From Rhizobium aethiopicum (GTDB taxonomy: Bacteria; Pseudomonadota; Alphaproteobacteria; Rhizobiales; Rhizobiaceae): a stretch of DNA of 64,000 nucleotides. The stretch covers positions 1 to 64,000 of the forward strand of contig NZ_JACIFV010000019.1 in assembly GCF_014197535.1 (NCBI RefSeq), in the 5' to 3' direction. This document shows, piece after piece, positions 1 to 64,000 of this stretch (its first letter is position 1; each line of letters begins with the position of its first letter). The notes beneath the pieces were generated by a model. That model searched no databases. It saw nothing but the letters and a program-made list of their open reading frames with translations, and was not told the origin of the DNA. The position numbers and the translations under genes are program-made.

Positions 1-183
1 CATTCGCGGCGATCCCTCCGACTCGAGATGTGGTAGCTCCAGTCTCCTCGATCCGCTCCGAATGGACAACCTCCCGAAAGCTCACACCTAGAGCCGCTCA
101 TCGGACTTCTTCAATCGGAGAAATCAAGCGAGCGGCAGCGCGGGGCTCGGTATCTCGATGAAGCTGACCCGCCGGCCGACCGT

Positions 184-660
184 ATGGCCGATGTCGTTAT
201 CAAGCTGGCCGATGACCCGGTGAGCAACTGCCGATGGAGGTTTGTGTCTTATGTGACAAACTCCAGGCTCTATAGCGATGCCATTGCGGATCGTCTCGCC
301 GCTTGCCTCCTGGACCTCGATCTCTACGTGAGAGCGGAAACGATCTTCTGGGCTGTAGTGGCCAATGACAAGAACTTTGCTCACTTTTCGGAAGCAGTGC
401 TCACCGGCGCCGGTACAATGCTGTATAAGTTCAGAAATCCCGAGAGTGCCGGATTTTGGCGGGATTCGGAGCGCAAGCGTGCAACACGAGGTATCGAAAT
501 CGCTCAGCGTCTTCGCGCCGGAGAATTGGTTGCGAGCATTCGTGAAAGCATGCCCGAGGAAGACAGTTTCAGTTTCGACAAGCTGGCCTCTCTTAGTCAC
601 GCAATAAAACGCGCCCTTGAACGCAGAGCCGCAGAAGCTGGCGCTGCCATCGGCCCATGA
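184..660 (+). CDS. Hypothetical protein, 5' end probably disturbed
   Basis: This 158-residue helical protein matches no family I recognise. The frame stays open upstream of the ATG at 184 back to a TAG at 34-36. The upstream codons read as natural protein (…PLIGLLQSEKSSERQRG…) in a style like the rest, but contain no ATG, GTG or TTG. An ATG at 62 in the +2 frame would join this reading after a single-base shift near 85-90. The gene may therefore be a frameshifted copy, or may simply start at 184 without an obvious ribosome binding site. Alternating helical segments suggest a HEAT-like or other all-helical fold, but this is a guess. An antisense frame (124-600) is less protein-like. Confidence 0.45.
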   Translation: MADVVIKLADDPVSNCRWRFVSYVTNSRLYSDAIADRLAACLLDLDLYVRAETIFWAVVANDKNFAHFSEAVLTGAGTMLYKFRNPESAGFWRDSERKRATRGIEIAQRLRAGELVASIRESMPEEDSFSFDKLASLSHAIKRALERRAAEAGAAIGP

Positions 661-701
661 TGTGAGGCCAGACCAACGAACGATTCACAACTCAACAGAC
701 C

Positions 702-1889
702 CTAATTCGCAAAGGCGGCGATGCCGGTGATCGCTCGGCCGATGATCAGCGCATGGATGTCGTGCGTGCCCTCATAGGTGTTGACCACTTCGAGGTTGAC
801 GAGATGGCGAGCGATGCCGAATTCGTCGGAGATGCCGTTGCCGCCGAGCATGTCGCGGGCGGCGCGCGCCATATCAAGCGCCTTGCCGCAGCTGTTGCGC
901 TTGAGGATCGAGGTCAGCTCCACCGGCGGATGGCTTTCCTCCTTCATACGGCCGAGCCGCAGGCAGCCCTGAAGGCCGAGCGCGATTTCCGCCGCCATGT
1001 CGGCGAGCTTCTTCTGGATCAGCTGGTTGGCGGCGAGCGGCCGGCCGAACTGCTTGCGCTCCAGCGTATATTGCCGGGCTCTGGCATAACAATCCTCGGC
1101 GGCACCAAGTGCGCCCCAGGCAATGCCGAAGCGGGCCGAGTTGAGGCAGGTGAACGGCCCCTTGAGGCCGGTGACGCCGGGCAGCAGGTTCTCCTCCGGC
1201 ACGAAGACCGCGTCCATCACCACTTCGCCCGTTATCGAAGCCCGCAAGCCGACCTTGCCGTGGATGGCTGGCGCCGAAAGCCCCTTCCAGCCCTTTTCGA
1301 GAATGAAGCCGCGGATCAGCCCATCCTCGGTCTTTGCCCAGACGACGAAGACATCGGCGATCGGCGCATTCGAGATCCACGTCTTCGAGCCGGTGAGGCT
1401 ATAGCCGCCGTCGACCTTCCTGGCGCGCGTCGCCATCGAGCCGGGGTCGGAGCCATGATCGGGCTCGGTGAGGCCGAAGCAGCCGATCCATTCGCCGGTC
1501 GCCAGCTTCGGCAGGTATTTCAGCTTCTGCGCCTCGGAGCCGAAGGTTTCGATCGGCACCATGACCAGCGAGGACTGCACGCTCATCATCGAACGGTAAC
1601 CGCTGTCGACCCGTTCGACCTCGCGAGCGATCAGGCCGTAGGCGACATAACCCAGACCGGCGCCGCCATAATCGGGCGAAATCGTCGGGCCGAGCAGGCC
1701 GAGTTCGCCCATTTCGCGGAAGATGGCGGGATCGGTCATTTCATTGCGAAAGGCGTCGAGAACACGGGGAGCGAGTTTTTGCTGCGCATAGGCATGGGCG
1801 GTATCCTGCACCATGCGCTCCTCGTTGGTCAGCTGCTCCACCAGGCGGAATGGGTCGGCCCAGTCGAAAACCTCGCGCGTATGCTGCAT
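702..1889 (-). CDS. gcdH: Glutaryl-CoA dehydrogenase (acyl-CoA dehydrogenase family)
   Basis: A flavoenzyme of 395 residues, the normal family length, that would oxidise and decarboxylate glutaryl-CoA to crotonyl-CoA in lysine/tryptophan degradation. Electrons pass to ETF. The FAD/substrate loop [14 protein letters not shown] lies at about residues 137-150. The segment [16 protein letters not shown] near 92-107 is typical of glutaryl-CoA dehydrogenases and supplies the Arg/Ser that hold the distal carboxylate. The catalytic base is Glu373 in [20 protein letters not shown]. The gene stands alone on the minus strand, with a 168-nt gap to the divergent cupin gene. The assignment over other acyl-CoA dehydrogenases rests on these two motifs. 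Confidence 0.9.
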
Positions 1890-2057
1890 GGCAGCGTCTC
1901 CTCATTCAGGCTTGCCTCGCTCAAGGTCGCATAGACCCGCCAGCCGAGCGCGTCAACAACAAGGCGGCCCTGTCGAAAAGACAGGGGCCGCCATCTTTTC
2001 AAACGCCCCGGCATGATCCACTTTGCCCGCGTTCGATTCTGGAATGAGGAGGCGGAA

Positions 2058-2396
2058 ATGTCGTCAAGCGATCTGTTCATATCGGCCGAAGACGCCGAGT
2101 GGGTCAATCCGGAACCCGGCGTCACCAGGCGCATCATGACCTATCTGCCCGAAATGATGATGGTGGAAGTGGCGTTCGAGAGCGGCGCCGTGGGTGCTGC
2201 CCATTCGCATCCGCACATCCAGGCAAGCTATGTTGCCGAAGGCAGCTTCGAGGTGACGATCGATGGTCGCACCGAGGTGCTGCGGCAGGGCGGCAGCTTC
2301 ATCGTGCCGCCCAATCTCGTCCATGGCGTCAAGGCGCTGGAAAAGGGCCGGCTGATCGATAGCTTCACCCCGCATCGGGCCGAGTTTCTCAAGTAA
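2058..2396 (+). CDS. Cupin-domain protein
   Basis: A single-domain cupin of 112 residues. The metal-binding pattern is visible as HSHPHIQASYVAEGSFEVTIDG (motif 1) and GGSFIVPPNLVHGVKALEKG (motif 2), so a metal-dependent isomerase, dioxygenase or sensor role is possible. The specific reaction cannot be read from sequence. The start at 2058 is preferred over an upstream ATG at 2013 because a strong AGGAGG lies at 2047-2052. The stop codon abuts that of the convergent LysR gene with no intervening base. Confidence 0.8.
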   Translation: MSSSDLFISAEDAEWVNPEPGVTRRIMTYLPEMMMVEVAFESGAVGAAHSHPHIQASYVAEGSFEVTIDGRTEVLRQGGSFIVPPNLVHGVKALEKGRLIDSFTPHRAEFLK

Positions 2397-3350
2397 TCAA
2401 CTTCCGGATTCTAACCGGCGAGGGGAACTGGCGGCGACGATATAGGGCGGCACGAAGCGCGCATCTTCCCCGCGCACGGCCTCGCGCAGGAAGTCGATGA
2501 CGGCGCGCACGCGCGGCGCCTGTTTCAGGTCGCGATGGCAGGTGATCCAGTACTGACGCTTGAGATCGATCTCCTCGGGCAGCACGCGGACAAGCTCCGG
2601 ATAACGGCTGGCGAAGAAATAGGGCAGGATGCAGAGACCGAGGCCGTTTCGCGTAGCGGTGAGCTGCGCGAAGATGCTGGAGCTCTGGAATTGCGGCTTG
2701 ATGCGCGGATGCACATCGCTGAGATAATCCAGGCCCGGCGCGAAGATCATTTCCTCGATATAGCTGACGAAGGGATGTTCAAGCAGATCTTGGCGGCAGG
2801 TGATGGCAGGCGCCTTTGCCAGATAGTCCCGCGAGCCGTAGATCTGCAGGTGATAGTCGGTCAGCTTCTCGGCGAAATAAGGCCCGCCCTTCGGCTCGTC
2901 GAGCACAACCGAAATATCGGCCTCCTTGCGCGACAGCGACATGATCTGCTGGATCGTCACCAGTTCGAGCGAGAGATGCGGATGCCGGGCCGCGAATCGC
3001 GGCAGCACGGGCGCGAAAAAGAAATTGGCAAAACCTTCCGGCGCGCTGAGGCGCACCAGGCCGCGCTGCGCCATCGAACCGTCGGCGAGATCGGCGCGCA
3101 GCCGCTCGGTCTCCTGCTCCATCCGCTCGGCCGTCTCGACGAAGCGCGTGCCCATGGCGGTCAGCACGTAACCGCGCGGATTGCGCTCGAACAGCTTCAC
3201 CTTCAGGGCAAATTCCAACCGGTCGATTCGGCGAGAAACGGTGGCATGGCTGGAGCGCAGCTGGCGGGCGGCCGTCGAGAGCTGGCCGGTGCGGGCGACG
3301 GCCAGAAAAAACTGCAGATCATCCCAGGTAAACTGCGGTGGATTGCTCAT
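2397..3350 (-). CDS. LysR-family transcriptional regulator
   Basis: A LysR-type regulator of about 317 residues. An N-terminal winged HTH (TWDDLQFFLAVARTGQLSTAARQLRSSHATVSRRIDRLE) is followed by an effector-binding domain with the usual LSAPEGF…P.LPRF boundary. The start at 3350 (MSNPPQ) is chosen from several in-frame Met codons because it places the HTH at the usual distance from the N-terminus. It belongs to the class resembling regulators of single-enzyme operons. The target is unknown. The convergent cupin gene is the nearest neighbour, but convergent LysR genes rarely control each other. Confidence 0.88.
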   Translation of the reverse strand: MSNPPQFTWDDLQFFLAVARTGQLSTAARQLRSSHATVSRRIDRLEFALKVKLFERNPRGYVLTAMGTRFVETAERMEQETERLRADLADGSMAQRGLVRLSAPEGFANFFFAPVLPRFAARHPHLSLELVTIQQIMSLSRKEADISVVLDEPKGGPYFAEKLTDYHLQIYGSRDYLAKAPAITCRQDLLEHPFVSYIEEMIFAPGLDYLSDVHPRIKPQFQSSSIFAQLTATRNGLGLCILPYFFASRYPELVRVLPEEIDLKRQYWITCHRDLKQAPRVRAVIDFLREAVRGEDARFVPPYIVAASSPRRLESGS

Positions 3351-3594
3351 CGCCATTGCCTTCGTCCAACAACCCCGCAACGAATATCATGACTGGAGAT
3401 TTAAACAATTCTTTGTTTTTACTTACGTTTTGTTCCGACAAGGATGGGCGGTTTGCGGTTGGCGAGTCCGGAAAGCCTGGGCGGCGATGAACCCGAAGGC
3501 GCCGGCAATAAATCCGTTGATGCCCCGCGACAGCGCTTTCAGCCTCCATGCGTGAATGCTACACGGCAGCGTTGTGCTTTTTTGAGGTATTTGG

Positions 3595-3834
3595 ATGAAA
3601 AAATTGCTTCGCCTGCTACTGACGGTCGCCCTCGCATTCGTCGTGGTCATCGGCTTTCGTTGGTATCGCTACGTCTCCAACACCGACAGTCCCTATGATG
3701 AAGTCGGCATCACGCTCAACACGGCCATGCCAGGCCCGGTCAATGCCTGGGGCTGTGCCAAGCTGAAGGAAACCTTTAGCGGCGCCTTGCCGCCCTCTGG
3801 CTGCGCAGCCGACAACGGGACGCAGTGGAAGTAA
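3595..3834 (+). CDS. Small membrane-anchored hypothetical protein
   Basis: A protein of 79 residues. Residues 1-21 form a hydrophobic N-terminal segment after MKKLLR, which would be a signal anchor or signal peptide. The short exported tail contains Cys residues near 54 and 70 (WGCAKLKETF…PSGCAADNG), which could pair in the periplasm. A weak GAGG-like site sits 10-13 nt upstream of the ATG. No function is recognisable. The layout is of the sort seen in small conserved rhizobial exported proteins. It stands alone between the LysR gene and the ABC transporter operon. Confidence 0.65.
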   Translation: MKKLLRLLLTVALAFVVVIGFRWYRYVSNTDSPYDEVGITLNTAMPGPVNAWGCAKLKETFSGALPPSGCAADNGTQWK

Positions 3835-4168
3835 CAGCAGCCTGAACGTGCCGAAATGCGCCTGTGAGACGAACGGACAAAGGAGGATTGTTCGTTCGTC
3901 TGATGGCACATGCCTGCACAACCGCAGAAACTGCCCTAGTTCTAGCGCTGAGCGCTGACTCCTGGCGCTTCCTGAGGTTGAGATGGAAATTGTGCAGCTC
4001 TCTTTCTGTGCAAAAATGAACAGATACTGTTTGGAATTAGTTGTAAACCACCCGTTGCTTCAGGCGAGAATTTCCATGATCGTAGGACGAGGGGCGGTCG
4101 TTCTGAGGAGTGCGACCGGCCAAATCTGAACAGACCCGCAATCTGGCTCATCTCTGGGAGGAGAGAAT
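3835..4168. other. Gene-free intergenic stretch with an inverted repeat
   Basis: There are 334 bases without a credible gene. The first part holds a perfect 9-bp inverted repeat, AGACGAACG at 3867-3875 and CGTTCGTCT at 3893-3901, with a 17-nt loop. It may act as a transcript end for the small upstream gene, although no T run follows. The second half is the leader of the ABC transporter operon and ends in a strong GGGAGGAGAG ribosome binding site just before 4169. No convincing -35/-10 pair was found. Confidence 0.5.
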
Positions 4169-5374
4169 ATGCGTAAGAATCTCATTGCATCAGTTGCATT
4201 TCTGCTTGCGAGCAGCACTGCCGTGCTCGCGCAGAGCGCGACCGACGGCAAGGTCAAGATCGGCATCCTGAACGACCAGTCGGGCGTTTATGCCGACTTC
4301 GGCGGCAAGTCTTCCGTCGAGGCCGCCAAGATGGCGGTCGAGGATTTCGGCGGCAAGGTGCTGGGTGTGCCGGTCGAGATCGTCGATGCCGACCACCAGA
4401 ACAAGCCCGATATCGCCTCCAACATCGCCCGCCAATGGTACGACACCGAGCAGGTGGATGCGATCATGGAATTGACGACCTCGTCCGTAGCGCTCGCCGT
4501 GCAGGCGATCGCCAAGGAGAAGAAGAAGATCGACATCGTCACCGGTGCGGCGACCACCGATCTCACCGGCAAGGCCTGCTCGCCTTACGGCTTCCACTGG
4601 GCGTATGACACGCACGCGCTCGCTGTCGGCACCGGCGGCGCGCTCGTCAAGCAGGGCGGCGACAGCTGGTTCTTCCTGACCGCCGACTATGCCTTCGGTT
4701 ATTCGCTGGAGCAGCAGACCAGCGAATATGTCAAGGCGAGCGGTGGTACGGTCGTCGGCACCGTCCGCCATCCGCTGTCGACCCAGGACTTCTCATCCTT
4801 CCTGCTACAGGCGCAATCATCCGGCGCCAAGGTGATCGGCCTTGCCAATGCCGGCCTCGATACCTCGAACGCCATCAAGCAGGCAGCCGAATTCGGCATC
4901 ACCCAGGGCGGCCAGCATCTGGCGGCGCTGCTCTTCACGCTCGCCGAAGTTCATGGCCTCGGCCTCGAGGCGGCGCAGGGCCTGACGCTGACGGAGGGCT
5001 ATTACTGGAACCGCGACGACGAAAGCCGCGCTTTCGCCAAGAAGTTCTTCGACCGCACCGGCAAGATGCCGAACATGGTCCATACCGGCACCTATTCGGC
5101 GGTGACGCAATATCTGAAGGCGGTGCAGAAAGCCGGCACCGACGAGACGGAAGCCGTCGCCAAGCAGTTGCATGAGATGCCGGTTGACGACGTGTTCGGC
5201 CGCGGCGGCACGGTCGGGCCCAATGGTCGCATGATCCACGACATGTACCTGCTGCAGGTCAAGAAGCCGGCCGACAGTAAGGAGCCATGGGATTACTTCA
5301 ACGTTCTCGCCACCATTCCCGGCAAGGACGCCTATATCGATCCCGCCAAGAGCGGCTGCGATCTGGTGAAGTAA
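4169..5374 (+). CDS. Branched-chain amino acid-type ABC transporter substrate-binding protein
   Basis: A periplasmic binding protein of 401 residues in the LivJ/LivK class. A signal peptide of about 22 residues ends at AVLAQSA. The mature protein begins with KVKIGILNDQSGVYADFGGKSSVEAAKMAVEDF, the hallmark of this fold. It starts after a strong GGGAGGAGAG site and heads a tight operon with two ATPases and two permeases. The ligand is unknown. The downstream enzymes (a GMC dehydrogenase and 3-hydroxyisobutyrate dehydrogenase) suggest a small alcohol, hydroxy acid or branched carbon source rather than necessarily leucine or valine. Confidence 0.9.
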   Translation: MRKNLIASVAFLLASSTAVLAQSATDGKVKIGILNDQSGVYADFGGKSSVEAAKMAVEDFGGKVLGVPVEIVDADHQNKPDIASNIARQWYDTEQVDAIMELTTSSVALAVQAIAKEKKKIDIVTGAATTDLTGKACSPYGFHWAYDTHALAVGTGGALVKQGGDSWFFLTADYAFGYSLEQQTSEYVKASGGTVVGTVRHPLSTQDFSSFLLQAQSSGAKVIGLANAGLDTSNAIKQAAEFGITQGGQHLAALLFTLAEVHGLGLEAAQGLTLTEGYYWNRDDESRAFAKKFFDRTGKMPNMVHTGTYSAVTQYLKAVQKAGTDETEAVAKQLHEMPVDDVFGRGGTVGPNGRMIHDMYLLQVKKPADSKEPWDYFNVLATIPGKDAYIDPAKSGCDLVK

Positions 5375-5379
5375 GCACG

Positions 5380-6161
5380 ATGGCGGTTTCCGCGATTGAA
5401 ACTCAGGCAAAGCCGCGGGTGGTATTGTCCGCCCGCGGCCTGCGCCGCGATTTCGGCGGCTTCACGGCCGTCAAGGACGTCGATCTCGACGTTCATGACG
5501 CCAGCGTGCATGCGCTGATCGGTCCGAACGGCGCCGGCAAGACGACGGTGTTCAACCTTTTGACGAAGTTCCTGCAGCCGACGGCGGGCACGATCACCCT
5601 GATGGGCACCGATATCACCGGGACCCCGCCCGACAGGGTGGCGCGCATGGGGCTCGTGCGCTCCTTCCAGATCTCGGCGGTTTTCCCGCATCTCTCCGTC
5701 CTCGACAATGTGCGCGTGGCGCTGCAGCGGCCGAACCATCTGTCGACACAGTTCTGGCGGCCGCTGTCGGCGCTCGACCGGCTGAACGAGCGCGCCGAGC
5801 AACTGCTAGCGAGCGTCGGCCTTTCCAAGGAGCGCGACCATTTCGCCGCCGATCTTTCCTATGGCCGTAAGCGCGTGCTGGAGATCGCCACGACGCTGGC
5901 GCTCGATCCGAAAGTGCTGCTGCTCGACGAGCCGATGGCCGGCATGGGGCATGAGGATGTCGGCGTCGTCTCCGCGATCATCCGTGACGTCGCCCGCGAC
6001 CGGGCGGTGCTGATGGTCGAGCACAATCTCTCCGTTGTCGCCAATATCTGCCAGCATGTCACCGTTTTGCAGCGCGGCGAGATCCTCGCCGAGGGCGATT
6101 ATGCCACCGTCAGCCAGGACGAGCGCGTCCGCGTCGCTTACATGGGCACGGAGGAGCATTG

Positions 6162-6162
<1 letters not shown>
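5380..6162 (+). CDS. Branched-chain amino acid-type ABC transporter ATP-binding protein (LivG-like)
   Basis: An ATPase subunit of 260 residues. Walker A is GPNGAGKTT, the signature is the degenerate DLSYGRKRVLEIA typical of LivG, Walker B is VLLLDEPMAGM, and the switch His follows in VEHN. The ATG at 5380 lies 5 nt after the binding-protein stop codon. A longer frame reading back into the upstream gene is not used. It would pair with the LivF-like ATPase that follows. Stop and start overlap as TGATG at 6160-6164. Confidence 0.9.
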
Positions 6163-6863
<701 letters not shown>

Positions 6864-6867
6864 CCAG

Positions 6868-7755
6868 ATGACGATGATCTTCGGCGTTAGTTTGCAGAGC
6901 CTGTTGAGCCAACTGCTGGTCGGCCTGATCAACGGCTCGTTCTATGCGCTGCTCAGCCTCGGCCTCGCCATCATCTTCGGCCTGCTCCGGGTGATCAACT
7001 TCGCCCATGGCGCCCAGTATATGCTCGGCGCTTTCGTCGCCTATCTGCTGTTGACCTATGCCGGCATCGGCTACTGGCCGTCGCTGATCCTGGCGCCTGT
7101 CATCGTCGGGCTTGCCGGCGCCGTCATCGAGCGGCTGTTCCTGCGCCGGCTCTACGAGCTCGATCCGCTCTATGGCCTGCTCTTCACCTTCGGGCTGGCG
7201 CTCGCCGTCGAAGGCACCTTCCGCTATCTCTACGGCTCATCCGGCCAGCCCTATAAAATGCCGGGTGTCTTCGCTGGCGCGGCCAATCTCGGCTTCATGT
7301 TCCTGCCGATCTATCGCGGCTGGGTGGTCGTCGTCTCGCTCGTCGTCTGCCTCGGCACATGGCTGCTGATCGAAAAGACCAAGCTCGGGGCCTATCTCAG
7401 GGCCGCGACCGAAAACGCCGTGCTGGTGCAGGTGTTCGGCGTCAACGTGCCGGTGCTGCTGACGCTCACCTACGCGCTCGGCGCCGGGCTTGCCGCCTTT
7501 GCCGGCGTGCTCGCGGCGCCGATCTACCAGGTTTCGCCGCTGATGGGCTCGAACATGATCATCGTCGTCTTCGCCGTGGTCGTCGTCGGCGGCATGGGAT
7601 CGATCATGGGCGCGATCATCACCGGTTATGTGCTCGGCATTGCCGAGGGCCTGACCAAGGTCTTCTATGCGGAGGCCTCCACCACGGTGATCTTTGTCAT
7701 CATGGCGATCGTGCTTCTCATCAGGCCCGCGGGCCTCTTCGGCCGGGATGCCTGA
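6868..7755 (+). CDS. Branched-chain amino acid-type ABC transporter permease (LivH-like)
   Basis: An inner-membrane permease of 295 residues with about eight hydrophobic helices. It contains the family stretches LINGSFYALLSLGLAIIFGLLRVINFAHG and VVVVGGMGSIMGAIITGYVLG. The start at 6868 (MTMIFGV) falls just after the LivF-like stop codon. The frame continues upstream only through overlap with that gene. It forms the membrane pore together with the LivM-like subunit encoded next. Confidence 0.9.
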   Translation: MTMIFGVSLQSLLSQLLVGLINGSFYALLSLGLAIIFGLLRVINFAHGAQYMLGAFVAYLLLTYAGIGYWPSLILAPVIVGLAGAVIERLFLRRLYELDPLYGLLFTFGLALAVEGTFRYLYGSSGQPYKMPGVFAGAANLGFMFLPIYRGWVVVVSLVVCLGTWLLIEKTKLGAYLRAATENAVLVQVFGVNVPVLLTLTYALGAGLAAFAGVLAAPIYQVSPLMGSNMIIVVFAVVVVGGMGSIMGAIITGYVLGIAEGLTKVFYAEASTTVIFVIMAIVLLIRPAGLFGRDA

Positions 7756-7756
7756 C

Positions 7757-8746
7757 ATGACTGACATCACCGAAACCATCCGAACGGAAAAAAGCCGGAC
7801 CGCCCTTTCGGTCCAGGCCGGTTTCCTTCTCGTGGGACTGCTGCTTCTGCTCTTGGCGCCGTTCTTCTTCTATCCGATCTTCCTGATGAAGCTGCTCTGC
7901 TTCGCGCTGTTTGCCTGCGCCTTCAACCTGCTGCTCGGCTATACCGGCCTGCTTTCCTTCGGCCATGCCACCTTCTTCGGCGGGGCCGCCTATTTCACCG
8001 CTTATACGGTGAAGGCATGGGGCCTGCCGCCGGAACTCGGCATTCTGATCGGCGTGGCGGGTGCGGCCTTTCTCGGTCTGGTCATGGGCTTCTTCGCCAT
8101 CCGCCGCCAGGGCATCTATTTCGCCATGATCACGCTGGCGCTGTCGCAGATGTTCTTCTTCTTCTGCCTGCAGGCGAAGTTTACCGAAGGCGAGGACGGT
8201 ATCCAGTCGGTGCCGCGCGGCCATCTCTTCGGCTTCATCGATCTGAACAACTCGACAAACATGTATTATTTCGTGCTCGCCGTGTTTATTATCGGCGTGC
8301 TGATCATCTGGCGTTTCATCAATTCGCCCTTCGGCATGATCCTGAAATCGATCCGCGAAAACGAGCAGAGGGCGATCTCGCTCGGCTATTCCGTGGCACG
8401 CTACAAGCTCGGCGCCTTCGTCATGTCGGCGGCGCTGGCCGGGCTGGCGGGCGCGGTGAAATCGATCGTCTTCCAGTTCGCGACGCTCACCGACGTCGCC
8501 TGGCAGATGTCAGGCGAGGTGATCCTGATGACGTTGCTCGGCGGCATCGGCACGCTGATCGGTCCGCTCTTCGGCGCGGGGTTGGTGGTGGCGCTGGAAA
8601 ACTACCTCGCCACTTCGGAATTTCCGGTGACGATCATCACCGGCATCGTCTTTATGGTCTGCGTGCTGATCTTCCGCCGCGGCATCATCGGCGAGTTCTA
8701 TGCCTCGCGGCTCGGGCGGAAGCTGGGCTTCGTCTATCGCCGCTAA
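7757..8746 (+). CDS. Branched-chain amino acid-type ABC transporter permease (LivM-like)
   Basis: A permease of about 329 residues with multiple membrane helices. It has the LivM-type sequence [23 protein letters not shown] and a C-terminal [25 protein letters not shown]. An ATG at 7748 is also possible. I prefer 7757, immediately after the upstream stop codon at 7753-7755. The long cytoplasmic N-terminus (about 30 residues) is common in this subunit. It completes a five-gene importer in the order K-G-F-H-M rather than the usual K-H-M-G-F. Confidence 0.9.
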
Positions 8747-8810
8747 CGGGCGGACCGGTCTCTTCCCGGAAGGGGAGCGGCAAGCATCGGAATTTTCGTG
8801 CAGGGCGCAC

Positions 8811-10406
8811 ATGGATCGTTACGACTACATCATCATCGGGGCAGGCAGTGCCGGCTGCGTACTCGCCAACCGGTTATCCGCCGACGGCAGGAGCCGGGTG
8901 CTGCTGCTCGAAGCCGGCGGCAGCGACAATTACCACTGGATTCATATTCCCGTCGGTTATCTCTATTGCATCAACAATCCGCGCACCGACTGGTGCTTCA
9001 CCACGGCGCCGGAAGCGGGGCTGAACGGCCGGGCGCTGAGTTATCCGCGCGGCAAGGTGCTCGGCGGCTGCTCGTCGATCAACGGCATGATCTATATGCG
9101 CGGCCAGGCGCGCGACTACGACCTCTGGCGGCAGATGGGCTGCACCGGCTGGGGCTGGGATGACATCCTGCCCTTCTTCCGCAAGTCCGAGGATTTCTAT
9201 CGCGGCGCCGACGACATGCACGGGGCCGGCGGCGAATGGCGCATCGAGAAGGCGCGGGTGCGCTGGGCCGTGCTCGATGCGTTTCAGCAGGCGGCGAGGG
9301 AAGCGGGCATTCCGGAGACGGCGGACTTCAACCGCGGCAGCAATGAAGGCTCCGGTTATTTCGACGTCAACCAGCGCTCCGGCATCCGCTGGAACACGTC
9401 GAAGGCCTTCCTGCGCCCGGCGATGCGGCGCTCCAACCTGACCGTGCTGACCAAGGCGCAGGTCCGGCGGCTGCTGGTAGAGGAGGGGGCAGTTATCGGC
9501 GTCGAATTCCAGCATCAGGGCGCTGCGAAGCGCGCCTATGCGGCGAAAGAAACGGTGCTTTCGGCTGGTTCGATCGGTTCGCCGCATATCCTCGAATTGT
9601 CGGGCGTCGGCCGGGGCGAGGTTCTCGGGCAGGCGGGCATCGATGTCGTCGCGGAAGTGAAGGGCGTCGGCGAGAACCTGCAGGACCATCTGCAATTGCG
9701 TCTGGCTTACAAGGTGACCGGCGTTCCGACGCTGAACGAGAAGGCGACGAAGTTGATCGGCAAGGCGGCGATCGGGCTCGAATATCTTGTCCGCCGTTCC
9801 GGGCCGATGGCGATGGCGCCGAGCCAGCTCGGCATCTTCACCCGCTCAGGCCCGGACCGGGAAACGCCGGATCTGCAGTATCACGTGCAGCCGGTGTCGC
9901 TGGAGAAGTTCGGCGATCCCGTCCATCCCTTCCCGGCGATTACCGCCAGCGTCTGCAATCTGCGGCCGGAAAGCCGCGGTTCGGTGCATCTGTCGAGCCC
10001 AGATTTTGCCGCCCAGCCGACCATCAGCCCGAAATATCTCTCGACGCCACGCGATCGTGACATAGCTGTCCGTTCAATACGGTTGACGCGCAGGATCGTC
10101 GCGCAGCCTTCTTTCGCGAGGTTTCGGCCGGAGGAATTCAAGCCGGGGCCGAGCTATCAGACGGAGGCCGATCTGGAGCGTGCGGCGGGCGATATCGGCA
10201 CGACGATATTTCATCCGGTCGGCACTTGCCGCATGGGCGCCGACAGGGACAGCGTCGTCGATCCCCGGCTGAAACTCCGGGCGCTCGGCAAGCTCAGGAT
10301 CGCCGACGCCTCGGTGATGCCGTCGATCACCTCGGGCAACACCAATTCGCCGACGATCATGATCGCCGAAAAGGCGGCGGCGATGATCCTCGAAGACAAT
10401 CGATAG
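8811..10406 (+). CDS. GMC-family FAD-dependent alcohol/choline dehydrogenase
   Basis: An oxidoreductase of 531 residues that would oxidise a primary alcohol using FAD. The dinucleotide-binding motif GAGSAG is at residues 10-15. The GMC signature [20 protein letters not shown] and the second signature [15 protein letters not shown] are present. The C-terminal active-site segments are HPVGTCRMG and [16 protein letters not shown]. It resembles choline dehydrogenase-like proteins, but the substrate within GMC cannot be set from motifs, and betaine genes are not adjacent. It follows the importer genes closely and precedes mmsB by 9 nt, so it probably acts on an imported substrate. Confidence 0.85.
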
Positions 10407-10415
10407 GAGAAGACC

Positions 10416-11297
10416 ATGGCAAGGATCGCATTCATCGGGCTTGGCAACATGGGCGGGCCGATGGCGGCCAATCTCGTCAAAGCAGGCCACGAGGTCCTTG
10501 GCTTCGATCTCGCGGCCTCGGTGCTGAAGGCGGCCGAAGCGAGCGGCGTCAAGCCGGCCAGTCATGCCAGCCAAGCGGTCAAGGACGCCGAGATCATCAT
10601 CACAATGCTGCCGCAGGGCCGGCATGTGCTGACGGCCTGGACCGATATCCTGCAGACCGCCGCGCAAGGCACGCTCGTCATCGATTGCTCGACAATCGAT
10701 GTCGAGAGCAGCCGCAAGGCGCATGAGATGGCGAAGGCCGCAGGCTGCCTGCCGCTCGACGCGCCGGTCTCCGGCGGCACGGGCGGGGCGATGGCGGGAA
10801 CGCTGACCTTCATGGCCGGCGGCTCGGATGAAGCCTTCGCCCGGGCGAAACCGATCCTCGAGGCGATGGGCAAGAAGATCGTCCATTGCGGCGAAGCGGG
10901 CGCTGGTCAGGCGGCGAAGATCTGCAACAACATGATCCTCGGCATTTCGATGGTCGGCGTCTGCGAGGCCTTCGTGCTGGCCGAAAAACTCGGCCTCTCG
11001 CATCAGGCGCTGTTCGACGTCGCCTCGACGTCATCAGGCCAGTGCTGGTCGATCAATACCTATTGCCCCGTGCCCGGGCCAGTGCCGACCTCGCCGGCGA
11101 ATAACGAATACAAACCAGGTTTTGCCGCCGCGCTGATGTTGAAGGATCTGAGACTCTCGCAGGAGGCGGCGCTGGCAAGCGGCGCGTCGACGCCGCTCGG
11201 CGCGGAGGCCGCCCAGCTTTACGCGCTGTTCGAAAAGCTCGGCAATGGCGGAAGAGATTTTTCCGCCATCATCGAGATGTTCCGCGAGAAGGTGTAG
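10416..11297 (+). CDS. mmsB: 3-hydroxyisobutyrate dehydrogenase
   Basis: An NAD-dependent dehydrogenase of 293 residues that oxidises 3-hydroxyisobutyrate to methylmalonate semialdehyde in valine catabolism. It shows the N-terminal Rossmann motif FIGLGNMGGPMAANL, the substrate motif DAPVSGGTGGA and the catalytic Lys in GAGQAAKICNNM. The segment SSGQCWSINTYCPVPGPVP is characteristic of true HIBADH rather than tartronate semialdehyde reductase. It is the last gene of the importer operon, which supports transport of a valine-related or branched compound. It is convergent with the iron-type ATPase gene, only 8 nt away. Confidence 0.88.
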   Translation: MARIAFIGLGNMGGPMAANLVKAGHEVLGFDLAASVLKAAEASGVKPASHASQAVKDAEIIITMLPQGRHVLTAWTDILQTAAQGTLVIDCSTIDVESSRKAHEMAKAAGCLPLDAPVSGGTGGAMAGTLTFMAGGSDEAFARAKPILEAMGKKIVHCGEAGAGQAAKICNNMILGISMVGVCEAFVLAEKLGLSHQALFDVASTSSGQCWSINTYCPVPGPVPTSPANNEYKPGFAAALMLKDLRLSQEAALASGASTPLGAEAAQLYALFEKLGNGGRDFSAIIEMFREKV

Positions 11298-11305
11298 GCG
11301 ACGAC

Positions 11306-12085
11306 CTACAAGAGATAGCTGACCGGTTCTTTTCGAACCGGGTGCGGGAAGACGCCCATGCCGACGCCGAAAATCGAGTGCAGGGTGTCGGCCTGCATGA
11401 TCTCGGCGGGCGTGCCTTCGGCGGTGATCCGGCCGCGGTTGAGCGCGACGATCGCGTCGCAGTAGCGGGCGGCGAGATTGATATCGTGCAGCACGATGAC
11501 GACGGTCAGCCCGCGTTCGTGGCTGAGTTGCTGCACCAGGGAGAGAACGCTCGCCTGGTGGGCGAGGTCGAGCGCCGATGTCGGTTCGTCGAGCAGCAGG
11601 CAGCGGGCGTCCTGGGCGAGCATCATGGCGATCCAGGCGCGCTGGCGCTCGCCGCCGGACATGTTGGCGAGGGGGCGATCGGCAAAGTCCTCAAGCTCGG
11701 TGCAGGCGATGGCGTCCTCGACCTTGCTGCGGTCCGTTGCGGTGAAGCGGCCGAGCGTGCCGTGCCAGGGAAAACGGCCGAGCGCCACCAGTTCACGCAC
11801 GGTCATCCCATCGGTCGCCGGGGTAAATTGCGGCATATAGGCGACGTGCCGGGCAAATTCCCGGACGCCCCAGTCGGCCGCCGCCTTGCCGCCGAAGGAG
11901 ATGGCGCCGGATTGCGGCACGACTTGGCGGGCGATGATCTTCAAAAGCGTGCTCTTTCCCGAACCGTTCGGCCCCACCAGACCGTAGATGCGGCCCTTTT
12001 CGAGGATCAGGTCGATGCCGGACAGGATCGGCTTAGGGCCAATGGCATAGATGATGTCAGACAGGGCAAGGAAAGACGACGGCAT
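11306..12085 (-). CDS. Iron-chelate-type ABC transporter ATP-binding protein, orphan
   Basis: An ATPase of about 259 residues in the FepC/FhuC class. It shows GLVGPNGSGKSTLLK (Walker A), NMSGGERQRAWIAMMLAQ (signature), CLLLDEPTSALD (Walker B) and VLHDINLAARYCD (switch His). The motif VALGRFPWHG after the Q-loop is typical of siderophore/haem importers. The start at 12085 (MPSSFLAL) is preferred over an upstream in-frame codon because of a GGAG site in front of it. No permease or binding protein of this class lies beside it, so it would serve a transporter encoded elsewhere. Confidence 0.82.
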   Translation of the reverse strand: MPSSFLALSDIIYAIGPKPILSGIDLILEKGRIYGLVGPNGSGKSTLLKIIARQVVPQSGAISFGGKAAADWGVREFARHVAYMPQFTPATDGMTVRELVALGRFPWHGTLGRFTATDRSKVEDAIACTELEDFADRPLANMSGGERQRAWIAMMLAQDARCLLLDEPTSALDLAHQASVLSLVQQLSHERGLTVVIVLHDINLAARYCDAIVALNRGRITAEGTPAEIMQADTLHSIFGVGMGVFPHPVRKEPVSYLL

Positions 12086-12246
12086 GGTCTGCTCCAGGTT
12101 CGGCGCTGCAGGCCCGGAAGGGCAAGCCCTCCCGTCCACACCCGGTTCCTGCAAAACTAAACCATGATTGTCAACTTACCTTTTTCTGCTGATCAACAAG
12201 GCGAGGGCGCGGGTATCGCCGCGGCCGCAGGCAGAAACAACGTCAA

Positions 12247-13005
12247 TCAGGTCTTCGACACCGAAAAAGTCAGCCTGGCGTCGCCGAAGAGGATATCGAT
12301 TTCGCCGGGTTCGGGCAGTTCGACGGCGCCGCTCAACGTGCCCGTCGTGATCAGCGCGCCTGCCTTCAGCGATGTTTCCGGACGCAAGCCGTCATTGGCG
12401 TAGTCCACCAGCCAGGTGAGAACGTCGCCCTTCGGATGCTCTGCCGGGCCATCATAGATGGTGCGGCCGGCATGGGTGACCTTGAGCGGCGTGCCGCCGG
12501 CGGTATCGACAAGGCTGTCGTCGAGCTTCGGACCGAGCACATAGCCGCTATTGCCGAGGCGGTCGGCGGCAAAGAGCAGGAAGGAAACGCTGCCGCTTTC
12601 CCTGACGGCGCTGACCAGCAGTTCGGCGCCGAGATGGACAGTGGAGATCGCCTCGACCACTTCGGCGCGGCTGTAGGGCCTGCCCGTGCGGATCGGCAGG
12701 TCCTTGCCGAGGCGCACGGCGATCTCGGTTTCGAATTTCAAGCCGGGATACCAGGGGATGTCAGCACCGGAGACCGATTCGGCATAGGGATGCAGCGGAC
12801 CGCTGACGGCCTGGCCTTGCGGCGAGACGGTCACCTTCCATGCATTGCTGGAAATGCCATCGGCCGCGGCGAGGAAATGCTGCGCTTCCATCGCCTGATG
12901 GAGGTCGGCCGGCGACAGAAAGGTGCTGGTCGCCTCCTGTGTGCCGGCCTGGCGCAAGCTGTAAAGCCTGGCTGCGAGGGCGCGCGGATCGAATGCTTTT
13001 GTCAT
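12247..13005 (-). CDS. 2-keto-4-pentenoate hydratase-like / fumarylacetoacetate hydrolase-family protein
   Basis: A protein of 252 residues resembling MhpD-type hydratases and decarboxylases of aromatic meta-cleavage pathways. The core segment is PWYPGLKFETEIAVRLGKDLP, and the C-terminal stretch LKAGALITTGTLSGAVELPEPGEI resembles the family's GD.I.TGT.SG region. The start at 13005 has a GGAGAC site upstream, and a start 11 codons further up is less likely. It is not clearly part of the rhamnose pathway. It lies just downstream of rhaK on the same strand, with about 80 nt between them. Substrate unknown. Confidence 0.7.
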   Translation of the reverse strand: MTKAFDPRALAARLYSLRQAGTQEATSTFLSPADLHQAMEAQHFLAAADGISSNAWKVTVSPQGQAVSGPLHPYAESVSGADIPWYPGLKFETEIAVRLGKDLPIRTGRPYSRAEVVEAISTVHLGAELLVSAVRESGSVSFLLFAADRLGNSGYVLGPKLDDSLVDTAGGTPLKVTHAGRTIYDGPAEHPKGDVLTWLVDYANDGLRPETSLKAGALITTGTLSGAVELPEPGEIDILFGDARLTFSVSKT

Positions 13006-13086
13006 GCTGTCTCCTCGACCTGATTTTCGAGGTGCCACACTAACCGCAAGCCGGCGGGGAACAAGGGGCGCGCCTGGGAAAAGCTG

Positions 13087-14457
13087 CTATTCCATCGCCG
13101 AGAACCAGCGATCGCGATAGGCCTTCAGCCCGGGGATATCGGTCGGCGGAACATGTGTCTGTGCCCCGGAGACCGGCCGGATGCCGGTCAGAAGGGCGGC
13201 CCCCTGGCTGGTGCCGGTCGAGCCTGGAACGGCGATGACATCGCGGCCGGCGAGGGCGGCGAGCAGCTTGAGATAGGTCCCGTTCAGGGCAAAAGGTCCT
13301 TCGACGATAACTGGCCCCTTGGCGCCGATCAGTCCGAGGCAGGCTTCGGTCATTAGCGCCAGATAGAGGCAGGCGGCGGCAAAACGCTCCTCGCGACTCG
13401 CCTCTTCGGCGCCGATCCAGCGGCTTGCCTTGCTCGGAAAAGGTCCCGAACCGGAGGCGATATTGGCCAACAGCATGATGCCCTTGCCGATGACGGGGCC
13501 GATCGCCTGCGCGGCTTTTTCGTCGATAGGGCCGATCTCGGCCGAAAGGATTTCGAATTCCCGCCCGCCCATAAAACGCGAAGAGGGAACGGCGCGGCCA
13601 TAGGCATCGACATTGGCAAGCGCATCGCGTGTCGGATCGAGGTGGTCGAGATCGCCGCCGACGCCGAAACTGATGACCCAGGTGCCTGTCGAGACGACGG
13701 CGAAGGGGGCGTCGCGGTGGACGAGGTGCGGCAGCAGCGAGGCGTTGGAATCGTGGATGCCGCAATAGACGGGCACGGAGATGCCGATATCATCGGCAAT
13801 ATCAGGCAGGACAGGGCCGAGCGCATCGAAGGCGGAACGGATCGGCGCCATCAGATCGCGGATGCCGAGCCTGTCGACGAGCGAGGAATAGCTTGATGTT
13901 TTCGGGTTCCAGAGGTCGGTGTGGCAGCCGAGCGAAGTCAGCTCATTGGCGGCGACGCCGGTCAGCCGCGCCGCCCAATATTGCGCGTATGTTACGATGG
14001 TCGTGACCTTGGCGAATTCCTCGGGAAAGGCGGTCTTCTGGTAGTGCAGCTGTGCGCCGACGTTGAGACCCATTGCAAGACGCGGCGAGAAGGTTTCCTC
14101 GAAGGAGGGGCGCAAGGCGGTATAGGCATCGCGGATCACCTCAGGATATTCGTGCTCGTAGTCGATCACGGGCATGGCGAGCGCGCCATTCCGGTCGAGC
14201 AGTGCGGCGGCGGCGCCATGGGTCGTAATCGAAATGGCGTCGAAGCCGGGGTCCCGCGCCAGACTCCTCAGCGCGTCGAGGGCGAAGCACCAGAGCGCCT
14301 CGATATCATAATGCGGGTAGGGGCCGGTCTTGACCGTGATGTTCGGCCGTTTCAGGACAGCGATCTCAGCGCCTGTCCCACTGTCGAGCACGACGACCTT
14401 GGCGTTGGTCTTGCCGATGTCGAGGACGGCGATGCGGCGATAGGAGCTGGCGTTCAT
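13087..14457 (-). CDS. rhaK: Rhamnulokinase-like sugar kinase required for rhamnose transport
   Basis: A FGGY-family kinase of 456 residues that would phosphorylate L-rhamnulose. The N-terminal phosphate loop is [15 protein letters not shown]. The substrate Asp lies in [13 protein letters not shown], and the adenosine-binding glycines follow in [14 protein letters not shown]. It is the last gene of the rhaRSTPQUK operon and overlaps the mutarotase gene by 4 nt. In R. leguminosarum this kinase is known to be needed for uptake of rhamnose by the ABC transporter as well as for catabolism. That dependence is established for the homologue and inferred here. Confidence 0.88.
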
Positions 14458-14774
14458 GGCATATGAAAGAGGGTGACGAGGTCGCTCTGGACGGGCGAAT
14501 TATCCGGATTGGTCGCCATGATGTCGGCCATATGAGCCCACCATTTCTTCATGACCGGATGGTCCGGCAAGCTCGCCATCGTGTGATCGGCAGGCCGCGT
14601 CAGCACGCCAAAGAGCGTGTTGGTGTCGCGGTCGAGATGGATGGAATAGTCGCTGGCGCCCGACTGATGCAGGAGATCGACCAGTTCCGGCCAGATCTCG
14701 TCATGCCGCTTGCGGTATTCGGCTTCCATGCCGGAATGAAGCTGCATCTTGAAAGCGTATTTTTCCAAGGTCAT
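14454..14774 (-). CDS. rhaU: L-rhamnose mutarotase
   Basis: A small protein of 106 residues (RhaM family) that interconverts the anomers of L-rhamnose. The family's active-site residues are visible as Tyr20 and His24 in [12 protein letters not shown], together with the Trp pair in KKWWAHM. The gene overlaps rhaQ and rhaK by 4 nt on each side, so expression is tightly coupled. The R. leguminosarum homologue was named RhaU and shown to be a mutarotase. The E. coli equivalent is RhaM. Confidence 0.93.
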
Positions 14775-15781
14775 CGGGAGCTCATGAGCTTGATGCGGCG
14801 GGCGACGATCGGGATCGCGATGGTGATAATGAGAAGCAGGCCGATGAAGATCGACATGACGATGCCCGGCACGTTCAAGAGACCGAGGCCGAATGTGACG
14901 AGGCCCATGACGAAGGCGGCGATGACGACGCCGCCGATCGTGCCGGAGCCGCCGAGGATCGAGATGCCGCCGAGCACGACCATGGTGACGACTTCGAGTT
15001 CCCAGCCCTGAGCGATCGATGGCCGGGTCGAGCCGAGGCGCGAGGTCAGGCAGATGGCGGCAATGCCGCTCATGATGCCGGTCAGCAGGAAGAGAGTGAA
15101 TTTGACGCGTTCGACCGGGATGCCGGAGAAGCGGGCGGCGAAATCATTGTTGCCGATCGCATAGACCTGACGGCCGAAATTCGTCGCATGCAGCAGGATG
15201 GCGAAGAGGATTGCCAGCGCGATGAAGAGCACGAATTCGAACGAAAACACCCAGACGACATAGCCCTGGCCGAAATAGGCAAAGTCGGCCGGATATTTGC
15301 CGTAGGCCTGGTCGCCGAGCACGATATAGGAAATGCCGCGGAACAGACTCATTGTGCCGATGGTGACGACGATTGACGGCAGTTTCAGCACCGAGACCAG
15401 CACGCCGTTGAAGATGCCGCAGGTTAGGCCGGTGCCGAGGCCGATCAGCACCAGGCCCGGTGTGCCGATGCCGAGCTGGGCTGCCGCGCCCATCGCCGTC
15501 GAGGTGAGCGCGATGATGGCGGCGACCGAGAGGTCGATCTCGCCAGAGATGACCAGCAGCGCCATGGCGAAGGCGATCATCGCCTTTTCGGTGAAGTTGA
15601 AAGTGGCGTCCGAGAGGTTCCAGGCATCGAGGAAGTAGGGCGAGGCAAGCGAGTTGAAGATGAAGATCAGGACGGCGACACCGACGAGCAGCACCTCCCA
15701 GCTCGAAACGATGCGCTTGAAGGGTGTGCCGAGGCGATCGGGAATGACTCGTTTTTCAGGCTGCGTCGAAACGGTGCTCAT
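14771..15781 (-). CDS. rhaQ: Rhamnose ABC transporter permease RhaQ
   Basis: An inner-membrane permease of 336 residues in the CUT2 (RbsC-like) family. It has many hydrophobic helices, the family stretch [24 protein letters not shown] near the middle, and [29 protein letters not shown] near the C-terminus. It overlaps rhaP by 4 nt upstream and rhaU by 4 nt downstream. Two non-identical permeases, P and Q, form the channel of the rhamnose importer. Confidence 0.92.
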
Positions 15782-16779
15782 GCTGCGGCCTCCGTTCTGA
15801 TTTCGGCTGCGGCGCGGTCGCGCAGGATGATGCGGCCCCGGTTGCGCTCACGCCGGGCGTTGAAGGCAACAGCGAGAATGATGACGGTTCCGGAGATCGC
15901 CATCTGCGTGAAGGGTGAGATGCCGATGACCGGCAGGGCGTTCTTGATGACGCCGAGGAAGAGCGCCCCGAGGACGGTGCCGGCGACCGAGCCGACGCCG
16001 CCGGCAATCGAGATGCCGCCGATGACGCAGGCTGCAACGCTGTCGAGTTCGAAGCCGTTGGCGATATCGACATAGGCGACGGCGTAGCGCGACACCCAGA
16101 GATAGCTGGAAAGGCCGGCGAGCGCGCCCGACAGCACGAAGGCGAGGAATTTCGTCCGGCCGGTATCGATGCCGGCATAGACGGCCGCCGTCGGATTGCC
16201 GCCGGTTGCATAGGCCGAGCGGCCGAACTGGCTGTAGCGCAGCAGCATATACATCAGCGCGACGATGATGATCGCAACCCAGCTCAACACCGGCAGGCCG
16301 AGGATCGGCGTGCGGGGAACGGCGAGGAAGATGGGTGTCATCTGGTGCGCGTTCACCCAGGCGCCGCCGGAGAGCACGAAGGCCATGCCGCGATAGATAG
16401 TAAGGGTGCCGAGGGTGACGACGATCGGCGGGATTTCGAGGCGCCAGACAAGGAAGCCGTTGATGGTGCCGAGGGCCGCGCCGATCACCACCGCCGCAAG
16501 AATCAGCACGATGAGCGGCAGGCCCGGAAAGGCGGCATTCATCATCGCGATCGCCATGCCGGTAAAGGCAAGGTTGGCGGCAACCGAAAGATCGATCGAT
16601 TTCGTCAGAATAACCGTCATCTGGGCAAGCGCCAGGATGATCAGGATCGCGGTGTCGTTGAAGATGCCGGCGAGATTATCCGGTGTGGCGAAATCGGCCG
16701 CCCGCGTCGAGAAGACGACGATCATCACCACGATGATGGCGAACAGCAGGGTTTCGCGTTTTTTGATCAGTTTAGCCAT
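15778..16779 (-). CDS. rhaP: Rhamnose ABC transporter permease RhaP
   Basis: A permease of 333 residues, the second CUT2 membrane subunit. The family segment ILTKSIDLSVAANLAFTGMAIAM and the C-terminal VIGGISIAGGVGSVAGTVLGALFLG are present. It starts 9 nt after the rhaT stop, with a GAGGTG ribosome binding site embedded there, and overlaps rhaQ by 4 nt. The name follows the R. leguminosarum gene order R-S-T-P-Q-U-K. Confidence 0.92.
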   Translation of the reverse strand: MAKLIKKRETLLFAIIVVMIVVFSTRAADFATPDNLAGIFNDTAILIILALAQMTVILTKSIDLSVAANLAFTGMAIAMMNAAFPGLPLIVLILAAVVIGAALGTINGFLVWRLEIPPIVVTLGTLTIYRGMAFVLSGGAWVNAHQMTPIFLAVPRTPILGLPVLSWVAIIIVALMYMLLRYSQFGRSAYATGGNPTAAVYAGIDTGRTKFLAFVLSGALAGLSSYLWVSRYAVAYVDIANGFELDSVAACVIGGISIAGGVGSVAGTVLGALFLGVIKNALPVIGISPFTQMAISGTVIILAVAFNARRERNRGRIILRDRAAAEIRTEAAA

Positions 16780-16788
16780 GCCATCACC

Positions 16789-18321
16789 TCATGCATTTCC
16801 GGTCGCCGCGCGCACCAGCGCCTCCGGCGAAAGCTGATCGCGCTCGAAGAGCCCGGCCGAGAGGCCTTCCTTCATGACAAGCACACGGTCCGACATGCCG
16901 ATGATCTCGGGCAGTTCGGAAGAGATCATGATGATGGAAAGGCCCTCTGCGGCAAGCTCGCTGATGAAGCCGTGCACGGCAGCCTTCGAACCGATGTCGA
17001 TGCCTTTGGTCGGTTCATCGAGAATGATGACCTTGGGCATGGTGGCAAGCCACTTGCCGATGACGACCTTCTGCTGGTTGCCGCCCGAAAGGGTGCCGAC
17101 CGGCACGGAGAGGGCTGCGGCACGCAGATCCAGCCGCTCGGCATATTTGCGGGCGAGCGCGAATTCCTCCGCCGCCTGCAGGAAGCCCTTGCGCGAGGTG
17201 CGCGTCAGCGACGGCAGCGTCATGTTCTGGTAGATCGGCATCGGCAGCGCCAAGCCGTGGCGGCCGCGCTCTTCCGGCACGTAGACGATACCGGCCTTGA
17301 TGGCATCATGCGGCGAGTTGATCGAAATTTCCCGGCCTTCCAGCGTCAGCCTGCCTGAGAGCGGCCTGGTGATGCCGAAGAGCGATTGCGCGAGTTCCGA
17401 ACGTCCGGCGCCGATCAGGCCGTAAATGCCGAGAATCTCGCCCTTGCGCAGCGTCAGCGAAATATCACGAAATTCGGTGCGGTGGCTGTATTTTTCGACG
17501 TCGAGCACCGGACCGCCGATCGCGACCTCGATCTTCGGAAAGACGTTTTCGACGTCACGGCCGACCATCATGCGGACGATCTCGTCCTGCGGTGTTTCCT
17601 TGAGCCGGCCCCGGCCGACGGCGCGGCCGTCGCGGAAGACGACAAAGTCGTCGGCGATCTCGTAAAGCTCGTCGAACTTGTGGCTGATGAACAGGATCGC
17701 CTTGCCCTGTTCCTTCAGGCCCTTGATGATGCGGAAGAGATCGTCGATCTCCTTGCGGGAGAGGGCGGCCGTCGGTTCGTCCATGATGACGATGCGGGCC
17801 TCGATCGACAAAGCGCGGGCGATCGCCACCAGATGGCGCTGCGCGATGGAGAGGTCCTTCAGCCGGATCGTCGGATCGATATTGCTTTCAAGCGCAGTCA
17901 GCAGCGTCTTCGAGCGGCTGTTCATCACCTGCCAGTCGATGGTGCGAAAGCGCGTGCGCGGCGCGTGGCCGAGAAAGATGTTTTCGGCAACCGTCAGCTC
18001 GTCGAACAGCACGGTTTCCTGGTGGATGGCGGTGACGCCTGCATCAATTGCCGCCTGGGCGCTGGCGAAGGTTACGGTTCGGCCGTCGACCAGGATTTCG
18101 CCTTCGTTCGGCCTGTAGATGCCGGTCAGGATCTTGACCAGCGTCGATTTGCCGGCGCCGTTTTCGCCGATCAGCGCGGTCACCGTGCCGGGGTGAAGCG
18201 CGATGCTGACATTGTCGAGCGCTTTCACGCCGGGAAAGATCTGGGAGATGCCGCGCATTTCCAGAATGGCCGGTGCATCGGGCATGGGGCTGACATCGTG
18301 CTTTTGCGTTGCGGCGTGCAT
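16789..18321 (-). CDS. rhaT: Rhamnose ABC transporter ATP-binding protein RhaT
   Basis: A double-ATPase of about 510 residues, the CUT2 architecture. The first cassette carries GENGAGKST and IMDEPTAALSRKEI. The second carries a degenerate A-loop GLIGAGRSE, then LSGGNQQKVVIGKWL and ILDEPTKGIDIG. The start at 18321 (MHAATQK) is chosen because AAGGTG lies 9 nt upstream. A start 14 codons further up would read into the palindromic element that fills the rhaS-rhaT gap. It energises uptake through RhaP/RhaQ. Confidence 0.92.
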   Translation of the reverse strand: MHAATQKHDVSPMPDAPAILEMRGISQIFPGVKALDNVSIALHPGTVTALIGENGAGKSTLVKILTGIYRPNEGEILVDGRTVTFASAQAAIDAGVTAIHQETVLFDELTVAENIFLGHAPRTRFRTIDWQVMNSRSKTLLTALESNIDPTIRLKDLSIAQRHLVAIARALSIEARIVIMDEPTAALSRKEIDDLFRIIKGLKEQGKAILFISHKFDELYEIADDFVVFRDGRAVGRGRLKETPQDEIVRMMVGRDVENVFPKIEVAIGGPVLDVEKYSHRTEFRDISLTLRKGEILGIYGLIGAGRSELAQSLFGITRPLSGRLTLEGREISINSPHDAIKAGIVYVPEERGRHGLALPMPIYQNMTLPSLTRTSRKGFLQAAEEFALARKYAERLDLRAAALSVPVGTLSGGNQQKVVIGKWLATMPKVIILDEPTKGIDIGSKAAVHGFISELAAEGLSIIMISSELPEIIGMSDRVLVMKEGLSAGLFERDQLSPEALVRAATGNA

Positions 18322-18340
18322 TATTCGTTTCACCTTGAAA

Positions 18341-18475
18341 ACCCCTCCCCAACCCCTCCCCACAAGGGGGAGGGGCTTGACCCATCGCGATGCCGAGGCT
18401 CGCGATGGGCGGGGACGTTGCCTCAGATTATCTCCCCCCTTGTGGGGGAGATGGCCGGCAGGCCAGAGAGGGTCT
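18341..18475. repeat. RIME-like intergenic palindromic mosaic element, copy 1
   Basis: This element fills the gap between rhaS and rhaT. It holds three perfect inverted repeats: CCCCTCCCC at 18353-18361 with GGGGAGGGG at 18367-18375; CCCATCGCGA at 18381-18390 with TCGCGATGGG at 18400-18409; and ATCTCCCCC at 18430-18438 with GGGGGAGAT at 18444-18452. The end reads GGCCGGCAGGCC. The pattern fits the Rhizobium intergenic mosaic elements (RIME). In the transcript it would fold strongly just after the binding-protein gene, which may favour high rhaS relative to rhaT. Confidence 0.8.
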
Positions 18476-18481
18476 TAACAA

Positions 18482-19477
18482 TCAGAAGACCTTGGAGAAC
18501 TGGTCGATGTTCGAAGCATTGTAGACGAAGGGATCGGCCATGGCGGCTTCGCCGTTGTCGCCGACCTTGATCTTGCCCATGCGGCCGGCTTCGATCTCGC
18601 TGCCCGGCTTGCCGTCGGTCTCACCCTTGACGAGGCGATAGGCGATCTGGGTTGCAGAGTAGCCGAGGTCGATCGGGTTCCAGATGGCGAATTCCTTCGT
18701 GGCGCCCGACTTGATCGCGCCAGCCATTTCGGACGGCAGGCCGAGACCGGTGACGTAGACCTTGCCGACAAGGCCCTTGTCTTCGACGACCTTGGAGGCG
18801 GCGAGAACGCCGACCGTCGTCGGAGCGACAATGACCTTGACGTTCGGGTTCGACTTCAGCAGGCCTTCGGCTTCACGATAGGACTTGTCCGAGAGGTCGT
18901 CGCCGTAAACCGTGGTGACGAGGTTGAGGCCGGGGAAATCCTTGAGCTGCTTCTTCATCTGGTCGATCCAGATGTTCTGGTTGGTCGAGGTGGTCGTTGC
19001 CGACAGGATGGCGAAGTCGCCCTTGCCGCCTTCCAGATGATCCTTGGCGAGCGTCAGGCACATCTTGCCGATCAGCTCGTTGGAGGACGGGTTGAGCTGC
19101 AGGATGCGGCCTTCCTTGGCAACGCCGGAATCCCATGAGATCACCTTGATGCCGCGCTGGGTTGCCTTCTTCAGCGCCGGAACGAGCGCGTCGGGATCGT
19201 TGGCAGAAACGGCGATGGCATCGACGCCCTGAGCGATCAGCGAGTTGATCACTTCGATCTGGCCTTCGGCCGTCGTCGACGTCGGACCGGTGTAGATCAC
19301 TTCTACGCCGCCGAGTTCCTTGGCGGCTTCCTGGGCGCCCTTGTTGGCCGCGTCGAAGAAACCGTTGCCGAGCGACTTCACGACGAGGCCGATCTTGATG
19401 TCCTTGGCGCTGGCAGTGCCGGCCATCATGGCGATGGCGAGCGCTGCGCCGAGCGCCAGTGTCTTTGCGAGTTTCAT
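18482..19477 (-). CDS. rhaS: Rhamnose ABC transporter substrate-binding protein RhaS
   Basis: A periplasmic sugar-binding protein of 331 residues (RbsB/CUT2 class). The signal peptide is about 24 residues ending TASAKD. The mature start IKIGLVVKSLGNGFFDAANKGAQEAAKEL and the later AISANDPDAL-type hinge region (AIAVSANDPDALVPAL) are typical of pentose/deoxyhexose binders. A strong GGGAGGAAAG site precedes the ATG. It delivers L-rhamnose to RhaPQT. This protein should not be confused with the AraC activator called RhaS in E. coli. Confidence 0.93.
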   Translation of the reverse strand: MKLAKTLALGAALAIAMMAGTASAKDIKIGLVVKSLGNGFFDAANKGAQEAAKELGGVEVIYTGPTSTTAEGQIEVINSLIAQGVDAIAVSANDPDALVPALKKATQRGIKVISWDSGVAKEGRILQLNPSSNELIGKMCLTLAKDHLEGGKGDFAILSATTTSTNQNIWIDQMKKQLKDFPGLNLVTTVYGDDLSDKSYREAEGLLKSNPNVKVIVAPTTVGVLAASKVVEDKGLVGKVYVTGLGLPSEMAGAIKSGATKEFAIWNPIDLGYSATQIAYRLVKGETDGKPGSEIEAGRMGKIKVGDNGEAAMADPFVYNASNIDQFSKVF

Positions 19478-19524
19478 GTCACTTTCCTCCCATTAAGATT
19501 AGACTTCCACACCTCGGCGGCGCC

Positions 19525-20337
19525 TCACGCGACCGACGAGGAATCCTCCTTCGCAAGCTGCGCCACCGGGCTGGCGACGACGAGCCGGATGCCGGCATTC
19601 TCGACCATGCGAGCTGCCTCTTCCGAAATCCCGTCATCGGTAATGATCGCAGAAACACGGTCGAGCGCGCAGAGAATGAGGCTCGACCGGCGATTGAACT
19701 TGCTCGAATCGACCATGACGACGAGTTCGTCGGCCTGGTGCATCAGCTTCTGCTCGCTCTGGATGATGAGGGCGTCTGCCTCCATGATGCCGAGCGGGCC
19801 GACGCCCTGCGCGCCGATGAACATGCGCCGCGCATAAAAATTGCGGATCGCGTCATTGTCGAAAGGCGACAGGATGAGGCTCTGTTCGCGATAGATCGCG
19901 CCGCCCGGCACCGTCACCGTATTCTTGGAATGCTTCACCAGATGTTCGGCGATGGCAAAAGAGTTGGTCATCACCTGCATGCGGTGGCCGGCCATGTAAT
20001 GCACCATCTGGAAGGTCGTCGTGCCGCCATTGATGATAATGGCGTCGCCCGCCTCGCAGAGATCGACGGCCGCGCGCGCAATTGCACGCTTTTTATCGAT
20101 GTTGACTGATTCTGAAACCCGGAAGGGCCGCCCGGCGAGATTGCCGAGCTGCGGCGGATGCACTGCTTCGGCGCCGCCGCGGACGCGGCGGATCTTGCCC
20201 TGCACATGGAGGGCCGCAATATCGCGCCGGATCGTCGCTTCAGAAGCTTCCGTCAACTCGGAAATGTCCTGGATCGTCACGACGGACTTTTCCTGAACGG
20301 CGCTTAAGATGATGCGATGGCGTTCGCGTTCGTGCAT
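19525..20337 (-). CDS. rhaR: DeoR-family repressor of the rhamnose operons
   Basis: A regulator of 270 residues. The N-terminal DeoR helix-turn-helix is seen in VVTIQDISELTEASEATIRRDIAALHVQGKIRRVRGG. The C-terminal sensor domain of the sugar-phosphate type contains IIINGGTTTFQMVHYM. It is the first gene of the uptake operon, preceded by GAGGAGG and the divergent control region. In R. leguminosarum RhaR is a negative regulator of both rha transcripts. The mirror-image operator-like repeats upstream fit that role. Confidence 0.93.
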   Translation of the reverse strand: MHERERHRIILSAVQEKSVVTIQDISELTEASEATIRRDIAALHVQGKIRRVRGGAEAVHPPQLGNLAGRPFRVSESVNIDKKRAIARAAVDLCEAGDAIIINGGTTTFQMVHYMAGHRMQVMTNSFAIAEHLVKHSKNTVTVPGGAIYREQSLILSPFDNDAIRNFYARRMFIGAQGVGPLGIMEADALIIQSEQKLMHQADELVVMVDSSKFNRRSSLILCALDRVSAIITDDGISEEAARMVENAGIRLVVASPVAQLAKEDSSSVA

Positions 20338-20357
20338 TGGGCTCCTCCTCTTGTCAT

Positions 20358-20400
20358 ATTTATTTCGTATCCGTTAAAGGCTGTCAATCACAAACGATCA
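20358..20400 (-). promoter_or_regulatory. rhaR-side promoter with operator-like repeat
   Basis: On the minus strand, TGATCGTTTGTGATTGACA occupies 20400-20382. Its last six bases, TTGACA, are a perfect sigma-70 -35 element. An AT-rich AATAAAT begins 17 nt further on, as a -10 candidate near 20364-20358. The TGATCGTTT part is the mirror image of the repeat on the rhaD side. A repressor bound there would cover the -35. Confidence 0.65.
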
Positions 20401-20410
20401 TAAATTTTCA

Positions 20411-20427
20411 TATTGCGCTGCACAATA
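20411..20427. promoter_or_regulatory. Central palindrome of the rha control region
   Basis: TATTG at 20411-20415 and CAATA at 20423-20427 form an inverted repeat around CGCTGCA. Its centre (20419) practically coincides with the centre (20418) of the two outer 19-bp repeats. It could be an activator site shared by both promoters or a third operator. No assignment is possible from sequence. Confidence 0.4.
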
Positions 20428-20435
20428 ATCGAATT

Positions 20436-20478
20436 TGATCGTTTTCGATTGACAAGCGCACTTTTGATGCGCGATACC
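20436..20478 (+). promoter_or_regulatory. rhaD-side promoter with operator-like repeat
   Basis: TGATCGTTTTCGATTGACA lies at 20436-20454, matching the opposite-strand repeat at 17 of 19 positions. It ends in TTGACA (-35, 20449-20454). An 18-nt spacer leads to GATACC (20473-20478), a weak -10 candidate. Transcription from here would start about 50 nt before the rhaD ATG at 20536. Confidence 0.62.
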
Positions 20479-20535
20479 GTGAGCGAAAGGGTGCTGGGAT
20501 TGCGGCGCCTTGCAAGCCTATTATGGGAGGATGAC

Positions 20536-22632
20536 ATGGCGGCGAACGTCCGGCTTCTGGAAAACCGGTGGGATGATGGTTACGCGGCAGGCCTCGATGA
20601 GCCCGGCAAGCTGCTCTATCGCTCCAATCTGCTCGGCGCCGACAAGCGCATCACCAATTACGGCGGCGGCAACACCTCGGCAAAGGTGATGGAAACCGAT
20701 CCGCTTGATGGCGGCAAGGTCAAGGTTCTCTGGGTCAAGGGTTCGGGCGGCGATGTCGGCACCATCAAGCTCGACGGTTTCGCCACGCTCTACCAGGACA
20801 AGCTGGAATCGCTGAAGGGCATCTACAAGGGTATCGAGGACGAAGACCGCATGGTCGGTTTCTTGCCCCACTGCACCTTCAACCTGAATGGTCGCGCTGC
20901 TTCGATCGACACGCCGCTACACGGCTTCGTGCCGTTCACCCATGTCGACCACATGCATCCCGACGCGATCATCGCAATCGCCGCCTCGAAGAACTCCAGG
21001 GAATTGACCAGGCAGATCTTCGGTGACGAGATCGGCTGGGTGCCCTGGCGCCGTCCGGGCTTCCAGCTCGGCCTCGATCTCGAAGCCTTCGTAAAGGCGC
21101 ACCCGAACGCCAAGGGCGTCGTGCTCGAAAGCCATGGTCTCTTCACCTGGGCAAACGACGCTAAGGCCTGCTACGAACTGACGCTCGATATCATCAACAA
21201 GGCGATCGTCTGGTTTGCTGAGAAGACCGAAGGCAAGACGATTTTCGGCGGTGCGCTGACCCATAGCCTGCCCATCAGCGAGCGCCGCGCCATCGCCGCC
21301 CGGCTGATGCCGGAGATCCGCGGCCGCATCGGCAAGCAGGAGCGCAAGCTCGGTCATTTCGACGATCAGGGCGCCGTGCTCGAATTCGTCAATTCCAAGG
21401 ATCTGCGCCCGCTCGGCGCGCTCGGCACCAGCTGCCCGGACCATTTCCTGCGTACCAAGATCCGCCCGCTGATCGTCGATTTCGACCCGGCCAAGCCGGA
21501 TGTTGACGCAGTCGTCGCCGGCCTCGATCAGGCGCTGGAGGATTACCGCGCCGATTACGCCCGCTATTACAACGACTGCAAGCATAACAATTCGCCCGCC
21601 ATGCGCGACGCCAATCCGGTCATCTTCCTCGTTCCCGGCGTCGGCATGCTGTCCTTTGCCCGCGACAAGGCAACGGCCCGCATCGCCAGCGAATTCTACG
21701 TCAACGCCATCAACGTCATGCGCGGCGCTTCGACGGTTTCGGAATATCAGGGCCTGCCGGAGCAGGAAGCCTTCGATATCGAATACTGGCTGCTCGAAGA
21801 GGCGAAGCTGCAGCGCATGCCGAAGCCGAAGAGCCTTGCCGGCCGCGTCGCCTTCGTTACCGGCGGCGCCGGCGGCATCGGCCGAGCGACGGCCGCCCGC
21901 CTCGTCGGCGAGGGCGCCTGCGTGGTGCTTGCCGATATCGATCAGGCAGCACTCGAAAGCACAGAGGCCGATTTCGTCAAGAAATACGGCGCTGACGCCG
22001 TACGCAGCGTCCGGCTCGACGTTACCAAGGAAGATGCGGTGATCGCCTCCTTCGCCGAAGCTTCGGTCGAATTCGGCGGCATCGATATCCTCGTCTCAAA
22101 TGCCGGCATTGCCTCTTCCGCGCCGATCGAAGCCACCGAGCTTTCGACCTGGAACCGCAATATCGATATTCTGGCGACCGGCTATTTCCTGGTTTCGCGG
22201 GAAGCCTTCCGTCTGTTCCGCCGTCAGGCGCTCGGCGGCAACATCGTCTTCGTCGCCTCGAAGAACGGTCTCGCCGCTTCGCCGAATGCGTCGGCCTATT
22301 GCACGGCAAAGGCCGCCGAAATCCATCTCGCCCGCTGCCTGGCGCTTGAGGGGGCCGATGCCGGCGTCCGCGTCAACACGGTCAACCCGGACGCTGTTCT
22401 GCGCGGTTCGAAGATCTGGAGCGGCGAATGGCGCGAGCAGCGCGCCGCCTCTTCGAAGATCGAGGTTGACGATCTCGAGGAACATTACCGCAAGCGTTCG
22501 ATGCTGAAACTCAATGTGTTTCCGGAGGATATCGCCGAGGCGATCTACTTCCTCGCATCGGACCTGTCGGCCAAATCGACCGGCAACATCATCAACGTCG
22601 ATGCCGGCAACGTGCAGAGCTTTACGCGGTGA
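20536..22632 (+). CDS. rhaD: Bifunctional rhamnulose-1-phosphate aldolase / alcohol dehydrogenase
   Basis: A fusion protein of 698 residues. The N-terminal class II aldolase domain has the zinc-binding HVDHMH at residues 136-141 and the conserved NYGGGNTSAK near 41-50. The C-terminal short-chain dehydrogenase domain has TGGAGGIG at 442-449, SNAG, and the catalytic Tyr588/Lys592. The aldolase would cleave rhamnulose-1-phosphate to dihydroxyacetone phosphate and lactaldehyde. The dehydrogenase half probably handles lactaldehyde or a rhamnose-derived aldehyde. The ATG at 20536 has GGGAGGATG before it, and an upstream in-frame start at 20413 lies inside the promoter region and is rejected. Confidence 0.92.
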   Translation: MAANVRLLENRWDDGYAAGLDEPGKLLYRSNLLGADKRITNYGGGNTSAKVMETDPLDGGKVKVLWVKGSGGDVGTIKLDGFATLYQDKLESLKGIYKGIEDEDRMVGFLPHCTFNLNGRAASIDTPLHGFVPFTHVDHMHPDAIIAIAASKNSRELTRQIFGDEIGWVPWRRPGFQLGLDLEAFVKAHPNAKGVVLESHGLFTWANDAKACYELTLDIINKAIVWFAEKTEGKTIFGGALTHSLPISERRAIAARLMPEIRGRIGKQERKLGHFDDQGAVLEFVNSKDLRPLGALGTSCPDHFLRTKIRPLIVDFDPAKPDVDAVVAGLDQALEDYRADYARYYNDCKHNNSPAMRDANPVIFLVPGVGMLSFARDKATARIASEFYVNAINVMRGASTVSEYQGLPEQEAFDIEYWLLEEAKLQRMPKPKSLAGRVAFVTGGAGGIGRATAARLVGEGACVVLADIDQAALESTEADFVKKYGADAVRSVRLDVTKEDAVIASFAEASVEFGGIDILVSNAGIASSAPIEATELSTWNRNIDILATGYFLVSREAFRLFRRQALGGNIVFVASKNGLAASPNASAYCTAKAAEIHLARCLALEGADAGVRVNTVNPDAVLRGSKIWSGEWREQRAASSKIEVDDLEEHYRKRSMLKLNVFPEDIAEAIYFLASDLSAKSTGNIINVDAGNVQSFTR

Positions 22633-22655
22633 TTTTTGACGGGGCGGATGTGTCT

Positions 22656-22796
22656 GCCCCTCACCCTAACCCTCTCCCCGTTTTGACGGGGAGAGGGACT
22701 TGCCCAACGAAATGTTGGAATGGGACGGAGACGGCGCGGCATATTCCCTTCTCCCCGTTTGGACGGGGAGAAGGTGCCGGCAGGCGGATGAGGGGC
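22656..22796. repeat. RIME-like intergenic palindromic mosaic element, copy 2
   Basis: A 141-bp element in the rhaD-rhaI gap. It has outer inverted ends GCCCCTCA (22656-22663) and TGAGGGGC (22789-22796). Two perfect 12-bp stems lie inside: CCCTCTCCCCGT at 22670-22681 with its complement at 22686-22697, and CCTTCTCCCCGT at 22747-22758 with its complement at 22763-22774. Each loop is 4 nt. The two stems are near copies of each other. This is the layout of Rhizobium intergenic mosaic elements. Confidence 0.85.
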
Positions 22797-22844
22797 GGCC
22801 CCACGGCAGTTCCAATGTAGAAATTGCAGAACCGGGAGGAAAGA

Positions 22845-24137
22845 ATGGCCGAGTTCAGGATCGCACAGGATCTCATCGCGAGCGAAAACGACAAGCGGGC
22901 ACCCGCACTGGAAGCCGATTATGAGGCGCTGGGCGCCACACTTGCGCGCCGCGGCGTCGATATCGAAGCCATCACCCGCAAGGTCGCGGAATTCTTCGTC
23001 GCCGTTCCCTCCTGGGGTGTCGGTACCGGCGGCACGCGCTTTGCCCGCTTCCCCGGCAGCGGCGAACCGCGCGGCATCTTCGACAAGCTCGACGATTGCG
23101 CCGTCATCAACCAGCTGACGCAGGCAACGCCGAACGTCTCGCTGCATATTCCCTGGGACAAGGCGGATGCCAAGGAATTGAAGGCCAAGGGGGATGCGCT
23201 CGGCCTTGGCTTCGACGCGATGAATTCGAACACCTTTTCCGATGCGCCCGGCCAGGCTCATTCCTACAAATACGGCTCGCTCAGCCACACCGACGCGGCA
23301 ACACGTGCGCAGGCGGTCGAGCACAATCTCGAATGCATCGAAATCGGCAAAGCGATCGGCTCCAAGGCGCTGACGGTCTGGATCGGCGACGGCTCGAACT
23401 TCCCCGGCCAGAGCAATTTCACGAGGGCATTCGAGCGTTACCTCGCCTCGATGGCTGAGATTTACAAAGCGGTGCCCGACGATTGGAAGCTGTTCTCCGA
23501 GCACAAGATGTACGAGCCGGCCTTCTATTCGACGATCGTTCAGGATTGGGGCACCAATTACCTGATCGCCCAGACGCTCGGCCCCAAGGCCCAATGCCTC
23601 GTCGACCTCGGCCATCATGCGCCGAACACCAATATCGAGATGATCGTCGCCCGCCTGATCCAGTTCGGCAAGCTCGGCGGCTTCCACTTCAACGATTCGA
23701 AATATGGTGACGACGATCTCGATGCTGGCGTCATCGATCCCTACCGGCTGTTCCTGGTTTTCAACGAGCTGGTGGATGCCGAGCAGCGCGGCGTCAACGA
23801 CTTCAATCCGGCCCATATGATCGACCAGTCGCACAATGTCACCGATCCGATCGAAAGCCTGATCAACAGCGCCAACGAAATCCGCCGCGCCTATGCGCAG
23901 GCGCTCCTCGTCGACCGCAAGGCGCTCGAGGGCTATCAGCAGGACAATGACGCGCTGATGGCGTCGGAAACCCTGAAGCGCGCCTATCGCGCCGATGTCG
24001 AGCCGATCCTTGCCGAGGCCCGTCGCCGGGCCGGCGGCGCGATCGACCCGATTGCCGCCTACCGCGCCAGCGGCTACCGCAAAAAGGTGGCGGCCGAGCG
24101 TCCGGCTTCCGTTGCCGGCGGCGGCGGCATCATCTGA
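22845..24137 (+). CDS. rhaI: L-rhamnose isomerase
   Basis: A metal-dependent isomerase of 430 residues that converts L-rhamnose to L-rhamnulose. It is of the Pseudomonas stutzeri type rather than the E. coli RhaA type. With the start at 22845 (after GGGAGGAAAG) the metal ligands known for the P. stutzeri enzyme fall at identical numbers: Glu219, Asp254, His257, His281, Asp289, Asp291 and Asp327. This agreement supports both function and start site. It is the second gene of the rhaDI transcript, separated from rhaD by the palindromic element. Confidence 0.95.
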   Translation: MAEFRIAQDLIASENDKRAPALEADYEALGATLARRGVDIEAITRKVAEFFVAVPSWGVGTGGTRFARFPGSGEPRGIFDKLDDCAVINQLTQATPNVSLHIPWDKADAKELKAKGDALGLGFDAMNSNTFSDAPGQAHSYKYGSLSHTDAATRAQAVEHNLECIEIGKAIGSKALTVWIGDGSNFPGQSNFTRAFERYLASMAEIYKAVPDDWKLFSEHKMYEPAFYSTIVQDWGTNYLIAQTLGPKAQCLVDLGHHAPNTNIEMIVARLIQFGKLGGFHFNDSKYGDDDLDAGVIDPYRLFLVFNELVDAEQRGVNDFNPAHMIDQSHNVTDPIESLINSANEIRRAYAQALLVDRKALEGYQQDNDALMASETLKRAYRADVEPILAEARRRAGGAIDPIAAYRASGYRKKVAAERPASVAGGGGII

Positions 24138-24202
24138 GCTGCCGGGCTGAATAAAAGTGTGGTCGCCGGCAACGTGGGGTGAAACGCTGCCGGCACCGCC
24201 GC

Positions 24203-24661
24203 TCACGGTTTCCAGGCGCCGGCGATCTGACGGGTTGCGATGTTCAACCGGTTCCAGACATTGATATTGGCGATGGCGATGACGAGAGCCGCAAGGCTGC
24301 GGCCGTCATAATGCCGGGTCGCCTCGTCCCAGATCTCGTCAGGCACCGGGTCGGCGCGGTCGCTGGTGCGGGTCACCGCCTCGGTCAAGGCGAGGGCGGC
24401 GCGTTCAGCCTCGCTATAATAGGGGGCGTCGCGCCAGCCGGCGACGGCAAAGAGCCGCTCATCCGTTTCGCCGTGTTTGCGGGCAATGCGCCAATGACCA
24501 TCGATGCAGACGCTGCAGCCGTTGATCTGGCTGGCGCGCAGATTGACGAGTTCGAGCAGCTTTGGCGAAAGGCCTGTTTCGGTCGGCACCTTGCTGAGTG
24601 CATTGAGCGCCTGCATGGCTTCTGGAAGCACAAGGGCGGGATTTCCCATTCTCTCCTGCAT
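24203..24661 (-). CDS. Carboxymuconolactone decarboxylase/AhpD-like protein
   Basis: A protein of 152 residues with the AhpD-type redox centre Cys49-x-x-Cys52 and His56 in NGCSVCIDGHWRIARKHG. Such proteins reduce peroxides or act on small electrophiles. The start at 24661 follows AAGGAGA. The gene diverges from an ECF41-type sigma factor, and an ECF41-like promoter points at it from 24768-24742. CMD-family genes are the classic partners of ECF41 sigma factors, so it is very probably the regulated target. Confidence 0.9.
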   Translation of the reverse strand: MQERMGNPALVLPEAMQALNALSKVPTETGLSPKLLELVNLRASQINGCSVCIDGHWRIARKHGETDERLFAVAGWRDAPYYSEAERAALALTEAVTRTSDRADPVPDEIWDEATRHYDGRSLAALVIAIANINVWNRLNIATRQIAGAWKP

Positions 24662-24706
24662 GATATGTCTCCTTGATGCGTTTAGGGTGCGACGATCCGC
24701 CGGCGC

Positions 24707-24733
24707 TGTCACACCGGCCCGGTTTCATTCGTC
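24707..24733 (+). promoter_or_regulatory. ECF41-type promoter of the sigma factor gene
   Basis: TGTCACA at 24707-24713 is followed after exactly 16 nt by CGTC at 24730-24733. This is the -35/-10 pattern reported for ECF41 promoters. It points at the sigma factor ATG at 24770, so the gene is probably autoregulated. Confidence 0.72.
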
Positions 24734-24741
24734 ATTGATTT

Positions 24742-24768
24742 GACGGAACGCAGCGAAGGAATGTGACG
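24742..24768 (-). promoter_or_regulatory. ECF41-type promoter of the CMD gene
   Basis: On the minus strand, CGTCACA (24768-24762) is followed after exactly 16 nt by CGTC (24745-24742). It differs from the ECF41 consensus only in the first base of the -35. It would start transcription near 24735, about 75 nt before the CMD start codon. Confidence 0.65.
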
Positions 24769-24769
24769 G

Positions 24770-25294
24770 ATGAACGAGAATAATTGGCTGGCCGATCAAT
24801 TCGAGGCGAACCGGACGCATCTGAAGGCGGCGGCCTATCGCATGCTCGGCTCGCGCAGCGAGGCCGAAGACGCGGTTCAGGAGGCCTGGCTGCGGCTCAC
24901 CCGCGCGGATAGGACCGACGTCGGCAATCTCGGCGGGTGGCTGACGACGGTGGTGGCGCGCATCTGCCTCGATATGCTGCGTGCCCGCAAGACCCGGCGC
25001 GAGGAGCCGCTGGAGACATCAGTTCATGCAGCGATCGCCGATCCGGCCAAGGATCCGGAACGCGACGCCGCCTTCGCCGATTCGGTGGGCGTGGCGCTGC
25101 TCGTCGTGTTGCAGACGCTGGCGCCTGCCGAACGGGTTGCCTTCGTGCTGCACGACATGTTCGATCTGCCCTTCGACGAAATTGCGCCGATTATCGGCCG
25201 GTCATCCGCCGCCGCCCGTCAGCTCGCGAGCCGTGCCCGCCGCCGGGTGCAGGGCGTGGACGAGACGCCGGATGTCGATCTCGGTGGCAAGTGA
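24770..25294 (+). CDS. ECF41-type sigma factor, truncated by in-frame TGA
   Basis: Residues 1-174 form an ECF sigma factor. Region 2 contains YRMLGSRSEAEDAVQEAWLRLTRA and region 4 contains LAPAERVAFVLHDMFDLPFDEIAPIIGRSSAAARQLASRARRRV. The frame then meets TGA at 25292-25294, right after DLGGK, the position of the conserved DGGGK/R-like linker motif of ECF41 proteins. The same frame continues beyond the stop as a SnoaL-like domain. Loss of the C-terminal domain changes activity in studied ECF41 proteins, so the truncated factor may be inactive or deregulated. A CGA-to-TGA change would explain the stop. Confidence 0.82.
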   Translation: MNENNWLADQFEANRTHLKAAAYRMLGSRSEAEDAVQEAWLRLTRADRTDVGNLGGWLTTVVARICLDMLRARKTRREEPLETSVHAAIADPAKDPERDAAFADSVGVALLVVLQTLAPAERVAFVLHDMFDLPFDEIAPIIGRSSAAARQLASRARRRVQGVDETPDVDLGGK

Positions 25295-25639
25295 ACGATT
25301 GCGGAGGCCTTTCTGACCGCTTCGCGCAACGGCGATTTGCAGGCGCTGATTGCCGTGCTCGCCCCCGACGTGGTGTTTCGGCTGGATGCGACGGCGGCGC
25401 GTTTCGGCGCCTTCGGCGAAAGACGCGGCGCATCCGAAGTGGCAGAGTTGTTCAAGGGCCGGGCGCAGGCGGCAGAGATCGCCATCGTCGAGGGCGAGCT
25501 TGGCTTCGTCGTGCGCATCGCCGGTCAGATCCGCGTCGTGGTGGCGTTCACTATCGCCGACGACAAGATTGCGGCAATCGAAGCCATCGCCGATCCAGAC
25601 CACCTCGAACGGCTTGACTACTCAATCGTGCGGGATTGA
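25295..25639 (+). pseudogene. Detached SnoaL-like C-terminal domain of the ECF41 sigma factor
   Basis: The reading frame of the sigma gene continues after the TGA with TIAEAFLTASRNGDLQALIA, then LAPDVVFRLD and a full SnoaL/NTF2-like domain ending HLERLDYSIVRD. No ATG with a ribosome binding site starts it. A TTG at 25337 is the only nearby alternative start. In intact relatives this domain acts as a fused regulator of the sigma factor. It is either a dead remnant, a readthrough extension or, less likely, separately translated. Confidence 0.7.
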
Positions 25640-25734
25640 AATCGCTGGAAAAATTTGCCGCCCCTTGACGGCGAGCGCGGTTGAGAACGAGCGCGCTGCC
25701 GCCGTTGCCGTGCGGCTAGCTGCGCTCATTTCTC

Positions 25735-25762
25735 TTGACAGGAGTCCCTTCGGCTTTATTCT
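25735..25762 (+). promoter_or_regulatory. Predicted sigma-70 promoter of the amidohydrolase gene
   Basis: A perfect TTGACA at 25735-25740 is followed after 16 nt by TATTCT (25757-25762), inside an AT-rich stretch that stands out from the GC-rich surroundings. It lies 48 nt before the preferred start at 25810. Confidence 0.5.
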
Positions 25763-25809
25763 ATTATAAGGATTTATATAGCATAACTATGGAATTTGGA
25801 AATATGATC

Positions 25810-27018
25810 ATGTCGGGCGACCAGGCGAAGAAGCCGCTTCTCCTCACCAATGTCAGGCCGATGGCTTTCGGTGCGGGCGCATCCGAGGGGGTGATCGACA
25901 TTCTCATCAATGCCGACGGCCGCATCGCCGGGATTGGTCCGTCGCTTCCGGCCTCTGAGGATGTGACACGCATCGACGGCAAGGGTGCCTTCATTTCGCC
26001 GGGCTGGATCGATCTACACGTCCACATCTGGCATGGCGGCACCGATATCTCCATCCGCCCCTCCGAATGCGGTGTCGAGCGCGGCGTCACCACCCTGGTC
26101 GACGCCGGTTCGGCCGGCGAGGCGAATTTCCATGGCTTCCGCGAGTATATCATCGAGCCCTCACGCGAGCGCATCAAGGCCTTCCTGAATCTGGGCTCGA
26201 TCGGCCTCGTCGCCTGCAACCGTGTGGCCGAACTCAGGGATATCAGGGATATCGATCTCGACCGGATCCTCGAAGTCTTTGCTGAAAACAGCGAGCACAT
26301 TGTCGGCATCAAGGTGCGCGCCAGCCATGTCATCACCGGCTCCTGGGGTGTCACTCCCGTCAAGCTCGGCAAGAAGATCGCCAAGATCCTGAAAGTGCCG
26401 ATGATGGTGCATGTCGGCGAACCGCCGGCGCTTTATGACGAAGTGCTCGAAATCCTCGGCCCGGGTGACGTCGTCACCCACTGCTTCAACGGCAAGGCCG
26501 GTTCGAGCATCATGGAGGACGAGGATCTCTTCGATCTCGCCGAGCGCTGCGCCTCCGAAGGCATTCGCCTGGACATCGGCCATGGCGGCGCCTCCTTCTC
26601 CTTCAAGGTCGCCGAAGCGGCGATCGCGCGCGGGCTTCTGCCGTTCTCGATCTCGACCGACCTGCACGGCCATTCGATGAACTTTCCGGTCTGGGACCTG
26701 GCGACGACGATGTCGAAGCTGCTGAGTGTCGGCATGCCCTTCGACAAGGTGGTCGAAGCCGTCACTCATGCGCCGGCCTCGGTCATAAAACTGCCGATGA
26801 AAGACCGGCTTGTGGTCGGCGCGCAAGCCGAGTTTACCATTTTCGACCTCGTCGACTCCGAGCTCGAAGGGACGGATTCAAATGGCGATGTCTCCATCCT
26901 CAATAAGCTGTTCGAGCCGCGCTATGCGGTGATGGGCGTCGATGCCTTCGCTGCGAGCCGATACGTGCCGCGGGCGCGTAAGCTCGTGCGCCACAGCCAC
27001 GGTTATTCCTACAGGTAG
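25810..27018 (+). CDS. COG3964-type amidohydrolase/deacetylase
   Basis: A metal-dependent hydrolase of about 402 residues with the amidohydrolase fold. Ligands expected for a binuclear centre are visible: His70 and His72 (HVHIWHGG), Lys168 (GIKVRASHV, likely carboxylated), His201 (VHVGEPP), His224 (VTHCFNGK) and Asp284 (STDLHGH). Relatives are annotated as dihydroorotase/deacetylase-like. Studied members of this group hydrolyse acetylated hydroxy acids, but the substrate here is unknown. ATGs at 25789 and 25804 are alternatives, and 25810 has the best spacing from GGA. It is convergent with an IclR gene. Confidence 0.82.
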   Translation: MSGDQAKKPLLLTNVRPMAFGAGASEGVIDILINADGRIAGIGPSLPASEDVTRIDGKGAFISPGWIDLHVHIWHGGTDISIRPSECGVERGVTTLVDAGSAGEANFHGFREYIIEPSRERIKAFLNLGSIGLVACNRVAELRDIRDIDLDRILEVFAENSEHIVGIKVRASHVITGSWGVTPVKLGKKIAKILKVPMMVHVGEPPALYDEVLEILGPGDVVTHCFNGKAGSSIMEDEDLFDLAERCASEGIRLDIGHGGASFSFKVAEAAIARGLLPFSISTDLHGHSMNFPVWDLATTMSKLLSVGMPFDKVVEAVTHAPASVIKLPMKDRLVVGAQAEFTIFDLVDSELEGTDSNGDVSILNKLFEPRYAVMGVDAFAASRYVPRARKLVRHSHGYSYR

Positions 27019-27039
27019 GATCCGCCGATCCGACAGGTG

Positions 27040-27879
27040 TCAGCGGTTGCGCCAACCCATCAGTTTTTCGATCCGCTCCGCCGCACTGCGCACATGCGCC
27101 GTATAATGGTTCTCATCGGAAAAGGCCTTCTGCTCCGGCAGCACGATCGAAATGGTGGCGACGCACTGGCCGTCGCGATCGCAGATCGGCGAGGCGATGC
27201 AGGCGACCGCATAGTCGGATTCTCCGGCCTGGATCGACAGGCGCGCCTCGAAGGCCTTGCCGGCCGCTTCCGACAGGGTGCGCGGATCGATCTCGGCGCG
27301 GCCGGTCGGTGACGAGCGGGCGCAGCGTTTGAAAAGCTCGATGCGTTCCTCTTCGGGCAGCTGGCCGACGAGCAGCCGGCCCGATGCCGTCCAGTTAAGC
27401 GGCACCCGGGTGCCGACGCGCGACGCCACCTGGAAGTGGCTCGGACCGTCGGCCATGGCAAGCACCAGCATGTAATCGCCGTCACGGCCGCAGACCTGCA
27501 CGGTTTCGCCGGCCTGGCGACAGAGATCGTGCATTTCGTGGGTGGCGATGCTCATGAAATCCAGCGACCGGGCATAGGCAAGGCCGTAATGATAAAGCCG
27601 GGCGCCGAGCCAGATTGAGCCATCCGCTTGGCGCGTCAGCATATTCTTTTCGACGAGGTCGTCGACGATGACGTAGACCGTCGATAACGGCGCCTTCACC
27701 GCCTTGGCGATGGCATAGACGCCGGCCGGCGATCCTGTCTCATAGAGATGATCGATCACCTGAAGAGCGCGGTCGATGCCGCTGACGCGGGCGCGGCGCG
27801 CGCTCTTGCCGCCGGCTTCGCCGGCAAGGCTCTCATCTTCGGAGTAAACTGCGGGCGATGTCTTTCCGTCCAATTTCAT
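27040..27879 (-). CDS. IclR-family transcriptional regulator
   Basis: About 279 residues. The N-terminal winged HTH is seen in SGIDRALQVIDHLYETGSPAGVYAIAKAVKAPLSTVYVIVDDLVEKNML. The C-terminal IclR ligand domain contains SRVGTRVPLNWTASGRLLVGQLPEEER. In-frame starts at 27888 and slightly further upstream are also possible. The region before the HTH is longer than usual and low in complexity (GEAGGKSARRARVS). Its target is unknown. The convergent amidohydrolase gene is the nearest candidate by association. Confidence 0.88.
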   Translation of the reverse strand: MKLDGKTSPAVYSEDESLAGEAGGKSARRARVSGIDRALQVIDHLYETGSPAGVYAIAKAVKAPLSTVYVIVDDLVEKNMLTRQADGSIWLGARLYHYGLAYARSLDFMSIATHEMHDLCRQAGETVQVCGRDGDYMLVLAMADGPSHFQVASRVGTRVPLNWTASGRLLVGQLPEEERIELFKRCARSSPTGRAEIDPRTLSEAAGKAFEARLSIQAGESDYAVACIASPICDRDGQCVATISIVLPEQKAFSDENHYTAHVRSAAERIEKLMGWRNR

Positions 27880-28032
27880 GCACCTCATGAACACTGCAAC
27901 CATATTACATTACTATGGCACAGCGGTCGCCGTGGCAAATCGCAACATTTTGTAGGTTGATCGTCGGTGCGGTTGTGGCGGCGGTGGAACCAGGAGACTG
28001 CGTGATTTCCGCATCCGCCGATACCGCCGACC

Positions 28033-28454
28033 TCATAACAAGCGGTGACGCGCTCCGATGAGGCTGCAGGCTTTTGCCAGCCCCTTGTCCAGCGTGACGA
28101 GCGTGGCGTCGCTATCGATTGCGACGGCGAGATGCAGTGCATCACCGGCACGAAGACCGATATTGAACTGTTCGATCATTCGCGCCGCTTCGATGAAGTG
28201 CGCCCGCGATATCGGCAGGCACTCGAAGGTCGTCGAACATAGTTCCTTGAACAGGGCCAAAGCTTTGCTGCGATCGGCCGGATCGATCTGTCCGTTTCTC
28301 GCCTTGAGCGCGATGGCGCTCGAAAATTCGGTTATCGTCCAGCTGCTGACGGCGATCTCCTCGGATCGAAGTTCCGCCAGCCATTGCTGCACGTCGTCCG
28401 TGCGGGTTTCGACCGTCCAGGCGGCGACGAGGGCTGATGTGTCGATGTAAAGCA

Positions 28455-28455
<1 letters not shown>
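28033..28455 (-). CDS. VapC-like PIN-domain toxin
   Basis: A PIN-domain ribonuclease of 140 residues. The four acidic residues of the active site are visible: Asp5 (MLYIDTSALV), Glu43 (ITEFSSAIAL), Asp105 (LRAGDALHLA) and Asp123 (TLDKGLAKA). The ATG at 28455 overlaps the antitoxin stop by one base as TGATG, the usual coupling for such pairs. A TTG one codon earlier is not needed. It is likely an mRNA- or tRNA-cleaving toxin held by the antitoxin encoded upstream. Confidence 0.9.
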
Positions 28456-28727
<272 letters not shown>

Positions 28728-28818
28728 CTAGTCATTTTATTCGGAAAGCGATCTGGCCGCAACGCTGTTGGAACAACCGGCCGCAGCCTGAGTTTGTCCC
28801 TCAACTCAGGAGGCTATA

Positions 28819-29676
28819 ATGACGCATTATCCAACACCCCCTTTCCCATCCCAGAAACAGCCGATGCCGGGTTTCACGGCCCAGATGGACCCGGTTCCCG
28901 ATCATGGCGAAAAAACCTATCGCGGATCCGAACGGCTGAAGGGCAAGCGGGCGATCATAACCGGCGGCGATAGCGGCATCGGCCGGGCAGTGGCAATCGC
29001 CTATGCCCGCGAAGGCGCCGATCTGTTGATCTCCTACCTCGACGAGGATGAGGATGCCGACGAGACGAAGCGGCTCGTCGAGCAGGCCGGGCGCAGGGCC
29101 GTGCTCGTCAGCGGCGATATTCAGGATCCCGCCCATTGCCGGCAGATCGTCGAGACGGCGGTCAAGGAGCTCGGCGGCATCGACATTCTCGTCAATAACG
29201 CCGCGCATCAGGCAAGCTTCAAAAGCATCGACGAGATCAGCGATGAGGAGTGGGAGCTGACCTTCAAGGTCAATATTCATGCGATGTTCTATCTGACCAA
29301 GGCGGCCGTCGCCCACATGAAGCCCGGCAGCGCCATCATCAATACGGCTTCGATCAATTCGGACAATCCGAACCCGACGCTGCTGGCTTATGCCACGACC
29401 AAGGGCGCAATCCAGAATTTCACCGCCGGCCTGGCCCAGCTTCTGGCTGAGAAGGGCATTCGCGCCAATGCCGTGGCGCCGGGGCCGATCTGGACGCCGC
29501 TCATTCCCTCGACGCTGCCCGAAGACAGCGTCAGCAATTTCGGCAAGCAGGTGCCGATGAAACGGCCGGGCCAGCCGGCCGAACTGGCCACCGCCTATGT
29601 CATGCTGGCCGATCCCCTGTCGAGCTATGTCTCCGGCACGACAATCGCGGTTACAGGCGGCAAACCGATCCTTTAA
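28819..29676 (+). CDS. Short-chain dehydrogenase, YghA/general-stress type
   Basis: An SDR oxidoreductase of 285 residues with a 40-residue N-terminal extension (PFPSQKQPMPGFTAQMDPVPDHGE) found in the YghA/YhdF/GsiB-associated branch. The cofactor motif is TGGDSGIGRA, and NNAAHQ replaces NNAG. The catalytic Tyr/Lys lies in LAYATTKGAIQNF. A strong AGGAGG precedes the ATG. Such enzymes are often induced by general stress, but the substrate is unknown. The gene is transcribed alone. Confidence 0.88.
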   Translation: MTHYPTPPFPSQKQPMPGFTAQMDPVPDHGEKTYRGSERLKGKRAIITGGDSGIGRAVAIAYAREGADLLISYLDEDEDADETKRLVEQAGRRAVLVSGDIQDPAHCRQIVETAVKELGGIDILVNNAAHQASFKSIDEISDEEWELTFKVNIHAMFYLTKAAVAHMKPGSAIINTASINSDNPNPTLLAYATTKGAIQNFTAGLAQLLAEKGIRANAVAPGPIWTPLIPSTLPEDSVSNFGKQVPMKRPGQPAELATAYVMLADPLSSYVSGTTIAVTGGKPIL

Positions 29677-29769
29677 TGCATGTTGCCCGGAATTGGCGGT
29701 TCCGAGAGGCATGCATGAAAACAAGGAGCTGAAGCGCGTAATCACGATCTGGTAGGATGCGCGCTTCAG

Positions 29770-32700
29770 TCACGGCTTGCCGTAGCCGCCGCCGGTCGGC
29801 GTCGTGACGATCACGGCCTCGCCGGCGGCGAGCATTGCCTGGTCGCAGCCTTCCAGCCTTTCGATCTTGCCGTCTGCGCGACGGATCTCGGTTTTCCCCA
29901 ATTGCCCGTCTTCCCCGCTGAACAGGCCGAAAGGCCGGATCGTTCGGTGCGAGGAGAGAATGCTGCAATCCATCGTTTCCAGAAAGCGGATGGTGCGCTC
30001 GGTGCCGCCGCCGGAACTGTATTGTCCCTTGCCGCCGGAGCCGCGGCGGATGTGGAAATCCTCCAGCACGACGGGGAAGCGGAATTCCAGCACCTCGGGA
30101 TCGGTCAGCCGCGAATTGGTCATATGGGTGTGCACGCCGTCGGCGCCGCTGAAGCCGGTGCCGTCGTTGAGCAGGCCGGCGGGGCCGCCGGAGCAGATCG
30201 TCTCGTAATATTGGTAGGTGGCGTTGCCGAAGGTCAGGTTGTTCATCGAGCCCTGGGCGGCCGCGAGCGTCCCCAGCGCCCCGAACAACGCATTCGTCAC
30301 ATGCTGGCTGGTCTCGACATTGCCGGCGACGACGGCGGCCGGATAGGCCGGACGCAGCATCGAACCATCGGGCACGATGATCCGGATCGGCCGCAGGCAG
30401 CCTGCATTCATTGGAATCGGCTGCTCGACCATGACGCGGAAGACATAGAGCACGGCGGCGCGCGTCACCGGTTCCGGCGCATTGAAATTGGTCGGTTGCT
30501 GCGCACTCGTGCCGGTGAAATCGACAGTCGCCTCGCGCGCCTTCCTGTCGACGGTGATCTTCACCTTGATGACGGCGCCCTGATCGGTGGGGTAGGTGAA
30601 TTCGCTGTCGCTCAAGCGGGCGATCACCCGGCGAACGCTCTCCTCGGCATTGTCCTGGACGTGGCCCATATAAGCTTCGACGACGTCGAGCCCAAAGTGA
30701 GAGACCATCTTGCGCAATTCCTGAACGCCCTTTTCGTTGGCGGCGATCTGCGCCTTCACGTCGGCGAGGTTCTGGGCCGGGTTGCGGGCGGGATAGGGAT
30801 GGTCCCGCAGCATTGCGGCAAATTCGCTCTCACGGAAACGGCCTTTGTCGACCAGCAGGAAATTGTCGATCAGCACGCCTTCTTCATCGACCTTGGTCGC
30901 CCGTGGCGTCATCGAACCGGGTGCCTTGCCGCCGATATCGGCATGATGGCCGCGTGAGGCGACGTAAAACAGGATGGTCACGCCGGCGTCGTCGAACACC
31001 GGCGTGACGACGGTGATGTCGGGCAGATGCGTGCCGCCGTTGTAAGGTGCATTGAGCGCGAAGACATCGCCCGGTCGAATGCGGCCTTCGTTGAGGCGGA
31101 TGATGGTTTCGACCGAGCGATCCATCGATCCCAGATGCACCGGCATGTGCGGCGCATTGGCGACGAGGGCGCCGGTGCGGTCGAAGACGGCGCAGGAGAA
31201 ATCGAGCCGCTCCTTGATATTAACCGAATGGGCGGTGTTCTGCAGCGTCACGCCCATCTGCTCGGCGATCGCCATGAACAGATTGTTGAAGACTTCGAGC
31301 ATGACGGGGTCGGCGCTGGTGCCGATGGCGGCATTGCGGGAAAGCGCGACCTCGCGGGTGAGAACGATGTGGTCGTGGCCGGTAAGGCGTGCCTGCCAGC
31401 CGGCCTCGACGACGATCGTCTGATGCGCTTCGATGATGAGGGCAGGCCCCTTGACGACCGCACCCGGCTTCAGCGCATCACGTCTGAAAATACCGGCCTC
31501 GTGCCAGGTTCCGCCGGAATAGAAGCGGGTCGTGCGCAGCGCTTGCGGCGTGAAGGTCGCCGCCTGTCCGTCGATCTCCTCGATATCGGCGCCACCGCCG
31601 ATGCCCTCGACTTCGATGGAGTCGACGACGACAGGCCGGTCTTCGAAGATGAAACCGAACTGCTTCTTGTGGGCGGCGGCAAAGGCTTGTGTCATCTCCT
31701 CCTGTGGCCCGAAGGCGACGGGCAGGGCGGTGTCGGTGCCCTTATATTGCAGGTGGAGCCGGGTAATGACTTCCATGTCGCCGGCTTCGACGCCCTGCAG
31801 CATCAGTTCCCCGCACACCTCTTTCTCCAGTTCGGCCCGGATGCTCCCGATCGTCGGCAGGGCGGCTCCGAGTTCCGTCAGCACCGCGCGCTGGCGTGTG
31901 GCGCGGATATCGGCGAGCCCCATGCCATAGGCCGAAAGAATGCCGGAGAAGGGGTGGATCAGCACCGTTTTCATGCCGAGGCTGTCGGCGACCAGACAGG
32001 CATGCTGGCCGCCGGCGCCGCCGAAGCAGGTGAGCGCGTAGCTCGAAACGTCATAGCCGCGCTGGACGGAGATCTTCTTGATGGCGTTGGCCATGTTCTC
32101 GACGGCGATGGCGAGGAAGCCATCGGCGACCTCTTCCGCCGTCCGCCCGCCGCCGATATCCTGCGCCATCTCGGCAAAGGCGGCGCGCACCGCCTCGGCA
32201 TCGAGCGGTTGGTCCTGCTCCGGCCCGAAGATTGTGGGGAAGAATTCCGGCAGCAGTTTGCCGGTCATGATGTTGGCGTCGGTGACAGCAAGCGGCCCGC
32301 CGCGGCGATAGGATTTCGGGCCGGGCGTGGCACCCGCCGATTCCGGGCCGACGCGGAAGCGTGAACCGTCATAGCTCAGGATCGAGCCGCCGCCGGCTGC
32401 GACGGTGTGGATCTTCATCATCGGCGCGCGCATGCGCACACCGGCGACCTCGGTCTCGAAAGCGCGTTCCAGTTCCCCGTCATAATGCGAAACATCCGTC
32501 GAGGTGCCGCCCATGTCGAAGCCGATCATCCTGTGGAAACCGGCGATGCGCGAGACCTCGACCGCGCCGACCACCCCGCCCGCGGGGCCGGAGAGGATCG
32601 CATCCTTTCCCTGGAAGAGATGCGCGTCGGTCAGCCCGCCCGAGGACTGCATGAACATCAGCTTCGGCCCCTTTCCTTCGACGGCGCCGAGCTCGACGGC

Positions 32701-33381
32701 GACCTGATCGACATAGCGCCGGAGAACCGGGGACAGATAGGCATCGACGACGGCGGTGTCACCGCGGCCGACGAGCTTGATCAGCGGCGAGACGACATGC
32801 GACGGCGATATCTGCGTGAAGCCGATGGCGCGGGCGATGGCGGCGGCCTGCTGTTCGTGCTCGGGATAGCGGTAGGCATGCATGAAAACGATGGCGACGG
32901 CGCGCAGTCCGCGGGCATAGGCAGCTTCCAGCGCGTGCCGCAGATCATTTTCTGAGAGGGGGCGTTCCACCGTGCCGTCCGCCAGTACGCGCTCGTCGGC
33001 CTCGATCACATCGGCGTAAAGCAGTTCCGGTTTGATGATTTTCTTGGCGAAGATATCGGCGCGCGCCTGGTAGCCGATCTCCAGTGCATCGCGGAAGCCC
33101 TTTGTCGTCACCAGCAGGGTCGGGTCGCCTTTGCGTTCCAGAAGCGCGTTGGTGGCGACCGTCGTTCCCATCTTTACGGCGCCGATGAGCTCGGAGGGGA
33201 TCGTCTGGCCGGGCTTGCGGCCGAGCAACTCGCGGACGCCGTGCACCGCAGGGTCGCGATAGGCTTCCGGATTTTCCGAAAGCAGCTTGTGGGCGACGAG
33301 CGAACCGTCGGGTCGGCGGGCGACGATATCGGTGAAAGTGCCGCCGCGATCGATCCAAAAATCCCACTGTCCGCTCATCAT
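29770..33381 (-). CDS. 5-oxoprolinase / N-methylhydantoinase, HyuA-HyuB fusion
   Basis: A 1203-residue ATP-dependent amide hydrolase with both subunits fused, the usual length of the eukaryote-like 5-oxoprolinases. The N-terminal HyuA part begins [18 protein letters not shown] and contains the ATP-binding [18 protein letters not shown] near 290. The HyuB half starts around residue 690 and contains [24 protein letters not shown]. It probably opens 5-oxoproline or a related cyclic amide. Two ATGs, 33381 and 33378, both follow AGGAGG. It diverges from a MarR-like gene across a 26-bp palindrome. Confidence 0.92.
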
Positions 33382-33408
33382 CCGACCTCCTGTTGAACTG
33401 AAAATTTA

Positions 33409-33434
33409 TTGACGATTTATCGATAAAATGTCAA
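33409..33434. promoter_or_regulatory. 26-bp operator-like palindrome between oxoprolinase and MarR genes
   Basis: The core TTTATCGATAAA (33416-33427) is a perfect palindrome. It is flanked symmetrically by TTGAC at 33409-33413 and GTCAA at 33430-33434, so 24 of 26 positions are symmetric. The outer arms look like -35 elements facing away from each other (TTGACG on plus, TTGACA on minus). A dimeric regulator bound here would block both promoters. Confidence 0.65.
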
Positions 33435-33463
33435 CGTTGAGCTGTTAATCGTGGAGGGATGGA

Positions 33464-33991
33464 ATGGCAGATGAGCGCGGGCAGCCGGAAATCGGGCCGA
33501 TCGTCTCCTCGGCGCATCTCGCCGATGGCGCGCTTCCTGTTCTTTCGGAACTGGAATTTGGGCTCATCCTCGCCGGCAATGCCTTCGACCGCTGGATGGT
33601 GCGCTGCATGACGGCTGCGGGCGAGCCCGGTTGCGCGGCGATCGACGTGCTGGTGCTGCATTCGGTGGCGCACCGGCAGCGGCCGAAGCGGCTCGGCGAT
33701 CTCTGCAGCGTACTCGGCGTTGAAGACACGCATCTGGTGATTTATGCGCTCAAGAAGCTCGAAAAGCGCGGCCTCGTGAAAAGCGCGCGGGCGGGCAAGG
33801 AAAAATTGATCACCGCCACCGACAAGGGTTTTGAAACCTGCCTGAAATACCGGGCGGTGCGGGAGGCGCTGCTGGTGGAATCGATGAAGGGGCTCGGGCT
33901 CGACGCTGGCGCGACATCGGCGGTGGCAGCAACGCTGAGGGCGCTTTCGGGGCATTATGATCAAGCAGCAAGGGCCGCCGCCTCTTTGTGA
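33464..33991 (+). CDS. MarR-like winged-helix regulator
   Basis: A protein of 175 residues. The winged-helix region is VLHSVAHRQRPKRLGDLCSVLGVEDTHLVIYALKKLEKRGLVKSARAGKEKLITATDKG, with a helical dimerisation segment before and after it. This type is often annotated as a predicted transcriptional regulator with HTH near 5-oxoprolinase genes. It diverges from the oxoprolinase gene, with the palindrome at 33409-33434 between them, so autoregulation together with control of the oxoprolinase is likely. Confidence 0.82.
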   Translation: MADERGQPEIGPIVSSAHLADGALPVLSELEFGLILAGNAFDRWMVRCMTAAGEPGCAAIDVLVLHSVAHRQRPKRLGDLCSVLGVEDTHLVIYALKKLEKRGLVKSARAGKEKLITATDKGFETCLKYRAVREALLVESMKGLGLDAGATSAVAATLRALSGHYDQAARAAASL

Positions 33992-34045
33992 CGACAGCCC
34001 TTGTCGGGGGCAGGGAGAGATCCCCCGGTGTTCAGGCGGCTTTTT

Positions 34046-34261
34046 TCAGCCGAAGCAGGGCATGGCCGGCAGATTGGCGCGGCTCGCAAGCGCTCCGATC
34101 ATCTTGCCCACCGGCGTCAGGCGCGGTTGACGTTTGTCGGCGGCCGTCTCCAGGAGTTGCTTGAAGTCTTCAAGCTTCACGCCGTCGGCGCGCAATACCA
34201 TGGCGATCAGGGGGTCGCGAAGGGCTTCGGATATCGTCAGGTCGTCTCTGGTCTTTCTCAT
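34046..34261 (-). CDS. Small conserved hypothetical protein
   Basis: A protein of 71 residues, MRKTRDDLTISEALRDPLIAMVLRADG…, mostly helical with no membrane segment. The start at 34261 has AGGAGG 8-9 nt upstream. An upstream start would read through the regulatory palindromes. The segment DPLIAMVLRADGVKLEDFKQLLE looks well conserved in style. The function is unknown. It diverges from a TetR gene, so it may be the repressor's target. Confidence 0.7.
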   Translation of the reverse strand: MRKTRDDLTISEALRDPLIAMVLRADGVKLEDFKQLLETAADKRQPRLTPVGKMIGALASRANLPAMPCFG

Positions 34262-34342
34262 GGCTTGTCCTCCTTTCGTGGGCGGTCGCCCGTGTTCCAC
34301 ATCCGCCGCCAACCCTCTGCGTTGACTTTCGCGGTCTGTGGT

Positions 34343-34358
34343 GTTACCGGTAAGTAAC
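34343..34358. promoter_or_regulatory. TetR operator-like palindrome 1
   Basis: GTTAC (34343-34347) and GTAAC (34354-34358) are inverted around CGGTAA. They overlap a perfect 10-bp palindrome, TTACCGGTAA. The site lies between the divergent 71-residue gene and the TetR gene. Confidence 0.55.
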
Positions 34359-34367
34359 AATGCTGTT

Positions 34368-34383
34368 GTTACCGATCGGTCAC
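34368..34383. promoter_or_regulatory. TetR operator-like palindrome 2
   Basis: GTTACCGATCGGTCAC contains the perfect palindrome ACCGATCGGT (34371-34380), 25 bp downstream of the first site and sharing its GTTACCG half. It ends 5 nt before the TetR start codon, leaving no room for a ribosome binding site. Confidence 0.6.
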
Positions 34384-34387
34384 ATTG

Positions 34388-35011
34388 ATGTCAAGGACTT
34401 CGTCCGCAAAAAAATCAGAAACTTCGAATGAAATCTCCGCAACCGTTTCAGAAGATCGCATCCCGCCGCGGGAGCGCATCGTCTCGACGGCGGTGGAGCT
34501 TTTCCGTGAGCGCGGCATCCGCGGCATCGGGGTCGATGCCATCGCCGACGCCGCCCTGACCAACAAGATGACGCTCTACCGCCATTTCGGCTCGAAGGAC
34601 GAACTCGTCTGCGAGACGCTGCGGCGCGCTTCCGAAAAGGCCGATGCCATCTGGCGCGATCTGGAGGCCGCTCATCCCGGCGATCCCCGCGCCCAGCTCG
34701 ACGCCTGGGTGGAGATGCGGGCGCAGTGTCTGAACGGCGAGCCGGCCGGCTGCGATCTCGCCAACGCCGCCATCGAGCTCAAGGGGGAGGGCCATCCCGC
34801 CCACGAAATGATCGAACGGCACAAGGCCGAACAGCGCGATCGCCTGGCCGCGCTCTGTTCGGCAGCCGGTGCGCACGAACCTCAACTTCTTGCCGATACG
34901 CTGACGCTGCTGCTCGAAGGCGCGCGCGTCAGTCGCCAGGCGATGGGCGCCGCCGGCTGTTGCGGCCATTTCGCCAAGGCCTGCAGAGCAGCGATCGCTT
35001 CCTTCACGTAA
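34388..35011 (+). CDS. TetR-family transcriptional regulator
   Basis: A regulator of about 207 residues. The N-terminal HTH contains RERIVSTAVELFRERGIRGIGVDAIADAALTNKMTLYRHFGSKDELV. The C-terminal ligand domain is helical and includes a TetR_C-like AAGCCGHFAKACRAAI tail with adjacent Cys residues. The ATG at 34388 has no Shine-Dalgarno sequence and sits 5 nt after an operator-like palindrome. The mRNA may therefore be leaderless, or the start may lie further in. It probably represses itself and the divergent small gene. Confidence 0.88.
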   Translation: MSRTSSAKKSETSNEISATVSEDRIPPRERIVSTAVELFRERGIRGIGVDAIADAALTNKMTLYRHFGSKDELVCETLRRASEKADAIWRDLEAAHPGDPRAQLDAWVEMRAQCLNGEPAGCDLANAAIELKGEGHPAHEMIERHKAEQRDRLAALCSAAGAHEPQLLADTLTLLLEGARVSRQAMGAAGCCGHFAKACRAAIASFT

Positions 35012-35074
35012 TAGGCCGGAACCTTACCGCCTCCACATCGTTTTTCCATCACCGGACGATGTGGAGACCGGGAG

Positions 35075-35275
35075 ATGAATCACGCCTATCTTAAGCGGCT
35101 ATATGCCAGACGCGCCGAACTCGAAGCCAAGCTCGAGCTTCACGAGGCCCGCTATTGTTTTGGCGAGGAAGAGGTCGATGACGGCACCGACAGCGACCTG
35201 CGTCAGCGATTGAGTGAGGTCTCCGAGGAGATCTCCGCGCTGGAGAACAGGTCGGCCAGAGCCTTTTCGGGGTAG
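35075..35275 (+). CDS. Small charged coiled-coil hypothetical protein
   Basis: A protein of 66 residues, MNHAYLKRLYARRAELEAKLELHEARY followed by an acidic middle (GEEEVDDGTDSDLRQ) and a second helix (LSEVSEEISALENR). The heptad-like spacing suggests a short coiled coil. A GGGAGATGA site precedes the ATG. No function is recognisable. It is convergent with the prepilin peptidase gene, 10 nt away. Confidence 0.6.
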   Translation: MNHAYLKRLYARRAELEAKLELHEARYCFGEEEVDDGTDSDLRQRLSEVSEEISALENRSARAFSG

Positions 35276-35285
35276 GTCACCGTCG

Positions 35286-35813
35286 CTACAGGTGCTGCCG
35301 GATCGTGGGCAAAGCCAGAGTCAGGAGCGTGGCGAAAACCATGATGACGCCATAAGGTATCTTCCGGCTCGCCCGAATTTCCTCGATACGCATGAAAAAG
35401 GCGAGATGCGCGACGGGCAGCGGCACCGGCAGCCGCAGGACCAGAAGCGTCACGATGCCGAGGACCAGCAGCAGCACCGCAAACGACATCATTCCGTGCC
35501 AGCCGATAAAAAGGCCGATCGGCAGGAAAAGCTTGGCGTCTCCTGCGCCAAACAGCCGGAACGCCCAGAGCGCCACCCCAAGCATGAACATCAGCAGACC
35601 GGCCCCAAGGTCGCCACCAATTCCGCTCGAAGCAAATAATGCAGCGCCGACGTCCTCGGAGCCAAGCATCACGGCCACCGCGCGCAGCGCATAAAGTGTC
35701 ACGAGCGCAAGCACGAGCGTGTTGGGAATCTTCCATGTGCGGAAATCTGTCCAAGCGGCGCAGAGAAAAAGTAATACTGAAAGAGAATTAATAACAACGA
35801 CCAGTTCCAGCAT
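35286..35813 (-). CDS. cpaA: Prepilin peptidase CpaA/TadV (A24 aspartyl protease)
   Basis: An inner-membrane protease of 175 residues with several hydrophobic helices. It cleaves and matures the Flp pilin and the TadE-type pseudopilins. The two catalytic aspartates are Asp23 (CAAWTDFRTWKIPN) and Asp92 in the GxGD motif FGAGDAK. The ATG at 35813 is used, and an upstream TTG is not needed. It diverges from the Flp pilin gene at the head of the Tad locus. Confidence 0.92.
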   Translation of the reverse strand: MLELVVVINSLSVLLFLCAAWTDFRTWKIPNTLVLALVTLYALRAVAVMLGSEDVGAALFASSGIGGDLGAGLLMFMLGVALWAFRLFGAGDAKLFLPIGLFIGWHGMMSFAVLLLVLGIVTLLVLRLPVPLPVAHLAFFMRIEEIRASRKIPYGVIMVFATLLTLALPTIRQHL

Positions 35814-35961
35814 GGGCTTCAACCTTTTAGGGCTATCATAATCTACTCTGTATGCTCAGTTTCACTCTATATCGGGGACTTTGCCAGGGTTTTACGACCA
35901 GTCACGCGATTTTTCGTCTTAACCATAAAGTATAGATGTCGAATGTTCTCGTATAAAACAT

Positions 35962-35991
35962 TTGACTAAATTAGACTTAACAGATTATTAA
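35962..35991 (+). promoter_or_regulatory. Predicted promoter of the Flp pilin gene
   Basis: TTGACT at 35962-35967 and TATTAA at 35986-35991 are separated by 18 nt in a very AT-rich stretch. The resulting leader of roughly 75 nt ends in the GGGAGGTA ribosome binding site before 36075. Confidence 0.5.
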
Positions 35992-36074
35992 TATTCCCAG
36001 TCGAAGGGGCGGTCTCGACGACACGGCAGCCGGGGGTAATTTCGGCGCACAACTTACCTGGGAGGTAATTCTCG

Positions 36075-36269
36075 ATGAAAGCATTTGTAAATAGCGTACG
36101 CGCTTTCGCGCGGGAAGAAGATGGCGTCGCACTGACAGAATACCTTATTCTGCTTGCCTTGCTGGTTGGCGGCGTGATCACGGCGGTGACATTGGCCGGC
36201 ACCAATCTGGCTGCCGTTTGGACGGCATGGGCAGGGTGGTTCACGGCCGAGCTGGCTGTCCCGGCCTGA
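36075..36269 (+). CDS. flp: Flp/Fap-type pilin subunit
   Basis: A 64-residue major pilin. The prepilin peptidase site is Gly17-Val18, in EEDGVALTEYLILLALLVGG. This leaves Glu22 at mature position 5 followed by Tyr23, the Flp signature. A single hydrophobic helix follows the cleavage site. The leader of 17 residues is rich in basic and aromatic residues. The gene has its own promoter and is followed by a strong stem-loop, consistent with much higher expression than the assembly genes downstream. Confidence 0.95.
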   Translation: MKAFVNSVRAFAREEDGVALTEYLILLALLVGGVITAVTLAGTNLAAVWTAWAGWFTAELAVPA

Positions 36270-36283
36270 TATTGGCGTTCGAA

Positions 36284-36317
36284 GAAGAGAGGGGTTTTTG
36301 TTAACCCCTCTCTTCTA
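36284..36317 (+). other. Strong stem-loop between pilin and assembly genes
   Basis: AGAAGAGAGGGG (36284-36295) and its perfect complement at 36306-36317 form a 12-bp stem with a 10-nt loop. The T run lies in the loop rather than after the stem, so this is not a classic intrinsic terminator. It may protect the pilin mRNA 3' end or attenuate readthrough into cpaB. Confidence 0.65.
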
Positions 36318-36368
36318 AATTAGAAACAATGAATGGATGCACTCCGTCCAGTGTAGCGAGTAACCGCG

Positions 36369-37283
36369 ATGCGTTCTTCAACGATTTTAAGCCTCGTTAT
36401 TGCATTTGTACTCGCCGCCGCCGCAGTTTTCGGGATGCGCGAGTATCTGTCCGATCAGAAGGCCCGCCTGCTGGCGATGAACGGCATGAAGGCCGAAGAA
36501 AGGACACTTGTTGTCGCCGCCACGCCGATGCGCTTCGGCGACCGGATCCGATCCGAAAACCTCAGGGCCATTCCGTGGCCCTCCAATGAAACACCCGCAG
36601 GCTCATTCGTCAGCATCGAATTGGTTGTCGGCAACGATGCCCAGCCGCGCTATGCCATGGCGGCGATCGACCCTGGCGAGCCGGTGCTATCCTCGAAAAT
36701 CACTGGTACCGGCGAACGCGCCACGCTGTCGGCGGCGCTCGACCAGGGCATGAAGGCGGTCTCCATCCGCGTCAACGACGTGCTCGGCGTCGCCGGCTTC
36801 GTCAGGCCTTCCGATCGCGTCGATGTGCTTCTGACGCGAGTCGTGCGCGGACCGGCCGGCAACGATCAGACCTTCGTCGACGTGCTGCTGCAAGGCGTCA
36901 AGGTGCTTGCGGTGGACCAGACGGCAGACGAACGCAAGGACGAGCCATCCGTCGTCAAGACCGTGACCTTTGAGGTCACGACCGATGAGGCGCAGCGCCT
37001 TACCCTTGGCTCCAGTATCGGCACGCTCTCGCTGGCGCTTCGCAATGTTGCCTCTTCCTCTGTCGAGCAGACCCGGCCGATCACCGTCGCCGACCTCGGC
37101 GGCGGGCCAATGGCAACAGAACTGGGCAAGGATTTGGAAAAGCAGTTGCCAGAACCTCCAAAACAAGTGCAGATTGTGGAACAAAAGGTTGAGCCGGTGT
37201 TGCCGGTTGAGCCGAAGTGGGTGACAGTGGGAGTCTGGAACACGACGAAGCGCGAGGAGCACCGAGTCGGCCTGGTCCAGTGA
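36369..37283 (+). CDS. cpaB: Flp pilus assembly protein CpaB/RcpC
   Basis: A protein of 304 residues with an N-terminal membrane anchor (residues 4-23). A SAF domain follows (VVAATPMRFGDRIRSENLRAIPWP), and then the RcpC/CpaB core with FVRPSDRVDVLLTRVVRGP and VLLQGVKVLAVDQT. It is thought to sit in the periplasm and help the secretin or modify pili. It is the first gene after the stem-loop that follows the pilin. Confidence 0.92.
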   Translation: MRSSTILSLVIAFVLAAAAVFGMREYLSDQKARLLAMNGMKAEERTLVVAATPMRFGDRIRSENLRAIPWPSNETPAGSFVSIELVVGNDAQPRYAMAAIDPGEPVLSSKITGTGERATLSAALDQGMKAVSIRVNDVLGVAGFVRPSDRVDVLLTRVVRGPAGNDQTFVDVLLQGVKVLAVDQTADERKDEPSVVKTVTFEVTTDEAQRLTLGSSIGTLSLALRNVASSSVEQTRPITVADLGGGPMATELGKDLEKQLPEPPKQVQIVEQKVEPVLPVEPKWVTVGVWNTTKREEHRVGLVQ

Positions 37284-37338
37284 TGTTTATGCGGAATGCC
37301 GCAGGTGCGGCGAGCCGAATGAGGGGGCTAAAGCAGGC

Positions 37339-38829
37339 ATGGCGAACGGCAAGAGAAGAATCGCGAGGACAAAAGGCCTTGCGGCACTAGCAGCAGTGTT
37401 TTCGGCCTGTGTGTGTTTAGGGCCTGGCTTTGCCGGCTGCGCCAACGCACAGGAAAAGTCCGTCACCTTAGGCGAATCAGTCCAGCATGTGACGTTGCCT
37501 CCGAACGAGACACTGACGCTCAACACCGGCCAACCCTTCGGCGATCTCGTCATCGGCAGCGCCGATATGATCGACGTGGTGCCGCTTTCAGACAAGTCGC
37601 TGTTCATCCGCGGCAAAAAGACCGGCGCCACCAATATCTCGGTCTATGGCGACGACAAGTCGCTTCTCGGTGTCATCGACATCCGCGTTGCCAGCGATTT
37701 CAGCGAAGTCGCCTCCGCCATTCGCTCTGCCGCGCCCTCGGCTCGGGTCAGGGTCATCAACTCCAACGATCGCATTCGCCTGACGGGCTTCGTCCGCGAC
37801 GGCATCGAACTGCAGCGGGTGATGGAAATCGCCCAGTCCTATTCCGACCAACCGGTGCTGAACCAATTGCGCGTCAGTGACAGCCAGCAGGTGATGCTGG
37901 AGGTCCGTGTCATCGAAGCCTCGCGCCAGACGGGTCGTGACCTCGGGATCGGTTGGTCCGGGCAGGGCAGCAACAACCGCATCGGCAAGGCCACGACCAG
38001 CCAGGGGATCGCCGTGGATGATAACGGCAATCTGGCCCGTACCCTCCTTGACCCCAAGGGTGCGGCAACGGGGGCGCTGCCCTTCGGCCAGTTGATCGCC
38101 AAGGTGCTGGAAATTTCGGGCGGCCACATCGACGTTGTGATCAACGCCCTCGAGCAGAAGGGATTGGTGCGCCGCCTGGCTCAGCCGAACCTCATCGCCA
38201 TGAGCGGCTCGACCGCCAGCTTCCATGCCGGCGGTGAAGTGCCGATCCTGAAGACGACGAACAACGGCACGACTGTGGCCACCGAGACGGATTATCGCCC
38301 CTTCGGTGTGCGGCTGACCTTCAAGCCAGTGGTTCTTGATGATGGCCTCATCAATCTGGAGATCGAGCCTGAGGTTTCCGAGATTGATCCCTCGATCAAC
38401 GTCAATGGCAATCCGGGATTCATTTCGCGCGCGGCCAGCACCACGGTCGCGCTTCGCGACGGCCAGAGCTTTGCCTTGGCGGGCCTGCTGCAGTCGATCA
38501 ATGCCAGAGACATCCAGCAATTGCCGGGACTCGGGCAGATACCAGTCCTCGGCGCACTGTTCCGTTCGACGAGTTTCCAGAAGAAGGAATCCGACCTCGT
38601 CATCGTCGTCACGCCACACATCGTGCGACCGGCCCGCCCGGGCGAGGACCTCTACAGTCCGCTCGACCAGACGCGTTCGTCCAACGACGTCGAGCTCTTC
38701 GCTCTCGGTGTCCTGGAAGTCGACAAGGACATGCTCCGACGCTTTCGCAATGGCGTAGGTGTGACCGGGCCTTACGGTCATCGTCTCGACCTGAACCAGG
38801 GAGTCCAAGCCGTTGCTACAAAACGCTAA
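37339..38829 (+). CDS. cpaC: Flp pilus secretin CpaC/RcpA
   Basis: An outer-membrane secretin of 496 residues. A signal-like N-terminal segment (AALAAVFSACVCLGPGFAGCANA) is followed by the T2SS/T3SS N-domain (QPFGDLVIGSADMIDVVPLSDKSLFIRGKKTGATNISVY), a BON-like part (RVINSNDRIRLTGFVRD) and the secretin core ending PVLGALFRSTSFQKKESDLVIVVTPHIVRP. It forms the channel for the pilus. Its 3' end overlaps the short lipoprotein gene by 17 nt. Confidence 0.93.
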   Translation: MANGKRRIARTKGLAALAAVFSACVCLGPGFAGCANAQEKSVTLGESVQHVTLPPNETLTLNTGQPFGDLVIGSADMIDVVPLSDKSLFIRGKKTGATNISVYGDDKSLLGVIDIRVASDFSEVASAIRSAAPSARVRVINSNDRIRLTGFVRDGIELQRVMEIAQSYSDQPVLNQLRVSDSQQVMLEVRVIEASRQTGRDLGIGWSGQGSNNRIGKATTSQGIAVDDNGNLARTLLDPKGAATGALPFGQLIAKVLEISGGHIDVVINALEQKGLVRRLAQPNLIAMSGSTASFHAGGEVPILKTTNNGTTVATETDYRPFGVRLTFKPVVLDDGLINLEIEPEVSEIDPSINVNGNPGFISRAASTTVALRDGQSFALAGLLQSINARDIQQLPGLGQIPVLGALFRSTSFQKKESDLVIVVTPHIVRPARPGEDLYSPLDQTRSSNDVELFALGVLEVDKDMLRRFRNGVGVTGPYGHRLDLNQGVQAVATKR

Positions 38830-39118
38830 ACGCGTCCTTCTCGTCCTTGCAGCCGCCGGCGTCGCTCCCGGCTGCGCCGACTACATGAACCACCGCGACT
38901 CGATCACCTTCGGGGTCGGGAACGCCGTAGAAGCAAACAAGGCCATCCATATTCAGGACCCGTTCCCGCCGGAAGCCCAGCGAACTCAAATCGCAAGCGA
39001 CGGCAAGGTGATCCGCAGGGTGGTCACTCAATATCAGAACGGCGGGTTAGGCGTTGTTCAGCCGTCGCCGGCCATGGGGGCCAATGGAGCCTCCAACGGG
39101 GCGACCGCCAGCCAGTAG
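38813..39118 (+). CDS. Short Tad-locus lipoprotein in the CpaD position
   Basis: A protein of 101 residues that probably starts at a TTG inside the end of cpaC. A hydrophobic leader ends in VAPGC, a plausible lipobox giving Cys21. The body contains MNHRDSITFGVGNAVEANKAIHIQDPFPPEAQ and DGKVIRRVVTQYQNG. It occupies the place of cpaD but is about half the length expected for CpaD. It may be a reduced CpaD or an unrelated outer-membrane accessory of the secretin. The 17-nt overlap implies translational coupling with the secretin. Confidence 0.7.
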   Translation: MLQNAKRVLLVLAAAGVAPGCADYMNHRDSITFGVGNAVEANKAIHIQDPFPPEAQRTQIASDGKVIRRVVTQYQNGGLGVVQPSPAMGANGASNGATASQ

Positions 39119-39211
39119 CTGGCGAAAGGCATGAACGGCGGCAGTGCGCCGAAGGGGAAAATGCACGAAACGGGGTCATCACGGCGATAGCGCCGTGATG
39201 GGGGGACGCCA

Positions 39212-40816
39212 ATGCTCAGCAGGGTTGTCAGACGGTTCTGGAACGATCATCGCGGCTATGTCATCGCCTTGACGCTCATCGCCATGCCAATGCTTCTCGG
39301 CTTTTCGCTGCTAATCATCGATGTCGGCCGCAGCAGCAATCTGCATACCGATCTCCAGAACGCGGTCGATGCGATGGCGCTGGCCGGGGCCCGCGAACTC
39401 GATGGCCGCGATGATGCCATTACGAGGGCGCAGACGGCGATCGAGAAAATCGCCAATAGCGCGGCTTTTTCCGGCGGCGGAACCGGCATGTCGCTGGGCT
39501 CGCATATCAGCGTGACCTATGACGCCGGCAATGATGCCGGGAGCACGGTCACCGTGCTTTTTCTGAAGAGCATCCCGGCCAACGACGATACCCCTATTCC
39601 GTCTTCGATGGAAACGACCGTGGCCAGCGAAGCGTCCTATGCCTGGGTCATCGCCAAGCCGCAGGCGATGCAGACGATCTTTCCGATCCCGGTCGGCTTC
39701 ACCCGCGACACGATCAACATCGCCGCCGACGCCGTGGCGGTATACCACGCCAGCGCCTGCGACGTGACGCCGATCTTTATCTGCAATCCGTTCGAGCCGG
39801 TGGGGAACACGAGCGAAAGTGCCAGCGAAACTGCAGCTACGGCCCTGCACACCAACTTTGCGGCCGGCAATCTCTACGGACGACAGATCGAGCTTCACAG
39901 CACCGCGGCATCCAATCCCGGTCCCGGCAATTTCGGCTTCCTGCGGACCCCCTTGGGCAATGGTGCGTCCGTGCTGGCGGAGGCTCTTGCCACCGGCAAT
40001 CCCGGCACCTGCTACACACAGGACAACCTCGATACGGAGACCGGCGCGAAGGCGGGGCCCGTCGAGGACGGGGTGAATACGCGCTTCGGCTTTTACTCCT
40101 CATCATTCAACAAGGCGAACGGAGATTATCGTTACCGACCTGCCCAGAACGTGCGCTCCGCGCAATCAATCAGCGGCAAGGGCAAGAAGGGCTGCGATAC
40201 CTATGATCCAGTCATGGTCGGAGCCGTTGTCGGCGATGCGACCAAGGCTTTGCCGCTCGGCTACGGAGCGGGCATGACTTCGCTTGCCGGCGGCAAGATC
40301 AGCAGCGGCAACAATTGGAATTACACGACCTATTGGAATGTCGCGCAGGGCACGGCCGCGCCCTCGGTGAGCACGGTCCTCGGCAACTACTCCAGTTATC
40401 CCCCTCAGGCGACTGGAACACCAGCCCAACCCTCCGCTTACGACGTCTATCGCTACGAGCTTGCAAATGCCGCTCTCATCAACCATGCCTCGGCGAATGG
40501 TGAGACCGGAACACCGGCAACGGGCGGCCAGTGCTATACCGGCCCGGACCTTTCGAACTATACGGCGGCCGAATATGGTGATCGCCGCGAGATCTTCTCT
40601 GCCATTGTCAATTGTGGCTATGAGGCCTCGGTCGGCCATCTCAACGGTCACAAGGCCACGCGCGCCGTCGCCTTTGCGCGCATGTTCCTGACCAAGCCGG
40701 CAATAAAGGATTCCGGCGAACGATACCTTTCCCTGGAGATGATCGACATTTCCGGCAAGGGTGGTCGCGGTACGCTGGACGAATTCCTGCGGGAAGAATC
40801 GGAGCTGGTCAGATGA
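39212..40816 (+). CDS. tadG: TadG-like pilus assembly protein
   Basis: A protein of 534 residues. The N-terminal Tad segment contains one membrane helix (YVIALTLIAMPMLLGFSLLIIDVGR), followed by SNLHTDLQNAVDAMALAGARELDG, the hallmark of TadG/DUF2134. The long periplasmic domain is rich in Gly, Ser and aromatic residues. It contains several Cys residues (CDVTPIFICNPF, CYTQDNL, CYTGPDL, NCGYEA) that may form disulfides. It overlaps the next gene by 4 nt. Confidence 0.85.
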   Translation: MLSRVVRRFWNDHRGYVIALTLIAMPMLLGFSLLIIDVGRSSNLHTDLQNAVDAMALAGARELDGRDDAITRAQTAIEKIANSAAFSGGGTGMSLGSHISVTYDAGNDAGSTVTVLFLKSIPANDDTPIPSSMETTVASEASYAWVIAKPQAMQTIFPIPVGFTRDTINIAADAVAVYHASACDVTPIFICNPFEPVGNTSESASETAATALHTNFAAGNLYGRQIELHSTAASNPGPGNFGFLRTPLGNGASVLAEALATGNPGTCYTQDNLDTETGAKAGPVEDGVNTRFGFYSSSFNKANGDYRYRPAQNVRSAQSISGKGKKGCDTYDPVMVGAVVGDATKALPLGYGAGMTSLAGGKISSGNNWNYTTYWNVAQGTAAPSVSTVLGNYSSYPPQATGTPAQPSAYDVYRYELANAALINHASANGETGTPATGGQCYTGPDLSNYTAAEYGDRREIFSAIVNCGYEASVGHLNGHKATRAVAFARMFLTKPAIKDSGERYLSLEMIDISGKGGRGTLDEFLREESELVR

Positions 40817-41292
40817 TGGCGCTCCGCAATTTTATCCTGCATCGGCTTTGCCTCGGCTTCTGGCGGCGGGAGGAGGGCGCAGTGCTTGCCGAGGCGTTGC
40901 TCGCGATCCCCTTTGTGACGCTCTTTGCCGCGGGGATACTGGAGTTTGGCAGCATCTTCTGGCAGCGCATGCAGATCGACGCAGGCTTGCGCGATGCGGG
41001 GCGTTACCTTTCGCGATGCCGACCGCCGTCGGGAACCTATGTGCCGACATGTAATCAGGTGACTGCGAAAACGATTGCTTTTTACGGAACGCAGACACCC
41101 GCGGCAGACGCGGAACCCCGTGTCCCCGACTGGAAGGACCCTTCCGACATCACCATCACGGCACCCGACGCGGACGGGAACATCACCCTTTCCACTGCTC
41201 ATCTCTATAAGAGCTCGCCGGTGTTCGGCTTTCTCGGGATTGATGCCATCACGATCAATTCCTCCCATGAAGAGAGATACATCGGATGGTGA
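40813..41292 (+). CDS. tadE: TadE-like pseudopilin
   Basis: A protein of 159 residues. A pseudopilin-like N-terminal segment, RREEGAVLAEALLAIPFVTLFAAGILEFG, has a Gly followed five residues later by Glu before a hydrophobic helix. CpaA may therefore process it. The periplasmic C-terminal part contains two Cys (LSRCRPPSGTYVPTC). It lies within the tightly overlapping tadG-tadE-tadF block. Confidence 0.85.
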   Translation: MMALRNFILHRLCLGFWRREEGAVLAEALLAIPFVTLFAAGILEFGSIFWQRMQIDAGLRDAGRYLSRCRPPSGTYVPTCNQVTAKTIAFYGTQTPAADAEPRVPDWKDPSDITITAPDADGNITLSTAHLYKSSPVFGFLGIDAITINSSHEERYIGW

Positions 41293-41906
41293 CCTCCAGG
41301 AGAATCAAGGCATTCTGGCATGATAGCAGCGGTGTCAGCCTTGTGGAAGCATTGCTGACCTTTCCGATCGTCTTGCTGGTATTCGCCACCTTCATCGAGT
41401 TCGGCTATGCCATGTCGCAGTGGAACCAGACTGTAAAGGCGCTGCAATATGGTGCCCGTCTGGCGGCGGTATCCGATCCGCTGACGACGAATTTCAATGC
41501 CGTTTTCCCGACCGACGCTGCCGATCCCCTCAACAACGGCAAAGCCACGCCGAACGATGCGACGATATCCTCGACCTGCGCGTATCCTGATAACTGCACG
41601 CCGGCATTGAACCGGATCGTCCTGGGAAGCGATGGCGTTTGCGAAGTAGGAACCGATCCTCACCCCGGTATTTGCGACCTCGATTGGCGCATCAAGCGGG
41701 AGAATCTGATGGTCACCTATCAGCGATCGGGGCTCGGCTATTGGGGCCGCCCGGACGGGCCCGTGCTGACGATGCGGCTGGAGGTGCATGACGTCACCTT
41801 CGATCTGCCGATCCTCGGCGGGCTGTTGGGGCTGAACGAGGTCACCATCCCGGCCCATCCGGTGACGATCACGACGGAAGACCTGAAGACCTGCTCAACC
41901 TGCTGA
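41286..41906 (+). CDS. tadF: Second TadE/TadF-like pseudopilin
   Basis: A protein of 206 residues with the same N-terminal layout, SSGVSLVEALLTFPIVLLVFATFIEFGYAMSQWNQ: a Gly, then Glu at +5, then a hydrophobic helix. The periplasmic part has Cys pairs (STCAYPDNC, CEVG…GICDLD, CSTC at the end). It overlaps tadE by 7 nt. The TadE-versus-TadF name is by position only. Confidence 0.82.
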   Translation: MVTSRRIKAFWHDSSGVSLVEALLTFPIVLLVFATFIEFGYAMSQWNQTVKALQYGARLAAVSDPLTTNFNAVFPTDAADPLNNGKATPNDATISSTCAYPDNCTPALNRIVLGSDGVCEVGTDPHPGICDLDWRIKRENLMVTYQRSGLGYWGRPDGPVLTMRLEVHDVTFDLPILGGLLGLNEVTIPAHPVTITTEDLKTCSTC

Positions 41907-41933
41907 CTCCTTGTTACGCGTAGGAAAGCGAAA

Positions 41934-43076
41934 ATGACAGCTCACATGAACATTGCCGCATCCACCAAGATCCTGGTTCTCTCCGACGACGCGGCCGCAG
42001 CGAGCTTCATGCTCGATACGTTCGGGTCGCTTTCGCGTTACGATGTCCGCCATCTCTCGCTGAAGGCGCTCGGGGAAAAGGGCCGGCTCGATCCGACGCA
42101 GTTCGACCTGATCGTTCTCGACGTCGACAACGGGGAATTGCTGCAGCAGCCGGAGCTCTTCACGTTTCGCACCCGCTATCGCGACATTCCCCTCGTTGTC
42201 GTTTCCGAAGACCTGCCGGACGACATGCTGCGGCTGCTCTTCCGCCTGAACGGCAATGACTGGCTGAAGAAGCCGCTTGAGCGCCGCGCTTTGATCGACA
42301 TGATTTCGACCCATGCGCCAGGCACCGGGGCCAGCGACAGCCGGGTGCATGCTGTGGTCTCAGCCGTCGGTGGCGCGGGCGCCAGCATGATCTCTTCGTC
42401 GCTCGCGCATGTGCTGGCCCAGCCGACCAAGAATTCCACGCCACGGATCGACTTGTTCGACACGGATTTTTGCTCGGGATCGCTCGGCTATTATCTCAAT
42501 CTTGTCAACGACTACGACCTGAAACCGGTCATCGCCAATCCTTCCCGGGTCGATCTCGAATTCATCGATCTCGTCCGAAAGCGGCATCCGGGCGGCTTTT
42601 CACTGCTTTCCTTCAAACAGCCGTCAGTCCTTCTGGCGCCGAAGGGCGGTGAACTCGTGCTGCGTATGCTCGACGTGGCCGCCTTTGAGAGCGACCACAC
42701 GATCGTCGACATCCCCTATTATGACACGCCTTGGAAATACGAGGTGCTCACTTCGGTCAACAGCATCTACATCGTCACCGAAATGACGGTCCCCGCGCTT
42801 TCTCAAGCGAAGGATTTGTTTTCCAACCTGGTACGGCTGCGAGGCAGTTCGGATCAGATATTCATCATTATCAACAAATACCGCGCCAAGCTTTTCGGCC
42901 TCGGCCTGCGCCGACAACAAACCGAGAAGATATTCAAGGAGATCCCGACGCATGTCATTGCGGATGACTGGGATACTTTGAGCGAGGCGGTCAACCGCGG
43001 CGTGCTGCCATTCCAAGTGAATTCCCGCGCGCGCTTCTGCCGCGAGGTCGGTAAACTTGGAGCATTGGTGCGATGA
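41934..43076 (+). CDS. cpaE: CpaE/TadZ pilus localisation ATPase
   Basis: A cytoplasmic protein of 380 residues. The N-terminal receiver-like domain (ILVLSDDAAAASFMLDTFG…VLDVDNGELL) is followed by a MinD/ParA-like domain. Its P-loop, SAVGGAGASMISSSLAHVLAQ, lacks the usual Lys, a known trait of atypical TadZ/CpaE proteins. It probably marks the pole or site of pilus assembly and recruits CpaF. A GTAGGAAAG site precedes it, and it overlaps the L,D-transpeptidase gene by 4 nt. Confidence 0.9.
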   Translation: MTAHMNIAASTKILVLSDDAAAASFMLDTFGSLSRYDVRHLSLKALGEKGRLDPTQFDLIVLDVDNGELLQQPELFTFRTRYRDIPLVVVSEDLPDDMLRLLFRLNGNDWLKKPLERRALIDMISTHAPGTGASDSRVHAVVSAVGGAGASMISSSLAHVLAQPTKNSTPRIDLFDTDFCSGSLGYYLNLVNDYDLKPVIANPSRVDLEFIDLVRKRHPGGFSLLSFKQPSVLLAPKGGELVLRMLDVAAFESDHTIVDIPYYDTPWKYEVLTSVNSIYIVTEMTVPALSQAKDLFSNLVRLRGSSDQIFIIINKYRAKLFGLGLRRQQTEKIFKEIPTHVIADDWDTLSEAVNRGVLPFQVNSRARFCREVGKLGALVR

Positions 43077-43636
43077 AGGTGATTGACAGCGGGCGCATAA
43101 GGTCCTGCGTCGGCCTTGTGGTTCTGGCCGTTCTGGCCGTCGCCGGGGATGCAGCGGCCGCTGGGCTTGTGCCACGAAGCCTTGGGCCGACGACAAGCAC
43201 TGTGGTGACGGTCGAAAAAAGCTTCGCGGCCGGAACGATCGTCATCATCAGCGCGAACCGAACGCTGGATCTCGTCATCTCCGAAGGACGTGCGATCCGT
43301 TACAAGATCGGCGTCGGACGAGACGGATTTCGCTGGAGCGGCACCGTCAAGGTTGGACGCAAGGCAGAGTGGCCCGACTGGCGCCCGCCTGCCGAGATGA
43401 AGGCGCGTGCGGCCGGACTCCCGGACTTGGTACCTGCCGGGCCGCTCAATCCGTTGGGCGCTCGCGGGATCTATCTCTTCAAGGGCGGGACTGACACGCT
43501 CTACCGCATTCATGGAACGAACGAGCAGTCGACGGTGGGCGATTTCGCCTCATCGGGCTGTTTTCGCATGAGCAATGCCGACGTCATCGATCTCTATGAG
43601 AGGGTGAAAGTCGGTTCCACGGTCATTGTAAAATAG
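43073..43636 (+). CDS. L,D-transpeptidase (YkuD family) inside the Tad operon
   Basis: A protein of 187 residues with a signal peptide (about residues 10-30, ending AAAAGL) and a catalytic YkuD domain. The active-site segment carries His147 (RIHGTN) and Cys163 in ASSGCFRMSNADV. The usual SHGC reads SSGC, a variant common in rhizobial members. Such enzymes cross-link peptidoglycan or attach proteins to it. Its start overlaps the cpaE stop by 4 nt and cpaF follows 16 nt later, so it is a true member of the pilus operon. It is not part of the standard Tad set. Confidence 0.88.
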   Translation: MKVIDSGRIRSCVGLVVLAVLAVAGDAAAAGLVPRSLGPTTSTVVTVEKSFAAGTIVIISANRTLDLVISEGRAIRYKIGVGRDGFRWSGTVKVGRKAEWPDWRPPAEMKARAAGLPDLVPAGPLNPLGARGIYLFKGGTDTLYRIHGTNEQSTVGDFASSGCFRMSNADVIDLYERVKVGSTVIVK

Positions 43637-43652
43637 TTCAGGGGTGGGAAGC

Positions 43653-45101
43653 ATGGCGAACGGCATCATGGGGCGTTTCTATAAGCATCAACAGGAGCCT
43701 GAAAGCCGGGAACATCCGGAGGCGGCCGAGCCGTCTCTCGTTGCAGTTCAGAACATGCCTGCCCAACCGGCTCCTGATAGCGCCGCGGCGGGTGTCGAAG
43801 ACACTTCGCTCGGGCCGGACCTGGTTTCCGAGCGGGTCAATCTGCACCGCTACCTGCTCGATCGCATTAACCTCGGGATTCTCGACACGCTCGACAACGA
43901 GGAGATCGCCACCGAGATCCGGCCGTTGGTCAAGGATTATATCCGGAACAACAACTTTCCGCTGAATGCCAAGGAAATCAATGATCTGATCCGCGATATC
44001 ACCGACGAGATGCTGGGGCTCGGACCGATCGAGCCGCTACTGGCCGACGACACCATCGCAGATATTCTCATCAACGGCTACAACAGCGTCTATGTCGAGC
44101 GGAGCGGCAAGCTCGAGAGCACCGCGGTGCGGTTCAAGGACGAGGACCATCTCCTTCGGGTGATCAACAAGATCGTCTCGGCGGTTGGCCGCCGCGTCGA
44201 CGAGTCGACGCCGATGGTTGACGCCCGCCTCAAGGATGGCTCGCGTGTCAACGTCGCCATCAGGCCGATCTCGGTCGATGGACCGCTCGTTTCCATTCGT
44301 AAATTCACCCGCAAACCGCTGACAATGGAGCGCCTGGTGCAATATGGCGCCATGGCCGATGCGATGCGCATCCTTCTCAGCGCCGCGGTCAAGGGCAAGG
44401 TGTCCATGGTCATTTCAGGCGGCACCGGTTCCGGCAAGACCACCTTGCTGAACGCGCTCTCGTCCCAGATTTCTCCAAAGGAGCGCCTGATCACCATCGA
44501 GGATGCGGCCGAACTGCAACTGCAGCAGCCCCATGTCGGGCGTTTGGAAACGCGACCGCCGACGCTCGACGGACGCAACGAGATCCGCCAACGCGAACTT
44601 CTGAAAAACGCGCTGCGCATGCGTCCTGACCGCATCATCGTCGGCGAAGTCCGCGGCGACGAGGCGTTCGACATGCTGCAGGCGATGAATACCGGTCATG
44701 AGGGATCGATGACGACCATTCACGCCAACACGCCCCGCGATGCCGTCGGTCGGCTTGAGCAGATGGTCGGCATGGCCGGGATGCCGATGTCGCAGTTGAG
44801 CATTCGCTCGCAGATCTCCTCCGCCATCACCGTCATCGTGCAGGTCCAGCGCCTGAGCGACGGCAGCCGCAAAGTTGTCTCGATTTCCGAGATCACCGGC
44901 ATGGAGGGCGAAGTCGTACAGATGCAGGAGATTATGAAATTCAAGAAAATCAACACCGATGAAGGTGGGCGGATCCATGGAGAATTCCGCGCCACCGGCA
45001 TCCGGCCGCGGTTCGTCGAGGAATTTGCCGAACTCGGGATCGAGATCCCTGTGGCGATTTTCGATCCCGGTAAACCGCTGCAAACGGGACCTGTTCAATG
45101 A
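43653..45101 (+). CDS. cpaF: CpaF/TadA pilus assembly ATPase
   Basis: A secretion ATPase of 482 residues that powers Flp pilus extension. Walker A, GGTGSGKT, lies at residues 256-263. The Asp/His boxes and Walker B region read RPDRIIVGEVRGDEAFDMLQAMNTGHEGSMTTIHANTP. An N-terminal helical domain (HRYLLDRINLGILDTLDNEEIATEIR) precedes it. The ATG at 43653 is used, and a GTG three codons upstream is also in frame. It overlaps tadB by 4 nt. Confidence 0.95.
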   Translation: MANGIMGRFYKHQQEPESREHPEAAEPSLVAVQNMPAQPAPDSAAAGVEDTSLGPDLVSERVNLHRYLLDRINLGILDTLDNEEIATEIRPLVKDYIRNNNFPLNAKEINDLIRDITDEMLGLGPIEPLLADDTIADILINGYNSVYVERSGKLESTAVRFKDEDHLLRVINKIVSAVGRRVDESTPMVDARLKDGSRVNVAIRPISVDGPLVSIRKFTRKPLTMERLVQYGAMADAMRILLSAAVKGKVSMVISGGTGSGKTTLLNALSSQISPKERLITIEDAAELQLQQPHVGRLETRPPTLDGRNEIRQRELLKNALRMRPDRIIVGEVRGDEAFDMLQAMNTGHEGSMTTIHANTPRDAVGRLEQMVGMAGMPMSQLSIRSQISSAITVIVQVQRLSDGSRKVVSISEITGMEGEVVQMQEIMKFKKINTDEGGRIHGEFRATGIRPRFVEEFAELGIEIPVAIFDPGKPLQTGPVQ

Positions 45102-46054
45102 CGACCCTCACGCTGCTTTACGCCGCCGTTTTCACCGCGGCCCTTGTCGCTGTCGAAGCGATCATGCGCGGCTACTTCAAGACATCCGAACGCCACCGCG
45201 CAGTGAACCATCGGCTGAGCTTGCTCGAGGTCAGCGATGATCATCGTAAAACCTACGGCGACATGCTCAAGGAGCGCGGTGTCGCCGGCAGTTGGCGGCA
45301 AACCCCCATAATGCAGCGACTGCTGCGGTTCTATGCCCAGTCGGGAATCAAGTTCGATGCCAGGCGGTTTGCTCTCTTCGCGATCGCCGGCGCACTTGTG
45401 ACGTGGCTGGTCGTCCAGTTCCTGGTGCCCAGCACTCTGTTTAGAATACCCGTCTTTCTCCTGATCTGCCTCCTCGTCCCCGCGCTCGTCGTTTGGCGCG
45501 CCCGCGCGCGCCGCATGAAGAAATTCGAACTGAAGCTTCCTGAAGCGCTCGATGTCGCCAATCGCAGCCTGGCCGCCGGCCACCCGCTGCCCGCGGCGAT
45601 TGCTTTGGTGGCACGCGAGATGCCTGATCCGATCGGCACCGAGTTCGGCCTCCTCTCGGATGAACTCACCTATGGCGTGACGCTGGACGATGCCCTTGTC
45701 AACCTAGCCGACCGGGTCGGCGTCGAGGACCTGAATCTCCTTGCAATATCGTTGAGCGTACAGGCCGGAACCGGCGGCAATCTCGTGGAGATCTTGCAGA
45801 ACCTTTCGAAAACGCTGCGAGACCGGTCGATGCTGAAGGCAAAGGTCAGGGCGATTTCGTCGGAAGGACGCATCACGGCGATCTTCATGTCGGTCTATCC
45901 GTTTTTGCTCTACGCCATGATCAAGGCGTTGTCCCCGACCTACTTCGATCCCGTCTGGGAGAGCGGCCACGGAACCGCCGTGGTGAGCGTGCTGCTTGCC
46001 GTCATGGCGATCGGCAATGTCATTCTCTACAAGATGGTCAACTTCGAGTACTGA
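45098..46054 (+). CDS. tadB: Pilus assembly inner-membrane protein TadB
   Basis: A platform protein of 318 residues in the GspF/T2SF family. The F-domain ALDVANRSLAAGHPLPAAIALVAREMPDPIGTEFGLLSDELTYG lies in the middle. Membrane helices sit at the N-terminus, around residues 95-135, and at the C-terminus. It forms the inner-membrane base with TadC and contacts CpaF. It is translationally coupled to cpaF. Confidence 0.94.
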   Translation: MTTLTLLYAAVFTAALVAVEAIMRGYFKTSERHRAVNHRLSLLEVSDDHRKTYGDMLKERGVAGSWRQTPIMQRLLRFYAQSGIKFDARRFALFAIAGALVTWLVVQFLVPSTLFRIPVFLLICLLVPALVVWRARARRMKKFELKLPEALDVANRSLAAGHPLPAAIALVAREMPDPIGTEFGLLSDELTYGVTLDDALVNLADRVGVEDLNLLAISLSVQAGTGGNLVEILQNLSKTLRDRSMLKAKVRAISSEGRITAIFMSVYPFLLYAMIKALSPTYFDPVWESGHGTAVVSVLLAVMAIGNVILYKMVNFEY

Positions 46055-46061
46055 GGCGGTC

Positions 46062-47006
46062 ATGTCGAGTGAGTATGGAATCTACCTCATCGTCTTCTTT
46101 GCCGTGCTGATCTTTTCGGCGGCAGCCTCGGAACTGTTTTTTCGACAGCGCGAGGTCTCGGTTCGAATGTCGAAGAGCTCGGCGGCGGTGGGCGACGAGT
46201 TCCACCTCGGCGATACGACCATTGCCGATCTCGGCGAGGCGGAAAACCGCCTGATCCGTCGCTATTTCGAAATTACACGACGTGACACGAATGCGAACTC
46301 CACCCAGAACCGGCTGATCAGGGCTGGCTATTTCGCTGCAGGCGCCGTGACCACCTTCCAGGTGCTTCGCGCGGTGATCTGTATCAGCGCGCTGGTCGCG
46401 GCGGTCTGGGCCCTGAACCGGGTCGCGCCGAACATGTCGCAGATGGCGACGCTGATCATTGCCATGTTTGCTGCGGGTACGACCTTTATTCTGGTCAACA
46501 TCTATATCGATCGGCGTGGCGCCGCCAAGGAGAGGGAGTACCGCCGACTCTTTCCCGATTTCATGGATATGCTGATCGTCTGCCTCGATGCGGGGATGAG
46601 CATCGAGGCTGCGGCGAACCGGGTTGCCCGTGAATTCGTCGACAAGCAGCAGGACTTCGGCCTGCATCTCTCGATCATGATGCTGGAAGTGCGGGGCGGC
46701 CGGCGATTGCGCGAGGCGCTCGCTAACCTTGCCACCCGCCTCAGGATTGACGAGGCCCGGGCCCTTTCCGTTCTGTTCCGCCAATCGGAGGAGCTCGGGA
46801 CGAGCGTCACGCAGACGCTGCGGGTCTACAGCAAGGAAATGCGCGATCTGCGTATTGTGCGCGCGGAGGAAAAGGCAAACGCCCTGCCCGTCAAGATGCT
46901 GCTGCCGCTCGGCGCCTTCCTTTTTCCGGTGAGCCTCATCATCGTTCTCGTCCCCATCGTTATCCGCGTCGTCATGCTTCTCGTCCAGATGAAACCCGGC
47001 GGTTGA
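46062..47006 (+). CDS. tadC: Pilus assembly inner-membrane protein TadC
   Basis: A second GspF-like platform protein, 314 residues. The F-domain reads FPDFMDMLIVCLDAGMSIEAAANRVAREF, followed by LREALANLATRLRIDEARALSVLFRQSEELGTSVTQTLRVYSKEMR. Membrane helices lie at residues 5-25, near 105-145 and at the C-terminus. The start at 46062 lies 7 nt after tadB. The frame reading further upstream is only overlap with tadB. Confidence 0.94.
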   Translation: MSSEYGIYLIVFFAVLIFSAAASELFFRQREVSVRMSKSSAAVGDEFHLGDTTIADLGEAENRLIRRYFEITRRDTNANSTQNRLIRAGYFAAGAVTTFQVLRAVICISALVAAVWALNRVAPNMSQMATLIIAMFAAGTTFILVNIYIDRRGAAKEREYRRLFPDFMDMLIVCLDAGMSIEAAANRVAREFVDKQQDFGLHLSIMMLEVRGGRRLREALANLATRLRIDEARALSVLFRQSEELGTSVTQTLRVYSKEMRDLRIVRAEEKANALPVKMLLPLGAFLFPVSLIIVLVPIVIRVVMLLVQMKPGG

Positions 47007-47021
47007 GCCAAGCGAGGTCGT

Positions 47022-48326
47022 ATGCAGTATTCGCTCGAACAGGATCGTAACGGTGCCATCATTTCTCTCGATCCGCGCATGCCGATGGCACCGGCAAGCA
47101 TAGAACAAGCGGGATTGGATCAATCGTTCCTGCTTCGGCTGGCCGCAAAATGCGCGGCCGAGCAGGATACGACCACGGCCTCTCATCTCGCTGAGCGCAT
47201 GAAATTGCCGAAAGTGATCGTCAATATCCTGATCAAGGAACTGGTGAAACTCGCCTATCTCGAGGCTCGCGGCCTGGCGGGTGAGGATGTGAGATCCGAT
47301 GTCCGATATGCGCTGTCAATGAAGGGGTTCGAATATGCCCATGCGGCGTCGCGTCAAAGCCAATATGTCGGACCGGCGCCGGTGTCGCTCGATGCGTTCT
47401 GCCGGCAAATAGGTTTGCAGTCCATCCATCAAGAGCGCGTAACTCCGGAGCGGCTGACCGACAGCCTTGACGGATTGGTGCTCTCGCACACCCTGGTCGA
47501 AAAGCTCGGTCCGGCCCTCAATTCCGGTCGCTCCATCCTGCTTTACGGACCGCCCGGCAATGGAAAGACGAGCATCGCCGAGCGGACGTCGCAACTGTTT
47601 CGCCAAACGATCTGGGTGCCCTATGCCATCGAGGTCGGCGGCCATGTCATCAGTTTCTATGACGAGGCAGTGCATCACCCTGTATCGGAGGCTGAGACGG
47701 ACTCCCATCCGAAAGCGGATCAACGATGGATCGAATGCCACCGTCCGGTGATCAAGACGGGCGGGGAATTGACCCTCGATCAGCTTGATCTCACCTTCAA
47801 CGCCGGGCCAAATGTCTATGAAGCGCCCATACACTTGAAGGCTTCCGGCGGCGTCTTCATCATCGACGACTTCGGGCGTCAGCAAGTGGCGCCGCAGGCG
47901 CTCATCAATCGCTGGATTGTGCCGCTCGAGCGCGGATATGACTTCCTGACGCTGCACACCGGCAAGAAGTTCAAGGTTCCCTTTGACGAGCTGGTCGTGT
48001 TTTCGACGAATATCGCACCGAAGGACCTCTCCGACGAGGCGGGCTTGCGGCGCCTCAAATACAAGATTTATGTCAACACGCCGTCGCGAGACGAATATAT
48101 CAGGATTTTCAAATCCTATGCCAGCGGCGCCGGAGTGGTTGTCTGTGATCCAGACCTGAACCTGTTCTACGATCGCAAATACAATGGCGATGTGCTAGCG
48201 TCGTGTTATCATCCGAAATATCTTCTCGACTTCGTCGGTTCTTACTGCGAGTTCAACGGCATATCTGGAATCGCGTCGCTCGAGATGCTCGATCGGGCGT
48301 GGGAAGGGGTATTTACGTCGGAATGA
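47022..48326 (+). CDS. AAA+ ATPase in the Tad operon, winged-helix-like N-terminal region
   Basis: A cytoplasmic ATPase of 434 residues. Residues 35-105 resemble a winged helix (HLAERMKLPKVIVNILIKELVKLAYLEARG… then YALSMKGFEYA). The AAA+ domain has Walker A GPPGNGKT at 176-183, Walker B FIIDDF at 279-284, a sensor-like VVFSTNIAP and an arginine pair in GLRRLKYKIYV. It starts 15 nt after tadC. It is not one of the standard Tad proteins. A role as a remodeller or regulator of pilus assembly is inference from position. Confidence 0.8.
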   Translation: MQYSLEQDRNGAIISLDPRMPMAPASIEQAGLDQSFLLRLAAKCAAEQDTTTASHLAERMKLPKVIVNILIKELVKLAYLEARGLAGEDVRSDVRYALSMKGFEYAHAASRQSQYVGPAPVSLDAFCRQIGLQSIHQERVTPERLTDSLDGLVLSHTLVEKLGPALNSGRSILLYGPPGNGKTSIAERTSQLFRQTIWVPYAIEVGGHVISFYDEAVHHPVSEAETDSHPKADQRWIECHRPVIKTGGELTLDQLDLTFNAGPNVYEAPIHLKASGGVFIIDDFGRQQVAPQALINRWIVPLERGYDFLTLHTGKKFKVPFDELVVFSTNIAPKDLSDEAGLRRLKYKIYVNTPSRDEYIRIFKSYASGAGVVVCDPDLNLFYDRKYNGDVLASCYHPKYLLDFVGSYCEFNGISGIASLEMLDRAWEGVFTSE

Positions 48327-48407
48327 TTGCGAGGCTTGGCGCTGATTACCGCCTGTTCCTGGACATAGTGTCCAACACAGATTTCATGGCTTACGGGGAG
48401 TAAAACA

Positions 48408-48977
48408 ATGACCGGCATCCCGAATATCGACGTCGAAGCCGACCGCGCAAAACCAAGCGACATGCGAACACCAGAGCCGAGAGGCTCAAGAAACCCGCTG
48501 CTCGTCGGTTTGATCCTCATGCTCCTGCCTGTGAATGCCGGCGTTCTCATCTATACGGCCAAGAACTCGGCCGATGTTCGCGAGAGCCGCGAGACTATCG
48601 CCGCGCTCAAAAGGTCCATCGATGGCCTGAGAGGACAAATGGAAAAGCAGTCGGGCAACATTGCCGATAATGCCAAGGCCGACGAAGTCGCACTGATTCG
48701 GCAGGAGATGGATAACCTGCAAAAGTCCATCCTGTCGATGAACGAAGGGGTGCGCAACGACATGAGCGGTGCACGCATGGGTTCAGCTTTGGTCCTGAGC
48801 GCGCCCGGCAAGGAGCCAGCGCAGTTTTTCGCACCCCGCACTGTGCCTGCGGAAGCTCAAATGTTGGATAGCACTCTTGCGTCCATCGAAGCCGGCGGCA
48901 TTCCAGTCAATAACCTACCGCGTTACTCACGTACGCTCTCGCCGGAAGGCCAGCTCATCCTTCGGAAGGCACGGTAA
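48408..48977 (+). CDS. Single-pass membrane protein with coiled coil, Tad locus
   Basis: A protein of 189 residues. A polar N-terminus of about 29 residues precedes one membrane helix (PLLVGLILMLLPVNAGVLIYTA, about 30-51). A long coiled-coil stretch follows (SRETIAALKRSIDGLRGQMEKQSGNIADNAKADEVALIRQEMDNLQKSILSMNEGV), and then a probably unstructured periplasmic tail. A GGGGAG site precedes the ATG. No family is recognised. It lies 81 nt after the AAA+ gene and on the same strand, so it is probably the last gene of the pilus operon. Confidence 0.7.
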   Translation: MTGIPNIDVEADRAKPSDMRTPEPRGSRNPLLVGLILMLLPVNAGVLIYTAKNSADVRESRETIAALKRSIDGLRGQMEKQSGNIADNAKADEVALIRQEMDNLQKSILSMNEGVRNDMSGARMGSALVLSAPGKEPAQFFAPRTVPAEAQMLDSTLASIEAGGIPVNNLPRYSRTLSPEGQLILRKAR

Positions 48978-49085
48978 GCAGCGACTTCACCGAATTTTCA
49001 AAGCAATTGGCGGACGCCGCCAGGGGCGCCGTGCCACTGCTCAGGGCGCCCTCATTTCGCAGATTGCTGATCGTTGAAGGGCCGA

Positions 49086-49607
49086 TCACCGCTGAGCATA
49101 CTTCACGCTGTTCTTCATCAGTTCGAGATTACGGGCAGTGACTTCGTTTCCGGGGTCGAGCTCATAGGCTTTCAGGAAATACCGTCTGGCAGTCCGCAAG
49201 TCACCGCGTAACAGGTGAGAATAGCCGATATTATTGTAGTAAACCGGGGTGTTGCCGATCATCCGCGAGAGTTGCTGATAAGCGCGGTCAGAGGTATCGA
49301 AGCGGGCAACCATGTCGGCGGAGGCCGCCAAGCCTAGCCAGGCGGCCGGGTCTTCCGGAAAAACGTCAACCGCTCGCTTGTAGATGGCGTAGGATTTTCC
49401 GTAATTCTTTTCCTGAAACTGCAGTTTGCCGTTGGTTATCAGCTCGTCGTTCTTATAGAAGGCGACGGCCGAGTCATCCTGGAGGGTTTTTGCGCTGTCG
49501 CCGTAAGCAGCCAGACCATCAACGCCGGATGACTGGCAACCAGCCAATATCGCTCCGGTCGCTAACAAAAAGGCAATGCATTTAGTCCCAGCTCTGATCT
49601 GCAACAT
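49086..49607 (-). CDS. tadD: TadD-like TPR lipoprotein
   Basis: About 173 residues. A lipoprotein signal ends in the lipobox LAGC (FLLATGAILAGCQSSG). TPR repeats follow, visible in KNYGKSYAIYKRAVDVFPEDPAAWLGLAASADMVARFDTSDRAYQQ and TPVYYNNIGYSHLLRGDLRTARRYFLKAYELDPGNEVTARNLELM. It probably helps the secretin reach the outer membrane, as TadD/pilotin proteins do. A start 6 codons upstream (49625) is possible. It is encoded convergently to the pilus operon. Confidence 0.85.
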   Translation of the reverse strand: MLQIRAGTKCIAFLLATGAILAGCQSSGVDGLAAYGDSAKTLQDDSAVAFYKNDELITNGKLQFQEKNYGKSYAIYKRAVDVFPEDPAAWLGLAASADMVARFDTSDRAYQQLSRMIGNTPVYYNNIGYSHLLRGDLRTARRYFLKAYELDPGNEVTARNLELMKNSVKYAQR

Positions 49608-49866
49608 TGGCAATTTGGTCCCCATCAGACATTCTTACCTAAGACTCGGATGCGTTCGTCGGCATCATCGTGAAAAAAAGCTAACAACTCAAGAATTTAA
49701 GCAGATACTCACAAAAAAGGCGACAGAGGCGGCCTTCGCCGGCTTGCGCCGTGGGCGAGAAACCCCAACTATTCGGGGTAGGCATTCATGTGCCCGGTGA
49801 TTCTCAGAGTAGAAAATTAATCAACGTCGCCTACCCTGCTCGCCAGGTCAAAGGATGGAACGCCGC

Positions 49867-50370
49867 ATGCGGATCGCTATTTTCACGCTGATGCGACTTG
49901 GGCCATCGCTGGCCTATGCGATCGCATCGATCTTCCTTCTCAGCATGCCACTCTTGGACAGCCACCCTTCGAGTGCGTCCGTCTGGTGGTTGCACATGAC
50001 GATACTTCCGGTCATGCGCGAACCCATCTATCTGCTTTTGACGGTACCTGGCATCGGAATTTGGAGCGCCACGGTCCTGTTGATGCTTGCATCGGTTTTT
50101 GGGATTCGCGTGGCCCTGCAGCCGCAAAGGCACTACCGGTCGGGCTTCATCCATGCCCATATCGCGCTGATCGCGACCGGTCTGACTGTGGGGCGGGCAG
50201 CAGTGGCGCAAGCCGGCCTTGCCGACTTTGCGATCCCTCAGCTTCAGCCAAGCGACTGGTCGTTCCTGCCGCTATCCTACTCGCCGCTTGGGAATGTCCT
50301 TTTCATATCGGTGCTTTTGGCTTGCATTTGCTGCCATGTAACAATCATCAAGCGCACAATGTCGGCCTGA
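49867..50370 (+). CDS. Hypothetical multi-pass membrane protein
   Basis: A protein of 167 residues with about four hydrophobic segments: AIFTLMRLGPSLAYAIASIFLLS, YLLLTVPGIGIWSATVLLMLASVFG, HAHIALIATGLTVGRAAVAQAG and GNVLFISVLLACICCHVTII. The start at 49867 is spaced correctly from AAGGATGG. An ATG four codons upstream is the alternative. No family is recognised. It stands alone downstream of the Tad locus, and a link to pili is not supported. Confidence 0.6.
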   Translation: MRIAIFTLMRLGPSLAYAIASIFLLSMPLLDSHPSSASVWWLHMTILPVMREPIYLLLTVPGIGIWSATVLLMLASVFGIRVALQPQRHYRSGFIHAHIALIATGLTVGRAAVAQAGLADFAIPQLQPSDWSFLPLSYSPLGNVLFISVLLACICCHVTIIKRTMSA

Positions 50371-50409
50371 TAGAAAAACTTGGCGGCGCATATCCTTCAC
50401 CAACTCCGC

Positions 50410-50847
50410 TTAGTCCTTGGCGCTGAGGATCTCGATCGTCCGCTCGTCGAATTTTCCTTGATAAAAACGGTCGATCGCCCGGTGGAAGGGCGAGCCGTGA
50501 TCGCTGATCGCGGCAAACAAGGTCATCGATGAGCGCAGCTTGAGATCATCAGGCGAGCCGAGGATGTCATGAGCCGATCGGCCGTCGATCGATAAAATAG
50601 CCTCGACGCAGCGCAGCAGCCGGCTTGAGAGCGTGGGATCGGCGAGATAGGCGGCGGCTTCCCCGGCCGAACGTATGGCATATTTTTCCGCCATTGCAGA
50701 AGTGCCGAGACCAGCGATCTGCGGGAAGATGAACCACATCCAATGAGAGGTTTTCCGTCCGGCCTTCAGCTCGGAAAGCGCCTGCTCGTAGACGCCGTTT
50801 TGCGCATTGACGAAACGTTCGAGATTGTAATCGATCTTGCCGGCCAC
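50410..50847 (-). CDS. DUF1810 family protein
   Basis: A soluble protein of 145 residues. The family pattern is clear: YNLERFVNAQNGVYEQALSELKAGRKTSHWMWFIFPQIAGLGTSAMAEKYAI near the N-terminus and DDLKLRSSMTLFAA later. A GTG start at 50847 with AAGGGGAAAG upstream fits the family length better than an ATG 16 codons earlier. Relatives are known as calpastatin-like by name only. The function is unknown. Confidence 0.88.
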   Translation of the reverse strand: MAGKIDYNLERFVNAQNGVYEQALSELKAGRKTSHWMWFIFPQIAGLGTSAMAEKYAIRSAGEAAAYLADPTLSSRLLRCVEAILSIDGRSAHDILGSPDDLKLRSSMTLFAAISDHGSPFHRAIDRFYQGKFDERTIEILSAKD

Positions 50848-50955
50848 GGTTCTTTCCCCTTTTGCTGTCAACGCAGCCTGAGCCAGAAGTCCCATGCCCG
50901 GCGAAGAAACCTCTCCCCTGGGCGAACAATGTCGCCCGGGGTAGTCGGCTTTCTG

Positions 50956-51270
50956 TCAGCAGACCCGTTCAGCATAGGGACTGCTATCACGGCAATGGCC
51001 GTAAGGCTGATGGTGCGGCGTGTTATCGCCTGATGTGGCGGCAATGGCCGATGTCGTCACCGGATCCGTCTCGCTGGACGAATATGCGGCAAAACCAACA
51101 AAGCTCAAGACAACCAACGCTGCGACCACGACGATGCGCTCGAAACCGGAAAGCTTCTGAGCACTGACATGTTCCACATAGTCGCGCTCGCCTGGACCGG
51201 CAGTTTCGTCCTCTTTCACGTGGAGAGTCACCATGTCCTGACGACGGCTTAAATTTTCACAATCTGTCAT
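50956..51270 (-). CDS. Small single-pass membrane protein
   Basis: A protein of 104 residues. A polar N-terminal part of about 50 residues (MTDCENLSRRQDMVTLHVKEDETAGPGERDYVEHVSAQKLSGFE) precedes one membrane helix (RIVVVAALVVLSFVGFAAY). A short tail of the SSSETDPVTTSAIAAT type follows, ending in HHQPYGHCRDSSPYAERVC. An AGGAGT site precedes 51270. The function is unknown. A short perfect hairpin lies upstream at 51364-51384. Confidence 0.6.
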   Translation of the reverse strand: MTDCENLSRRQDMVTLHVKEDETAGPGERDYVEHVSAQKLSGFERIVVVAALVVLSFVGFAAYSSSETDPVTTSAIAATSGDNTPHHQPYGHCRDSSPYAERVC

Positions 51271-51505
51271 TTTTATTACTCCTGGAACACATTGCGAGCT
51301 GGTCGAAGAGTAAACTCTCACCCTCGTGCCGAACCGGCTCGCCATGCGTGCATGCATGTGTGTCTTCAATCGGGGCAATTGAAGGGGCGATATTCAAACT
51401 CAGTGTTCAAAAATTCGTACCAATAAATGCAAATGATCGTGAGGCTCTGGCCCACTCGGATGATCCGGGTTAGTCCTTGGCGGCATCTCTCATCAGGACC
51501 GTCCC

Positions 51506-52876
51506 ATGAGCAAATCCTTCGGTGCGATGTCTGTCGCCCAACTTTCCGTCCTCATCCAGGGCGGCGCCGCCGATCCGGTCGATGTGGCCGAGACGGTATT
51601 CGAATCCATCGCGGATTTTGCCGACAAGGCGGTATTCACCACACTGCTCGAAGGCCGGGCGATGGAGGAGGCGCGCGCCTCCTCCAAACGTTTGCGGGAA
51701 GGGCGCTCGCTCGGTTTGCTGGACGGCATTCCGATCGCCTGGAAGGATCTTTTCGACATCGAGGGCCTGCCAACGACGGCAGGGTCCGTCGTCCTGGCCG
51801 CCGACGCGCCCGCCATTCGCGATGCGGCGGTCGTCGGTCTCCTCAGTCAGGCTGGCATGGTCGCCATCGGCCGCACCAATATGAGCGAATTTGCCTTTTC
51901 CGGCCTTGGCATCAATCCGCATTACGGCACGCCGGTCAATCCGCGCGGTGCTGATCTCCCGCGCATCCCCGGCGGCTCCTCCTCCGGCGCCGGTGTTGCC
52001 GTCGCAGCCGGGCTGGTGCCGGTGGCGATGGGCACGGATACCGGCGGGTCGGTGCGCATTCCCGCCGCCTTCAACGGGATCGTCGGCTACAAGGCGACAT
52101 CCGGCCGTCATGCGATGGACGGCGTCTATCCGCTGGCAAAGAGCCTCGATTCGCTGGGACCGCTCTGCCGCAGCGTCAGGGATGCCGTCTGGATCGATGC
52201 GGCGATGCGCGGCCTGACCGCGCCCGATGTCGCCGAGCGGCCGCTGCTGGGGCTGGAATTGCTCGTGCCCGAAAATGTCGTTTTCGATTCGGCGGAACCG
52301 GGCGTCGTCGCTGCTTTCGAGATGGCTTTGGAACGTCTTCAAAGCGCCGGCGCCTCTGTTTCCCGCACCGTCGTTCCCGCCTTCAGCGAAATCTTCGATC
52401 TGATGACCAGGTATGGTCCACTGGTGACGGCGGAGGCTTTCGCCCTTCACCAGGAGCGATTGGCGGGACCGGACGCAGACAGTATGGACCATCGCGTCGT
52501 CATGCGCACCCGCTTGGGAAGCAGGACGACGGCGCCCGATTACATCGCGATGCTGCAGGCGCGCAGCCGCCTGATCGCCGATACCGACCTCCTCGTTGGC
52601 AATCGTCTGATCGCCTTTCCCACGGTCGCCCATGTCGCTCCGCCGATCGCGCCGCTGGAAGAGGATGACGAACTCTTCTTCGCTGCGAATAACAAGACGC
52701 TGCGCAATACCGCGCTCGGCAATTTCCTCGACTGGTGCGGCGTTTCCATCCCCTGCGGCACGGGCGCAGCAGGCATGCCGGTCGGTCTGCTGCTTTCGGC
52801 GACCGCAGGTCGCGACGAGGCGCTGCTGGGAGCAGCACTTGCGGCCGAGGCGGCGGTCCGCGGCGATTTCGTCTGA
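51506..52876 (+). CDS. Amidase-signature family hydrolase
   Basis: An amidase of 456 residues that hydrolyses an unidentified amide. The Ser-cisSer-Lys triad is visible as Lys80 (GIPIAWKDLF), the cis-Ser in PGGSSSGAGVAVAAG (about 158-160) and Ser182 in GTDTGGSVRIPAAFNG. GatA itself is unlikely because no gatC/gatB genes are near. It precedes a sugar-phosphate-isomerase-like gene by 65 nt on the same strand, which suggests a small catabolic unit. Confidence 0.88.
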   Translation: MSKSFGAMSVAQLSVLIQGGAADPVDVAETVFESIADFADKAVFTTLLEGRAMEEARASSKRLREGRSLGLLDGIPIAWKDLFDIEGLPTTAGSVVLAADAPAIRDAAVVGLLSQAGMVAIGRTNMSEFAFSGLGINPHYGTPVNPRGADLPRIPGGSSSGAGVAVAAGLVPVAMGTDTGGSVRIPAAFNGIVGYKATSGRHAMDGVYPLAKSLDSLGPLCRSVRDAVWIDAAMRGLTAPDVAERPLLGLELLVPENVVFDSAEPGVVAAFEMALERLQSAGASVSRTVVPAFSEIFDLMTRYGPLVTAEAFALHQERLAGPDADSMDHRVVMRTRLGSRTTAPDYIAMLQARSRLIADTDLLVGNRLIAFPTVAHVAPPIAPLEEDDELFFAANNKTLRNTALGNFLDWCGVSIPCGTGAAGMPVGLLLSATAGRDEALLGAALAAEAAVRGDFV

Positions 52877-52941
52877 AATTGGCAATTGACCGCCAGGTGT
52901 TTATTGCCATTGATGGACGAGGAAATCCTGGAGGAAAGCAC

Positions 52942-53802
52942 GTGCAAGTCTTGCAGAACGGACGCTTCGCGGTTTCGACCTGGTCGCTGCATCGGCTGCT
53001 CGGCGCCGTTTATGGCTATAGCCCCGACCCCGGCAAGAGCGCGGCGCCGAAAGAGCCCTACGGCCCCGGCGGTGCAGCACTGATCGACGTGCCGGCGGCG
53101 CTCGCTGCGCGCGATATCCACCGGCTGGAAGTCTGTTCCTTCCATCTGCCGAGCCTTGATGCCGCTTACCTAACTGAACTCAGCGAGGCGATGGCATCGT
53201 CGAACGTGCTGTTCCAGACGCTGCTCGTCGAAGACGGCGATCCAAGCCATCCCGAAACGGCCGAGCGCGATGTCAGATGGATGGCAGAGTGGATCGATAT
53301 CGCGGCGACACTCGGGGCGCAAAGGATGCGCGTCATCGCCGGCAAGCAGAAGCCGACGCCGGAAAACCTTGCCCGCGCCGCCGGTCATCTTAGCTGGCTG
53401 GCCGACAAGGCGGAAGGCAGTAATGTGCGTATCATCGTCGAAAACTGGTTCGATCTGCTGCCGTCGCCTGTCGAGATGAACTGGCTGCTGGACCGGCTGG
53501 ACGGCAAGGTCGGGCTCAACGGCGATCTCGGCAACTGGGCGGCGCCAGAAAAATATCGGGGCCTCGCCGATATCATGCGCCGGGCGGAAATCTGCCACGC
53601 CAAGGCGGACTATAACGCTGCGGGTCTCGATGCCGAGGATTACCGCAAGTGCCTGGAGATGTGCGAGCAGGCCGGCTACGACGGTCCCTTCACGCTGATT
53701 TACGACTCGCCGTTCTTCGCCGATGAATGGGACGGCATCCTGCTTCAAAAACAATTCATCGAGGGTTTCCTGCGCGAGGCGCCGGCGCGCAGGACGGCTT
53801 GA
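52942..53802 (+). CDS. Sugar phosphate isomerase/epimerase-like TIM-barrel protein
   Basis: A protein of 286 residues of the xylose isomerase-like TIM barrel (AP endonuclease 2) superfamily. The segments VSTWSLHRLLG, LEVCSFHLPSL, RMRVIAGKQKPTPENLARAAGHLSWLADKAEG, IIVENWFDLL and ICHAKADYNAAGLDAEDYRKCLE fit the barrel, with metal ligands Glu, Asp and His. A GTG start at 52942 is used because GGAGGAAAG lies just upstream, and longer readings overlap the amidase. The substrate is unknown. Confidence 0.82.
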   Translation: MQVLQNGRFAVSTWSLHRLLGAVYGYSPDPGKSAAPKEPYGPGGAALIDVPAALAARDIHRLEVCSFHLPSLDAAYLTELSEAMASSNVLFQTLLVEDGDPSHPETAERDVRWMAEWIDIAATLGAQRMRVIAGKQKPTPENLARAAGHLSWLADKAEGSNVRIIVENWFDLLPSPVEMNWLLDRLDGKVGLNGDLGNWAAPEKYRGLADIMRRAEICHAKADYNAAGLDAEDYRKCLEMCEQAGYDGPFTLIYDSPFFADEWDGILLQKQFIEGFLREAPARRTA

Positions 53803-53820
53803 ATCCCAAGGACTTCGCGC

Positions 53821-55335
53821 TCATTCCTGACGCGGGAATCTCTGGCTTTCCTCCAGCACGTTCAGATCCATGTGATTGCGCATGTAGCGCTCCGAGGCTT
53901 TCTGCAGCGGCTGATAATCCCAGGGATAATAGGCGCCGTTGCGAAGCGCTGCGTAGACCACCCAGCGGCGCGCTTGGCTTTCGCGCACGGCCGCGTCGAA
54001 ATCGGAAAGGTTCCAGCGCCGGCTGGCCTGTTCGACCAGCCGCGCCAAAGTGCCGGCATGCGCCGAGTCGGCCGCCAGGTTGTCGAGTTCTTGCGGATCG
54101 GCCTCGAGGTCGAACAGCATCGGCGGGTCCTTCTCGCAGAGCGAGAGCTTGTAGCGCCCGTCCCTGAGGCAGACGAGCGGCGCTTCCGAACCTTCCGCGG
54201 CATATTCCATCGGTACGGGGCCGCGGCCACCGCCGCCCTCGGCAAGCGCTGCGAGATCCCAGCCCTCGGTCCACGGTTTCAGCGAGGCGATATCGATCCC
54301 GACGAGGCCGGCAAGCGTCGGTGTCACGTCGAGGGTGGAGACGGGCCGGTCGATCCGTTTCGGCTTCCAGCCCGGCGCCGCGATCATCAGCGGAACGCGA
54401 GCCGAACCTTCGAAGAAGTTCATCTTGAACCAGAGACCGCGATCGCCGAGCATGTCGCCATGGTCGGACACGAAGAGGATGATCGTGTTGTCGGCCATGC
54501 GGCCGCGTTCCAGCACGTCGAGAATCTCGCCGATCTTTTCATCGACATAGGAGATATTGGCGAAATAGCCGCGTCTTGCCCGCCGGACCTCTTCGCGGCT
54601 GATGTCGAAAGCATCGTGGTCGCAGGCTTTCATCAGACGCTGCGAATGCGGATCCTGCTGTTCATAGGCGATCGGCGCAACCGCCGGGTCGAGGGCAGGG
54701 CAGTCCTCATAGAGATCCCAGAATTTGCGGCGCGCGACATAGGGGTCGTGCGGATGGGTGAAGCTGACGGTCAGGCACCAGGGGCGCTCGTCATGGCCAC
54801 GCGAGAGGTCGTAGAGTTTCCGCGTGGCGTGATAGGCGACCTCGTCGTCATATTCCATCTGGTTGGTGATTTCGGCCACGCCGGCGCCGGTGACCGAGCC
54901 GAGATTGTGGTACCACCAGTCGATGCGCTCGCCTGGCTTGGTGTAGTCGGGTGTCCAGCCGAAATCGGCCGGATAGATATCCGTCGTCAGGCGCTCTTCG
55001 AAGCCATGCAACTGGTCGGGACCGACGAAATGCATCTTGCCTGATAGCGCCGTCTGGTATCCGGCCGCGCGCAAATGGTGGGCATAGGTCGGGATATCGG
55101 AGGCAAATTCGGCCGCATTGTCATAGACGCGCGTCCGGCTCGGCAATTGCCCGGACATGAAGGAGGCCCGCGCCGGCGCGCAGAGGGGGCTTGCCGTATA
55201 GGTATTGGCAAAACGCACCGAGCGCTTGGCCAGCGATTTCAGATGCGGCGCGTGAAGAAAGTCGGCAGGGCCATCGGGAAACAAGGTCCCGTTCAGCTGA
55301 TCCACCATCAGGATGAGGATATTCGAGCGCGCCAT
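53821..55335 (-). CDS. betC: Choline-sulfatase
   Basis: A sulfatase of 504 residues that would release choline and sulfate from choline-O-sulfate. The formylglycine-forming motif is Cys52-Ala-Pro-Ala-Arg56 (PLCAPARASFMSGQLP), and metal-binding Asp12 is in LMVDQLNG. KMHFVGPDQLHGFEERLTTDIYPADFGWTPDY and FVSDHGDMLGDRGLW are typical of BetC. The neighbouring divergent LysR gene resembles the dedicated choline-sulfate regulator, which strengthens the call. No betaine or choline transporter genes lie next to it here. Confidence 0.93.
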   Translation of the reverse strand: MARSNILILMVDQLNGTLFPDGPADFLHAPHLKSLAKRSVRFANTYTASPLCAPARASFMSGQLPSRTRVYDNAAEFASDIPTYAHHLRAAGYQTALSGKMHFVGPDQLHGFEERLTTDIYPADFGWTPDYTKPGERIDWWYHNLGSVTGAGVAEITNQMEYDDEVAYHATRKLYDLSRGHDERPWCLTVSFTHPHDPYVARRKFWDLYEDCPALDPAVAPIAYEQQDPHSQRLMKACDHDAFDISREEVRRARRGYFANISYVDEKIGEILDVLERGRMADNTIILFVSDHGDMLGDRGLWFKMNFFEGSARVPLMIAAPGWKPKRIDRPVSTLDVTPTLAGLVGIDIASLKPWTEGWDLAALAEGGGGRGPVPMEYAAEGSEAPLVCLRDGRYKLSLCEKDPPMLFDLEADPQELDNLAADSAHAGTLARLVEQASRRWNLSDFDAAVRESQARRWVVYAALRNGAYYPWDYQPLQKASERYMRNHMDLNVLEESQRFPRQE

Positions 55336-55430
55336 GTGAATTGCCTTTTGCTATTTGAAGATTTTATTGAAGCGTCTAATATCGCCCCTGTAAAGGCAGC
55401 TTTTTTCGATATATGACCAAAAGGATTTTT

Positions 55431-56339
55431 ATGTCAGGACGGACGCCTGAGCTCGGATGGATGCGGCTCTTCGTCGAGGTAGCGCGGCTCGGGAGCCTTT
55501 CCGCGGCGGCAGCGCTTTTCGGGTTGAGCCAGCCAGCCGTCAGCTACCAAATCCGCCGGCTGGAAGAGCAGTTCGGCGTCAGCCTGCTGCGCCGCCAACA
55601 TCGGGGCGTCGAACTGACCGCGGAGGGAGAGCGGCTTCTTGAGGTGACCGCAAAAGCGGTCGGCGACATCGACGCACTCGCCCGCAGTTTCCGCGCCGAA
55701 GCTCAAAGGCCGGTTGTCAGGCTCAGGACCGACTATGCTTTCTCGGCACTTTGGCTGATCCCGCGCATGGATGGTTTTCGCCTTCTGCACCCGGACACGG
55801 ATATGCAGATCGTCGCGACGCAGCGGCTTGCAGCCGGATTTCGCGACGAGGCCGATGTTGCGGTGGTTTTTGGCACGCGCGGGGAATTCGGCGCCGTTGG
55901 TACGCTACTATTGCCAGAACGGATCGTGCCCGTTTGCACGCGCGGGTTCCTCGATCGCAACGGCCCCTTCGATGATCCGAGACAGCTTGCCAAGGCGAGG
56001 CTCATTCATCTCGACGCGCCGCTGCCATCGCCCTGGTTCGACTGGCGCACATATTTTGCCGAATTCTCCGTCCCGCGCGACATCAATGCCGGCCGCGGCG
56101 ATATCAGTTTCAATACATACTCCCTGGTCATCCAGGCCGCTCTCAGTGAGCAGGGTGTGGCGATCGGCTGGATGGGGCTGGTCGATACGCTTCTTTCGGC
56201 GCACATGCTTGTCGAAGCCGGCCCGCCGCTGGAGGCGCCCGACCGCGGTTATTGGCTGGTGCCACCACGCTCCCCGAACCTCCACAGCGAGAGGCTCAGC
56301 GCTTGGCTATCGGATGAGGTGAAGAGAAATGGTGAGTAG
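55431..56339 (+). CDS. LysR-type regulator of choline sulfate utilisation
   Basis: About 302 residues. The HTH reads ELGWMRLFVEVARLGSLSAAAALFGLSQPAVSYQIRRLEEQFG, and the effector domain has TDYAFSALWLIPRMDGFRLLHPDTDMQIVATQR in the GcvA-like style. The start at 55431 follows AAGGATTTTT, and an ATG six codons upstream is an alternative. It diverges from betC over 95 nt, the pairing known for choline-sulfate utilisation regulators. Confidence 0.9.
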   Translation: MSGRTPELGWMRLFVEVARLGSLSAAAALFGLSQPAVSYQIRRLEEQFGVSLLRRQHRGVELTAEGERLLEVTAKAVGDIDALARSFRAEAQRPVVRLRTDYAFSALWLIPRMDGFRLLHPDTDMQIVATQRLAAGFRDEADVAVVFGTRGEFGAVGTLLLPERIVPVCTRGFLDRNGPFDDPRQLAKARLIHLDAPLPSPWFDWRTYFAEFSVPRDINAGRGDISFNTYSLVIQAALSEQGVAIGWMGLVDTLLSAHMLVEAGPPLEAPDRGYWLVPPRSPNLHSERLSAWLSDEVKRNGE

Positions 56340-56427
56340 CGGTTGCATTTCTCCTCGGGAGAAGCCTTGTCATCGGCAATGGCGATCGACATTGTGGGAT
56401 CGAATCCAAGAAGAAGGTGGCTGAAAC

Positions 56428-56628
56428 ATGCGAATGATCGGATATGTCATCGGACTGCTTATGGTTCTGTTCGGGCTGATCTGGATCGGGCAGGGAAGCG
56501 GCTATTTTCCCTATCCGGCGTCCAGTTTCATGATCGCCCAAAAGATCTGGATGCTCTGGGGCGCCATATTGGCGGCAGCGGGCATCGTCGTGATCGTCAT
56601 CATCTCGCGGCGGCGTCGCAGAGGATGA
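56428..56628 (+). CDS. Small two-helix membrane protein
   Basis: A protein of 66 residues with two hydrophobic segments: residues 4-21 (IGYVIGLLMVLFGLIWIG) and about 41-60 (IWMLWGAILAAAGIVVIVII). A GYFPYPASSFM linker joins them and the tail is the basic SRRRRRG. GAAGGTG precedes the ATG. The function is unknown. It lies between the choline-sulfate regulator and an aldolase gene, on the same strand as both. Confidence 0.65.
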   Translation: MRMIGYVIGLLMVLFGLIWIGQGSGYFPYPASSFMIAQKIWMLWGAILAAAGIVVIVIISRRRRRG

Positions 56629-56690
56629 ATTACTGCTGCCATTTGGCAGCAGTCCGGCCGGAGGCGGCCTGTCGAAATGAGGAGAATGGC

Positions 56691-57485
56691 ATGAGCGCAG
56701 CTGAAATCGATGGCTTTGCGGACCGGATCAGGAAGCACCAGGGCGGCATGATCTCCGCCTGGGTCGGCATCCCCGACGCCATGCTCGTCAACCATCTGGC
56801 GCAGGAAGCTTTCGATGCCGTCGTGCTGGATATGCAGCACGGCATGTGGGATATGCAGTCGGCGGCAAACGCCGTCGCTCAGACGCGTCTTGCCGGCAAG
56901 CCGGCCATCGCCCGCATTCCCGTCGGCGATTTCGCCTCCGCCTCGCGGCTGCTCGATGCCGGCGCCTCCGGCATCATCGCGCCGATGATCAATTCGGCCG
57001 AGGATGCGCGCGCTCTGGTCCGGACGACGAAATATCCGCCCCTCGGCGAGCGCAGCTGGGGGCCGTCCTTGGCGCTGAACCATACCGGCCTCTCTGCCGA
57101 CGCCTACCTCAAGAACGCCAACGAACTCACCGTCGCCATCGCCATGGTCGAAACCCGCGCCGCTCTCGACGCGATCGACGGCATTCTCGGCGTTACCGGC
57201 ATCGACGGCATTTTCGTCGGCCCCGCGGACCTTTCGATTGCGCTGTCGAACGGCGATCAGGTGGCGCCGAACGCCGCCGAGATCGACAGCGCCATGCAGC
57301 ATGCCGTTTCGCGCTGCCGCGCCCACGGAAAGTTCGCCTGTGCCTATGCCGGCGACGGCGAGCGGGCCGGCGAGCTGCTGAAGTTCGGCTTCGATCTGGT
57401 CATTGCCGGCGCCGAGACCGTGCAACTGCGCGCCGGCGCCCGCCGGGCCATCAACGCAGCGCGCAGGATCGCTTCCGGCGGCTGA
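56691..57485 (+). CDS. HpcH/HpaI aldolase/citrate lyase family protein
   Basis: A class II, metal-dependent pyruvate aldolase-like protein of 264 residues. The family pattern shows as FDAVVLDMQHGMWD, AIARIPVGDF, GIIAPMINSAEDARALV, KYPPLGERSWGP, IAMVETRAALDAIDGI (metal-binding Glu) and GIDGIFVGPADLSIALS (metal-binding Asp). GAGGAGAATGG precedes 56691. It probably cleaves a 2-keto-3-deoxy or 4-hydroxy-2-oxo acid. The substrate is not evident. Confidence 0.9.
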   Translation: MSAAEIDGFADRIRKHQGGMISAWVGIPDAMLVNHLAQEAFDAVVLDMQHGMWDMQSAANAVAQTRLAGKPAIARIPVGDFASASRLLDAGASGIIAPMINSAEDARALVRTTKYPPLGERSWGPSLALNHTGLSADAYLKNANELTVAIAMVETRAALDAIDGILGVTGIDGIFVGPADLSIALSNGDQVAPNAAEIDSAMQHAVSRCRAHGKFACAYAGDGERAGELLKFGFDLVIAGAETVQLRAGARRAINAARRIASGG

Positions 57486-57487
57486 GC

Positions 57488-58165
57488 TCAGCAGGCCGGT
57501 TTGACCGCCAGCCAGATGACGTGGCGGGCGCCGCGTTTGCGGTTGGCGCGGGTATTGACGACGTCGACGGAAAAACCGCTGTCCTTGAGCCGCCGCGTGA
57601 AATCGGAATCGGGGCCGGACGACCAGACGGCGAGCACGCCGCCGGGGCGAAGCGCGTCGCGGGCGGCGCGAAGGCCGTTAAAATCGTAGAGGCGATCATT
57701 GGATTTGCGGGTCAGCCCGTCCGGGCCGTTATCGACATCGAGCAGGATGGCATCATAGGCAGCTTTGCCGGCACGGATTGCTTCACCGACATCGCCTTGG
57801 TGGATGAGGACGCGCGGGTCGTCCAGACAGCCCTTGAAAACCTCGGCCATGGGTCCGCGCGCCCAGGCGACGACGGCGGGTACGAGTTCGGCGACGGTGA
57901 CGCCGGCATCTTCGGGAAGGACGGCGAGGGCGGCCCGTAGCGTAAAGCCCATGCCGAGGCCGCCGATCAAGATCCTCGGCTTCGGATGCGCCTTGATCCG
58001 CTCCCACGAGAGGGTCGCCAGCGCTTCCTCCGAGCCGCTGAGGCGGCTGTTCATCAACTCGTTGGCGCCGAGCATGATCGAGAATTCGCTGCCGCGCCGC
58101 TTCAGCCTGAGTTCGCCGTCTTCGCCGGGAATGGTCGCGGAATCGAGCTGGATCCAGGGCAGCAT
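57488..58165 (-). CDS. Spermidine synthase-like methyltransferase-fold protein
   Basis: A protein of 225 residues with a Rossmann methyltransferase fold. RILIGGLGMGFTLRAAL is the nucleotide loop, VTVAELVPAVVAWARG carries the acidic ribose contact, and YDAILLDVDNGPDGL follows. It resembles orphan SpeE-like proteins and lacks the N-terminal tetramerisation part of true spermidine synthases. It may bind S-adenosylmethionine or decarboxylated S-adenosylmethionine, but the reaction is unknown. It is convergent with the aldolase gene, 2 nt away. Confidence 0.78.
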   Translation of the reverse strand: MLPWIQLDSATIPGEDGELRLKRRGSEFSIMLGANELMNSRLSGSEEALATLSWERIKAHPKPRILIGGLGMGFTLRAALAVLPEDAGVTVAELVPAVVAWARGPMAEVFKGCLDDPRVLIHQGDVGEAIRAGKAAYDAILLDVDNGPDGLTRKSNDRLYDFNGLRAARDALRPGGVLAVWSSGPDSDFTRRLKDSGFSVDVVNTRANRKRGARHVIWLAVKPAC

Positions 58166-58235
58166 GACGGTTTCGTCTCACATGAAAGGAACCGTCCCTT
58201 AGCATAGGGCGAAGGGTGAGGCCAGCAAGGCGGCC

Positions 58236-59135
58236 TCAGATCATCCGCGCGAAATGATCCGGCTCCACTTCGACGATCTCGTCCTGCGGTGCGGCGGAAC
58301 GACGGCGGATATCGTCGACCTTGTCGGGCATCAAGCGCGCCTTCGGATCGTCGAAGCGGACATCGGGATCGGGGACGGCCGAAAGCAGCAGCCTGATATA
58401 GGGGTGCACCGGATTGTCGATCACCGCAGCGGTGCTGCCCCATTCGACGATCTGGCCGGCATACATCACGGCAATGTCCTCGGCGACATAGCGAGCGGTG
58501 GCAATGTCATGCGTGATGTAGAGCAGCCCGAGATTCATCTCCTGCTTCATTTCGTTCAACAGATTCAAGACGCCAAGCCGCACGGAGACGTCAAGCATCG
58601 AGGTCGGTTCGTCCGCCACGATCACCGCCGGTCTGACGGCCAAGGCACGGGCGATGTTGACACGCTGCCGCTGGCCGCCGGAGAGTTCGTGCGGATATCT
58701 CGGCGCGACGAGATCCGGATCGAGCCTGACGCGCTGCAACAGTTCGCGGACGGTCACGTCGACTGCTGCGCCTTTGATCTCCGGTCGATGCAGCTTCAGC
58801 GGCCGCCGGAGGTGGTGGGCGATGGTGTGGGCAGGGTTCAGCGAGGCGAAGGGATCCTGGAAGATCATCTGCACCGATCGGCGATAGTGGGCGATCTCGT
58901 CGGATTTCGCCGCCTCGACGGGGCGGCCCTTGTAAAGGATCTGCCCTGATGTCGGCTGATACTCGCGCATCGCCATGCGCGCGCAGGTGGTCTTGCCGCT
59001 GCCGGATTCGCCGACGAGCGCCAGTGCCCGGCCGGCATGCAGCGAAAAGGAGATCGAGCGGGCGGCATGGACGGCGGATGTGCCGTGGCCGAAGGTCTTG
59101 CTCACCTTGTCGAGGGCGAGGATGGCATCGCTCAT
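58236..59135 (-). CDS. Oligopeptide/oligosaccharide ABC transporter ATP-binding protein (DppF/OppF-like)
   Basis: An ATPase of 299 residues. Walker A is GESGSGKTT (42-50), the signature is LSGGQRQRVNIARALA, Walker B is VIVADEPTSMLD and the switch is ITHD. The C-terminal extension NPVHPYIRLLLSAVPDPD is the Opp/Dpp tail. It overlaps the DppD-like gene by 4 nt and is the last gene of the importer operon. Confidence 0.92.
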   Translation of the reverse strand: MSDAILALDKVSKTFGHGTSAVHAARSISFSLHAGRALALVGESGSGKTTCARMAMREYQPTSGQILYKGRPVEAAKSDEIAHYRRSVQMIFQDPFASLNPAHTIAHHLRRPLKLHRPEIKGAAVDVTVRELLQRVRLDPDLVAPRYPHELSGGQRQRVNIARALAVRPAVIVADEPTSMLDVSVRLGVLNLLNEMKQEMNLGLLYITHDIATARYVAEDIAVMYAGQIVEWGSTAAVIDNPVHPYIRLLLSAVPDPDVRFDDPKARLMPDKVDDIRRRSAAPQDEIVEVEPDHFARMI

Positions 59136-59935
59136 AGCAGCGCACCTCCATGAAGCGAGGGGAAGGAGGCCCAGAGCTTTTTCGTGTAGGCGTGCTGCGG
59201 CGTCTTGTAGATTGCGCCGGCATCGTTCTGCTCGACAAGCTTGCCTGCGAGCATGATGCCGATGCGGTCGCAGAACTGCACCATCAGCCCGAGATCGTGA
59301 GTGATGAACAGAACAGAGAAGCCGAAGCTGCGGCGCAGCTCATTGATGCGCTGCAGGATCTCGCGCTGGACGACGACGTCGAGCGCCGTCGTCGGCTCGT
59401 CCATGACGACCAATTTCGGATCGAGCGCCATGCAGATGGCGATGACGATGCGCTGGCGCATGCCGCCGGAAAACTGGTGCGGATAGTCGCGCATGCGGTC
59501 CGGTGCGATGTCGACCAGTTTCAGCATCTCGGCGGTGCGCTCGCGCGCTTGCGCGCGGCTCATGTTCTTATGGGTTCGCAGCACGTCATAAAACTGGGCC
59601 TCGACGCGCAGCACGGGATTCAGCGAATTCATGGCGCTCTGGAAGACCATGGCAACCTCGCGCCAGCGGAACGCGGCAAGCGTCTGTCGGTCCAAGCCGA
59701 GCACGTCGCGGCCGTCGAGCAGGATGCGGCTTTCCTTGCGGATCAGCGCCGGCGGCTTGTGCAGGCGGCTGATGGCGAAGGCGATGGTGCTCTTGCCGCA
59801 GCCGGATTCGCCGGCAAGGCCGAAGACTTCGCCCGGTGCGACGTCGAAGCTGACATCGTCGACGGCGCGGAAATCCTTCTCCTCGCCGATATAGTCGATG
59901 GTGAGGTTCCTCACCGAAAGCAGCGGCTGCGTCAC
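59132..59935 (-). CDS. Oligopeptide/oligosaccharide ABC transporter ATP-binding protein (DppD/OppD-like)
   Basis: A partner ATPase of 267 residues with GESGCGKST, FSGGMRQRIVIAICMALDPKLVVMDEPTTALDVV and FITHDLGLMVQFCDRIGIMLAGKLVE. The C-terminal Dpp/Opp extension (KTPQHAYTKKLWASFPSLHG) is short, and the usual Cys-rich Fe-S motif of some family members is absent. Overlaps of 4 nt on both sides imply coupled translation. Confidence 0.92.
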   Translation of the reverse strand: MTQPLLSVRNLTIDYIGEEKDFRAVDDVSFDVAPGEVFGLAGESGCGKSTIAFAISRLHKPPALIRKESRILLDGRDVLGLDRQTLAAFRWREVAMVFQSAMNSLNPVLRVEAQFYDVLRTHKNMSRAQARERTAEMLKLVDIAPDRMRDYPHQFSGGMRQRIVIAICMALDPKLVVMDEPTTALDVVVQREILQRINELRRSFGFSVLFITHDLGLMVQFCDRIGIMLAGKLVEQNDAGAIYKTPQHAYTKKLWASFPSLHGGALL

Positions 59936-60810
59936 AGGCGGCCCTCCCCGGAACGGACGAGCAGCGACCAGCGCTTCAGATGATTGCCGGTGCGCAAACG
60001 CGGATTGGCGATCTCGTCAACGGCGAAATTTAGCAGCGACATGCCGATGCCGAGGAAGGCGAGCGCGAAGCACGGGGTGAGGATATCCCACCAGGCGCCG
60101 ACCGAAAGGGCGGAGGCCTTCTGGGCATTGTAGAGCATGGTGCCCCAGGAGATCGCTTTGGGATCGCCGAGCCCCAAGAATTCCAGCGTCGCCTCGGTGA
60201 TGATGGCGAAGATGACGCTGCCGATGAAATTGATGCCGACGATGGATATCACGTTGGGGAAGATCTCGAATGTCATGATGCGCCATTGCGGCTCGCCCAT
60301 CATTTCGGCGGATTTGACGAAATCCTTGTGCTTGACGGAAAGCGTCTCGGCGCGGGTGACGCGCGCGCCCCAGGCCCAGGAAGTGGCGCCGAGGATGAGG
60401 GCGATGACGACGGGGCTTGCCTGACCGATGAAGGCCGCGAGCACGAGCAGCAGCGGCAGGTTGGGAACAACCAGCACCATATTGGTGAAGAAGCTGATGA
60501 CTTCGTCGGTCTTGCCGCCGCGATAGCCGGCGATAATGCCGAGCGCGGTGCCGGCGAGGGTGATCAGCAGCCCGGCGCCGAAGCCGACGGCAAGTGAGGT
60601 GCGGGCGCCGTAGAGCAGCCGGGCGAAGACATCCTGGCCGATGCGGGTGGTGCCGAGCAGATGGTCGAGCGACGGCGGCTGGTGCGGCCTGCCGGTGCGG
60701 GCGGCGGGATCGTATTGCGTCAGCAGCGGCGCTGCGATCGCGACGACGACGATGAAAGCGATGATGATGAGGCCGACAAGAGCCTTGCGGTTTCGAAGCA
60801 GGCTTTTCAT
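59932..60810 (-). CDS. Oligopeptide/oligosaccharide ABC transporter permease (DppC-like)
   Basis: An inner-membrane permease of 292 residues. The N-terminal extension KSLLRNRKALVGLIIIAFIVVVAIAAPLLTQYDP and the segment SLDHLLGTTRIGQDVFARLLYGARTSLAVG are diagnostic of DppC/OppC. The EAA-like loop is seen in RVTRAETLSVKHKDFVKSAEMMGEPQWRI. It forms the channel with the DppB-like subunit, whose stop lies one base before this start. Confidence 0.93.
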   Translation of the reverse strand: MKSLLRNRKALVGLIIIAFIVVVAIAAPLLTQYDPAARTGRPHQPPSLDHLLGTTRIGQDVFARLLYGARTSLAVGFGAGLLITLAGTALGIIAGYRGGKTDEVISFFTNMVLVVPNLPLLLVLAAFIGQASPVVIALILGATSWAWGARVTRAETLSVKHKDFVKSAEMMGEPQWRIMTFEIFPNVISIVGINFIGSVIFAIITEATLEFLGLGDPKAISWGTMLYNAQKASALSVGAWWDILTPCFALAFLGIGMSLLNFAVDEIANPRLRTGNHLKRWSLLVRSGEGRL

Positions 60811-60811
60811 C

Positions 60812-61789
60812 TCACGCTCCCTTCAGCCGCGGGTCGAGCAAGATATAGCTGACGTCGACGATGAAATTGGCGATCAGCATGGTCGCGGTCATGATCAAGA
60901 GTTGGCCCTGGATGACGGGATAATCGCGGGCGAGGATCGCCTGATAGAGAATGTTGCCGAGGCCGGGATAGTTGTAGACGACTTCGGTCACCAGCGAACC
61001 GCCGAGGATGGTGCCGATGGCGATCGCCAGGCTGGAAACGGTCGGCAGCAGAGCGTTGCGCGCCGCATACCACAGCATCACGTGCCGGTCGGAAAGGCCC
61101 TTGGCGCGGGCCATGACAATATAGTCTTCGCCGAGCAGATTGATCATGTTGTTGCGCATAGTGACGGTGAAGCCGCCGATCAGCACTGTGCAGAGCGTCA
61201 CCATCGGCAGGATGCCGTGATAGGCGACGCTGCCGATGTATTGCAGGCTGAAGGCCGGATCGAGCGAAGGATCGGCGGCATAGCCGTTGGGGAACCAGCC
61301 GAGCGTGAAACCGAAAATGAAGAGCACGATCAGCGACGTCACCACAGCCGGCACCGAGGTCGCGAAGATCGCCCCGACCGAGACGACGACATCGAACCTG
61401 CTGCCGCGGCGCCAGGCGGCGACGATGCCGAGCAAGGTGCCGAGCGCGAAGCTGATGATGGTGGCCGTTCCCATCAGGCCAACGGTCCAGACGAGGGCAT
61501 GACCGAGCACCGAGGTCACCGGCAGCGGGAAATATTTGATCGAGCGGCCGAGATCGCCGGTGAAGATGCTGCCAAGATAGGTCAGATATTGCTGCCAGAG
61601 CGGGCCGTCGACGAAGCCGAAGGTGAGCTTCAGCGCCTGCAGACTTTCCGGCGGCAGTTCGGCGCCGGCGCTCGAAAACATGATCTGCACCGGATCGCCC
61701 GGCATCAGCCGGGGCAGGAAGAAATTGATCGTCGCTGCCGCGATGAAGGCCGCCATATAGAAGACGAGGCGGCGAAGCAGAAAAGCCAT
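60812..61789 (-). CDS. Oligopeptide/oligosaccharide ABC transporter permease (DppB-like)
   Basis: A permease of 325 residues. The N-terminal helix LLRRLVFYMAAFIAAATINFFLPRLMPGDPV is the DppB/OppB signature. The conserved loop LGEDYIVMARAKGLSDRHVMLWYAARNALLPTVS is the family EAA region. It lies about 60 nt downstream of the binding-protein gene. Confidence 0.93.
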   Translation of the reverse strand: MAFLLRRLVFYMAAFIAAATINFFLPRLMPGDPVQIMFSSAGAELPPESLQALKLTFGFVDGPLWQQYLTYLGSIFTGDLGRSIKYFPLPVTSVLGHALVWTVGLMGTATIISFALGTLLGIVAAWRRGSRFDVVVSVGAIFATSVPAVVTSLIVLFIFGFTLGWFPNGYAADPSLDPAFSLQYIGSVAYHGILPMVTLCTVLIGGFTVTMRNNMINLLGEDYIVMARAKGLSDRHVMLWYAARNALLPTVSSLAIAIGTILGGSLVTEVVYNYPGLGNILYQAILARDYPVIQGQLLIMTATMLIANFIVDVSYILLDPRLKGA

Positions 61790-61847
61790 GGGAACTCCGT
61801 CGTGACGGAAGCGGCGTTTTCGACGCCGCTTCCGGAGATCATGATGC

Positions 61848-63494
61848 TTACTTCACAGGTTCCAGGGCGAGCAGGTTCAAGAGGCGTGCCGGATTGGTGC
61901 GCGAGATGGACGGATTGACGAAGGGGTTCTCCTTGGTCGACCAGCCGGTGAAACGCTTGGTGTTGTACTGATACCAGTTCGGATTGTTGAACACCGGAAT
62001 GACAGGCATGTTTTCGGCGACGATGCGCTGCGCCTTGTTCATCGCTTCCTTCTGCTTGGCAAGGTCGGCGGTATGGGTGAACTCGCCAACAAGCTTCTCC
62101 ACATCGGGATTGAACCAGCGCTGCGCGGTGAAGCGGGTCTTGCCCTTGTCCGAGGCGCTGAAGGCGCGCTTGTAGGGATAGTAGGGCGAGGCCGATGCCG
62201 GCAGGCTGTTGATCGCCGCATCGAACTTGCCGCTGATGAGGTTGCCGGTCCAGACGGCCTCCTCGGGCGTTTCGATCTTGGCGTTGATGCCGACCGCCTG
62301 CATGCCTTCGACGGCGATGTTGACCGTGTCGACCCAGTCCGTCCAGGAGTTCGGGACGATGATGGAGAAGGAGATCTTGCTGCCGTCGGGATTGTCGCGG
62401 AAGCCGTCGCCGTCCTTGTCCTTGTAGCCGGCCTCGTCGAGCAGCGCCTTGGCGGCGTCGGCGTCATAGGTCGCGTATTTGCCGAAGTCGGCCTTGACGG
62501 ACGGATCCGCCCAGCTCTTGTAGAGCTCGCCCATCAGGCCGGGGTCTTCGTTGAGCGTCGGGTAGCCGTAGCCGGCGACGTCGATCATGGTCTTGCGGTC
62601 GAGCGCCATGCCGACGGCACGGCGGAACTTCACGTCGTTGAAGGCCTTCTTGTTGTTCTCGTTTGCAGTTTCGAGGTTGAACAGGAAGGCGACCATGCTG
62701 CTCGGCGAATACCAGTAGTGAAAGTGCGCCGGATCCTTGGAGACATAGACATTGTCGATGTCGGGAATGAAGGAGACACCCCAGTCGAGCGTGCCGTCGG
62801 CGGTTGCCGTCAGGATCTGGTTGTTGTCGGCAAGCTGAGGGAAGCGAATGCAATCAACCTTCAGATGAGCGTTGTCCCAGTAATTCGGGTTGCGGCACTG
62901 GTCATAGGTCTGGCCGGTGAAGCGCGGTACCTCAGTCAGCGGACCGCTGCCGACCGGGGTCTCGTTGGCGAAGGTGACGGGATCGGCGACGTCCTTCCAG
63001 ATGTGCTCGGGAACGATCGGCAGCTGCGAGATCTGCTCGGCGGCAAGCGAACTCGGATTGGCGAGCGTGAAGCGCACCGTCTGGCCGTCGACGGCTTGCA
63101 CGTCGGTAACGAAGGTCCAGATGCTGACGAAGTCGAGCGCCGGGAACTTCTTCAGGTAATCATAGGTGAACTTGACGTCGGCTGCGGTCAACGGCTTGCC
63201 GTCCGACCATTTGAGGTTCGGGCGCAGCTTGAAATCGATACTCTTCAGGTCGTCGGAGAGCTTGAAGCTTTCGGCCAGGCGATAGACCGGCTTGTTGCTG
63301 TCGAAGCGGTTGAAAATAACCAGCGGCTCGTAGATGAAGTCGAGTGTCGACTGACGCGCCGAGGTCTGGTTGAACGGGTTGAAGTTGCGAACCCAGGTGG
63401 TCGCCGGTTCGATGTTCGCGGTCAGGACGGTCTGCGCCATCGCAGATCCGGAAAGCAACGTCAGTGCTGCGGCTGCAAGAAGATATTTTTTCAT
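61848..63494 (-). CDS. ABC transporter substrate-binding protein, family 5 (peptide/oligosaccharide)
   Basis: A periplasmic solute-binding protein of 548 residues. The signal peptide ends SGSAMAQ (about residue 21). The SBP_bac_5 pattern is seen in VRNFNPF near the start, DFIYEPLVIFNRFDS, DFKLRPNLKWSDGKPLTAADVKFTYDYLK and KFRRAVGMALDRKTMI. The NFNPF motif is frequent in members that bind oligosaccharides rather than peptides. The upstream GH3 hexosaminidase supports an aminosugar oligomer as ligand, but this is inference. Confidence 0.92.
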   Translation of the reverse strand: MKKYLLAAAALTLLSGSAMAQTVLTANIEPATTWVRNFNPFNQTSARQSTLDFIYEPLVIFNRFDSNKPVYRLAESFKLSDDLKSIDFKLRPNLKWSDGKPLTAADVKFTYDYLKKFPALDFVSIWTFVTDVQAVDGQTVRFTLANPSSLAAEQISQLPIVPEHIWKDVADPVTFANETPVGSGPLTEVPRFTGQTYDQCRNPNYWDNAHLKVDCIRFPQLADNNQILTATADGTLDWGVSFIPDIDNVYVSKDPAHFHYWYSPSSMVAFLFNLETANENNKKAFNDVKFRRAVGMALDRKTMIDVAGYGYPTLNEDPGLMGELYKSWADPSVKADFGKYATYDADAAKALLDEAGYKDKDGDGFRDNPDGSKISFSIIVPNSWTDWVDTVNIAVEGMQAVGINAKIETPEEAVWTGNLISGKFDAAINSLPASASPYYPYKRAFSASDKGKTRFTAQRWFNPDVEKLVGEFTHTADLAKQKEAMNKAQRIVAENMPVIPVFNNPNWYQYNTKRFTGWSTKENPFVNPSISRTNPARLLNLLALEPVK

Positions 63495-63537
63495 GTTCTA
63501 TTCCCCTTTTCTTATGCGGTGAGAAATAATCTGCCGG

Positions 63538-64000
63538 TCAGGAGACCGGCACGCTTGCAAACATGTCTTCGACTTCGGCATGGACGGCGCGGAAATCGAT
63601 CTTCAGATTGCCGAGGCGGGCCTTTCCGGCAGCGATCCGCTTCAGGGCAGTATCCGTCAGCGGGCGCGCGGCCTTGGCGGCGGCTTCGCTTTCCCTGACG
63701 TCGCCGTGGCTGTGGAGGGCGATGTCGAAGCCTGCGTCGAGCACTTGGGCAACGCGCTCCGGCAGCGTGCCCGAGAGCGACTCCATGAAAATGCAGTCGG
63801 AGATCAGCACGCCGTCATAGCCCATGTCGTTGCGGATCACGTCGTGCATGACAGGCGAGATCGACGCCGGCAGCTCGGCGTCGTAGGCCGAATAGACGAC
63901 ATGGGCGACCATGGCCCAGGGCGTATCCTTCAACGCCAGGAAAGGCTTGAAATCGGTGGCGATGAGCGTCTGGCGGCTGGCGTCGACCACCGGGCGCTCC
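63538..64000 (-). CDS. Beta-N-acetylhexosaminidase-like GH3 glycosidase, partial at window end
   Basis: The C-terminal 154 residues of a glycoside hydrolase family 3 (NagZ-like) protein. The frame runs off the window at 64000. The segment DFKPFLALKDTPWAMVAHVVYSAYDAELPASISPVMHDVIRNDMGYDGVLISDCIFMESL contains the GH3 nucleophile Asp in ISDCIFMESL. The product would remove terminal N-acetylglucosamine from chito-oligomers or muropeptides. It lies 43 nt upstream of the binding-protein gene on the same strand, so transport and cleavage are probably linked. Confidence 0.88.
   Translation of the reverse strand, partial: ERPVVDASRQTLIATDFKPFLALKDTPWAMVAHVVYSAYDAELPASISPVMHDVIRNDMGYDGVLISDCIFMESLSGTLPERVAQVLDAGFDIALHSHGDVRESEAAAKAARPLTDTALKRIAAGKARLGNLKIDFRAVHAEVEDMFASVPVS

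Follow-up and report, generated by a model that had tools for sequence, protein, structure and literature searches.

How are two rhamnose operons that diverge from one intergenic region kept under common control? The rhaR-rhaD locus of Rhizobium aethiopicum raises this question within the window analyzed here, a 64,000-nucleotide stretch of contig NZ_JACIFV010000019.1. A sequence-only reading had proposed that a single DeoR-type repressor, RhaR, switches both operons from a mirror-symmetric pair of operators, with an activator possibly bound between them.

Flanking genes and their regulation

The control region lies between the first genes of the rhaRSTPQUK and rhaDI operons, whose names and operon logic follow PMC9025865.

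19525..20337, minus strand: rhaR, DeoR-family repressor (HTH_DeoR and DeoRC by Pfam), first gene of the rhaRSTPQUK operon
20536..22632, plus strand: rhaD, bifunctional rhamnulose-1-phosphate aldolase/dehydrogenase (NF006189 and TIGR02632 above cut-off), first gene of rhaDI

Both Pfam domains of RhaR, PF08220 (DeoR HTH) and PF00455 (DeoRC sensor), score above cut-off. Fusions in both rha operons respond to RhaR, and the R. leguminosarum rhaD and rhaP fusions are kept repressed by S. meliloti RhaR (PMC9025865). The proposal of one DeoR-type repressor for both operons is thus borne out by domain content and by published repression of both. Since induction by rhamnose needs neither the transporter nor RhaK (PMC9025865), rhamnulose-1-phosphate is disfavored as the inducer; the RhaR of C. 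aurantiacus, also of DeoR type, responds to rhamnulose according to the available text of PMC3870299. Elsewhere in the window, a FAA_hydrolase-fold protein is encoded directly after rhaK (12247-13038), and a minus-strand ORF at 28033-28458 resembles, as judged by eye, a PIN-domain (VapC-type) toxin of a toxin-antitoxin pair.

An inverted repeat that ends in both predicted -35 boxes

A repeat search recovered the proposed pair of opposed 19-nt arms, which are 89% complementary, lie 35 nt apart and span 73 bp in total.

20382..20400, minus strand: left arm of the inverted repeat (repeat search)
20436..20454, plus strand: right arm of the inverted repeat (repeat search)

The claimed match of 17 of 19 positions holds, and it is the best that any gapless 19-bp inverted pair attains in this intergenic region, compared with 11 to 15 for the best pairs in 100 dinucleotide shuffles. 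The pattern TGATCGTTTNNGATTGACA has exactly 2 matches in the 6.49-Mb genome, both in the rhaR-rhaD region, and a whole-genome search with the looser pattern TGATYGNNNNYGATTGA returns the same two places alone; the reversed control of TGATCGTTTNNGATTGACA gave zero matches in the genomes listed. The arms are the sole pair of such sites genome-wide. Both were also said to end in TTGACA, which can be read directly at 20387-20382 (minus) and 20449-20454 (plus).

20382..20387, minus strand: predicted -35 box TTGACA of the rhaR promoter (direct reading; near-invariant; overlaps the outer RhaR half-site)
20449..20454, plus strand: predicted -35 box TTGACA of the rhaD promoter (direct reading; near-invariant; overlaps the outer RhaR half-site)
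20359..20364, minus strand: candidate -10 of the rhaR promoter, AATAAA (17 bp from TTGACA; conserved A/T at -54 to -59 from the dyad)
20472..20477, plus strand: candidate -10 of the rhaD promoter, CGATAC (17 bp from TTGACA; conservation peak at +53 to +59)

A promoter scan returned no full sigma-70 match; TTGACA is perfect on both sides, and CGATAC and AATAAA are weak hexamers below the scan threshold. Further conservation peaks lie 53 to 59 bp to the right of the dyad and 52, 55, and 59 bp to its left, which are the -10 positions for a 17-bp spacer, and the rhaR transcription start is predicted near 20351. For S. meliloti, a table in the available text of PMC12542648 lists the rhaR site at a distance of 90 from the ATG and of 77 from the mapped start; for the rhaD site, the distance to the ATG is 131. 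We take these distances as measured from the far end of the motif; if so measured, the intergenic region is 200 bp, typical of divergent rhaR-rhaD loci, and the S. meliloti start lies 67 bp from the dyad, where TTGACA with a 17-bp spacer predicts it.

Anatomy of the predicted RhaR operators

On the rhaD side, base conservation in 42 non-redundant sequences peaks at TGATYG half-sites that start 8, 18, and 28 bp from the dyad; the rhaR side mirrors them, and the outermost half-sites merge with TTGACA. The imperfect direct repeats of 10- to 11-bp period expected of a DeoR-family RhaR operator are therefore present, and we infer that RhaR contacts these bases.

20385..20390, minus strand: predicted outer RhaR half-site, TGATTG (10-bp periodic conservation peaks)
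20395..20400, minus strand: predicted middle RhaR half-site, TGATCG (conservation around the dyad)
20405..20410, minus strand: predicted inner RhaR half-site, weak, TGAAAA (conservation; much weaker than the right inner site)
20426..20431, plus strand: predicted inner RhaR half-site, TAATCG (conserved at +8 from the dyad)
20436..20441, plus strand: predicted middle RhaR half-site, TGATCG (conservation around the dyad)
20446..20451, plus strand: predicted outer RhaR half-site, CGATTG (conservation around the dyad)

Each arm thus consists of direct repeats of a 10-bp unit: the rhaD side carries three of them, and the rhaR side two strong copies and a weak one. This tandem TGATYG unit replaces TGATCGTTT, which had been taken for the operator unit and is ruled out as a recognition unit, because the sequence between half-sites is free to vary from genus to genus. 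Loci L104, L113, and L120 carry an altered spacer between half-sites in both arms (GAAAC or similar for GTTTN), a parallel change that we rejected as proof of coevolution with RhaR, as the spacer varies widely at other loci. Of the 46 informative loci, 40 have a weaker inner half-site on the rhaR side than on the rhaD side, in agreement with the rhaRS transcription seen in the uninduced state (PMC9025865). No RhaR footprint was found in the literature searched.

Conservation and helical phase of the layout

RhaR orthologues were identified in 183 of 395 genomes of the family and in 72 of 297 in the order sample. Among the rhaR upstream regions extracted, 247 of 257 have divergent rhaR and rhaD. 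Both arms are kept in 240 of these 247 loci, by a search that demanded near-TGTCAATC and near-GATTGACA ends, so that invariance of the outermost bases arises partly by selection and 7 loci were lost; the span is 73 bp in 215 of the 240. An alignment of the gap across Rhizobium had been suggested as a check, and the layout recurs there and beyond the genus. With its 2 genome matches, the predicted RhaR site is confined to the rha operons and conserved upstream of orthologues, and the layout is conserved far beyond Rhizobium.

The sequence between the arms has strongly diverged, and its length is fixed. Spans other than 73 bp (72, 74, 83, 84, 94, 105, 125, and 52) nearly all differ by about n × 10.5 bp, preserving helical phase; the mean resultant at 10.5 bp is 0.975 over six span classes, with p of about 0.003 by the usual formula if the six are taken as independent. 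Looping or cooperation between the arms had been proposed as suited to the 35-bp gap. Spacing of 73 bp or whole turns fits such a same-face interaction but does not prove it, as added repeat units could do likewise: the 10 bp gained in genus g87 consist of an additional rhaD-side repeat, and helical-phase indels could stem from duplication of the 10-bp repeat instead of from selection. The arms might accordingly be independent, their fixed 73-bp span being inherited or set by back-to-back polymerases rather than by RhaR bridging. One arm by itself already covers a -35 box, and repeat additions of the g87 kind account for some spacing steps. However, length is held in a strongly diverged sequence, the spans of 94, 105, 125, and 52 bp keep phase, and genus g41 still has 73 bp after losing the central core described below. 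Independence of the arms is therefore a serious reading that we nevertheless consider somewhat doubtful.

Two groups depart from the common layout. In six f16 genomes (L241, L248, L251, L253, L256, and L258), the gap is 94, 105, or 125 bp, in helical phase, and by inspection the arms enclose two or three PhaR-like cores. In genus g204 (L237, L239, L244, L282, and L283), RhaR is about 70% identical, and these loci have no adjoining divergent rhaD and no arms upstream, the switch being rearranged.

A predicted PhaR/AniA site at the dyad

An inverted repeat TATTG...CAATA had been placed at the common center of the arms. It is present at 20411-20427, but its center, 20419, is one base off the dyad (20418). 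The palindrome truly on the dyad is TGCGCTGCA, at 20414-20422.

20414..20425, plus strand: predicted PhaR/AniA site TGCGCTGCACAA (palindromic core 20414-20422 centered on dyad 20418)

This site fits TGCRNYGCASMA, the PhaR/AniA consensus deduced from B. diazoefficiens footprints, and is identical to the footprinted phaP4 site of that species (PMC6201568, available text). The consensus matches 115 times in the genome, 3.4 times as often as its reversed control. Of 51 non-redundant loci whose span is 72 to 74 bp, 30 have a PhaR core with at most one mismatch centered precisely on the dyad; in the shuffled gap, such a core is expected anywhere in 1.7%. Genus g69, a group of close relatives, has nearly the S. 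meliloti 21-mer, with the core centered exactly on the dyad at a span of 73 bp; a search of genus g95 did not find this 21-mer. The available text of PMC12542648 reports a PhaR motif and a weak gel shift with His6-PhaR for the S. meliloti rhaD-rhaR region, and lists RhaD in the proteome as not regulated or unassigned to a module; growth without rhamnose could hide a PhaR effect on RhaD. In C2 of the R. aethiopicum genome (L147, L153, L154, and L156), more consensus matches lie between genes that, from their translations alone, are likely to concern exopolysaccharides or sugar nucleotides, in line with the S. meliloti PhaR regulon.

The center as the site of an activator finds no support as worded, since it matches the PhaR/AniA consensus and the known targets of PhaR are mostly repressed by it. 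PhaR could nevertheless activate here: from a position about 67 bp upstream of the two starts, it would recruit polymerase or displace RhaR from the inner half-sites, which overlap its AT-rich flanks. Binding near -67 would be usual for an upstream activator. The 21-bp PhaR motif extends into the inner RhaR half-sites at ±8, which leaves room for competition or activation, and some PhaR targets look activated; yet only 7 of the 50 motif-bearing PhaR promoters belong to activated genes, most direct targets being repressed (PMC12542648, available text), and we consider activation unlikely.

Co-occurrence of PhaR and the core

PhaR is encoded in the R. aethiopicum genome at C3:198607-198786 (PF07879 and PF05233), adjoining a thiolase gene. 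Among genomes with divergent loci, the exact core occurs in 102 of 124 that bear PhaR, some PhaR-bearing genomes thus being without it, versus 0 of 13 that lack PhaR (Fisher p 2.8e-9, a value that overstates independence, as the PhaR-less genomes form only two clades, genus g41 and family f6). The independent evidence for a link between core and PhaR amounts to about two loss events. In g41, a Rhizobiaceae genus, PhaR is absent from all five genomes tested, and the four with rha loci hold the arms at 73 bp with the core lost. The 73-bp spacing is therefore independent of PhaR, and g41 offers a clean natural case in which PhaR and its site are gone and the RhaR geometry stays.

The consensus match and this co-occurrence displaced CRP, LacI, or another activator as candidates for the center. 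That some other regulator with a PhaR-like site binds the palindrome is very improbable: TGCRNYGCASMA is short and its genomic matches are many, but the core is missing in every PhaR-less genome, the matches well exceed the reversed control, and the corresponding fragment is shifted by S. meliloti PhaR (PMC12542648, available text).

Proposed mechanism

Sequence, conservation, gene content, the published repression by RhaR, and the published S. meliloti PhaR gel shift together point to a model that we consider probable, in which RhaR represses both operons from one DNA face and PhaR adds polyhydroxybutyrate (PHB)-dependent control from the midpoint. The 73-bp element would be a control region common to the two divergent operons. 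RhaR would occupy the 10-bp repeat arrays, each running into a -35 box, and without rhamnose polymerase would be blocked at both promoters. The half-sites, about ±10.5, 20.5, and 30.5 bp from the dyad, would share one helix face, and for this reason RhaR molecules bound to the left and right arms probably touch across the center. The weaker rhaR-side arm would let some RhaR be made in the uninduced state.

PhaR (AniA), which acts as a sensor of PHB, would bind the dyad palindrome, equidistant from both promoters. When PHB is scarce, PhaR would be free and most likely strengthens repression, a sign that we infer from the repression of most of its direct targets (PMC12542648, available text); when PHB granules form, PhaR would be taken away. 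More tentatively, the assembly may act as a phase-locked RhaR-PhaR-RhaR nucleoprotein switch, in which PHB abundance, acting through dyad-bound PhaR, would establish or disrupt the bridging by RhaR and thereby set the rhamnose response of both operons, in a layout kept across much of the order.

Relation to known systems and meaning for rhizobia

In E. coli, rhaSR-rhaBAD likewise places two divergent rhamnose operons under one intergenic region, where a local regulator for the sugar is paired with a global one for carbon. The likeness to R. aethiopicum is in this arrangement; the proteins are unrelated, E. coli using AraC-type activators and CRP, and R. aethiopicum a DeoR repressor and PhaR. 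The RhaR (DeoR) regulon of Rhizobiales (Richardson 2004; Rodionova 2013, PMC3870299) has the same regulator, the same divergent rhaRSTPQUK and rhaDI operons, and 10- to 11-bp direct-repeat operators, a direct-repeat RhaR motif having been predicted earlier for the order. The available text of PMC3870299, its logo figure aside, contains no mirror arrangement, three repeats per side, -35 fusion on both sides, fixed phase, or central site for a second regulator. The PhaR/AniA sites of S. meliloti (PMC12542648) and B. diazoefficiens (PMC6201568) share the consensus, and the S. meliloti rhaD-rhaR region is listed with its weak shift; in their available text it is treated as one weak PhaR target, and dyad position, conservation, and joint loss with PhaR are unreported.

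The RhaR motif (as a prediction) and the PhaR site (by S. meliloti gel shift) were thus known before. What appears new is their conserved joint geometry: the literature searched, figures aside, yielded no account of the exact mirror composite, of its phasing on the helix, of how deeply it is conserved, or of its disappearance along with PhaR. Use of rhamnose has an effect on nodule competition in both R. leguminosarum and S. meliloti (PMC9025865). PHB is a main carbon store of rhizobia, and an exact, conserved match to the PhaR site on the dyad makes a coupling of storage to sugar directly testable. The arrangement suggests a single switch at which the storage of carbon is tied to the use of sugar.
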